Shown: piece by piece, positions 1 to 35,849 of the stretch
Layout: each line of letters begins with the position of its first letter
Numbering within the stretch: the first letter of the stretch is position 1
Assembly (NCBI RefSeq): GCF_003315615.1
Contig: NZ_PDCH01000016.1
Coordinates: 1 to 35,849 of the forward strand
Direction: 5' to 3'
Length of the DNA: 35,849 nucleotides
Source of the DNA: Bifidobacterium xylocopae
GTDB lineage: Bacteria; Actinomycetota; Actinomycetes; Actinomycetales; Bifidobacteriaceae
The notes under the pieces: model-generated
Seen by the model: the letters and a program-made list of their open reading frames with translations, nothing else
Told to the model about the DNA's origin: nothing
Databases searched by the model: none
Position numbers and translations under genes: made by a program

Positions 1-127
1 CCTCACACCTGCAGGGGTTAAAAAAGAGTCACAGCGCCAACCAGTCAAAACCGTTTACGGTAAAACCCTTGTCGGCTTAGTCGCGGTTGCTATAGTTTTC
101 TTCCTGGTCACAGCCGCAGCAGGTGCC
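1..127. repeat. Terminal direct repeat, left copy (assembly overlap of a circle)
   Basis: These 127 bases are identical to 35723-35849, and the gene at the right edge continues in frame into the left edge. This is what an assembler leaves when it linearises a circular molecule. The real length would be 35,722 bp and this copy is redundant. Confidence 0.93.
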
Positions 128-865
128 TTCAGGCACGTCACACAAAGGAGCCAGCATTACCAAGCATTAGCACAATGCCTGACCTCCCAAGAATCAGCAG
201 CAAAACAAACCAAAGCACTCCAACAAGTACGGCAAACGGAACAGACCCTGAAAGCTAAGCAAGCAGTGCCACAGCAGGTACGAGACCCAAAGACGATAGA
301 GAAACTACAAGGTTTACTCGAACAAGAAGTTCAAGTTCCCATTCCCTGCAAAGACACCATGCCCACCGCAGAACTACTTATCACGACCACCGCCAACCAA
401 ACACTCGAAGCACACAACAAGTCCCTCATCGCCACCACACGTAGTGCTGTGGTTTCGGTGTTGGGTTCGCGTGAGGTGTGGTTGGTGGGTGAGGCTCGTG
501 GGGTTCTGGCGGGTCGGGTTGGTGAGGCATCGGCGCTGTTGGCATCGAGTGATGGCCGGGTGGCTGATGGTCGGGTGCGGACAGATCTGACGGCTGCGAT
601 TGATGCTGGTGTGCGGGTTAGGGACGATGCTGGCAGTGGTCTCAAGGAGCTGCAGGACGCCTCCCAGGCTCTGGTGGACGCTATGGGTGGGGTGAATGAG
701 AGCATGCGGGTTAAGGCGGAGCAGGAGGCCCTGGAAGCGTCTGCGCCGGCACCAACGTCACCGCCCACACCCAGAAAACCAAACACACCACCCAACACAC
801 CACCACCCGATTGGAAGGTACCTTCTTCTGAGTTAAAAGGAGAGCAATTCCCCAATCATCTATGA
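2..865 (+). CDS. Conjugation-associated single-pass membrane protein, 3' part (gene spans the circle join)
   Basis: This is the continuation of the gene that starts at 35430; the joined product is 385 residues. From the start it has a soluble domain of about 80 residues, a polar linker, one membrane segment at about 120-141, then an extracytoplasmic part ending in a Pro/Thr-rich tail. It is the last gene of the rightward transfer operon, overlapping the lipoprotein gene before it by ATGA, so it probably belongs to the mating channel; its biochemical role is unknown. Base composition flips inside the gene: 2-441 and about 746-850 are A/C-rich, while about 442-745 is G/T-rich with GTG, GGT, TTG and CGG codons. 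That points to a recombinant middle segment (residues about 246-346). The part just before the flip resembles the protein at 9417-9872. Confidence 0.85.
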   Translation, partial: LTPAGVKKESQRQPVKTVYGKTLVGLVAVAIVFFLVTAAAGAFRHVTQRSQHYQALAQCLTSQESAAKQTKALQQVRQTEQTLKAKQAVPQQVRDPKTIEKLQGLLEQEVQVPIPCKDTMPTAELLITTTANQTLEAHNKSLIATTRSAVVSVLGSREVWLVGEARGVLAGRVGEASALLASSDGRVADGRVRTDLTAAIDAGVRVRDDAGSGLKELQDASQALVDAMGGVNESMRVKAEQEALEASAPAPTSPPTPRKPNTPPNTPPPDWKVPSSELKGEQFPNHL

Positions 866-891
866 CAAGACAAGCAACAACGACTGTGATG

Positions 892-935
892 CTACTTTTA
901 CATATTTATGTAAATACATAAATATGTAAAAGTAG
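892..935. repeat. Perfect 20-bp AT-rich inverted repeat
   Basis: Arms 892-911 and 916-935 are perfect reverse complements around a 4-base centre. The 15-mer TTTACATATTTATGT at 897-911 recurs at 7543-7557 before parA. It lies between the converging ends of the membrane-protein and adhesin genes. It could be a partition or regulator site, or an AT-rich bidirectional terminator; recurrence at promoters favours a protein site. Confidence 0.6.
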
Positions 936-961
936 AGGGACTATAGACCGTTAAACCACTG

Positions 962-1002
962 CGAAAGAAAAGGTGGGTGGTGCTTGTACAGCACCACCCA
1001 CC
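962..1002 (-). terminator. Rho-independent terminator of the adhesin gene
   Basis: A perfect 13-bp stem (972-984 with 990-1002, 5-base loop) is followed on the minus strand by TTTTCTTT. It sits 31 bases past the adhesin stop codon and faces the right way to end that transcript. Confidence 0.88.
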
Positions 1003-1033
1003 AACAGCCTTGCGAATTTAGGCTGCAATATCC

Positions 1034-4000
1034 TTATTCATCGACAGACTGTCGTTCAGTAACCTCATGCTCAGTCACCGTGTGATCGTCACCTGCTTTC
1101 CTTAACGATTGAGCAAAAATCTTTTGCGCATATTCTGCAGTCTCCTCACGATGAGCATTGGCCTTCCTGTAAGCCAGCAGAAGAGACGCTGCCACAACCC
1201 CGAGGCCCAATGCCATCAGCAGGATTGAAGCAACCGCCACTCCAGTGGTAGCTAAGTCAGGGTCGCGAATACCGTTCCAGTCGTCTTCATTTGAAACCAC
1301 CGGTGTCTCGAAACATGGCCCAGGGCGCTGAACTCCTGGTATGTCATCCCACGGGTCGTCATCCTCAACCGGGCATTCCACAATTGGTTTTACCGTGATA
1401 TGCGCCCGATTAGTATGATGGTCACCATTCTTCACTCCGCGAAGGGTTCCCCTGGCTTCTGCTTCTTGGCCAGGCTTCAGCAAAATCTTATCTTTGCCTT
1501 CCCATTCGCCCGTAAAGTGGATGTCCTCGACCACACCGCTTCCCGCTATGGTCTGATCACCCAGATCAGCAAGAGCACCTTCCCAGGAGACCTTGCCAGT
1601 ATTAATGATATGGAACCCGATTTCGGTGCCATCAACAGCATCATGAAGGGCTTGCTCAGGGGTATTACGATCACCATCGTTCACTCCAGACTTCACATCA
1701 TATTTGATGATTTGCGCGCTCGGTGTTTGGTCAGGGGTGTCAGTTTCAACCGGATTAGATGGGCGAGGCACCCCGTTCAGAGTCTCAGTGAAACGGTTGG
1801 TGATATGTTCACCGACTTTAATCCGGGTCATCTGCACATATCCGCGCCATGCTTGCTCAGCCTTGTTATTGGCCGATACCAAGTCCAGATAACGTTTGGT
1901 GGCTTTTATGACAAAAGTACCACCTTCATCCTTGTAGGTGAACATCTCACCGCCCACCGTCTTTGGATTAAAGCCACTACCGGCAATCCTCATACCCTTA
2001 CTGGCCACAACTTTGCCTGAAGCATCCAACAGGTCACGGGTAGCATATACTGCCCACTGACCGGTTGGCTTATCATAATCCACCGGATACGAGTCACTAA
2101 TCGACCAGTCAGTGACAACAGGATAGGCACGATCAGGAGGCAAAACACTGCTATCTACCTGGTATAAGAACTGATGGTTGAGATACACCTGGTGTTTATT
2201 CATGGATTCGCCGCCGACTTGAACCACCACATCCTTAGAAGGATTAATCGGCTTCAACGGGTTACTCACCACATTAGTGACATCCTTGCGATCATTGGTA
2301 ATTTGAGTGGCCGCATTCTTCACAATGTGGCCGTCAGTAACTTTAATTACAGTTACCGGCAGCACCACCTGGTAAGCATGCTTAAGCACAGTCTGGTCTA
2401 TGGACGGATCTTTTAACGGATCCAACTTCCTAGAGCTATATTCCTGCAAGTCTGTTGGCTGCGGATCACCCTTTAAGGTCTCACCAGTGGCCGGCACTGG
2501 TGTATCGACAGTTTTAAAGAAGGCATAGGCGACACCGTCCTTGACTTGGATATTGAGCTTTTTGGTAACATCCTGGCCAGTTCCCGTATCCAAAACTTGG
2601 ATATTCTGCTCATCCAGTTGAAGGTACTCATGGTCGTAGGCATCCACCATGCCCAAGCGTTGAACCTTGTAAGCCGGGTTCGTGAGCTTGGTGGCATCGA
2701 GAGTGATCCGGTAGTACAAGCGGTCACCCAGGAGTGCTGTCTTGCCATCAATGTTTATTGATGCTTGCTGCTGTGTGACCTGTTTGCCGGGTTTCAAATC
2801 GGGGGGAATATTGTACACAAGATTCGATGGGGTCAAGCTGTTGTTGAGTGTCAAACCCCAACGATTGTCAACCTTCGTATCCTTGGGAGCATCGTCGGCC
2901 ACCGTTCCTTCAAACCGTACGATAATTCGTGGGTTTTGACCTTTACGCCAGTTGGCCGCAACGTACGCGTCGGAAAATATCAACTGGACACTATGGCTCT
3001 CATCTGACCATTTCGAAGCATATTGGCTTTTCGGAATAAACTTGCCGGTCACAAGATCAGTGACTTCCAGGGTCTGCTTGTCAACCTTCAGATAAGGTGA
3101 GTAAGTGTCAGTCACCGCAACACGAGTAACTTGATAGGCCAAGTCTCCGGGCAGCTTGGGCTCGGTCATGAGCCGGTATTCCACGCGCTGACCGGGGAAT
3201 ACTATCTTCCCGTCCACACTGTCCTGGTCTCCGCCCTGGCTGGCTTCCGACACGACATCCTTGTGCACTGGCGGTATATACCCGCAGATACGGGGTTGAT
3301 TCGTGTTTATCTGCTGTTCGTTCACGGTTTCAGACCCGGCGTTAGTCAAATCGGAACCATTGGGATTTTGGCAAAACACCAATTCATCCCCCTCGGCCTT
3401 GCCCATGTCTTTACGCACCTGTCCGGCACCCTTGCCATGAGCAAAATCCACGACACCTGGCACTAACAATGTGAGTTGCTTAGGCTTGTCTAAACCTCGC
3501 AGGCTTTTAAGATAGTCAGGTTTAGCTGAAGCAACCACACTTGTGCCGCTCATGGTGACATCAAACTGTGAGGTAACGTCCTTGCCGGTATTCACGATGT
3601 TACTGACAGAACTCTTTCTATCCGATGAGGCGTCAGCTTCATAGACTCGTATCTTGGAAACATCCGTGGGCCCTTTAAATAGATAAGCAGCCTTTGCCCA
3701 GTCATCCTTTAACGGTAATTGCCGTGGAGCCTGAATCAGATGGGCAGCCACCGTACCATTGACCACACTCGCCACTTCGTCTCCATCAAGGAATTTATGA
3801 TTATCCGCGCCAGTGGCATTCGTATGGTCAGGGTCAATCACAGCTTCCCACTGACCAGTAGCAGGATTACGGATAATCCAGGACTTATCAGGAGCAGGTC
3901 TCCAAGTAGGAAATTCATGGCGTTCAGTATGTTGGCTTGGCTCGTGGTTCCAATCGACTTTCGCCTGATCTTCTATTTTCGAAAAATCCGGTTTGCTGAC

Positions 4001-5299
4001 TGTGACATCCAAATCAAAAGCCCACACATGATCCAGGGGCAGCATCCCATATGATGAGTGCTTATATGCGGCGGTAACCGTATTTGCCTGCTTGTTCCAG
4101 GAGATATCAAACATGGCGCTGATATCCTTATGGTCCGTCATGTCGGTGACTTTCATACCTGACACAGCGTATGGCACGCCATTGGGGGTAAGGGCATCGG
4201 TGAAGGTCATCTCATACCCACCCCTACCGGTACCGGATTCTATGTGAGTGTGATTGACCATACTGTCAGCCGAGGTTCCCTTATCAATGGTTTTCACCGG
4301 TGCAGCAGGTGGCACTGCCGATATTCTAAATACCTCTGCGGCATCGCGGTCAGCGGTATCCACCGGATTTGTCATATGCTGCTGCTTGCCTATTTGCACA
4401 TCGAACCAATACGTGCCTTCCAGCCAATAGGGCATGCCCAAATCAGCGGGGGAGAAATCGGGAGACTGGGTGTCCCCCTCATTGGCGACAGTTACCGGTT
4501 TTCGAGATTCTTTGGCTGGAGCATACCCGTCAGGATGACCATCGTAATGCAAAATCACATCAGCATTAAGGTTCTCTCGTATCGGACTACCATTGGCTGA
4601 GACATGAATCAAATCATGTACAGGTTTGGTGTCACCGACCGCCATACCTCCACTCTGCTGATTAGTGGTTACTGTTAGCTGGTAATCGCGTGGTGGTTGC
4701 TTGTTGTTAGCAGCCACACAGACAATCTGCACACCAGTTGGATATGCCTGACCAGTAGCGGCAATTTGCTGGTAGAACTTGTTTTTGCCACGGTCAACCC
4801 AAGCGGCATCCCACCCGGCCAGGTCATTACCCATACCGTCTTGGGCGAGATAATCCCAATTTTTGTCGAATCGTGATTTAAAATCACCGGGATTAGTGCC
4901 ATAGAAGCTGCCGCCAGTTACCGTTGCAGCCACGCCGATGACACGTGCCTGATTAGCGTCACCGTCAGATTTATCGGCTATAGCATTCGTCACCGCTTCT
5001 CGGCAGGCGTTGTACACCACAGTCCTATTGTGTGTGGTGTCGGTCAAGCCACCACTACCAAGTATGCGCTTATACGCATATTCGATGGAATCATCATTCC
5101 ACCCCTGCGTAGGTGCTGTCACATAATTATTGTCATCGAAAAGGTAGAGGAGATCGCTGCCCGGCAGCGCCCCTCCCCCACCACCACCGACACCACCACC
5201 GCCTGATCCTATTCCTGCCATAGCGACGGTCGGTGACGCTAAAGCAGCCATAGCAGCCAATACCGCCACGGCAGGAATTAGCCTCTTACTGTGCTTCAT
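1034..5299 (-). CDS. Large cell-wall-anchored adhesin with antigen I/II-like isopeptide modules
   Basis: This 1,421-residue secreted surface protein starts with a signal peptide (1-28, ending AMAG) and a Gly-rich linker (30-43). An unrecognised N-terminal region follows, to about 330. Then come repeated beta-rich modules at about 330-680, 680-840, 840-1015 and 1015-1190, and a final small module to 1310. Modules near 1020 carry the KDV..GGES.N.....N..F.Y.V pattern typical of the C-terminal domains of streptococcal antigen I/II (SspB) proteins, which form internal Lys-Asn isopeptide bonds. The sorting signal is LATTG at 1349-1353, the LAXTG form used by class E sortases, then a hydrophobic helix and an unusually long 40-residue charged tail. 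AAGGAG lies 10 bases before the ATG. It is read against its neighbours as a single-gene unit with its own terminator. By analogy with PrgB of pCF10 it may promote donor-recipient contact; that role is inferred. Confidence 0.88.
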   Translation of the reverse strand: MKHSKRLIPAVAVLAAMAALASPTVAMAGIGSGGGGVGGGGGGALPGSDLLYLFDDNNYVTAPTQGWNDDSIEYAYKRILGSGGLTDTTHNRTVVYNACREAVTNAIADKSDGDANQARVIGVAATVTGGSFYGTNPGDFKSRFDKNWDYLAQDGMGNDLAGWDAAWVDRGKNKFYQQIAATGQAYPTGVQIVCVAANNKQPPRDYQLTVTTNQQSGGMAVGDTKPVHDLIHVSANGSPIRENLNADVILHYDGHPDGYAPAKESRKPVTVANEGDTQSPDFSPADLGMPYWLEGTYWFDVQIGKQQHMTNPVDTADRDAAEVFRISAVPPAAPVKTIDKGTSADSMVNHTHIESGTGRGGYEMTFTDALTPNGVPYAVSGMKVTDMTDHKDISAMFDISWNKQANTVTAAYKHSSYGMLPLDHVWAFDLDVTVSKPDFSKIEDQAKVDWNHEPSQHTERHEFPTWRPAPDKSWIIRNPATGQWEAVIDPDHTNATGADNHKFLDGDEVASVVNGTVAAHLIQAPRQLPLKDDWAKAAYLFKGPTDVSKIRVYEADASSDRKSSVSNIVNTGKDVTSQFDVTMSGTSVVASAKPDYLKSLRGLDKPKQLTLLVPGVVDFAHGKGAGQVRKDMGKAEGDELVFCQNPNGSDLTNAGSETVNEQQINTNQPRICGYIPPVHKDVVSEASQGGDQDSVDGKIVFPGQRVEYRLMTEPKLPGDLAYQVTRVAVTDTYSPYLKVDKQTLEVTDLVTGKFIPKSQYASKWSDESHSVQLIFSDAYVAANWRKGQNPRIIVRFEGTVADDAPKDTKVDNRWGLTLNNSLTPSNLVYNIPPDLKPGKQVTQQQASINIDGKTALLGDRLYYRITLDATKLTNPAYKVQRLGMVDAYDHEYLQLDEQNIQVLDTGTGQDVTKKLNIQVKDGVAYAFFKTVDTPVPATGETLKGDPQPTDLQEYSSRKLDPLKDPSIDQTVLKHAYQVVLPVTVIKVTDGHIVKNAATQITNDRKDVTNVVSNPLKPINPSKDVVVQVGGESMNKHQVYLNHQFLYQVDSSVLPPDRAYPVVTDWSISDSYPVDYDKPTGQWAVYATRDLLDASGKVVASKGMRIAGSGFNPKTVGGEMFTYKDEGGTFVIKATKRYLDLVSANNKAEQAWRGYVQMTRIKVGEHITNRFTETLNGVPRPSNPVETDTPDQTPSAQIIKYDVKSGVNDGDRNTPEQALHDAVDGTEIGFHIINTGKVSWEGALADLGDQTIAGSGVVEDIHFTGEWEGKDKILLKPGQEAEARGTLRGVKNGDHHTNRAHITVKPIVECPVEDDDPWDDIPGVQRPGPCFETPVVSNEDDWNGIRDPDLATTGVAVASILLMALGLGVVAASLLLAYRKANAHREETAEYAQKIFAQSLRKAGDDHTVTEHEVTERQSVDE

Positions 5300-5396
5300 C
5301 TGCTTTCTACTCCTTCATAATTAAGGCAAAGAAGGATGGCAGCGTGAAACGCGGGAGAACGCCGACGGAGTAATCAGTAAGAGTATCTGCTAAATT

Positions 5397-5415
5397 GTTG
5401 TTATGCGATAACAAC
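5397..5415. promoter_or_regulatory. Palindromic operator candidate upstream of the adhesin
   Basis: GTTGTTAT and ATAACAAC are perfect 8-bp arms around GCG. The site lies about 100 bases before the adhesin start and touches a TTACCTACTA copy at 5416-5425. A regulator site for the adhesin promoter is plausible; the binding protein is unknown. Confidence 0.5.
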
Positions 5416-5425
5416 TTACCTACTA
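5416..5425 (-). promoter_or_regulatory. TAGTAGGTAA motif, copy 1
   Basis: Exact copy of a 10-mer found five times on the plasmid (also 7576-7585, 8565-8574, 21662-21671, 24074-24083), always between genes. Here it points toward the adhesin gene, about 115 bases from its start. The rest of 5300-5788 has the operator above, a terminator and an AGTATACT site, and no convincing gene. Confidence 0.5.
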
Positions 5426-5483
5426 GTAATGTCATCTTTGGGTTCTTGGTGGATCTCCACAGTTGACACTTTGTCGTCGCATT

Positions 5484-5520
5484 TGCCTTCCGGGATTTTT
5501 GTCCCGGAAGGCACTTTTTA
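5484..5520 (+). terminator. Strong rho-independent terminator
   Basis: A perfect 12-bp GC-rich stem (5484-5495 with 5502-5513) is followed by CTTTTTATT. No plus-strand gene lies just upstream, so it may end a short unannotated transcript, or shield the regulator gene from transcription entering from the adhesin promoter region. Confidence 0.8.
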
Positions 5521-5660
5521 TTCCACGCTGCCTATTCCTTCCTCGAAGAGGTAGTTTCCCACCTCCTCAACTTCCGGTTACAACCAGACAAGAAACCACT
5601 GTTTTGTGTTCACACCGACTTCAGGTCTTTCTGAATCGTATCACGAATCACTTACCAAAG

Positions 5661-5676
5661 TTATAGTATACTGGAC
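5661..5676 (+). promoter_or_regulatory. AGTATACTGGAC site upstream of the HTH regulator
   Basis: AGTATACTGGAC at 5665-5676 is repeated at 33679-33690 in the divergent promoter between the two transfer operons. The core AGTATACT is palindromic. It lies 113 bases before the HTH gene and could be an autoregulatory operator. Confidence 0.45.
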
Positions 5677-5788
5677 ATTTATGGAATTAAATATCAGTTT
5701 ACTGGCACTTTCACTGCTGGCGGTCGATGCTTCACAGCACCGAAAAAAGCCATCATCACACACCACCAAACCTACGAGAATCGATAAC

Positions 5789-6208
5789 ATGACAAACACT
5801 GCAAATTGGACAACAATCGATAAAGCGGCAATAGATGAAGTGGCCTCCTGGATGCAACAGACGTCTCCTCGCACCACAATCAGAGTCTACGCCCGCATAC
5901 TCGGCTGCTCGTATCATAGGGCCTTGGCTCAGTTCCAGCATTCATATTCACCCTTATCTCTCGGAGATCTCACTAAACTATGCGAGTATTTTGGTCAGAA
6001 TCCTGGACTCGCCTGGATGAAAATCCTTGACAGAGCCAGCAAGGATCCAGACGCACCAACCAGCGATGTCTCTTGGGCACAAAAGATGTTGGTGAAGTCC
6101 ATTTCACCAACAGAAAACACGGTAACAGCCGATCAGCAGCCAGCATTAAAGATTGAAGGAATACCGGAAAATAGCCGATTCGAGGACAGCCGAGCCCATG
6201 CTGTATAG
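5789..6208 (+). CDS. Small HTH (XRE-like) regulator, hypothetical
   Basis: Product of 139 residues. Residues about 29-75 have the helix pattern of a lambda-repressor-type HTH: a short helix, LGCSYHRALAQF as probable recognition helix, then LSLGDLTKLCEYFG. The C-terminal 50 residues are polar and probably flexible. The open frame extends back to 5606, but the upstream part is low-complexity and lacks a ribosome site, so the ATG at 5789 is preferred (moderate certainty; 5681 is an alternative). It sits just before the rep gene and may control replication or transfer genes through the AGTATACT palindromes, one of which lies in its own upstream region. The target is inferred, not shown. Confidence 0.6.
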   Translation: MTNTANWTTIDKAAIDEVASWMQQTSPRTTIRVYARILGCSYHRALAQFQHSYSPLSLGDLTKLCEYFGQNPGLAWMKILDRASKDPDAPTSDVSWAQKMLVKSISPTENTVTADQQPALKIEGIPENSRFEDSRAHAV

Positions 6209-6222
6209 TCACTACTGTAGGT

Positions 6223-6280
6223 AAAAAAATCCCGCCAATGCTGGAACACGGGCGGGACTTATAACTAAAAATACATCCAA
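6223..6280 (-). ncRNA. Candidate antisense (countertranscript) RNA on the rep leader
   Basis: On the minus strand, TTGGTG (6314-6309) and TATACT (6292-6287) are separated by 16 bases. A transcript starting near 6280 would reach a 7-bp stem (6230-6236 with 6251-6257) followed directly by seven T residues (6229-6223). The predicted RNA is about 58 nt and is complementary to the leader just upstream of the rep ribosome site. Plasmids often limit copy number this way; here it is inferred from the promoter-plus-terminator arrangement. Confidence 0.45.
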
Positions 6281-6296
6281 GAGAAAAGTATACCAC

Positions 6297-7202
6297 ATGC
6301 CAAGTATCCACCAAACCCAGTGGCAGCAGTTGAAAGGCCAAAAACGGGTATATATTATGCCCGATTTTTGCCAATTCTCGCTCCCCTATCGAACCCCGCA
6401 ATCATCAGAACCGTGGATCAGGTACAATGGGCGGCGCACCTTCCAACTCACACCACTCCAGCACATGGCTAAGGGAGAGCTCGTCACCTTATGGCCCTCG
6501 GGCAAGTATGCCCGTCTGATGCTGATTTGGATATCCACGCAGGTCACCAGAGCCCAAGACTCCAATAATCACACTATTCCCCTCCCCCAGAGTCTCAGAC
6601 AACTTATGCGTGATCTTCACATCTCGCGTGACCCTCGCGGCACTGATTACAGGCTCTTCCGCGAGCAACTGCAGGCCATTAGTTCTTTGCATATCAACAT
6701 CACCGACGATTTAAGTACCGATACAGAAGAAATGTATGAGACCCAGACCATAACGATGGCGACGAAAACGAAAATCGGCTGGACTTATAGTCCTGGAGAT
6801 GAGGGCCATATTAACGGCTACATCACATTGACCGATGAGACCTGGGACAAGATGAAGAAAAGCGTTCCCCTGGATGACGAAGTACTTGAAGTGCTTGTGC
6901 AAGCCTACCGTGGTCATGGACAGTTGATTGACATTTACATGTGGCTCTCTCTACGGATATACGGGCTCAACCACTCAAGCAGAATGCAAACCTCCGTAAT
7001 CACATGGAAACAGCTGGAAGCACAGTTTGGCGGGTCCTTCCATGAGCGTAAAGAGTTCACCAGATCCTTTAAATCAGCCCTGGAAAAAGTAGCGGCTATA
7101 TGGCCTGGGCTTCACTATGAGATTATCGACAAAGAAGGCATCGTTTTGAAACGCTCCAGGCAAAGCGTTACACCAAAACGTAAGCCGTCCAATACCCAAT
7201 AA
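6297..7202 (+). CDS. repA: Plasmid replication initiator, RepA type
   Basis: A 301-residue protein resembling the plasmid RepA family that opens iteron origins. After a short N-terminal tail, LTPLQHMAKGEL (51-62) and GKYARLMLIWISTQ (69-82) begin a winged-helix region, followed by the LPQSLRQLMRDL helix (96-107), and a second half (about 190-290) with the spacing of another winged helix ending in a basic tail. Its position fits: four identical iterons and two DnaA boxes begin 44 bases after the stop codon. The upstream ribosome site is weak (GAGAAAAG), consistent with tight control, and a second ATG 60 bases downstream is an alternative start. The possible antisense RNA at 6223-6280 would act on its leader. 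Confidence 0.8.
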   Translation: MPSIHQTQWQQLKGQKRVYIMPDFCQFSLPYRTPQSSEPWIRYNGRRTFQLTPLQHMAKGELVTLWPSGKYARLMLIWISTQVTRAQDSNNHTIPLPQSLRQLMRDLHISRDPRGTDYRLFREQLQAISSLHINITDDLSTDTEEMYETQTITMATKTKIGWTYSPGDEGHINGYITLTDETWDKMKKSVPLDDEVLEVLVQAYRGHGQLIDIYMWLSLRIYGLNHSSRMQTSVITWKQLEAQFGGSFHERKEFTRSFKSALEKVAAIWPGLHYEIIDKEGIVLKRSRQSVTPKRKPSNTQ

Positions 7203-7245
7203 ACAACGAGCATCAACCAAGTCAACTACTGAGCTTAATCATAAG

Positions 7246-7354
7246 TTATCCACGTACTTAAACTACACCAGAGCAACGTACTTAAACTACACTATGACGG
7301 AGTTATCCACGTACTTAAACTACACCACGAACGTACTTAAACTACACCGGTGTA
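7246..7354. other. oriV: Origin of vegetative replication: four iterons and two DnaA boxes
   Basis: The 17-mer ACGTACTTAAACTACAC occurs four times in direct orientation, starting at 7252, 7276, 7309 and 7331. Copies 1 and 3 are directly preceded by TTATCCACG (7246-7254 and 7303-7311), one base from the DnaA-box consensus. A 12-bp palindrome TACACCGGTGTA (7343-7354) closes the array, and AT-rich DNA follows. Location directly after repA is typical of iteron plasmids, where RepA binds the repeats. Confidence 0.85.
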
Positions 7355-7400
7355 AGGATTTTGCCTTACTCCTCATTGAGGTTTCAGCTACTGCCTATAG

Positions 7401-7442
7401 TTACCTATAGTTTCTTACCTATACATAGTTACCTATATTAGC
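7401..7442. repeat. Three 14-bp direct repeats (TTACCTATA core) beside the origin
   Basis: TTACCTATA occurs at 7401, 7415 and 7429, exactly 14 bases apart, with variable filler. The core is close to the TTACCTACTA motif found elsewhere. Tandem spacing suggests cooperative binding of a regulator or partition protein near the origin and parA promoter. The stretch 7203-7605 contains only the iterons, these repeats and the AT-rich site below. Confidence 0.6.
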
Positions 7443-7520
7443 TACAAATTATCCTACGCTGACTGAAAGGTGAGAAGTTCCAATTACACCTGTGCAGTTA
7501 TGAATGAGTATACGCTCATT

Positions 7521-7560
7521 TACGCAAATGTGTATTTATGTATTTACATATTTATGTTTT
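7521..7560. promoter_or_regulatory. AT-rich TTTATGTA/TACATA site and parA promoter region
   Basis: Contains TGTATTTATGTATTT (7531-7545, identical to 9380-9394) and TTTACATATTTATGT (7543-7557, identical to 897-911), which overlap as opposed half-sites. It lies 46-85 bases before parA, and a TTACCTACTA copy sits at 7576-7585. A site for the ribbon-helix-helix partner, as autorepressor or centromere, is the likeliest explanation. Confidence 0.5.
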
Positions 7561-7605
7561 TCCTATATACTAGCCTTACCTACTACAACACGGAAAGAAA
7601 TAGAA

Positions 7606-8196
7606 ATGGCTCACTTCATTACTATCGCCAACACAAAGGGCGGGGTAGGGAAAACAACCTCGACCATGCTTATCTCACAAGAACTCGTTAAACGTGGGAA
7701 AAAAGTGGAAGTCAGAGATACTGATCCTTCTGGTGGAGCTACAAAATGGAAGATCCTGGCGAAAGAAAGCGGCACCCCGCTGCCATTTCCTGTCAGATCA
7801 GCAAACATTGCTGAGGTCGGAGAAGACCCCGATGACCCAGACACTTGGGTCATCATTGATACCCCACCTCTGCAAGCAGAAATAATACAAGCAGCAATAG
7901 ATGCGGCAGACCTAGTGATTATCACGACCCAGCCCGGAAGGCTCGACTTACAGAGAACTATCGATACGGCAAAAGCAGTCGGAAAACCTCTTACCATCTT
8001 AGCAACACATGTTATAGCCAGATCAAGATCCTGGCAGCAGCTACAAGAGGAACTAACTAAAGCCGGCCTCAGCCAGATGAAAGCCTACATCCCATCAAGA
8101 GAGGCAATCAAAAATGCTACAGGCACCTCCGACCTTCCCCATGGAACACGGTATGACGAGGTCGTACAAGAAATATTAGACGCTTTCAGCGAATAG
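7606..8196 (+). CDS. parA: Partition ATPase, ParA/ParF type
   Basis: A 196-residue ParA/MinD-superfamily ATPase that moves plasmid copies apart using ATP-dependent binding to the nucleoid. It has the deviant Walker A KGGVGKTT (11-18), the A' motif DTDPSG (38-43) and the Walker B-like IIDTPP (83-88). There is no N-terminal HTH, as in the short ParF class, whose partner is a small ribbon-helix-helix protein; just such a gene follows at 8276. The ATG at 7606 is chosen because GGAAAGA lies 7-14 bases before it and the conserved family start begins there; longer frames add only an AT-rich leader. AT-rich palindromes flank the pair on both sides. Confidence 0.9.
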   Translation: MAHFITIANTKGGVGKTTSTMLISQELVKRGKKVEVRDTDPSGGATKWKILAKESGTPLPFPVRSANIAEVGEDPDDPDTWVIIDTPPLQAEIIQAAIDAADLVIITTQPGRLDLQRTIDTAKAVGKPLTILATHVIARSRSWQQLQEELTKAGLSQMKAYIPSREAIKNATGTSDLPHGTRYDEVVQEILDAFSE

Positions 8197-8202
8197 AGAC
8201 AG

Positions 8203-8254
8203 GAATTATGTATATGCATATATAAGTATGTACTTATATACTTATATATGTAGT
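8203..8254. promoter_or_regulatory. AT-rich dyad between parA and its partner gene
   Basis: A run of TATAT/ATACTT steps forms overlapping palindromes, for example TATATAAGTATG followed by TACTTATATACTTATATA. It separates parA from the RHH gene and could hold an operator or centromere-like site. Similar AT dyads occur at 892-935, 7521-7560 and 9341-9397. Confidence 0.4.
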
Positions 8255-8275
8255 CGTGAAGCAAAGTGAGGAACC

Positions 8276-8479
8276 ATGCCCATTGACCTTAAACATAAAG
8301 CTGAAATAAAACTAGCAGATACTCTTTCAGACAAAACAAGAAAATCAAAACCCACTGTAAGACGGATGAACCTCATCGTTCCAGAAGAAATCTATAAAAT
8401 ACTCGCGACGAAAAGAATTGATACCGGTAAATCTATGACAGCTCTGATCATTAATGCCATTGAAGAGTGCTATAAATAG
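8276..8479 (+). CDS. Ribbon-helix-helix DNA-binding protein, ParG-like partition partner
   Basis: A 67-residue basic protein. The N-terminal 27 residues are charged and probably flexible; residues 28-67 fit a ribbon-helix-helix: strand RRMNLIVP, helix EEIYKILATKRIDT, turn GKS, helix MTALIINAIEECYK. ParG-type proteins have this plan, bind a centromere and their own promoter, and stimulate the ParF ATPase through the flexible tail. The gene follows parA after an AT-rich dyad and has GTGAGGA upstream of its ATG. The nearby palindromes are the natural candidates for its binding sites. A role as a general repressor, without partition, is possible. Confidence 0.75.
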   Translation: MPIDLKHKAEIKLADTLSDKTRKSKPTVRRMNLIVPEEIYKILATKRIDTGKSMTALIINAIEECYK

Positions 8480-8564
8480 CCATCGTGCTTGCTACAGTTA
8501 AGCATGACACAAGATACTCGGTCTAAGATCCACCAATCATTCAAGCCGAGCATCGTACACCATA

Positions 8565-8574
8565 TAGTAGGTAA
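8565..8574 (+). promoter_or_regulatory. TAGTAGGTAA motif, copy 3, at the SSB-like gene
   Basis: The 10-mer ends 9 bases before the ATG at 8584 and runs into GGAA, so it overlaps the ribosome-binding region. The CATATAGT just before it could be a -10 element, which would give a very short leader. Confidence 0.5.
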
Positions 8575-8583
8575 GGAATACAC

Positions 8584-8850
8584 ATGGCATTCTATTGCGA
8601 CAAGATGACCTGGAAAGCAGGAAATCTCACCAAAGACCCATATTTTCGAACATACCCCGACGGCAACGAAACCGTCTATCTTTCTTTAGCCATAGACCAC
8701 GAAAAAGACAACACCGAATACCTGGAGCTCCAGGGGAGAGGCCAAATCAAAGAATATATACGCACCGAAACTTTCAAATCCGGCGACTTCGTAATCGCTG
8801 GCGGCACATTGGGAACCAGAAAAAACAGTCTCGCGAAGTACCAATCCTAA
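8584..8850 (+). CDS. SSB-like single-strand DNA-binding protein; may continue by -1 frameshift to 8933
   Basis: The 88-residue zero-frame product resembles the first part of a single-strand binding protein OB fold: GNLTKDPYFRTYPDG (13-27), YLSLAID, YLELQGRG, then KSGDFVIAGGTLGTRKN. The last strand of the fold is missing and the frame ends at TAA 8848. The missing part lies in the -1 frame (VPILRLAIISHETSLNYEIL, to TAG 8933). The change of frame coincides with A AAA AAC at 8820-8826, in the phase required for -1 ribosomal slippage; this would give 116 residues. A 6-bp stem (8828-8833 with 8870-8875) follows closely. The alternative is an ordinary indel in the A run. Either way the SSB assignment is by pattern only. 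Confidence 0.6.
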   Translation: MAFYCDKMTWKAGNLTKDPYFRTYPDGNETVYLSLAIDHEKDNTEYLELQGRGQIKEYIRTETFKSGDFVIAGGTLGTRKNSLAKYQS

Positions 8851-8967
8851 GGTTAGCAATAATAAGCCACGAGACAAGTCTCAATTATGAAATCCTCAAC
8901 TGGGATTATTTAAAAGCAGGTACAAGGAGGTAGACAACAAACACAATATCAGATGAAAGGTAATATC

Positions 8968-9288
8968 ATGGCAGAGCTATCCTATGTTGAATCGGTCCTT
9001 CTTGACCTGATCAAGAGTAGACTATCGCAAAATGCGGAGACCGAAGTGAAAACGTTCCTGGTGGAAATCCAAGGAAATAGAATTATCGGCGTCAGTGATG
9101 ACCTGATAAGCAGGGTGCAGGAAGATATAGAAAAAGACCCCTCCATAAGTGAGATACGAAAAGTATGGCAACGTGAGCGTGGGGGAGTCTATGCTGCTGA
9201 AGAGTTTGACCGAGCTATAGCAACCAGTATCGCCCACATCCTTTCTAACAAAGAGTTGTTAAAGGAGTTTGGCATCCTGTCCAACTAA
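8968..9288 (+). CDS. Hypothetical protein, 106 residues
   Basis: Not recognised. A predicted alpha/beta, acidic soluble protein with no membrane segment; it starts with a helix (AELSYVESVLLDLIKSRL) and ends in helices around DRAIATSIAHILSNKELLKEF. The start at 8968 is preferred to the ATG at 8953 because AAAGG lies 9 bases before it; the AAGGAGG at 8924-8930 is too far from either and sits at the end of the -1 frame of the SSB-like gene. Its place after the replication and partition genes suggests a maintenance role, which is a guess. Confidence 0.6.
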   Translation: MAELSYVESVLLDLIKSRLSQNAETEVKTFLVEIQGNRIIGVSDDLISRVQEDIEKDPSISEIRKVWQRERGGVYAAEEFDRAIATSIAHILSNKELLKEFGILSN

Positions 9289-9340
9289 CCGTTCATCTGG
9301 GAGGGACGGTGGGTAGGTTGCTGTTACAATGTATGAAAGC

Positions 9341-9397
9341 GTAAATACGTAAATACATATATAAATAAATAAGTAAACATGTATTTATGTATTTCTG
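9341..9397. promoter_or_regulatory. AT-rich inverted-repeat site upstream of the 9417 gene
   Basis: TAAATACAT (9350-9358) and ATGTATTTA (9379-9387) are opposed repeats, and TGTATTTATGTATTT (9380-9394) is identical to 7531-7545 before parA. AAGGAAG for the next gene follows at once. Probably the same class of protein site as at 7521-7560. Confidence 0.5.
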
Positions 9398-9416
9398 TTT
9401 TTAAGGAAGTAGAACC

Positions 9417-9872
9417 ATGCATACGGACAGGCAGAATATACAAAATATTGAGAAACAGGGCAGTATAAAGGCGAAAACTGCTAAAGCCTTTGCACTGCTT
9501 CTTATACTTGGCGTATTTGTCAGTGTAGGTTCACTATGGGTCGCCTATAGAAAATCGACTGCCTTACGCCGGTGTAACGAGGCATACGCACGGGCAGAAC
9601 GCGTAAAAAAAGCATATAGTAAAAAGCTGCACGGTGAAAAACTGCTTAGTGCTGAGCAAGTGCCAACAGGGCAGGTTACAGATCCTCAAACCGTGACAAA
9701 GTTGGCAGAACAAATCTTGTTAAAGCCTCCAGCCATACCTGCATGTGAAGCCGGTAGTGTCAATGCACTTAAAGAGCAATCTGCACGGCTTGAAGACAGC
9801 GCCAAATGGTTCACCAGCCACAATAAGGCGTTAGATAGTGCTGTGGTTAAGGCACTAACAAAATACTACTAG
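9417..9872 (+). CDS. Membrane-anchored protein, truncated paralogue of the 35430-865 gene product
   Basis: A 151-residue protein with a polar N-terminus, one membrane segment at about 25-44 (ALLLILGVFVSVGSLWVAY) and an outside helical part. The outside part aligns with the transfer-operon protein encoded over the circle join: both have Q.V.DP.T...L...........PAC followed by HNK.L....SAVV. Similarity ends at SAVV, where the other gene changes base composition and where this one stops after a few more codons, against a YcaO fragment. The two genes share the 13-mer TAGTGCTGTGGTT exactly there (442-454 and 9836-9848). It is therefore probably a 3'-truncated or recombinant copy, still with a good AAGGAAG ribosome site. 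Confidence 0.65.
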   Translation: MHTDRQNIQNIEKQGSIKAKTAKAFALLLILGVFVSVGSLWVAYRKSTALRRCNEAYARAERVKKAYSKKLHGEKLLSAEQVPTGQVTDPQTVTKLAEQILLKPPAIPACEAGSVNALKEQSARLEDSAKWFTSHNKALDSAVVKALTKYY

Positions 9873-10330
9873 GGTTCGGTTCCCATGCAGATGTCAGCCG
9901 TGCTGCAACCCGTGCGGTTACAGAGGTTATCCAATTTCAAGCATCACTTCCAGAAGAAGTCATAGGAGATAATCTTCCCGATCGCTTGACAGGAAGTGAG
10001 GCAATAGATTGGTATACATTCCAAACCCTAGAGGCCAATGACTTTTTACTCCCACAAGGGCAAATAGATCCTTCTCAATACAGAGCCCAACGAGAATATG
10101 ATGTCAAGCAATTAATAGCCGCGATTGAATCCGTGGGTACCACAGTCTTCCTGTTAGATGCGACTCGGCCAGATATCGGTATCCCTGTTGTGCGATGTGT
10201 AGCGCCTGGATTGCGGTCTTGGTGGCGGCGGCTGGCACCTGGTCGCCTATATGACGTGCCGGTACAACTTGGCTGGCTTACAACTGCACATACAGAAGAG
10301 GAGATGAATCCAATTGGCATGTTCTTCTGA
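9851..10330 (+). pseudogene. C-terminal fragment of a YcaO (SagD-like) cyclodehydratase
   Basis: The frame from 9851 reads LLGFGSHADVSRAATRAVTE, matching the conserved G.G.H.D...A..RA..E of YcaO proteins, and ends WRRLAPGRLYDVPVQLGWL and NPIGMFF, matching the YcaO C-terminus. YcaO enzymes use ATP to cyclise Cys/Ser/Thr in ribosomal peptides. About the first half or more, with most of the ATP site, is absent: the frame is closed upstream by TAA at 9848-9850 and abuts the 9417 gene. There is no credible start near the conserved motif, so it is called broken. A SagB-like gene overlaps its end by 17 bases, the arrangement expected in an azole-peptide cluster. Confidence 0.75.
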
Positions 10331-11576
10331 TATTTCAAAAATCTACGAGCAATATCCCGACGGCAGAACGTTCTCATTTGATGATGAGACGACAGATTCA
10401 CCTGGCGCGTATGCAGAGAAGTATCGAGAAATAATCCATGATGCAGGCCAAGGCCTAACACAAGGTGTTATCGAAGTCGGTGGAACCGAAATGATAACCA
10501 TACGTGGTGTCCATCAACCTGCAGCGGATATGATTCTAGACAAGGGTGAATCAACAACCACGCCTATTCTCTCCCCGAGCGTGTATATGCGACAAGTTAC
10601 AGCTCAGCAGTACAGTCTCGAGAGCTTAACTTCTCCAACAACACTCTACTTGCAAAGCGACATCCTTCCTTGGGTGTTAAGTTTGAAGGAAGCACCTAAG
10701 TATTTTTCAAATCTTTTATGGCGTTTAAACTTCATAGAGGACAAAGACACAGTTTCCCATGCGATACTGCCGTTCGAAGATGAGCTAAGCCTCAAATATG
10801 CGAGATTCGGGTCACACAAAAACGGCTATGGCGGAACATACTATTTGGCAGAAGAACATCCAGAACTCTTGCAAGAATCCCTCAACCCTGTGGTGCCGTG
10901 TGAAAATACGCTAAAACTGCCGCTAAGCCGAATCCACGAAATCTCTTTGAGTGACGCCATGCATAACAGAAGAAGCTCCCGGGATCATTCCACTCCGCCG
11001 GCAGCGCTAGAAGATATTCTGACGCTTCTCTCATTATCTGCTCAGGGTAACCCCTCAGGGACTGGCGTGAGAAACGAGCCACTGTATCGTTTCCCATATC
11101 CTTCAGGGGGTTCCCTGGGAGAACTAAGATTCCTCGTAATAACTAATCGTGTCACGTTAAACGGTGATGAACTAGGGAAAAACTGTTTTGAATACCAACC
11201 TTTGAGCAACACTACTTACAAGCATCGTGTTGGCGAGAAAGCATTAAGTAAGCTAATTAAGCTATATTCCAATATGCCAGGTATTCCTCCAGAAGAGTTG
11301 CAGTGTTTGATTATTGTGCTGGCAGATGCGGCAAAAGTAGCTGCAAAGTATGAATCCGTAGCCCCAGCACTGATCTACAAGCATGTGGGAGCATGGATGC
11401 AAACGGCATATCTCACAGCCCTCCAACTCCCACTATCTGTCTGTTCTTTAGGTGGAGGGCCCACTGATGTTATGCAGAGGCTATTCTGGTTTGAGGATTC
11501 GCCCCTAGTCCCTGTCGGCGAAATGGTGTGCGCAAGGAGGACCGACAATGTTTCTAACAGTGGTCATAATCTCTAG
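10314..11576 (+). CDS. SagB/McbC-like azoline dehydrogenase (nitroreductase fold)
   Basis: A 420-residue protein of the SagB type: an FMN flavoenzyme that oxidises azolines to azoles in microcin B17/streptolysin S-like peptides. Residues 1-200 form the long N-terminal region usual in SagB; the nitroreductase core begins at RRSSRDHS (219-226), with YPSGGSLGELR (262-272) and a late APALIYKHVGAWMQ...LGGG segment. The start is TTG at 10314, overlapping the YcaO stop, with GAGGAGA upstream. No intact YcaO, leader-binding protein or Cys/Ser-rich precursor is adjacent, so the enzyme may be a relic or work with chromosomal partners. The lower GC and different codon use from the transfer genes suggest import. 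Confidence 0.8.
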   Translation: MACSSDISKIYEQYPDGRTFSFDDETTDSPGAYAEKYREIIHDAGQGLTQGVIEVGGTEMITIRGVHQPAADMILDKGESTTTPILSPSVYMRQVTAQQYSLESLTSPTTLYLQSDILPWVLSLKEAPKYFSNLLWRLNFIEDKDTVSHAILPFEDELSLKYARFGSHKNGYGGTYYLAEEHPELLQESLNPVVPCENTLKLPLSRIHEISLSDAMHNRRSSRDHSTPPAALEDILTLLSLSAQGNPSGTGVRNEPLYRFPYPSGGSLGELRFLVITNRVTLNGDELGKNCFEYQPLSNTTYKHRVGEKALSKLIKLYSNMPGIPPEELQCLIIVLADAAKVAAKYESVAPALIYKHVGAWMQTAYLTALQLPLSVCSLGGGPTDVMQRLFWFEDSPLVPVGEMVCARRTDNVSNSGHNL

Positions 11577-11874
11577 CTATGTGTTTCTTATCCTCGCTTC
11601 ATTAGGAGTGGTGAATCTTAAGAATGAGGGCGATGACGAGGAAGATACAATATCTAGAGGAAGCTTTGGTAGAGCTTCCAAGTGGATGCTGTTATGCTTC
11701 ACCCCTGGAGTAGTGGCATATCTCCTGAATGCTTTTATCCCCGCAGTACATGTTCCATCGTCACTCACTGCAACACTCATTTCCGGAGGATTCATTTTAG
11801 GATTCTGCTTTTTCTATGTAACAGAGAAACGACTAAGAAATCGTCGCAGATCCGAAATGAAGAAACCAGAATAG
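11548..11874 (+). CDS. Small membrane protein of the SagB unit
   Basis: 108 residues with three hydrophobic helices: about 1-22, 45-65 and 72-93, plus a basic C-terminal tail. It overlaps the SagB-like gene by 29 bases and has an excellent ribosome site (AAGGAGG, 7 bases before ATG), so it is translated as part of the same operon. Family not recognised. Small membrane proteins in azole-peptide clusters often serve export, immunity or peptide processing, but nothing in the sequence decides between these. Confidence 0.65.
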   Translation: MFLTVVIISSYVFLILASLGVVNLKNEGDDEEDTISRGSFGRASKWMLLCFTPGVVAYLLNAFIPAVHVPSSLTATLISGGFILGFCFFYVTEKRLRNRRRSEMKKPE

Positions 11875-12035
11875 TTCAATATCATCCGTCAAGTCTTCTG
11901 TGTCAGATAACTATAAGGGCAGAATTCACATTCCCTATTTACCGATAACAACGCCGAAAGCAGCGTCTATTAAACGGTCGTTTATGGTACAGGCGTCAAG
12001 ATGAAGTCCCAGGGACCTATCTCATTGAGTTTTGT

Positions 12036-12097
12036 GTACAAAAACCCGTCTAAAAATCAATGTATAGTTAATGATTGGTAAAGATGGGTTTTAGTAC
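12036..12097. other. res-like inverted repeat upstream of the resolvase
   Basis: GTACAAAAACCCGTCT (12036-12051) and AGATGGGTTTTAGTAC (12082-12097) are inverted repeats matching at 13 of 16 positions, 30 bases apart. A TATAGT promoter element lies between them. Serine resolvases usually sit next to their own recombination site, which also represses the gene. The stretch 11875-12035 shows nothing else. Confidence 0.55.
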
Positions 12098-12114
12098 AAA
12101 TGGAAAGGTCCGTC

Positions 12115-12687
12115 ATGCTCATTGGGTATGCCAGGGTCAGCACGCTTGAGCAGAATGAAGATCTGCAGGTGGATGCTCTAAAAGCTGCGGGATGCGATAG
12201 GTGGTACGTGGATCACGCCTCGGGTGCGAAGGCCAGCAGGCCGCAGCTTGACAAGATGTTCGAGCTCCTGCGTGAGGGCGATGTGCTAGTGGTCTGGAAA
12301 CTTGACCGTCTTGGACGTAGCGTACAGAACTTGATTGAGCTCATAAACCGGCTACACAAGATGGGCGTCGGATTCAAAAGTTTGACCGAGCAAATGGACA
12401 CCACCACTCCCGGAGGTACTCTGGTGTTCAACGTTTACGCATCTATGGCGCAGTTTGAGCGTGACTTGATTCGAGAGAGAACCAATGCCGGCCTGCGGGC
12501 CGCCCGTGAACGTGGCAGGGTCGGTGGCCGGCCGAGTAAGCTTACCCATGACGATGAGGTTATGATCCGGCAGCTCTATGAATCCAGGACTGTTACCGTT
12601 CGGCAGATAGCTGATAGGTTCAGTGTCTCCAGGGGAACTATTTATAGAGCAATCGAGGCAGGTGGCGTCGCACAGACGGAAAATTAA
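12115..12687 (+). CDS. Serine recombinase, resolvase/invertase family
   Basis: A 190-residue small serine recombinase. The catalytic domain opens IGYARVSTLEQ with the nucleophile Ser9, then WKLDRLGRS and a dimer helix around MAQFERDLIRERT; the C-terminal 45 residues carry the GRPSKL linker and a Hin-type helix-turn-helix (VRQIADRFSVSRGTIYRAI). Such enzymes resolve plasmid multimers or cointegrates, or invert segments. The start at 12115 follows GGAAAGG by 6 bases; a start at 12100 is possible. With the res-like site beside it, multimer resolution is the simplest role. It could also be what remains of a Tn3-like transposon, since no transposase or terminal repeats are visible. Confidence 0.9.
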   Translation: MLIGYARVSTLEQNEDLQVDALKAAGCDRWYVDHASGAKASRPQLDKMFELLREGDVLVVWKLDRLGRSVQNLIELINRLHKMGVGFKSLTEQMDTTTPGGTLVFNVYASMAQFERDLIRERTNAGLRAARERGRVGGRPSKLTHDDEVMIRQLYESRTVTVRQIADRFSVSRGTIYRAIEAGGVAQTEN

Positions 12688-12750
12688 TGGGCACCTGTTT
12701 TATGGGTGCAGCGAGTGAAACATGGATTTATTGGCTGTGATGCATGAGTT

Positions 12751-12960
12751 GTTGTGGGGCCGGCAACCCCACACCCCGCCGAGCTGACTCAGCTCGACCA
12801 GTAATGCCTCCGGCGGCTGCCGCACGGGTAACTGCGTGACCCGTTTGCCTCTAGGAAGAGGTTCTAAATGCCGGCGGAATGAAGACAGTCAGGGAAGTAC
12901 TTCTACGATAGATATTCGATTGGTAGTGGCCCCGTCGGTTTCAATAGCGTTTGCGCTATA
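12751..12960. ncRNA. Structured non-coding stretch, possible RNA relic (HEARO/OMEGA-like?)
   Basis: Several helices are visible: TGGGG with CCCCA (12755-12771), GAGCTGA with TCAGCTC (12781-12795), ACGGGT with ACCCGT (12824-12844), CCTCT with AGAGG (near 12848-12861) and ATAGCG with CGCTAT (12944-12959). A longer pairing, CCGCC (12776-12780) with GGCGG (12873-12877), encloses the inner ones. This multibranch plan is unlike the surrounding sequence and has no good reading frame. It recalls guide-type RNAs found beside transposon nucleases, but no such nuclease is here, so the class is only a suggestion. Confidence 0.4.
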
Positions 12961-12980
12961 GTCTAGGCTACAGTTGAATA

Positions 12981-13229
12981 ATGGATGGTGAAAGCAATAG
13001 CTGCAGTGGCGGCATCAATTTCGATTATGGTGAATTCTGCCGGCAATGCGATTTCATCGATCATCTTTATTCTGGTGCAGTTCTTACCAAGGATGAGATG
13101 GAGGAGGAGTATAGATTGCTGCTGCTCGGGGATCTTCCTGGCCCAGAATCGCTTCTAGACCCAACCCTGTCTAGGATTGCTTACTGCCAGATTGGCAATG
13201 ACTGCCAGTTCGCAGGGAATCCCATCTGA
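12981..13229 (+). CDS. Hypothetical protein, 82 residues, doubtful
   Basis: Not recognised. An acidic product with four cysteines and the plausible helical stretch LTKDEMEEEYRLLLLGDL. It has no clear ribosome site and its last 49 bases run under the opposite-strand Abi gene. It may be a small gene, the relic of a longer one, or chance. Composition reads more like protein than the usual shadow frame, which is why it is listed. Confidence 0.25.
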   Translation: MDGESNSCSGGINFDYGEFCRQCDFIDHLYSGAVLTKDEMEEEYRLLLLGDLPGPESLLDPTLSRIAYCQIGNDCQFAGNPI

Positions 13230-14149
13230 TTGAGCGGAATGTTCGGGTAACGGTTCATGAGGTTGACAAAGTTCGTTCGCCACTGAGCGACACCTAATTG
13301 CTTCAGCAAGTAGTATTCCATAGTCAGGAAAGCCGCCGGACCCTTGGTTGTGCGGAAGGGGTCCCAATCATTGCCCCACCAGACAGGGTTATTGGGGTTG
13401 GATCTAGGTATGGCTGGCTGGAGTTTCTTGCTCTTGGAGTTCCATAAGCGCTCGTGGTGGGCGGCCATGTTGCGAGCCACACGTAAGGTCTCCATCCAAT
13501 CTCCCAGAAGTCGTTCATTACCGTGGCTGACCTTGCCGGTGACGATTCCCAACTTTGCAGCGAGATGCTCTTTAATGCTGGAATCTGCTCCCTTGTATAA
13601 GGATATTTTGAATTCGCCGTAAGTCATGCTATCCACGAGCATCCATACCGGTGGTAATGCATCGGAATATGTTCTTTTGAAATGTTCCAGATGTGGGAGT
13701 GATGATCTTTCGAAGTCACGTAAGAAACAGTTGAGCGCTTTTTGGTATTCTTTTAGCGATAGATTGGGTAGGTCTGTGGCTTGTATGTACCCCAGTGGTC
13801 CGTTGGCCTTAGCCAGCTCTGAAGATATATTGCTTTTGAGGAACACTTCGATGGTGACGATACCATCAAAGACAATGTTCCTGAGCTCCTGATCAAAGGT
13901 ATAACGTTCCTCGATGGTATTCCAAGCGGTTCCTGGTTGAAACGGCAGTTTCCTCTTGCCGATATTAGTTTGGTCTTTGGTGAGGAACGGGTACCAATAT
14001 CCCTTAAGCCGATAATATCCAGCCAAGTCAATTTTCTGAGCGAGGTCGTGTTGACTGATGCCGGAGAGACCGTTCTGTATCAGCATAGCGGCCAGACTGG
14101 CCGAGCTCTGATAAGGATGCGACGGGTACGGAATACGAGCGGTGGTCAT
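13181..14149 (-). CDS. Abi_2 family abortive-infection protein with HEPN-type motif
   Basis: A 322-residue protein of the Abi_2 (AbiD/AbiF) family of phage-defence proteins. It shows the family signature GYYRLKGYWYPF (44-55), the FDQELR...V..IEVFLKSNIS segment (85-109) and RNMAAHHERLWN (226-237). The RN..AH core (Arg226, His231) is the HEPN ribonuclease motif, so an RNA-cutting effector that stops the infected cell is likely. The start at 14149 is preferred; a frame from 14197 adds 16 unconserved residues. It is a single-gene unit; the ABC operon upstream ends in its own hairpin. It is probably cargo that protects the host from phage. Confidence 0.85.
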   Translation of the reverse strand: MTTARIPYPSHPYQSSASLAAMLIQNGLSGISQHDLAQKIDLAGYYRLKGYWYPFLTKDQTNIGKRKLPFQPGTAWNTIEERYTFDQELRNIVFDGIVTIEVFLKSNISSELAKANGPLGYIQATDLPNLSLKEYQKALNCFLRDFERSSLPHLEHFKRTYSDALPPVWMLVDSMTYGEFKISLYKGADSSIKEHLAAKLGIVTGKVSHGNERLLGDWMETLRVARNMAAHHERLWNSKSKKLQPAIPRSNPNNPVWWGNDWDPFRTTKGPAAFLTMEYYLLKQLGVAQWRTNFVNLMNRYPNIPLNQMGFPANWQSLPIWQ

Positions 14150-14172
14150 CTCAGTTACATCCCCTTTAGGTA

Positions 14173-14229
14173 AAGAAAATGCCGCCCTAGTGTGCACATC
14201 ATATAAATATGATGGAGGCAGTGGCGGCT
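14173..14229 (-). terminator. Hairpin terminator after the ABC exporter operon
   Basis: GCCGCC (14181-14186) pairs with GGCGGC (14224-14229) and encloses the perfect 8-bp hairpin CATCATAT/ATATGATG (14197-14214). On the minus strand ATTTTCTTT follows. It lies 77 bases past the exporter stop, so it ends that transcript just before the Abi gene. Confidence 0.6.
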
Positions 14230-14305
14230 TCTAACATCATTAAATATACCGTTATGAGATTAGTGTATCTACATTTAAATACAAGAATTCACAAAGTCAT
14301 CACAT

Positions 14306-16108
14306 TTAATTGTCTGTGGTTTGCTGGCTAATGGTCGGCATCTGTAGTAGTTCCCTATAAGCTGGGCTGGAAATCTTAAGTTCGTCATGCGTGCCGCATG
14401 CGACGATTTTGCCCTTTTCCATGACCAGTATTTGATCACCTGGCTCAATTGTTGACATTCTGTGAACTACTTCAATGACGGTTTGTTCGGAGAATATCTC
14501 GCGTAGTAGAGCATTTATCTTCTGTTGGTTGATTGAGTCGAGGCTTGACGTAGGCTCGTCTAAGAGAATGACAGGTTTTCTGTGCAGCAAAATCCTGGCG
14601 ATGGAAAGTCTCTGACGTTCTCCGCCGCTCAGGAAGTGGCCTTGTTCACCGACCTGCGTATTTAACTCTTGTTCGAGATTCCTAACTTTTGTATCAAGAT
14701 TGACGAGCTTGAGCGCATTCCAACATGTCTCATCGCTTGCTTCGATGGTTCCCATCGTTAGATTATCTCGAATACTACCGGAGAATATAGGAGCATCTTG
14801 TTCAATATAGCTAACTACTTTCCTGATATCGTTGGCATTTAAATCAGTTGAGTCAACATTGTTGTATAGGATATGCCCCGAATCCGGCCTATAAAAAGCC
14901 TCCAATAGGGAAAGCAGCGTAGTTTTACCTGAACCCGACGAGCCCACGATGACGGTTCTTTGGTGTGGGACTGCGCTAAAACTAATGTTCTGCAGAGTGG
15001 TATTTCGTTCATCATCTTTGTCCGCTGTATTGTAAGAAAAGCATACATCTTTGAACTCCAGCGTAATGTTGGCTGTATCAAACGAGGAATGCCCATCTGG
15101 GGAAAGCATATTGCTCGAACTTACGGTTTCGCTTTTATCGCGCAAAGATTCAATGTCTTCTATTCTCCTGAGTGGTCCTAAAGCTTTGAAAGCCGTGGTT
15201 ATAGATGAGGAAAAGGAGCTTAGCGAAGAAACAACCATAGTCAAATACATTGAAAAGGAGATGAAATTAGAAATATCAAGATCCCCTTTCGCTATTTCCG
15301 CGCCGCCAAAGGAAAAAACGATTAGTAAGGTCAGCTGTATGGCGCAGTTCACAATGGACCGAATGATTGTTTCCTTGTTGGCCACTTTTACTGTTGCCCG
15401 ATACACTTCTTCTGCGGTACCGACTACTCTTTTCGTTTCAGGCACTGTTGCCATAAAGGCCTTAATTGTGCGAATTCCAGCTAATGATCGCAGTATGGCA
15501 TTAGACAGTCTTGCTGTCTTAGCTTGTACCAGTTCGGTATAGGCCTGCAGACGAGAAGAAGCAGCAATCATCAACAGAATGGATGTGCACGAAGTTATAA
15601 GTGCCACGGCAAAGAGTCTGGTATCAATGAACAGCATAGCGACAGCTGATCCGCAAGCTGTTAACAGATTCGCGGCCACTTTAAAGAAGTCTGATGACAG
15701 GGCTGAGCGTAACTCATTAGTATCTGAGATGACAGTTGAGACATAGTCACCCGACTCCCTCTTATCATACTCTTGTACCGGCAGGCCGAGGATACAGGTA
15801 ATGAGATTGCTACGTTTATCGAAAACTATTTTCGCCGCAAGGCGGTTTGCCATATTGGATCCCAAACCATCCAGGACGATGCCTGCTACAAACAAAAGCG
15901 CCAAGACTGCAATTGGTCTCACCAACTTCTGACTCTGTTCTATGGCGTGTAGAAGATAATTGACACACAGAGGTTGTAGTAACGCCAGACCTGAAGACAC
16001 TATACCCACAGACATCACAACAACAGTGATAGCTGTGTGCGGTTTCAATAGTCTGAATACATTAAAAATTGTGGTTTTTTGACGTTGCTGAGTTTGCATA
16101 GTTGACAT
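14306..16108 (-). CDS. ABC exporter, fused membrane and ATPase domains
   Basis: A 600-residue type IV ABC half-transporter. Residues about 1-310 hold six membrane helices; the ATPase follows, with Walker A GSSGSGKTT (389-397), Q-loop near 437, signature LSGGERQRL (493-501), Walker B ILLDEPT (514-520) and switch His549. All catalytic residues are present. There is no N-terminal C39 peptidase, so it would not cut a leader itself. It is the last gene of a leftward operon of peptide, ATPase, FtsX-like permease and this exporter, starting 8 bases after the permease stop. Export of the 78-residue peptide or its product is a reasonable inference; drug or lipid export cannot be excluded. Confidence 0.88.
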   Translation of the reverse strand: MSTMQTQQRQKTTIFNVFRLLKPHTAITVVVMSVGIVSSGLALLQPLCVNYLLHAIEQSQKLVRPIAVLALLFVAGIVLDGLGSNMANRLAAKIVFDKRSNLITCILGLPVQEYDKRESGDYVSTVISDTNELRSALSSDFFKVAANLLTACGSAVAMLFIDTRLFAVALITSCTSILLMIAASSRLQAYTELVQAKTARLSNAILRSLAGIRTIKAFMATVPETKRVVGTAEEVYRATVKVANKETIIRSIVNCAIQLTLLIVFSFGGAEIAKGDLDISNFISFSMYLTMVVSSLSSFSSSITTAFKALGPLRRIEDIESLRDKSETVSSSNMLSPDGHSSFDTANITLEFKDVCFSYNTADKDDERNTTLQNISFSAVPHQRTVIVGSSGSGKTTLLSLLEAFYRPDSGHILYNNVDSTDLNANDIRKVVSYIEQDAPIFSGSIRDNLTMGTIEASDETCWNALKLVNLDTKVRNLEQELNTQVGEQGHFLSGGERQRLSIARILLHRKPVILLDEPTSSLDSINQQKINALLREIFSEQTVIEVVHRMSTIEPGDQILVMEKGKIVACGTHDELKISSPAYRELLQMPTISQQTTDN

Positions 16109-16116
16109 GATTTCCG

Positions 16117-17562
16117 CTATTCGCCTATGGCTGTTTGGACGGTTTCAATTGCCGATCGCTTCAAACTAGAACGTGCAGAGAAAAATGTGGAAAGTGTTCC
16201 CGCGGCGATAATGGGCACAGCAAGGATAATGAAGAACTTCCAGGGGAAGACCACTACAAAGAGATTCTTGGAAAGAGGGAGGAATGTCACAGCGGTGAAA
16301 ACTCCGACGAGCAAGGTGGCCCCCGCAGAGATAAGGATACCGGTGGTCACGAGGATGAAACCATCCAAGGCCGATATGGCAAGTAGCTGTCCGGGCACAG
16401 CGCCCGCGATGGAGATAAGGGCCAGATCAAGGTTGCGTTCCTTGGCAGAGATGGCGAAACTGGCGACCGCACCGATTACAGCAATGAGCAAGGCCGACCA
16501 CAGGCTGGACATAAGCTCTATCGGTGTGGCTGATCCCATGTCTTTCAACTGGGGAAAGCCACTTATGGCAGCAGTACTGGTTTGACCTGTGATTAACAAT
16601 CCACCGAGCAGGAACAGGCAAGCAGTCAGTGAGATGATGGTGGAGCCGAATGCCTTCCCGCGACTTCTCACAATGGCTTGTGCCCGTGCGATCTTCCAGA
16701 CATCGGATTGCACAGGAACCAGATTCGTCCATGTTTTGGTGGCCCATTGGATGATGGGTCCTCCAGAATAGGCCAGAGCGACCAGAAACAGCAGTATCGC
16801 GATGATCGGGCCTAATGACATGGGTTGCATGATGATGCCCAATTGGGTCTTACTCAGAGTTTTGGGGTCGTTCAACACCAGGATGACGGCAGCGACAGCC
16901 GGTGCCAGCAGGGCGATGAAACCACCGATAATAAGGAATCTCCTCAGACCGCGCCCAGCTCTCGTGACGTGGACTTCCTCAGTTCCTGAACCTCTCAGCA
17001 GCTCAACCGGAAGCACTTTCCTCAAAGCACGCAGAGTAAAGAGAGCACCCAACAAAGCCACAATGAAACCGACTGCAAGCCCCCTCAAAGCAAAGTCTAA
17101 GAAACCCTGCCAAGTAAAAGTGATAAGCGGCGGTAACAGCACGGCCTCCAACTGGAACTTTAGAATCCGTGGGGCAAGAATTGGCGCCAGCGCCATACCA
17201 ACGATGGAGGAGATCAGAGTCAGCACGAACACCTGCACCATGGTGAGGGTCAGCACCTGCCTAGGTGTGGCACCAAGCAGGGACAACAATGCAAGTCCCT
17301 TCCGCCGCTGCCTTATGGAAGCCTGAATCGTCACCATAATGACCAGGCAACCCAGGACCATTGCTATCTGGTAGACCGAGTCCACGTTAGTGCTGAGATG
17401 GTGAGATACCACACCCACTTCCCCCGGGGAATCATGTTTGAGATCATTGATTCCCTTGCATACACTCATGGCGCACAGAATCGTCTGCGTGACCACAAGC
17501 ACAAGAAACACACCGGCCCAGATTCCTCTATTGGCTTTCAGATCATTCAACGCCCACTTCAT
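16117..17562 (-). CDS. FtsX/MacB-like ABC permease
   Basis: A 481-residue membrane protein with about eight to ten helices in two similar halves. The first half has the FtsX pattern (ASIRQRRKGLALLSLLGATPRQVL, near 83-106); the second repeats it as SAKERNLDLALISIAGAVPGQLL. It pairs with the ATPase gene directly upstream (47-base gap), forming a complete two-component ABC unit. Actinobacterial pairs like this often give bacteriocin immunity or antimicrobial-peptide efflux. Large extracellular domains typical of BceB or MacB are absent, so the substrate is open. Confidence 0.85.
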   Translation of the reverse strand: MKWALNDLKANRGIWAGVFLVLVVTQTILCAMSVCKGINDLKHDSPGEVGVVSHHLSTNVDSVYQIAMVLGCLVIMVTIQASIRQRRKGLALLSLLGATPRQVLTLTMVQVFVLTLISSIVGMALAPILAPRILKFQLEAVLLPPLITFTWQGFLDFALRGLAVGFIVALLGALFTLRALRKVLPVELLRGSGTEEVHVTRAGRGLRRFLIIGGFIALLAPAVAAVILVLNDPKTLSKTQLGIIMQPMSLGPIIAILLFLVALAYSGGPIIQWATKTWTNLVPVQSDVWKIARAQAIVRSRGKAFGSTIISLTACLFLLGGLLITGQTSTAAISGFPQLKDMGSATPIELMSSLWSALLIAVIGAVASFAISAKERNLDLALISIAGAVPGQLLAISALDGFILVTTGILISAGATLLVGVFTAVTFLPLSKNLFVVVFPWKFFIILAVPIIAAGTLSTFFSARSSLKRSAIETVQTAIGE

Positions 17563-17609
17563 GACTTACACCTTTCACGCCGCATCGCCATACAGAATCA
17601 GGGCAATAA

Positions 17610-18323
17610 CTACGCTTGCTCTTCCACATTCCCTGATGCGACAAATCCGCCATCACTCATGGTGTATACGACGTCGCATTGCCGGGCCAGGCGGAGATCG
17701 TGTGTGACCACGACCACGCATTTACCGGGTCGATGGGAGAAGTCCCGCAACTGCGAGAAAACCAACTGTCCGGACTTCTGGTCAAGAGCACCTGTCGGCT
17801 CATCGGCGAACACAACATCGGGATCCGCGACCAAGGTGCGAATCAAGGATACCCGCTGCTGCTCACCACCTGAGAGCGAACTAGCTGCGTCATTGTCGTG
17901 CCCGCTCAAGTGGAACTTATCCATGAGGGCATCGATGCTTCCTTGATCGACCTTGCGATGGCTGAGAGTCAAGGGGAGCAGGATATTGTCACGAACGGTC
18001 ATGGACGGGACAAGATTGTAGGACTGAAACACAAACCCGATATGCGATCTGCGAAACAAAGCCAAGTTACGCTGGTTCTTCTTAGTTAGTTCCTCACCCA
18101 GCACCCACACATTTCCTTGAGATGGCTGTTCAAGACCAGAAAGGCAATATAGCAAGGTGCTCTTACCACATCCAGAGGGCCCTGTAATTGCGGTCATGGC
18201 ACCACCAGCAGCAACAAAAGAAAGATCATTGAACACCACAGTGGGAGTCCCGTCACCCGAGACGAAATTCTTACTTAGCTGTTCAGCTACTACCACACCA
18301 TCACGCATAATATTAACCTTCAT
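17610..18323 (-). CDS. ABC transporter ATPase, LolD/MacB type
   Basis: A 237-residue ATPase with Walker A GPSGCGKST (48-56), Q-loop FVFQSYNLVP (97-106), signature LSGGEQQR (150-157), Walker B VVFADEPTG (170-178) and VVTHD switch. The SYNLVP Q-loop and ADEPTGALD are typical of ATPases that drive FtsX-type permeases, matching the neighbour at 16117-17562. The gene begins 96 bases after the 78-residue peptide gene in the same direction. ATG at 18323 is taken; a second ATG at codon 6 is possible. No ribosome site is strong at either. Confidence 0.9.
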   Translation of the reverse strand: MKVNIMRDGVVVAEQLSKNFVSGDGTPTVVFNDLSFVAAGGAMTAITGPSGCGKSTLLYCLSGLEQPSQGNVWVLGEELTKKNQRNLALFRRSHIGFVFQSYNLVPSMTVRDNILLPLTLSHRKVDQGSIDALMDKFHLSGHDNDAASSLSGGEQQRVSLIRTLVADPDVVFADEPTGALDQKSGQLVFSQLRDFSHRPGKCVVVVTHDLRLARQCDVVYTMSDGGFVASGNVEEQA

Positions 18324-18419
18324 GGTACTGAGATCAGAGTATCGCCAGACCTCATGCGATTATAAAGCCCCACGACAACGAGTACTGAAATAAACGCTGT
18401 CATGGGGCGATATTCCTAT

Positions 18420-18656
18420 TTACCAACAACGGTACTGTACATCATAAGGCTTTCCTACAAAGTTCCGTGAGAAATACCAGAAGTTGCCCAATCTAACAGC
18501 AGGAGAAACAAACTCCTCCTTTTTGCGGTTTTGCTGTTCCAGGAATAGCTCTCTCTGAAGATCTTGAAGGTGCTCCATCCTTTTTTCAAATCTAACATTC
18601 TGAAGCAGGAGACATTCGGTGTCTCTTTCATTATTTCTCTGCGTTGCCTGATTCAT
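18420..18656 (-). CDS. 78-residue peptide ahead of ABC exporters; candidate secreted-peptide precursor
   Basis: Not recognised. The first 48 residues are hydrophilic and helical (NERDTECLLLQNV, then MEHLQDLQRELFLEQQ and KKEE); the last 30 are quite different, basic and aromatic (VRLGNFWYFSRNFVGK...VQYRCW), ending in Cys-Trp. This two-part plan, with a charged leader and a short contrasting tail, is that of a ribosomal peptide precursor. AAAGGA lies 10 bases before the ATG, and the gene is first in the leftward unit that encodes an ATPase/FtsX pair and an exporter. No signal peptide or double-Gly site is present, and the tail is poor in Cys/Ser/Thr, so it is not an obvious SagB substrate. It could instead be a small regulator. 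Confidence 0.55.
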   Translation of the reverse strand: MNQATQRNNERDTECLLLQNVRFEKRMEHLQDLQRELFLEQQNRKKEEFVSPAVRLGNFWYFSRNFVGKPYDVQYRCW

Positions 18657-18741
18657 ACTTAATAAGTCCTTTTAAAATGACCATGAGATGCATGATTCCA
18701 CGGCCTTTGCCCATCAGTTAGCTAATGCACCTACGTTGATA

Positions 18742-18775
18742 ATTATAGGCAAGCATCTACTGTCGCTATTGTCAA
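18742..18775 (-). promoter_or_regulatory. Possible promoter of the peptide/ABC operon
   Basis: On the minus strand TTGACA (18775-18770) and TATAAT (18747-18742) both match consensus, but the spacer is 22 bases instead of 16-18. Either the -10 works with another upstream element or an activator compensates. It is 86 bases before the peptide start. Confidence 0.4.
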
Positions 18776-18780
18776 GCTTT

Positions 18781-19077
18781 ACAGTCATCGGCTGTTGCCG
18801 ATGGCTGGTTGCCGCTGTCGCACGCCTGTGGCGTGCTGCTGGAGGGGTGTGAACGTGGGGGTTTGTGCCGCCCCCTTCCATTCTGGCCCAGGATCGCTAC
18901 GAGTCAAACCCCGAGCGTCTCGGCCCACACCCTTCCGGGTGGAGGGGTAGAACAGCATACCCCTTCACCCTCCAGGGAGTGTTCCGATCCACGCGAAGGT
19001 TTGACTCTCCGCTCAACCTGGGCCTCCATTCCAGGCGTCGGCACAAACCGGTACCGGCCCAAAGGAAAGGAACACCC
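18781..19077 (+). other. Long structured leader of the DUF4192-like gene
   Basis: This gene-free stretch folds repeatedly: CATCGGC with GCCGATG (near 18785-18802), GCACGCC with GGCGTGC (near 18820-18836), and GAGTCAAACC (18901-18910) with GGTTTGACTC (18998-19007), a 10-bp closing helix around inner C/G-rich hairpins. The ribosome site AAAGGAAAGGAA follows. It may be a cis-acting RNA or a DNA-level site; frames through it have no protein-like product. Confidence 0.45.
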
Positions 19078-19662
19078 ATGAACACCAACATCCCATCCCT
19101 AATCGCTGTTGACAACACCTTCCAGGCCACTGCGCGCAAGCTGTCCACTCACCACGACCTTGCCGCAAAGACAAGCAGGCAAACACTCGAAACCATTATG
19201 AGCATCCTCACCGGCACCCTCCAGGCCGTCAACCTGACCGATGACCAGCTCACCAACGTAGCCGCCCTCATAGAAACTTCCCTACAATACCGTGACGCTT
19301 TTCTTATCGCCTCTCTCAACCCTCAAGCCACTGAGGACGACCTGACCACCTGCACCGAACACCCACACAGCCAAGAAGCAATCCGCCTCATCACCGGCAC
19401 ATTGGACAAATTCTTCAACATCAAGGATTACACAGACCAGACTCGCGTCAACCGGGCCATACACTTGCTTGACCAGCTCACCCGCATTACCGGCATGACA
19501 CCACAACTATGCGCCACCCGCGCCTACCTAAGCTGGGCTAGCCACGATATCGAACAGACCAAACAATATGCCAGCATGACCGCAGAACTTGACAAAGAGA
19601 ACACCCTAGCTGCGTTGCTCTTGGCAGCCCTGCACCTCAACATCAACCCCAAAACCAAATAA
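19078..19662 (+). CDS. DUF4192-like protein
   Basis: 194 residues, all helical and soluble. The C-terminal part, CATRAYLSWASHDIEQTKQY then ENTLAALLLAALHL, matches the end of DUF4192 proteins of Actinobacteria, where A.L.W..GD..... is followed by a conserved leucine-rich helix. The rest is shorter than usual for the family (full-length members are often 300 or more), so this is a reduced form. Start chosen at 19078, after AAAGGAAAGGAA. Function of the family is unknown. It is first in a group of small plus-strand genes ahead of the mobilization genes. Confidence 0.55.
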   Translation: MNTNIPSLIAVDNTFQATARKLSTHHDLAAKTSRQTLETIMSILTGTLQAVNLTDDQLTNVAALIETSLQYRDAFLIASLNPQATEDDLTTCTEHPHSQEAIRLITGTLDKFFNIKDYTDQTRVNRAIHLLDQLTRITGMTPQLCATRAYLSWASHDIEQTKQYASMTAELDKENTLAALLLAALHLNINPKTK

Positions 19663-19670
19663 CCACTAAG

Positions 19671-19704
19671 ACGGTGTCCACGCTTCCACAAGCGTGGACA
19701 CCGT
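19671..19704 (+). other. Perfect 15-bp hairpin between two small genes
   Basis: ACGGTGTCCACGCTT (19671-19685) pairs exactly with 19690-19704 across CCAC. It lacks a T run, so it is not an ordinary terminator. It stands between the DUF4192-like gene and the next, and may be an RNA processing, stability or attenuation element. Confidence 0.6.
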
Positions 19705-19727
19705 CACACGGGAAGAAAGCACCATTC

Positions 19728-19955
19728 ATGAAGAACTACTACTTTTACATCACCGACGACCACCAGCAGGACGATTCCATCACCACCACCATTACCATCG
19801 CCCAGGCGAAACAGCAACCTTCTGGACAGGTAATGCGCGAGATAATAGCTACAAAGCAAATCCCCTTCGCCAACCAAGCAATACGCGAAGCCTACGATGC
19901 CGCCATCGCTTCGCACGCCCTGGAGGAAATACAAAGACTAGAGCACACCAGCTAA
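19728..19955 (+). CDS. Hypothetical protein, 75 residues
   Basis: Not recognised. The N-terminus YYFYITDDHQQDDSITTTITIAQA suggests a short beta-sheet, followed by a helix rich in Ala and Glu (QAIREAYDAAIASHALEEIQRL). Soluble and acidic. The ATG at 19728 is preferred over 19674 because the upstream part is taken by a perfect hairpin, and GGAAGAAAG precedes 19728. Small proteins of this look are common among accessory genes of conjugative elements. Confidence 0.6.
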   Translation: MKNYYFYITDDHQQDDSITTTITIAQAKQQPSGQVMREIIATKQIPFANQAIREAYDAAIASHALEEIQRLEHTS

Positions 19956-19962
19956 CAGCACT

Positions 19963-20060
19963 TGGCCCCGGCAGTCTGCCGGGGCCAGGCATTCGCCCTG
20001 TGCGTTTCTCGCGCCCCTCACGGGAGGGGCACTCGAAGCCGCCTCTTCCATGCGGAAGAC
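19963..20060 (+). ncRNA. Repeated structured RNA-like motif, copy A
   Basis: Three helices in a row: TGGCCCCGGCA with TGCCGGGGCCA (19963-19973 with 19977-19987), a conserved 50-base block (19993-20042) containing GCCCCT.CACG..AGGGGC, and CTTCC with GGAAG (20045-20058 area). The same block occurs at 21255-21304 with few changes, again between two hairpins that have unrelated sequences. Different sequence with the same pairing is the mark of a selected RNA structure. It lies directly after the 75-residue gene. Confidence 0.55.
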
Positions 20061-20163
20061 ACTACTAAGGACAGCCTACGGCTGCCTCCGCTCTCTGCAC
20101 GCGCTTCCCGCGAGCAGCATCCCCTTCCACCTTGACAGAGGCGGCGGAAGGGCAGGAAAAGGA

Positions 20164-20198
20164 GCAGGCTACGCCTGCCACACTTTCTTTTTCTTTTT
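20164..20198 (+). terminator. Rho-independent terminator
   Basis: GCAGGC and GCCTGC pair across TAC (20164-20178) and are followed by CTTTCTTTTTCTTTTTA. It would end transcription coming from the small genes and motif copy A. The preceding 20061-20163 has further short hairpins and no gene. Confidence 0.7.
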
Positions 20199-20232
20199 AC
20201 CCGTTGGCTTTCAGCCAGGATCATAGCGGCAC

Positions 20233-20294
20233 GTTCCAGGCGTCAACCCAGGAGCGTCGGACAAGCCGCCGCACGCTAGGTTGACTCCTGGAAC
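20233..20294 (+). other. Long imperfect hairpin in the leader of the 20359 gene
   Basis: GTTCCAGGCGTCAACC (20233-20248) pairs with 20279-20294 at 15 of 16 positions, enclosing a second helix AGCG.CGG/CCG..CGCT. It stands 65 bases before the next start codon, in place of the GTCAAACC/GGTTTGAC helix seen before the gene at 19078. A regulatory leader or protein-binding site is possible. Confidence 0.5.
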
Positions 20295-20358
20295 TCTTCG
20301 GCCGCTAACGCATTCGCTTGCCCACCGGGCAAAAAGAAAAAATGAAAGGGAAAACACC

Positions 20359-21189
20359 ATGACCACGATTATCGATGAGCAAGCAGCACGGCAAGCCAAC
20401 GAGGCCCTCAGCTTCAGCACCTATCAGGAAGGCAGCGAAACAGCGGCCTACACGGAAGAAGTGCAGCGTATCACCAGCCTGGCAGACCAGCGTAAAACAC
20501 AAATACCAGCCACCTTCTGGCCAGAACTTGACCAGCTTGTCTCACGCTACACCACCATACTGGCCAGCAGCATCAACGACTGGAACCGTCAGACAGCCCG
20601 AATACCTAGTGCGATGATAACCGGGCCGGCTAACTACCCAGTCACCCAAATGCAAAAACGAGCTGCCAGCAGACAAACGCAATGGGAGAACCACCGCCAG
20701 CAGTTAGAACGTATCGAAGCCGCTATCAGCTCGTGCGGCCACGCCATCAGCTCCACCAGGAACGACGCACTGGAACTCCTTACCGACAAACTACGAAAGC
20801 TGGAAGCCAAACAAGAACAGATGAAACAAGACAACGCAGCAGCACGAGCCTCCGGGCAAGATGCGCCCTACCCGTCATGCACCCTCACTAACAACAACGC
20901 GAACATACGACGTATCAGAAAACGTATTGAAACCATCAAGCAAACGCAGACGCTAGGCACACAAACCTGCAGTGGCTGCCTTGACACCGGCGACAACTAC
21001 ACCCTCACCCAAGATGGCGAAACCCAATACCTCTATTTCGTCTTCACCAACAAACCGACAGCAGAGACCAGAAACCTACTTAAACATGCCGGCTACCACT
21101 GGTCACCCCGCAACAACAGATGGCAACGCAAACTCACCGGCAACGCGCAAGCCACCACCCGACGTCTCATTCACAGCCACACCAAATAG
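20359..21189 (+). CDS. Mobile-element accessory protein with coiled coil and C-terminal GYHWSPRNNRWQR domain
   Basis: 276 residues. Residues about 20-170 are helical, including a charged coiled coil (LTDKLRKLEAKQEQMKQDNAAAR). A Cys-X2-Cys (CSGC) pair near 208 follows. The last 60 residues, YLYFVFTNKPTAETRNLLKHAGYHWSP...W.R.LT.NA, match a small domain found in many plasmid and conjugative-transposon proteins near antirestriction and transfer genes, which usually reads GFRW.P....W.R.L..NA. Its function is unknown. Start at 20359 has GAAAGGG upstream; the frame is open further back but runs through the long hairpin. Confidence 0.65.
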   Translation: MTTIIDEQAARQANEALSFSTYQEGSETAAYTEEVQRITSLADQRKTQIPATFWPELDQLVSRYTTILASSINDWNRQTARIPSAMITGPANYPVTQMQKRAASRQTQWENHRQQLERIEAAISSCGHAISSTRNDALELLTDKLRKLEAKQEQMKQDNAAARASGQDAPYPSCTLTNNNANIRRIRKRIETIKQTQTLGTQTCSGCLDTGDNYTLTQDGETQYLYFVFTNKPTAETRNLLKHAGYHWSPRNNRWQRKLTGNAQATTRRLIHSHTK

Positions 21190-21215
21190 TCGGCACCATA
21201 CATACGAAAGACGAC

Positions 21216-21322
21216 GGTCGCAGGCGTTACGTGGTGAGTAACGCCTGCGACCACTCGCCCTGTGCGTTTCTCGCGCCCCTACTGGGAGGGACACTCGAAG
21301 CCGCTGTATCCTCACGGATACA
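21216..21322 (+). ncRNA. Repeated structured RNA-like motif, copy B
   Basis: GGTCGCAGGCGTTA (21216-21229) pairs perfectly with 21239-21252; the conserved 50-base block follows at 21255-21304 (beginning TCGCCCTGTGCGTTTCTCGC, ending CACTCGAAGCCGC); then GTATCC with GGATAC (21306-21321). The plan equals copy A at 19963-20060, with flanking helices rewritten. It lies 26 bases after the 20359-21189 gene and points the same way. Confidence 0.55.
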
Positions 21323-21336
21323 CCAGCCGGCACACC

Positions 21337-21651
21337 TTAAGACACCTCACCCTGCAGGCCCTCACTCTCAGACACCACACCTGCAGTATCTACCGGCTCA
21401 ACTTTAGCTTTCAAGAACGTCTGCATCGCCTGAGGAATATTGAAATCACGATACAAGTCACTTTGTGACATATGATGATTCGATTTGAGCGACTCCATAC
21501 ACCGGCAAGCCTGTGCATGCGCCGTCTTCAACGCGGCAACAGCATTCTCTAACCCATCCAGATCCTTTTTCATCGCGGTCAAAGACTTCCTCCGCTCTTC
21601 CAGGATTCTAGCCGCCGCACCCGGCACCCGGTTCCTCGCATTAGTGGACAT
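21337..21651 (-). CDS. Small coiled-coil protein, hypothetical
   Basis: 104 residues, with a long helix (AARILEERRKSLTAMKKDLDGLENAVAALKTAHAQ, shown here in part) of clear heptad character over about 13-60, then a short tail (SQSDLYRDFNIPQAMQTFL). Not recognised. AAGGAG lies before the ATG, and the motif TAGTAGGTAA plus a perfect palindrome form its promoter region. It diverges from the mobilization genes across the probable oriT, so it could be an accessory oriT-binding or regulatory protein; that is inferred from position only. Confidence 0.55.
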   Translation of the reverse strand: MSTNARNRVPGAAARILEERRKSLTAMKKDLDGLENAVAALKTAHAQACRCMESLKSNHHMSQSDLYRDFNIPQAMQTFLKAKVEPVDTAGVVSESEGLQGEVS

Positions 21652-21661
21652 TACTTACTCC

Positions 21662-21690
21662 TTACCTACTAGTTGGTGGAACCACCAACT
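21662..21690 (-). promoter_or_regulatory. TAGTAGGTAA motif, copy 4, joined to a 20-bp palindrome
   Basis: TTACCTACTA (21662-21671) abuts AGTTGGTGG/CCACCAACT (21671-21690, 9-bp perfect arms, 2-base centre). On the minus strand the motif is 10 bases before the ATG of the coiled-coil gene. The palindrome upstream is a strong operator candidate. Confidence 0.55.
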
Positions 21691-21730
21691 CTAGTCGAAG
21701 TCAGTATGTTGTCAGCCTAGAAACAGTTAT

Positions 21731-21887
21731 CGCGCCAACGGCGCGACGTCATCTGGCGCAGCCAGATTCCGGAGGAAACGGAGTCTCCGACGGAGCAAGC
21801 TATAGCAATTGTGTACACAATTACGCTTCATCGCACGCTAGTGTGCGATAATAGAACCTACGGTTCGTCCCCAAACTTCGCTTGGGG
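21731..21887. other. oriT: Probable origin of transfer: tandem inverted repeats before mobC
   Basis: Six inverted repeats follow one another: CGCGCC/GGCGCG (21731-21745), ATCTGGC/GCCAGAT (21751-21767), the perfect AATTGTGTACACAATT (21807-21822), TCGCAC/GTGCGA (21831-21848), GAACC/GGTTC (21854-21866) and CCCCAA/TTGGGG (21869-21887). The stretch has no gene and lies directly before mobC and the relaxase, where oriT of such systems is usually found. The exact nick site cannot be read from sequence alone. Confidence 0.65.
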
Positions 21888-21920
21888 TCGCTGCGCTGGC
21901 CTAGAAGAAAGGAGGTCATC

Positions 21921-22346
21921 ATGGCTGAAAATACAGGTACTCCTGACACATCATCCCAAGGGCGCACCAATGATTTTCACATGCGATTAAGCGATGACGA
22001 AAAACGGAAACTCCTCCTTCGCGCCCATGAATGGTCTTCATCCCACAGCGTGGAATCCACTTCAACCGCTGGCCTCCTCTCCAAGTATGCCCGGGAATGC
22101 TTACTCGCTCCGCGCCAGGCAGACCAAGCGTTAACCCATGCGGACATACAGGATTTCAAACAGCAACTGAGCCGATTAGAAATACAGGTAGCTAAAGTGG
22201 GTGTGCTCATGAACCAGGTGGCCAGGGTTGCGAACACGAAAGGCATCATCCTCCACCACGATTTCAACCCACTGATCGGCAGTATGAAATCCGTAGTTGC
22301 GGACATCGATGACCTGATGCGTGAGATCTGGGAGCGGAACCGATGA
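21921..22346 (+). CDS. mobC: MobC-like relaxosome accessory protein
   Basis: 141 residues. The N-terminal half is a ribbon-helix-helix-like region (NDFHMRLSDDEKRKLLLRAHEW), and the C-terminal half contains the MobC signature LEIQVAKVGVLMNQVARVANT (about 86-106). MobC proteins bind oriT and help the relaxase reach the nick site. An ideal ribosome site (AAAGGAGG) lies 6 bases before the ATG. The stop overlaps the relaxase start (ATGA), so the two are translated together. Confidence 0.88.
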   Translation: MAENTGTPDTSSQGRTNDFHMRLSDDEKRKLLLRAHEWSSSHSVESTSTAGLLSKYARECLLAPRQADQALTHADIQDFKQQLSRLEIQVAKVGVLMNQVARVANTKGIILHHDFNPLIGSMKSVVADIDDLMREIWERNR

Positions 22347-23992
22347 TACCCAACATTACACGCGGCGACCGTATGAAAGGGCTCATCACCTATTTAGCCG
22401 GGCCAGGACGGCACAACGAACATCGAGACCAACATGTGGTGGCCGGTTCCAGCGAAGTGCAATTCCGCTTCAGTGACATCGATTTGGATAAGGCACAGAC
22501 CAGCGCCCTGGGTGCCTGCCTGGATACAGACTGGAAAACCAGTGACACCACTATGAAAGGTGGCCATGTCTGGCATTGCTCACTTGCCATCAGTCGAGAA
22601 GACGGAGTACTCAGCGACGACGAATGGCAGCAGATAGCCCACGAGTTCATCACGAAAATGGGCTTCGACGATGCCCAAGGAACCAAGGGAGAATGCCGGT
22701 GGGTGGCCATCAGGCACGGGTTGAGCGGTCACACGGGCACCGGCAACGACCATGTCCATTTAGCCGTCAACCTAATCAGGTCGGACGGCACCAAAGCCTG
22801 GATCCACCACGACTACCGACGTGCCCAGCAAGCTTGCCGAGAACTTGAACACCTTCACGGACTCGAAGAACTAGGCATCGAACGCACTAAAGCAGCCACA
22901 CGAGGATGGAAAGAAGGCGAGCGAGAAGCCCAGGCACGACGACGAGCCCGCGCGAAACTGCAAGCGGAATCACCCCAAGTGGACTGGGGTACCCTCCCGG
23001 TTCAAGAACGTAAACGACTCATAGCAGCTCAACTCGATCACGATCAACCCCGCTACCGGTTAGCCGTAACAATCCGCACCGCCGCAGCGCAAGCCACCAC
23101 TGAAGCTGAATTCATTAGGCGTCTACGCGGTCAAGGAATCCTGGTTCGGCCACGCTTCGCCAAAGGCTCAGACAGTGTAGTGACCGGATACAGCGTGGCC
23201 CACAAACCTCTATACGGAGAGTCACCAACCTGGTATGGCGCAGGCACCCTAGCCCGTGACCTGAGACTGCCACGGCTGCGCCAATATTGGCCAGACAGCA
23301 TTGCGGACAGTCAAGCGGCAACAGACGAATGGCAAGCCGCTTTCAAAGGACGCCGGGTGGCACACCCCCAGGTCAACGAACAGGTTCCACAACCTGAAGA
23401 AGTATCCGACGCAATCAGCAGGCTCAACCACAAGCTACGCTCAGTGCCCCTAGACGACCGGCAAGCATGGGCAAGCGTGGCGCATGAAGTATCCGGAGCG
23501 TTCGCTTCATGGTCACGAGCCGTGGAACAACAACCCGGACCCTTAGCTGACGCGGCAAGACAGCTCTCCCGCACAGCACAAACCTACCAGCGGCCAACAC
23601 GGTACGTCCCTGCAGCACACCACTGCATGATGAGCGCCGCCCTGGTGTTCTCCAGCATCGCCGCCGACAATAACGCTATGGCGCAAGCCATCCTGTACCG
23701 CCAGCTCTGGAAAACAGTAACAGCCATTCATGCAGCTATGGAAGCACGGCATGACGCTTACCAGGCCAGAATCCTCAAAGAAACCCAACAGACAAGCCTA
23801 ACAGCGGTCGCAGCATCACTGCCGGCAGTGAGCATCCAGAAGGATCAATCAACCAGCAAAACAGCCACACTGCCCCTCAGCCAGGACACACAACCCGGAC
23901 GCTTCACCCAGGCCACGCCAGAACAGTTCGGGGCAGCACCCATACCATATCGCCCACCCGCCACTCAAACACGAGGTGGACGTGAACGATAG
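22343..23992 (+). CDS. Conjugative relaxase (relaxase/mobilization nuclease, MOB-P-like)
   Basis: A 549-residue relaxase, which nicks oriT, stays joined to the 5' end through a tyrosine and pilots the strand into the recipient. GLITYLAGPGRHNEH (13-27) is the N-terminal signature common in actinobacterial relaxases; Tyr18 in it is a candidate nucleophile. HVWHCSLA (75-82) and the metal-binding HUH region HTGTGNDHVHLAVN (130-143) follow. The catalytic domain ends near 200; the rest is helical and basic, probably for contact with DNA, MobC and the coupling ATPase. Assignment to MOB-P is by motif shape and would need a profile search. Confidence 0.92.
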   Translation: MIPNITRGDRMKGLITYLAGPGRHNEHRDQHVVAGSSEVQFRFSDIDLDKAQTSALGACLDTDWKTSDTTMKGGHVWHCSLAISREDGVLSDDEWQQIAHEFITKMGFDDAQGTKGECRWVAIRHGLSGHTGTGNDHVHLAVNLIRSDGTKAWIHHDYRRAQQACRELEHLHGLEELGIERTKAATRGWKEGEREAQARRRARAKLQAESPQVDWGTLPVQERKRLIAAQLDHDQPRYRLAVTIRTAAAQATTEAEFIRRLRGQGILVRPRFAKGSDSVVTGYSVAHKPLYGESPTWYGAGTLARDLRLPRLRQYWPDSIADSQAATDEWQAAFKGRRVAHPQVNEQVPQPEEVSDAISRLNHKLRSVPLDDRQAWASVAHEVSGAFASWSRAVEQQPGPLADAARQLSRTAQTYQRPTRYVPAAHHCMMSAALVFSSIAADNNAMAQAILYRQLWKTVTAIHAAMEARHDAYQARILKETQQTSLTAVAASLPAVSIQKDQSTSKTATLPLSQDTQPGRFTQATPEQFGAAPIPYRPPATQTRGGRER

Positions 23993-24073
23993 ATAAGGAG
24001 GTCAACCGCGTCAGCTTGGAGCGCCATTCATCCAAGCATCATGTCAGCCAAGAGGCATGAAACTCATACAACA

Positions 24074-24083
24074 TAGTAGGTAA
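24074..24083 (+). promoter_or_regulatory. TAGTAGGTAA motif, copy 5
   Basis: Ends 4 bases before the ATG at 24088, preceded by ACATAGT as possible -10. The placement matches copies at 8565 and 21662, where the motif also directly precedes the start region. Confidence 0.5.
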
Positions 24084-24087
24084 GATC

Positions 24088-24462
24088 ATGAATAACAGCA
24101 TTAGTATATACGCGGATACATGTCCGCAATGCATGGCCAGCGTGCAGCTGGCCATAAGTCTAGGCATCGATTGCAAAGTACTGCCCCTGGAGCAACACCA
24201 GCGAACAGTGAAACGACACCATCTCAAAGCCTTCCAGCACCCCCTCATCGTCCACGGTCAGCACACATGGCTGGGCTACCGTCCAGACCTTATCGCTGCA
24301 ATTAGCGGCCAGGCACCACCAGAAAACAAGCCATCGATGATGGTACTGGAGCAAGCCAGACGAGACATCATGTTCGGCACACCTTCAACCGCGCCACCAG
24401 ATAGTAGTGACCCAGCCTCGGGTGTAGTAGACACCCTGAAAGGCGGACAAGAACATGACTGA
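24088..24462 (+). CDS. Thioredoxin/glutaredoxin-fold protein with CPQC motif
   Basis: 124 residues. The start ISIYADTCPQCMASVQLAI has the strand plus CXXC (Cys12, Cys15) of glutaredoxin-like proteins; HPLIVHGQHTWLGYRPDLIAAI supplies the usual cis-Pro-type strand and the last helix. The C-terminal 45 residues are a Pro/Ser-rich tail. No signal peptide, so it acts in the cytoplasm. It lies between the relaxase and a coiled-coil gene it overlaps by 8 bases, so it belongs to the mobilization group; what it reduces is unknown. Confidence 0.65.
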   Translation: MNNSISIYADTCPQCMASVQLAISLGIDCKVLPLEQHQRTVKRHHLKAFQHPLIVHGQHTWLGYRPDLIAAISGQAPPENKPSMMVLEQARRDIMFGTPSTAPPDSSDPASGVVDTLKGGQEHD

Positions 24463-25258
24463 AGCAAACCTTGACCAGGAAGTCGAGGAAACCACCAGCA
24501 CCAAGCTGGCAAACCTAGCCAGCACCAGCGCCTTGGGGCTCGAATGGATGATGCGTCACAACGAAGAAGCATCACGTCACACCGCCCACGCTGACCTGCA
24601 GGATGCCCGCGAACAGGCCAGCAGACGAGAAGCCCTGATAGCTGCAGCACGCGCAGACATCAGCCATGTCATGACCAGCACCTGGATTGATACCGCCAGC
24701 ATCAGCGATATCGTACACGCCTACGATCAGACATCCGCTTTAGCTGCCGCCGACCAGCATATTGCTGAAGCGAAACACCATATCGAAGCTGAGGTACGAA
24801 ACCGGTACGGGGTAGATATCAACCGCCTCACTACCGGTGAACAACTAGCTCAAGCCCTGCAGCGTGAAGCTGACGACACCCAGCGATTAGCTGACCAGCA
24901 ACGCCAAGAAGCAGACCGGCTGCTGGACCAGGCAGACGAGTTGGAAGCGCACATGAATCCAAAAGTCCAAGAGGATGGGTCAGACCAGGAGGCCCAGCTT
25001 GCCGCCGTATCCGCCAGTGAAGAGGCAGCTTACGATAGCGCAGAACGCTACGCCTATGAAGCCAGACAGTTACGGGATGCCGGACTTGACCAGGAGAGCG
25101 TGGATAATGCCATTCGTGTCAAACTCGGCCATGCGACGCCACCCAGCGAAGCAGCCAAAGAAGGTAAGCAAGGCAGCCATGTGCCCAGGAAGAAAGCAGC
25201 AGGACAAACTCGGAACCATAGTCGCACACGGTTCAAAGATCATAAACGCTCACGCTAA
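24455..25258 (+). CDS. Coiled-coil protein of the mobilization group
   Basis: 267 residues, nearly all helical, rich in Ala, Gln, Glu and Asp. Coiled-coil stretches lie at about 45-75 and 130-180 (READDTQRLADQQRQEADRL), and the C-terminus is strongly basic (KKAAGQTRNHSRTRFKDHKR), likely to bind DNA or RNA. Not recognised. It overlaps the CXXC protein gene and converges on the type IV secretion operon: its stop codon overlaps the stop of the DUF4913-like gene by 3 bases, with no terminator between. Confidence 0.6.
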   Translation: MTEANLDQEVEETTSTKLANLASTSALGLEWMMRHNEEASRHTAHADLQDAREQASRREALIAAARADISHVMTSTWIDTASISDIVHAYDQTSALAAADQHIAEAKHHIEAEVRNRYGVDINRLTTGEQLAQALQREADDTQRLADQQRQEADRLLDQADELEAHMNPKVQEDGSDQEAQLAAVSASEEAAYDSAERYAYEARQLRDAGLDQESVDNAIRVKLGHATPPSEAAKEGKQGSHVPRKKAAGQTRNHSRTRFKDHKRSR

Positions 25259-25683
25259 CTAGGCTGATGCCACTGCCGTTCATCAGCCCGTTCATCACGG
25301 AACCTGCCGGGTGGAGGGGTAAGGGACGGCAGTGGCTCGGCAGGACTGGATTCGGTCGATGATTCCGCGAACGGCCCCACTGGCGACATAAGAGCAGACA
25401 TGGTAGGGTCCGCATAATCACGCCACCACACCACCACCCCAGCGGGATCATAGCGTGCTTTCTCCCAGGATCTCCAAAGAGCCGTCAACCGATACTCCGC
25501 TTCAGGACATGTCCACCAGTCGGCCCTCCACTTACAGTCGGACGTGCCGGTACGGCGTTGATAAAAGTAGCGGAACCATTCAAAAAACTCATACACATTG
25601 CCGAAAACCGTCGTGACCTGCTCCTCCCCACTGTCTTCAGCGGGGGCCTGCTCATCGTGAGCTAACTGGTCAAGCAGATTCAC
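25255..25683 (-). CDS. DUF4913-like protein, last gene of the type IV secretion operon
   Basis: 142 residues. The core FGNVYEFFEWFRYFYQRR, WRADWWTCPEAEYRLTALWR.WEKARYD and WWRDYADPTMSALMSPVGPF matches DUF4913, a Trp-rich domain seen beside TraG-type ATPases in actinobacterial elements. Its role is unknown. The GTG at 25683 is preferred: GGGAGG lies 8 bases upstream and the frame overlaps the coupling-protein stop by 14 bases. The longer frame back to 25809 lies wholly within the coupling-protein gene. Confidence 0.75.
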   Translation of the reverse strand: MNLLDQLAHDEQAPAEDSGEEQVTTVFGNVYEFFEWFRYFYQRRTGTSDCKWRADWWTCPEAEYRLTALWRSWEKARYDPAGVVVWWRDYADPTMSALMSPVGPFAESSTESSPAEPLPSLTPPPGRFRDERADERQWHQPS

Positions 25684-27391
25684 GGTCAGAGCCTCCCGTA
25701 GGTTGGCCAGCAGAGCTTTCCATCCAGGGCACGGTACGCAGCAGACACGGGCGGGCTCCTGAAGCCAGCAATACTGCACGACCACGAGGCAGTGCCGCCA
25801 ATTCGTCAACCTGCAAAATACTGTCCCGGGTCAACGATTGAGTGACGTTTTGCTGTCCCCTGGCAAACCCTACTTGCCGTTGCACTCGATCATATTCGCC
25901 CAACAGTTTGCTGAGCATGTTCAGATACGACACCTCAGCGATACCGCCGCCGTATATTTTAATGTTCGCGGCGCTCCACATTTTCTCCATGCCCTCCACC
26001 CCCCACACGCCCGTGCCTTGAGACCAACCCTGCAGGAAAGTCATCAAAATGATCGCCCTTGACCCATAGTGGGAGTACAAGTCCGGCAGTTCCCTCCACC
26101 GGCACACGTTCGCGGCCTCGTCCAAAACGACAAACATCGGCGTATGCAACCGTCCACCCTCATGCCGGGCCTGCCTCTCAGCAGCCTCCACCACGGCGGC
26201 AGTCAACGATAACACCAGCGCCCCAGCCGTGCCCGCCCCTTCGCGAGACAGCAAACAAACCGTGTCATGAGAAGTCACGAACCGTTCCGGAGAAAACTGG
26301 GGCACTATGCCATCAGGTGGAGCAGTGACCCACCGTAACGCTTGACTATTCGTCAGGACAACCGCCATTTTCCTTGCGGTACTGAAAACTCCCGACTTAG
26401 TGCGGTCAACCAGGTCAAAATTCGCTTTCAACGATTGAGCGATTAACGGATACTCACCACGTAACAAATCCACCGCTTCACGATTGTTCTCATCCGTCAG
26501 CCACGACCAAACCTGGGTAATGGGACGACGGCCGACAGCGGCAGCCAGAAGGAAATACGATAAGAGAGACTCACCTTCAGCGTCAAAGAACGAATCTTTC
26601 AAAGCATGCTTCCCACTAGAGGACGTCGCAAAGAAACCAGCCATCTGCCGAGCTTTAATGTCATCCGTGACGAACGTCAGCGGATTCCACCACCAGGACT
26701 GCCGTTCACCGGCCACATCCTGCGGGTCAAACACCCAAACCCTACCTGTTTGTGACCTTCGCTCCCGTATGGCTTCCACCACATCGCTTTTGTTCGAGGT
26801 CGTCAGCACTGGACCAGGGGCAGCCAAGATGGCAGGCACCACGAAGCAAGTGGTTTTCCCTGTGCGGGGGCCTGCCAGCATGACCAGCACATCCTCGTAA
26901 CTGCCGTATATCGCCTGACCGTCAGCTACGTTGTATCCCAGGAAGACCCCAGGGCCTGTGGCAGCATCGGTGGGTATCTGCAGCCGGTGGGCAACAGCCA
27001 GGGCATGCTCACGTCCAACAGACTCCAGGTCAGTGCCGGCACCCAAATACCTGGATGCCTTATCCACCCTGGTGCGCTTGACCCGTCCGGATAGGTGCCG
27101 CCAGGCCTGCCACAACAATCCCATGACGGCGGCAGCCGCCAGCAGGAGGAGGATGACAGCCACCAATCCGTATCCGCCAGGCCATGCCACACTCCCCCGG
27201 ATCAGACCAGACATCACCTGGCCAATCGACAAACGCGGCGGCATGTGACCGGTCTTCCACCAGGTGCCAACCCACCAGCCACCGTATGCCAGCAGCATTA
27301 CAAGCGCGGCGACGGCAAACAAGATGACACCCAGCACGCTGTCATCAGAAAACGATGACGGTTGCGGGCGTCGATTACGTTGTGACCTCAT
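25670..27391 (-). CDS. VirD4/TraG-type coupling ATPase
   Basis: 573 residues. Two N-terminal membrane helices (about 20-42 and 72-95) anchor a cytoplasmic ATPase with Walker A GPRTGKTT (174-181), the TSNKSDVV strand typical of the TraG family, and Walker B MFVVLDEAANV. Such proteins take the relaxase-DNA complex to the secretion channel. The ATG at 27391 lies 11 bases after the VirB4-like stop and is preferred to an upstream GTG (27430) that overlaps that gene and has no ribosome site. Confidence 0.92.
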   Translation of the reverse strand: MRSQRNRRPQPSSFSDDSVLGVILFAVAALVMLLAYGGWWVGTWWKTGHMPPRLSIGQVMSGLIRGSVAWPGGYGLVAVILLLLAAAAVMGLLWQAWRHLSGRVKRTRVDKASRYLGAGTDLESVGREHALAVAHRLQIPTDAATGPGVFLGYNVADGQAIYGSYEDVLVMLAGPRTGKTTCFVVPAILAAPGPVLTTSNKSDVVEAIRERRSQTGRVWVFDPQDVAGERQSWWWNPLTFVTDDIKARQMAGFFATSSSGKHALKDSFFDAEGESLLSYFLLAAAVGRRPITQVWSWLTDENNREAVDLLRGEYPLIAQSLKANFDLVDRTKSGVFSTARKMAVVLTNSQALRWVTAPPDGIVPQFSPERFVTSHDTVCLLSREGAGTAGALVLSLTAAVVEAAERQARHEGGRLHTPMFVVLDEAANVCRWRELPDLYSHYGSRAIILMTFLQGWSQGTGVWGVEGMEKMWSAANIKIYGGGIAEVSYLNMLSKLLGEYDRVQRQVGFARGQQNVTQSLTRDSILQVDELAALPRGRAVLLASGARPCLLRTVPWMESSAGQPTGGSDRESA

Positions 27392-27402
27392 ATCCCAACC
27401 GC

Positions 27403-28869
27403 CTATACTCGTTGTCCTGGCAGATGCCACAACTTATTGGTGTCATTGATGTGTCTCTCCGCCTCAGTGAGATCCAAATGAAACGGAATACCAGGCCGTC
27501 CCCCAATTTTGATGAGGAATTTGCCGCGCCCGGGAGGCTCAGCCTCCATACCCCGGCGCGCATCCCAAGCCGGAGGATCCTGCCAAGATTCCAACAGCGC
27601 CTGCTCTCGGTCACTGAGCGTCACCGCCGTATCCAATAGCGGCATCTCTTTAGCAGGAAGCCCACCACACACCACCATTCCGGAACGCTCCACAAACCCT
27701 TGAGCTTTCATACGATCCATTTCGGTAGGTAAGGACAGCAAGTCACTCATCGTATGGCTTATCAACACCTGCCCTACCCCAAAACTGCGATTGAGCCTAG
27801 TCACGGCATCCACCCGGTCTACCATGCCGGTACCCGAGCGCAACGCCTGCCACAACTCATCCAGCACAACAAAGTAATGACGGGGCCTCACCCCCAGCTC
27901 TTCCGCCAAAATGTGGGCTGCGTCAACCAGGCAGAAACCAGCATCCCAACATGCCAGTAAGGCGGCGGCCCTCACATCGACGTCACCCTCATCAATGGCG
28001 CTGATATCGAACACCACCGGACGGTCAAGTTGTATCTGCTCGGTGGTAGCACGGGAAAACAGGTTGCCAAACCGGCCTGAACCGGATAACGCTATCAGTG
28101 AGACCTCTAAATTCTCGGTAATCTCACGATAACGATCCAGACTGCCCCGGTCGAGGGCCACAGTACGGACTTCTTGGGGATGGTCACGCAAGACCTGCAG
28201 CAGATCACCCATCACCGGCACCCGCCCCCCTGTATGCTCATCCAGGACATGCAAGGCCCTATCCAGAATCGTGCTTTCCCTATCAGTAGGCGGTGAACCA
28301 CGCACGATAGTAATTAGCGCACACACTACATTCAAACGTCGGGAATGAATGATGTCAGCTAATTCCCGTCGATGCTCACCATGCAGCCGCTGTAACATGG
28401 CCAAAGCGCCCCCCGGATCCAGCACATTGATTGAGCCACGGTTACGCCCCAAAGGGATGACCTGGCCACCCAAGGCCCTAACGACATCAATATGTTCGGC
28501 TTTGACATCGCCTAAAAACATGGGAATGACACCATACGCCGCCAATCCCACCGCCCACCTACGAACAATGGTGCTTTTACCCAGCCCGGGCTTGCCCAGG
28601 ATAAAAGCCGACGGGTTGGAAATCAGGTGCGCCCGGGTGAACCAGGTAATAGGGTCGCAGCACAGGCTGGCTCCCGTATGCAGGTGTCGGCCTAGAGGAA
28701 CGCCGGTCATCGGCGTGCCGGCACCAATGGCGAATGGCCACAAGCCACACACTTGAACCGTGCTCCCCCTCCACTCAGGCGGTTTCTGCACTACTATCTC
28801 ATACCCGCCACCAGGAGCAGGCAACCCCCGAGACCCCACTTTTATTCTCCTGCTTACGTTTTCCTTCAT
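27403..28869 (-). CDS. VirB4/TraC-like conjugation ATPase
   Basis: 488 residues with Walker A GKPGLGKST (92-100) and Walker B FVVLDELWQAL (333-343), plus the FLGDVKAEHIDVVRALGG strand of the VirB4 C-terminal domain. It powers assembly of the channel or pilus. It is shorter than Gram-negative VirB4 (about 800) because the N-terminal half is encoded separately, as the SCO6880-like gene upstream, a split usual in Actinobacteria. The ATG at 28869 follows AGGTGG by 5 bases; a GTG at 28878, directly after the previous stop, is the alternative. Confidence 0.9.
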   Translation of the reverse strand: MKENVSRRIKVGSRGLPAPGGGYEIVVQKPPEWRGSTVQVCGLWPFAIGAGTPMTGVPLGRHLHTGASLCCDPITWFTRAHLISNPSAFILGKPGLGKSTIVRRWAVGLAAYGVIPMFLGDVKAEHIDVVRALGGQVIPLGRNRGSINVLDPGGALAMLQRLHGEHRRELADIIHSRRLNVVCALITIVRGSPPTDRESTILDRALHVLDEHTGGRVPVMGDLLQVLRDHPQEVRTVALDRGSLDRYREITENLEVSLIALSGSGRFGNLFSRATTEQIQLDRPVVFDISAIDEGDVDVRAAALLACWDAGFCLVDAAHILAEELGVRPRHYFVVLDELWQALRSGTGMVDRVDAVTRLNRSFGVGQVLISHTMSDLLSLPTEMDRMKAQGFVERSGMVVCGGLPAKEMPLLDTAVTLSDREQALLESWQDPPAWDARRGMEAEPPGRGKFLIKIGGRPGIPFHLDLTEAERHINDTNKLWHLPGQRV

Positions 28870-28878
28870 AGCATCCAC

Positions 28879-30384
28879 CTACAATTTGTCAGTAAACTCA
28901 GCCGGCACCATCATGTGCCGGCGCAAATTCAAACCGAGGGGCAACGCTGCGGCAAAAGCACTGGACTGCGACCCGTATACCGGTCGCAAACGGATCCTGG
29001 CCGACGCCGCCAAATTGTCCACTGCATTCATGGCGTCCGCACGAGATTGCTGTTCAGACAAGGTGACGGTCACCAAAGCTGAGAAATTCACCAACCCAGC
29101 TCCTCCGGCTTCCTCCATAGCTGTCTGCCTGGCTGCCCGCAACCGACCCACGGCCCGGGCCGAAGGCTTGCTCTGCGAATTCACCGACCATTCAGCCGTA
29201 TGCGAGTCACGTTCCACAATCTCAGGGGTTCGCGCTGAACTAATAGGCCGAAACAGCCAGGTCACCCGCTTCCTGAGCACATCATTCTGCGGTGCCAGCA
29301 AGCGATTCAAAATAGATGACTGCACCACACCACGCGGGGCACCAGTCATCTCCCAGGTCACCGATATGCCCGAATCATGCCGGTAATAGTCCCAGTTATT
29401 CTGGGCAGCCATAGGGCCACAATTCTTCCAATCCAAAGTGACCTGCTGGCCCATCGCATGCGCCTCGTCAATCAGATCAGAGGCTGCCGGATCATAGGCG
29501 ACCCTGGTGAGTTCACATATGTCCTGCGCCGACAACGGTGAACAGGCTCCAGCACCAGTGGCTTCCAGCGAACGAGTCAAATGCGGCAATCTGGAAGCCA
29601 GGTCAGCTATCATTTCTTTCTTTCGACGCCTCCGGCCACCTTTCCGCTGGGCGTCATTGTAAGTGAGCGTGGTGTATGCCTTCACCGAAACCGACCCCTT
29701 CGGGTAAGAGCGCAGAATGTCATAGAGCACAGCAACGCTGAACTTTTGGGCATCAGGAGAAATGTTGCTGGTGATCTCCTGGCGCAATTGGGTGTCAGTG
29801 GCCGGTGAGGTCTCTACGGTCACGGAAAATGCTGACAGCCCTGGCTCATCAGCCATTGAAGCCTGAAACTGGCCCCACCGAGACACCCAAAGGTCTATTT
29901 GATCTTGATCAACTAAGTCTTCTCCTGAAGGTGAGGAAGCGATAATGACACTGTAGGTGCGCTGCGAAGGGCTAAAAACCAGTCCGAATGGCCGCTGAGC
30001 AGCATCAGTTCCTTCATAGAGTTCCGTGCGAGCCAGTAACCCTGGCAGGCGTACACTGCCTGAACTATCCACTCCTAGAATGCCGGCTCTGTACATGGTT
30101 TCCTTTCGTGCATGAGCCCAATGCCATGCGATATTGACCGTCAATCGGCCACCCAGACTATCGCCATGAATATCTTCAACCGCAATCAGCAGGAGCATCA
30201 TGCCGAATATGACGACCACGACCGCAGCCAACAACCAGCGACCAGCCATGACACACAACATCGCTATGATCAGTCCGCCAAACAACAGACCAGTACCGAC
30301 CGACCCTAGGGCAGCGATAATCCCCGGGGTGGTGGGTTTGGCCCAATTACCATAGGTGCGAGGGGAATCTTGCTTGTCTGTCAT
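28879..30384 (-). CDS. SCO6880-like type IV secretion protein
   Basis: 501 residues. Two membrane helices at about 26-70 are followed by the conserved RPFGLVFSPSQRTYSVIIASSP block near 130 and a large cytoplasmic domain ending LPLGLNLRRHMMVP. This matches the SCO6880 family, which supplies the membrane anchor and N-terminal domain missing from the split VirB4 of actinobacterial systems. The gene sits between the VirB6-like and VirB4-like genes, overlapping the former by ATGA. Confidence 0.85.
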   Translation of the reverse strand: MTDKQDSPRTYGNWAKPTTPGIIAALGSVGTGLLFGGLIIAMLCVMAGRWLLAAVVVVIFGMMLLLIAVEDIHGDSLGGRLTVNIAWHWAHARKETMYRAGILGVDSSGSVRLPGLLARTELYEGTDAAQRPFGLVFSPSQRTYSVIIASSPSGEDLVDQDQIDLWVSRWGQFQASMADEPGLSAFSVTVETSPATDTQLRQEITSNISPDAQKFSVAVLYDILRSYPKGSVSVKAYTTLTYNDAQRKGGRRRRKKEMIADLASRLPHLTRSLEATGAGACSPLSAQDICELTRVAYDPAASDLIDEAHAMGQQVTLDWKNCGPMAAQNNWDYYRHDSGISVTWEMTGAPRGVVQSSILNRLLAPQNDVLRKRVTWLFRPISSARTPEIVERDSHTAEWSVNSQSKPSARAVGRLRAARQTAMEEAGGAGLVNFSALVTVTLSEQQSRADAMNAVDNLAASARIRLRPVYGSQSSAFAAALPLGLNLRRHMMVPAEFTDKL

Positions 30385-31985
30385 GCGCCGCTAGCCTGCC
30401 CATCGAGACCATGATTAGCAGCGCCGTCAGGCTTTGCCGACTTGTCGACGGCCGACGCAGACTGGACCGAAGACCCGGACTCATGTGAGGATGCTCCCTG
30501 AGGAGGTGCGCTATCTGCGCCATCAGAGGAGTCAGCAACAGATTGGCGTACCGCTCCTGCAGCGACCTTCACACCCTGCACCCCAGCTTCGACTGCCACT
30601 CCCACCGGCCCGGCAGCAGCACCAGCGCCAGCCGCCGATGATGCTCCTGCTGAAGTGCCGGCAGAAGCAGTACCAGCAGATTGTACGGTCATTGGAGAGC
30701 CACTCTGGGACGGGGCACCTGCAGACGAACCGGAAGGGCCTGCCGAAGTGCCGGCGGAAGACCCTGAGGTTGTGGAAGCAGAAGAAGATCCAGCCCCCCG
30801 AGACAGCATCATTGCGCCAGTAGGGAGGGCCGCTGACATCATGCCACCCGCCGCCGAACCACCGCCGCTTGATATAGCGGCAACAGCGGGGACAGCAAAT
30901 TTCATGAGCCCGGGTAAGGCCACTATCGCCATCACCATGAAAGCGAAACCAACCAACACCCCCGATACGCCGCCCTCCTGGGTTCCGAAAGCGTTACCGC
31001 CAATCATTTTGAAACATATCGCATAGATGATGGAAGCCACCGGCTTATACAAGATGAACGCTGCTAGCCAACCCAAAGACCGTTGGAACCATTGCTTGCC
31101 CCAAGCAGAGTTCGTGTTGGCAGACGTTAAAGGCAGCACGCCCATCATCAACACGAGTAAGCCCGAACGGATAATCATAGCCACCATCTGCACCAGTTCA
31201 GCCACCAAACATAAGATGCCGACCAGAGCCACCATGATGGGCCCGCCGGGCATGACCGTGGAAAAAATTAACGCCTTACTTAACGAAGTACCGAAATCCG
31301 TGTCCGCCGCCGCTCCAAGAATCCACGATGAAAAACTGTCGCCTACAGTCAGCAAGGTGCTGCAGATAGGTGCTCCGGCTCCGGCGACGATAACCAAGGT
31401 AAGAATCGACTTAACCGTGTCACGTCCCTCTTCAGCCCGCTCAAACCACATCATCCTTCCCACGCCAAGCAGGACTGAAAGCACGGCTGCCACTTGCATA
31501 TACCACCACAAATGAGATTGGATCATGGCTACGGCACCGCCCACTCCCGTGGGCCCGCCGGCAATCGCCGAGCTGACCAATCCTGCAGCAGCAGAAATGA
31601 CCACCACGCCGACCAGTACCATGCCCACCTTGCCTAGGCCTGCTGTAGCATCTCCATGCCTGGCTTTGATCACAAAACGAAGGGCAGCCAAGATGAGAGC
31701 AACCACCGCTATGACATAGCAAACCCATTTGGCATAACCTAAAATGGTCACTACTCCTGAGGTGTCTTGTGGGATGGCCATACTCTCACCGTTGCCGGAG
31801 ATATCAGGCGTCGGGATAGACATCCACATCGTCGAAAATTCCTTAGCCGCCTCAGCTACCGCATCGCTGATGAGCTGAGCGAGAATGTTGAAAATTGAAT
31901 CCATGATTTTCCCTAGCCCGCTGGCAATCAGGTTCATCGGATTCAAAGAGGAGAGTTGATCACCCAGATCATCGAGCCAACTCAT
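30381..31985 (-). CDS. VirB6/TrbL-like polytopic channel protein
   Basis: 534 residues. The N-terminal 55 residues include an amphipathic helix; about eight membrane helices span 75-370; the C-terminal 160 residues are low-complexity (Ser, Ala, Gly, Thr) and probably disordered. The plan is that of VirB6/TrbL, which builds the inner-membrane channel. The first two helices (SGVVTILGYAKW...KARHGD...GKVGMVLVGVVVISA) closely resemble the separate 106-residue protein at 32686-33006. Start at 31985 overlaps the lipoprotein stop (TGATG), preferred to a longer frame. Confidence 0.85.
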   Translation of the reverse strand: MSWLDDLGDQLSSLNPMNLIASGLGKIMDSIFNILAQLISDAVAEAAKEFSTMWMSIPTPDISGNGESMAIPQDTSGVVTILGYAKWVCYVIAVVALILAALRFVIKARHGDATAGLGKVGMVLVGVVVISAAAGLVSSAIAGGPTGVGGAVAMIQSHLWWYMQVAAVLSVLLGVGRMMWFERAEEGRDTVKSILTLVIVAGAGAPICSTLLTVGDSFSSWILGAAADTDFGTSLSKALIFSTVMPGGPIMVALVGILCLVAELVQMVAMIIRSGLLVLMMGVLPLTSANTNSAWGKQWFQRSLGWLAAFILYKPVASIIYAICFKMIGGNAFGTQEGGVSGVLVGFAFMVMAIVALPGLMKFAVPAVAAISSGGGSAAGGMMSAALPTGAMMLSRGAGSSSASTTSGSSAGTSAGPSGSSAGAPSQSGSPMTVQSAGTASAGTSAGASSAAGAGAAAGPVGVAVEAGVQGVKVAAGAVRQSVADSSDGADSAPPQGASSHESGSSVQSASAVDKSAKPDGAANHGLDGQASGA

Positions 31986-32689
31986 CAGTCCTGCTCTTTC
32001 CATTCCGTATATCCAGCGAAACTCGACAGAATACTGGACGATACAGGCTGGGTCTGTTCGGATCTCAATTTCCAATCGCCCTGGCTCCAGGTGAGACGGT
32101 AGACAATCGATAAGTTGACAGCGCTACCATTCATCGACCCTTGATAGGCTAAATCAATGGTGGCTTGCCTGCTGTCGGCCTCCAGCACCCGGTACCCGTA
32201 AATAACAGCCCTTGCACCGTCATTATGGCCTCCAGTGCTTCCACCAGAGCGCAACCGTTGCTGAATATGCTCATATTCGGGACCTGGGCCAAACAATTTA
32301 ATCGCCGATGCCGGTGTCGTGAGAATAGACTGATCAGTCATCAACGCCGCTATGTTGGCAGCAGCAACAAGTGCCCCGGATTGACTATGCGCGTAGCATC
32401 GGCGAAACCCATCAGCATCAGTACGGAAAGGGCCGGCAGATTCGGCGATAGGGTACGGCCATAATGTCTGCTGCTGGTAGCGCCAATGCGTTCCAGAATC
32501 AACATGCACGCTGCTGGCATCCCACGGTTTATCTTCGCAACGGGCCTCTGTTTCGCGAGATGCTTGCGGGGTGGGGGCCTTAATCGACGCTGAACCCCCC
32601 GGTTGAGATACTTGACCGCATGCGCCCAATGAAGTAATTAGCGCTGCTAACACTGCCAGCAGGAGGCATTGAGTACGCAATCCCATCAT
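31985..32689 (-). CDS. Transfer-operon lipoprotein, DUF8175-like
   Basis: 234 residues with a lipoprotein signal peptide: hydrophobic 8-20, lipobox LGAC with Cys24. The outside domain has GPFRTDADGFRRCYAHSQSGALVAAANIAALM, the pattern G.....G...CY.H...GA..AA.N seen in actinobacterial conjugation proteins of the DUF8175 type. It is thought to be part of the channel outside the membrane. Four-base overlap with the gene before and one-base overlap with the next indicate coupled translation. Confidence 0.8.
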   Translation of the reverse strand: MMGLRTQCLLLAVLAALITSLGACGQVSQPGGSASIKAPTPQASRETEARCEDKPWDASSVHVDSGTHWRYQQQTLWPYPIAESAGPFRTDADGFRRCYAHSQSGALVAAANIAALMTDQSILTTPASAIKLFGPGPEYEHIQQRLRSGGSTGGHNDGARAVIYGYRVLEADSRQATIDLAYQGSMNGSAVNLSIVYRLTWSQGDWKLRSEQTQPVSSSILSSFAGYTEWKEQD

Positions 32690-33006
32690 TGCCCCGCAAG
32701 AAAACCAACTAGCGTACCTGACGCAGAAACAATGACTGCGCCAATAAGTACGGCACCAATGGCACCAACTCCCTCTCCGCCATCACCACGGCGTGATTTC
32801 CAGCTAAAGTATAGGCCTGTAATAATCAGCATGACCACCAGTGCTGCCAAAGCGGCCCATTTGGCCCAACCTACGATAGTGATGAGTCCCTGAGTGCCAG
32901 GGGGTTGTACGGGAGCGGGGTTCGGCACATCAGCCAATATCTGTGCTGCAGATGCGACCACACCTTGCCTCATCATGCTCAGTGCCTGTGCGGTTCCTAT
33001 AGTCAT
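32686..33006 (-). CDS. Two-helix membrane protein, VirB2-like
   Basis: 106 residues. A hydrophilic N-terminus is followed by two membrane helices (about 49-68 and 82-104) joined by a basic loop (KSRRGDGGEG). This size and plan fits VirB2-type pilin subunits, though no obvious signal-peptidase site is seen. The region GLITIVGWAKW...GAIGAVLIGAVIVSASGTLVGF is clearly similar to the N-terminal helices of the VirB6-like protein two genes downstream. It overlaps both neighbours by 4 bases. Confidence 0.75.
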   Translation of the reverse strand: MTIGTAQALSMMRQGVVASAAQILADVPNPAPVQPPGTQGLITIVGWAKWAALAALVVMLIITGLYFSWKSRRGDGGEGVGAIGAVLIGAVIVSASGTLVGFLAGQ

Positions 33007-33623
33007 TGGCGTACCCCCTGTGTGCTGATCGGCAAGTCCAGCAGATGATGAAGAGTCGAAACTTGTTCCTCAAATAATCCTGGTCGCACATCACCTGTGG
33101 TAACGGGGGTGGTTCTGAGCTGTCGTTGATAAGGGAAATCAACTACAGTTGGGGCAAGAGATGCGACCAACCGTCGGCGTTGTTTAAGACTTGACGTAAG
33201 TCGTGCAGGAGAGTCAGATACTAACGCTAAAGCCACAACTCGCGCTGCACCAGCATAACCGGCCATCACCTGTTGTAACGCCAGGCGACCACGTTCAAGC
33301 CCGGCAGCATCAGTCCTGCAGCACACAATGACTTGTGATTCTGCGGGGAATGCATGGTTGGCAGCTTCCCAGGTAGGATCCAAAGCTGCCAGCGTGCTCT
33401 CCCCTGCACCACCGTGAGCACCCACAATCCATATACGGTTCGCCTCCCACGGCTCCACTACCGGAAGCATGTGTTCTGGCACAGGAATACCTGACCTGGT
33501 GAATGCCGGTTGGATCGGTTGCCGTGGTGGTAATGCCACGTTCGGCACCGCTTGATCTTTTACGGTGGGGAAAGCGTCGATTGATGGTGCCTCGTCCACC
33601 CAAGGATTCTTGTCGGTGAGCAT
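33003..33623 (-). CDS. DUF6668-like P-loop-related protein, first gene of the type IV secretion operon
   Basis: 206 residues. A Pro-rich N-terminal 60 residues precedes IWIVGAHGGAGESTLAAL, which copies a ParA/MinD Walker A but has Glu where the catalytic Lys should be (GGAGEST, 71-77). VIVCCRTDAAGLERG and VVALALVSDSP fit the next strands of that fold. This variant is characteristic of DUF6668 proteins in actinobacterial conjugation operons, so it is probably a non-hydrolysing scaffold. The ATG at 33623 has AAGGAG 4 bases upstream and is preferred to 33659. Confidence 0.75.
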   Translation of the reverse strand: MLTDKNPWVDEAPSIDAFPTVKDQAVPNVALPPRQPIQPAFTRSGIPVPEHMLPVVEPWEANRIWIVGAHGGAGESTLAALDPTWEAANHAFPAESQVIVCCRTDAAGLERGRLALQQVMAGYAGAARVVALALVSDSPARLTSSLKQRRRLVASLAPTVVDFPYQRQLRTTPVTTGDVRPGLFEEQVSTLHHLLDLPISTQGVRQ

Positions 33624-33641
33624 ATCGCTCCTTTCATGAAA

Positions 33642-33690
33642 GTGACAGTATACTATCACTATTTAGGGGTAAAATGCCAGTATACTGGAC
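33642..33690. promoter_or_regulatory. Divergent promoter with two AGTATACT palindromes
   Basis: GTGACAGTATACTATCAC (33642-33659, one mismatch) and the perfect CCAGTATACTGG (33677-33688) lie 32 bases apart, about three helical turns, between the two divergent transfer operons. A repressor bound here could hold both operons off. The same AGTATACTGGAC string stands before the HTH gene at 5665. Confidence 0.6.
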
Positions 33691-33719
33691 TTTTTGGAAA
33701 AATGGGAGGTGATATTGAC

Positions 33720-34784
33720 GTGCAAGAAACTTCGCACGAAGCAACCTTGGGTAAGACAGCAGTCATTGCCGTTGCCGCACTGCTGATGCCGATGACATTG
33801 TTCCTATGTCCGCTACTTGCCCTGGCCTTGCTCCTGGGAGGTCAATCGGCACAGGCCACAACAACTGCCGGCCTAACTGGGATCCCTGAGGCTTACGTAG
33901 CTGACGTCCAAAAAGCCGGGAGCATATGCCCCCTGGTGACACCGCAAATTATCGCGGCACAAATAGATACCGAATCCTCATGGAACCCACAAGCCGAAAG
34001 CCCTGCAGGAGCTAAAGGAATCGCACAATTCATGCCATCCACTTGGGCTTCGGTCGGCCAAGATGGGGACGGGGACGGCAAAGCAGACATCACCAACCCT
34101 CATGACTCGATTTGGACTCAGGGCCACTACATGTGTGACCTGGGCTCACAAATCAGCAGCCTCAAACAACAGAATCGAGTCAAGGGAGATACTCTCGAAC
34201 TCACTCTGGCCGCATACAATGCAGGCTTAGGGAGCATCATCCAATATGGGGGAATCCCGCCCTATGCAGAAACCGAATCCTATGTCCGCAAGATTATTGA
34301 CCTCGCCAAGCGCAAATACACGTCATCGGATAGTGGCCGCATAGTTGGCCAACTCCAACCACCTTTAGCGATGCTCAACGCACAACAAATCGATATAGCC
34401 GCTATGGGAATAGCAGCAGCAGCATACGGCGGGCCCAGCGGCTACCCCTACAAACAGTGCACCTGGTGGGCAGCCAGCCGCCGAGCCACGATAGGCAAAC
34501 CAGTTGATGCTCACCTGGGCAATGGCGGCGAATGGGGTGCTTCAGCACGCCGTCTGGGATACAAGACCGGTGACAACCCTCAGCCTGGCGATGTTATCAG
34601 TTTCTCGCCAGGTGTGCTCGGATCCGATAGTTACTACGGGCATGTAGCTGTGGTGGAACAGGTGAATTCAGATGGTTCCATCATCATCAGCGAGTCCGGT
34701 GCCAGCCTGCCGGCACCCATGTTGAGAACACTCACTGCAGCGCAACTGTCATCCAACAAAACCGGCATTACCTTCATCCACTAA
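33720..34784 (+). CDS. Conjugation cell-wall hydrolase: lytic transglycosylase plus CHAP amidase
   Basis: 354 residues. After an N-terminal membrane helix (13-42) comes a lysozyme-like SLT domain (about 58-190) with catalytic Glu85 in IDTESSWNP and GAKGIAQFMPSTW; then a linker, and a CHAP domain (about 235-354) with Cys247 in QCTWWA and His308 in YYGHVAVVE. It cuts both glycan and peptide bonds of the wall so the channel can pass, like VirB1/TcpG proteins. The GTG at 33720 is chosen because the near-perfect ribosome site GGGAGGTGAT ends 6 bases before it; an ATG at 33702 lies upstream of that site. Confidence 0.9.
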   Translation: MQETSHEATLGKTAVIAVAALLMPMTLFLCPLLALALLLGGQSAQATTTAGLTGIPEAYVADVQKAGSICPLVTPQIIAAQIDTESSWNPQAESPAGAKGIAQFMPSTWASVGQDGDGDGKADITNPHDSIWTQGHYMCDLGSQISSLKQQNRVKGDTLELTLAAYNAGLGSIIQYGGIPPYAETESYVRKIIDLAKRKYTSSDSGRIVGQLQPPLAMLNAQQIDIAAMGIAAAAYGGPSGYPYKQCTWWAASRRATIGKPVDAHLGNGGEWGASARRLGYKTGDNPQPGDVISFSPGVLGSDSYYGHVAVVEQVNSDGSIIISESGASLPAPMLRTLTAAQLSSNKTGITFIH

Positions 34785-34800
34785 GCAAAGAGGCAACACA

Positions 34801-35433
34801 TTGAAGCAACGAATCCCAGCATCCGTAACGGCAGTACTGATTACAGTCGCGCTCCTGGCGTCCTGCGGACCGACGCAACATAATGCTCCCCTCCAGACCA
34901 GCACTTCAACCATCAAATCCCAAGAGCCCCCGCATGCTGTATCCCAGCCGCCGGGCATCAGCCTGCCTGACGGCATTACCTGGCTCTCCACTTTGGACAA
35001 TCCGGCAACACTGCATTGGGATGATGCGCCAAGCGTCGCCCGCGCTTATATCAAAGCGTTATACACCTGGGATTCCAAAGTGGACGCATCCGACCAGGCC
35101 TCATGGGTCAGGGCTTCCATATATGCCACGCCAGACCTTCAGCCTTCACTACGCCACTATAACCCAGGCAATTCCCACCCCAGTGCCACTTACACCAACT
35201 CCTGGAAGCACCAGTCTTATACCGCCGTCATCATACTCGACCATACGCGGGAAGGCATCGCTCACGGCAATGCTGACAGCGTGACCATTACCTGGAGGCA
35301 AGATACCTACATGCGTGACGGATTCAAAACCATCAGCACTAGCGGCAGTACTTACGTGGCCTTAGCAAAACATCAGAATACCTGGCAAGTGTCCTCATTC
35401 TCCCCAGCCCTTGAAAGCCCAGACCTCTCATGA
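34801..35433 (+). CDS. Transfer-operon lipoprotein
   Basis: 210 residues with a TTG start (AAAGAGG upstream). Lipobox LLASC with Cys22; then a Ser/Thr/Pro linker and a folded outside domain (about 70-205) of VirB8/TcpC-like size: PSVARAYIKALYTWDSKVD at its start, and VTITWRQDT...GSTYVALAKHQNTWQVSSFSP at its end. VirB8/TcpC domains serve as channel scaffolds; the match here is by general plan only. It follows the wall hydrolase after 16 bases and overlaps the next gene by ATGA. Confidence 0.75.
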   Translation: MKQRIPASVTAVLITVALLASCGPTQHNAPLQTSTSTIKSQEPPHAVSQPPGISLPDGITWLSTLDNPATLHWDDAPSVARAYIKALYTWDSKVDASDQASWVRASIYATPDLQPSLRHYNPGNSHPSATYTNSWKHQSYTAVIILDHTREGIAHGNADSVTITWRQDTYMRDGFKTISTSGSTYVALAKHQNTWQVSSFSPALESPDLS

Positions 35434-35849
35434 AACAAAACGACAAGCGCGATTCAGCCACAGTTATTTTGACCCAGAATTCAGGACGCATCACTTTCCA
35501 CGACAGCACCATCACCCTGACCGGCACCACCCTAGCCACGTTGAGAGCAGAAACGAAAAAGACCCTCAGAAATATGGCCCGGCTCCGCCGCACCTCAATA
35601 CAAGTAGCCGTTAATGATCCAAGCGGACAATGGCACCTCATCATCAGCCCAGATGGCAGCATCCATGAGGAGCCACCACAGGGGCAACCCCACCACGAAA
35701 CAACAGCACAGAAGCAAAACGACCTCACACCTGCAGGGGTTAAAAAAGAGTCACAGCGCCAACCAGTCAAAACCGTTTACGGTAAAACCCTTGTCGGCTT
35801 AGTCGCGGTTGCTATAGTTTTCTTCCTGGTCACAGCCGCAGCAGGTGCC
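35430..35849 (+). CDS. Conjugation-associated single-pass membrane protein, 5' part (continues at position 2)
   Basis: Start of the 385-residue protein whose rest is encoded at 2-865. Residues 1-80 form a beta-rich domain (SATVILTQNSGRITF, then GQWHLIISPDGS); a Gln/His-rich linker and the membrane helix 120-141 follow. The ATG overlaps the stop of the lipoprotein gene. Bases from 35723 repeat positions 1-127, so the coding is cut only by linearisation. Confidence 0.85.
   Translation, partial: MKQNDKRDSATVILTQNSGRITFHDSTITLTGTTLATLRAETKKTLRNMARLRRTSIQVAVNDPSGQWHLIISPDGSIHEEPPQGQPHHETTAQKQNDLTPAGVKKESQRQPVKTVYGKTLVGLVAVAIVFFLVTAAAGA
35723..35849. repeat. Terminal direct repeat, right copy (assembly overlap)
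   Basis: Identical to 1-127. See the left copy; together they show circularity rather than a biological repeat. Confidence 0.93.

Follow-up and report, generated by a model that had tools for sequence, protein, structure and literature searches.

What is known of how genes are read from transferred DNA that is not yet double-stranded comes mainly from F-like plasmids of E. coli. The Frpo element of F is reportedly both a promoter and a primer site, to go by the title under which work of Masai and Arai from 1997 is cited. As far as the accessible text of the sources goes, leading-region genes use the transferred strand as template (PMC11541004), and Frpo is, beside the EGeRS1 regions of plasmid pLS20, the nearest precedent for the element described here (PMC9849209, PMC11541004). 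According to the available part of its description, EGeRS1-B of pLS20 is an intergenic region with several hairpins that precedes establishment genes. It kept transcription that had started at an upstream promoter from reading through, but only when it stood in its native orientation; the EGeRS1 regions themselves lack promoters, and in pLS20 it is the non-template strand that is transferred (PMC8708921). The five EGeRS1 regions of pLS20 represent another solution to the expression of genes from transferred DNA. The element that we describe here from bifidobacteria is real and conserved. It matches no Rfam family, and a description of it was not met in the accessible literature, the coverage of which was thin for subscription papers.

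Two copies of a structured element in the window

The stretch of DNA analyzed, hereafter the window, comprises 35,849 nt and is one contig of a 1.85-Mb genome. Its ends overlap by 127 bases (window 1–127 = 35723–35849), which implies that the contig is a circular plasmid of ~35.7 kb, and its genes include those for a RepA_C replication protein, a MobA/VirD2-type relaxase and a VirD4-like coupling protein. The ABC-transporter genes of the window (14306–18323) recur beside the element in another locus (L058, 6801–9565) with identical protein starts, as cargo common to plasmid and chromosome.

The element consists of an upstream hairpin (HP1), a core made up of an outer helix (P1) and an inner hairpin (P2), and a small downstream hairpin (P3). 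In copy 1, a perfect HP1 of 12 bp (19963–19987) precedes the plus-strand core (19993–20042, with P2 at 20013–20030) and a P3 of 6 bp (20044–20059). Copy 2 is built likewise from a perfect HP1 of 15 bp (21216–21252), a plus-strand core (21255–21304) whose P2 (21275–21292) contains one C-A mismatch on the plus strand, and a P3 of 7 bp (21305–21322). The near-identical 50-base blocks reported by the first-pass annotation are present, with 46 of 50 bases the same (BLAST: 91% over 53 bases), and each does stand between a strong upstream and a small downstream hairpin of unrelated sequence. The upstream hairpins proved to be perfect, while their sizes had been given as 11 and 14 instead of 12 and 15 bp, and those of the downstream hairpins as 5 and 6 instead of 6 and 7 bp.

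A two-part pattern of the motif occurs twice in the window, whereas 100 dinucleotide shuffles contain it 0.00 times on average. Both copy regions fold better than all of 200 shuffles, with z-scores of -3.85 (copy 1) and -4.85 (copy 2) as RNA and of -5.28 to -5.59 as DNA on either strand. With the flanks included, the plus-strand folds of the two copies differ, and without them the two cores have like folds on either strand. Covariation is thin from the two window copies alone, and the relatives described below supply the rest.

Comparison with known classes gave no identity for the element. Neither the window nor 10 related loci matched any Rfam 15 family at its gathering score (0 matches), none of the weak matches in 18700–21950 was credible and the best one lay away from the cores; a known RNA family was rejected on this ground, in agreement with the earlier remark that no named class fits. 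Hairpin, twister, pistol and other small ribozymes were considered and dropped, their models being covered via Rfam only, and no integron attC boxes (R/L boxes) were noticed by eye. Neither HP1 has a T run behind it, so that the arrangement of an intrinsic terminator, a G+C-rich hairpin directly followed by such a run, is found at neither copy, and a terminator scan of 18300–24000 called neither on the plus strand. The core contains no promoter-like -35/-10 hexamers, nor was a plus-strand promoter-like site found anywhere in 18300–24000; lacking hexamers and sitting behind genes, the core does not resemble an Frpo-type single-stranded DNA promoter.

The core is conserved within Bifidobacteriaceae

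We searched 189 Bifidobacteriaceae genomes with two covariance models, R1 built from 5 and R2 from 11 distinct sequences. R2 located the core at 19 places in 16 of the genomes with E ≤1.7e-9, source sequences of R2 matching by construction, and the next match had an E value of 0.0075. Independent of this construction is the recovery by R1 of L030, L031, L032, L049, L050 and, weakly, L035, and the loci recovered in this way again carry the flanking hairpin architecture. Weak family matches (E >0.007 with R2; <30 bits with R1) were inspected and dropped except for L035/L036, whose E value of 1.7e-9 with R2 is partly by construction because R2 contains L035. The named records with close relatives belong to Bifidobacterium asteroides (3 strains), B. 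mellis and B. aquikefiri, which places the host of the window in Bifidobacterium or very near it.

Among 396 sampled genomes of the order, the only strong matches came from four members of the window's genus, and three further matches (E 6e-4 to 3e-3) were judged by their sequence to be chance. The window copy found no match in plasmids or phages, leaders A and B (see below) and the L032 core none in plasmids, and two patterns none in viral contigs. A looser pattern led to one viral contig (L060), where the match fell into unrelated coding DNA and was put down to chance.

The 11 distinct cores have RTGC-GTTTYTCS before P2 and ACTCRAAKCC after P2 in common, and P2 itself is rewritten. Cores are alike within one carrying element, as in the window, and different between such elements, and HP1 differs from gene to gene.

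Inner and outer helices covary without a clear strand preference

Over the 12 pairs of P1 and P2 in the 11 distinct cores, 88.6% of the cells are paired, compared with 80.8% in shuffles and at most 53.0% when the alignment is slid. The covariation score of 0.205 was reached by 0 of 500 shuffles. Five measures of covariation were used, two of which are weak: the number of pairs changed on both sides was 4 versus 2.2 (43 of 500 shuffles reach 4) and that of further pair types 6 versus 4.8 (the observed value being reached by 103 of 500). Compensatory changes are seen at columns 22-38 (C-G to G-C), 20-40 (G-C to C-G) and 15-45 (C-G to U-A). Selection on structure, as proposed by the first-pass annotation from two copies, is thus supported, since P1 and P2 both covary across the 11 distinct sequences.

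We further compared the flanking arms with random segments of the same loci, bearing in mind that the 11 distinct cores are interrelated and that related sequences are counted more than once in these tallies. An upstream arm of at least 10 perfect pairs is present in 9 of the 11 (random 65-mers: 63 of 4000), the exceptions being L050 with 8 perfect pairs and L035 with only 6. Downstream, at least 5 perfect pairs are found in 5 of the 11 cores (random 28-mers: 385 of 4000) and at least 4 pairs in 8, with the hairpin absent in L031 and L050 and doubtful in L032. The expectation that the flanking helices pair in further copies therefore holds for the upstream arm in these 9 cores and fails for the downstream hairpin in two relatives.

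It had also been proposed that the motif acts as RNA, and on this point the pair counts favour neither strand, since the choice of pairs decides whether plus or minus comes out ahead. Over 12 pairs, the plus strand leads (88.6% versus 84.8%) because a U-G pair of invariant type (columns 12-48) reads A-C on the minus strand. With 14 pairs, the minus strand leads (85.1% versus 81.2%). With RNA parameters, 10 of 11 cores fold more stably as the minus strand, and with DNA parameters 7 of 11 do. Among 343 hand-read pairs of the HP1, P2 and P3 arms, 3 are G-U and 8 A-C on the plus strand; these cases are few and interrelated, and the loci contain only one tRNA, too few for a yardstick of the G-U frequency. 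Deamination of a single-stranded transferred strand could also yield such an A-C/G-U bias without selection.

The element follows genes and alternates with structured leaders

In the window, both copies lie at the end of gene units ahead of the mobilization region. The first unit contains a plus-strand gene for a 194-aa protein of unknown family (19078–19662), a relative of which precedes the element in B. asteroides-type loci (L008/L058), and is closed by a plus-strand gene for a 75-aa protein without a Pfam or NCBIfam match (19728–19955). A perfect 16-bp hairpin with no core behind it lies between these two genes (19670–19705). The second unit contains a plus-strand gene for a 276-aa protein (20359–21189) with 32% identity to plasmid proteins annotated YodL/DUF4316. 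Between copy 2 and the oriT candidate described below lies a convergent minus-strand gene for a 104-aa protein (21337–21651), and minus-strand genes of like size occupy the equivalent position in L049, L050 and L051. It is followed on the plus strand by a mobC-like gene (21921–22346), named from its position and the annotation of relaxase relatives, and by the relaxase gene (22343–23992; Pfam Relaxase, MobA/VirD2).

We examined 17 element places, 12 of the close type and 5 of the distant type introduced below. At 16 of them, a same-strand ORF of at least 93 aa stops no more than 130 nt before the element, with HP1 lying 7 to ~60 nt behind the stop codon, so that the position behind small plus-strand genes and ahead of the mobilization region described by the first-pass annotation holds; the exception, L050, has its element behind a decayed gene. 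The preceding genes vary and include the 194-aa family in B. asteroides-type loci, LPD28 in L052 and a coiled-coil protein in the L056 class, and those in the window (75 and 276 aa) are unrelated to each other. Leader B comes next behind the element at 7 of the 17 places. The remaining places have a further or a convergent gene there, which in L031 starts ~40 nt behind the core. Toward oriT, a convergent gene of 100 to 126 aa, then mobC and the relaxase gene follow. Loci with two quite different relaxases (L049, L050 versus L051, L056) have the core in common, and among the loci inspected the element is confined to a plasmid/ICE context.

Two families of structured 5′ leaders, which we call A and B, stand ahead of the same genes and alternate with the element. 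Leader A, found by a seed search and an alignment of 8 copies, is a long inverted repeat on the plus strand (18868–19040, ends approximate) 5′ of the gene at 19078–19662, and its right arm contains TTGACTCTCCGC. Leader B (20184–20341, plus strand; seed search and alignment) is a long hairpin closed by TTTTTCTTTTT and AAAAAGAAAAA with TTGACT in its right arm. Just 5′ of it, a small G+C hairpin followed by a T-rich run (20164–20178) looks terminator-like on the plus strand by eye. In both leaders a TTGAC-like hexamer lies inside the right arm, paired with the left arm, and no clear -10 hexamer is seen. At E ≤0.001, leader B has matches in 24 of 189 family genomes, of which 18 reach ≤1e-10, the window's own scores 7.1e-6 and 5 are weak, short candidate matches; up to four copies per element lie within 5 kb. 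Across 25 distinct copies, 432 of 450 cells of its consensus helix form Watson-Crick pairs and the others comprise 5 G-T, 6 A-C and 7 of other kinds, and in several pairs both partners have changed. An AAC/AAC internal loop is kept in nearly all copies and reads GTT/GTT on the minus strand, that is G-T, T-T and T-G. In L058, from a B. asteroides-type genome, two leader A copies 2.6 kb apart (2872–2945 and 5495–5568) are identical over the stretch shown and precede a ParB-like gene and a 186-aa gene.

Ahead of leader B we also recognized a distant type of the element with the order HP1, P2 plus (A)ACTC, P3 in other letters, located in L120 (three copies), L126, L124 and L127; distant-type copies were seen in L119 by eye. 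The three copies of L120 possess an identical P2 and different HP1. A shape search for P2 + ACTC + P1 on both strands of 26 loci gave 19 matches, 7 of which lie ahead of leader B as expected (L082, L120 three times, L124, L126, L127), and the other 12 look like chance. Since triplet-shuffled copies of 13 loci, run twice, gave 6 matches, the number alone is weak and the placement is the argument; the search recovered neither window copy.

A candidate oriT suggests that the element region enters first

Between the convergent gene and mobC lies a candidate oriT on the minus strand (21794–21822), composed of the inverted repeat AATTGTGTACACAATT (21807–21822) followed by GCTTGCT (21794–21800). In 10 of 11 oriented loci, GCTTGCT stands exactly once behind an inverted repeat of at least 8 pairs, each time on the minus strand; these loci are partly near copies and amount to about five distinct nic-like sites. 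The eleventh, L054, is truncated by a contig end and lacks such a site. As a control, 29 of 123 GCTTGCT sites in other loci have a preceding repeat of at least 7 pairs, which is a poor control because many of these loci overlap the 11. A second contig of the same genome (G000:C13, L081) encodes a relaxase 62% identical to that of the window and has its own GCTTGCT site.

A nic core GCTTG/C (the slash marks the nick) is listed for Tn1549 (RYGCTTG/C) and pRJ6 (TGCTTG/CCA) in the accessible part of the source (PMC7755788), and the window's nic-like site, TAGCTTGC, does not fit the RY of the Tn1549 core. If GCTTGC is nic, the minus strand would be transferred, the element region would enter first and the plus-strand genes would be templated by the transferred strand. 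The candidate nic hence suggests that the genes bearing the element lie in the leading region with the transferred strand as their template. In L051, a gene for a UmuC-type polymerase (Pfam IMS, 8290–9591) lies inside this presumed leading region.

An inverted repeat together with GGTCGCTGCGCTGGC just 5′ of mobC (21847–21900), common to five loci with close relaxases, was at first taken for the nic region and would imply the opposite direction. We preferred GCTTGC by choice, since it is a listed nic core and is present in loci of both relaxase types. The core itself was rejected as oriT, given its presence in loci whose relaxases differ and the existence of a nic-like site apart from it. As the elements are intergenic in a probable leading region and the transferred strand would be the minus strand, single-stranded DNA is as good a candidate for the selected molecule as RNA.

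Discussion

With somewhat less than even confidence, we propose that the element serves as punctuation between gene units of the leading region by stopping RNA polymerase, perhaps on single-stranded DNA. A unit in the region next to oriT would comprise a structured leader, one or more genes and then HP1, core and P3 as its close. At the end of the unit the element would stop or block the polymerase and so keep it out of the next folded leader and of oriT. In favour of this reading are the conserved and covarying core, its place behind genes, its alternation with the leaders, the nic-like site on the minus strand and the precedent of EGeRS1-B. Since it is apparently the minus strand that is transferred, and this is the template of these genes, the element might act on the incoming single strand, where it would fold as hairpins in the template; once the DNA is double-stranded, it might also act as a hairpin terminator in the RNA. 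A fuller version of this proposal appears unlikely to us, namely that leading-region genes are run off the incoming single strand by the folded leaders A and B, and that HP1-core-P3 is a terminator or roadblock on the single-stranded template, sparing the next folded promoter and the relaxase-bound end; an end signal specific to single-stranded DNA was not met in the part of the literature accessible to us. Several observations speak against the element as punctuation. HP1 lacks a T run and the terminator scan is silent at both copies, while a separate terminator-like hairpin with a T-rich run stands further 3′ of copy 1. An efficient terminator would silence the L031 gene close behind the core unless this has its own start, G000:C13 has no element core on the 12-kb piece searched despite its related relaxase, and the pLS20 precedent, as far as its available description goes, has the opposite strand relation.

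The element might instead be an RNA element of the 3′ UTR, by which the folded transcript would be stabilized, processed or bound by a protein, so that transfer would be irrelevant. Its place on the sense strand behind a gene at 16 of 17 places and the 12-pair count are in line with this, but two added pairs reverse the order of the strands, the minus-strand core is the more stable one in most cores with either parameter set, G-U pairs are rarer than A-C pairs on the plus strand (3 versus 8 of 343) and the element was found only in a plasmid/ICE context among the loci inspected, and we consider this explanation rather unlikely. The inferred leading-region position and the minus strand as transferred strand would equally suit a single-strand initiation site of the ssi/Frpo kind, at which primase, primosome or polymerase would be loaded onto the folded transferred strand for synthesis of the complementary strand. 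Perfect hairpins with conserved unpaired bases would be appropriate for protein-bound single-stranded DNA, and Frpo, as far as the accessible sources describe it, offers a precedent as promoter and primer site. Against this, the core has no promoter-like hexamers, leaders A and B are the better candidates, and a single site would suffice, whereas the elements are tied to the ends of genes; such a role is quite improbable in our view.

We assign still less weight to a boundary for the shuffling of cassettes, at which repeated cores and leaders recombine and units are gained and lost. That cores are alike within and unlike between the carrying elements (as seen for the 46 identical bases in the window and the thrice repeated P2 of L120) with a variable HP1, and that the preceding genes in the window are unrelated, would be explained by it. 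Homologous recombination, however, needs no such structure, and attC boxes were not noticed by eye. Finally, the highly conserved strands of the core and the adjoining mob genes might point to a binding site in double-stranded DNA for MobC, the relaxase or a regulator. This we regard as very improbable, the core being common to two quite different relaxases and the changes in P2 being compensatory, which a duplex site does not need.

If the element does act as punctuation between leading-region units, the separation of transcription units on a single-stranded template becomes testable, and the bifidobacterial family offers, in harmless bacteria, many natural variants in which elements that begin and end a unit alternate regularly. 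Leader B, the core and the nic-like site would then provide a sequence handle for establishment and possible anti-defence genes in Actinomycetota, of which we found none described in the accessible literature.

Among known systems, intrinsic terminators resemble the element in that HP1 is a strong hairpin shortly behind a stop codon; they differ in the T run that HP1 lacks and in the conserved core and third hairpin that come next here. The Frpo/ssi single-stranded DNA promoters of F and ColIb-P9 are likewise folded, repeated elements of the leading region with genes templated by the transferred strand, and the right arms of leaders A and B with their TTGAC-like hexamers paired to the left arm are akin to them. 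The core, in contrast, has no such hexamers and sits behind genes, and without a convincing -10 hexamer the promoter role of the leaders is putative. The EGeRS1 regions of the pLS20 family, according to the available part of their description, likewise lie between genes in several copies, are rich in G+C, form several hairpins and go with the establishment genes of a conjugative plasmid. In them, two stem-loops precede a larger conserved branch (PMC8708921), much as HP1-core-P3 precedes leader B. They belong to Bacillota, and the likeness is one of structure and context, drawn from the description rather than from sequence. The name EGeRS1 furthermore refers to what precedes a gene, whereas the core described here also closes units that have no leader behind them, as in copy 2, and the transferred strand of pLS20 is described as the non-template strand, whereas here it would be the template.
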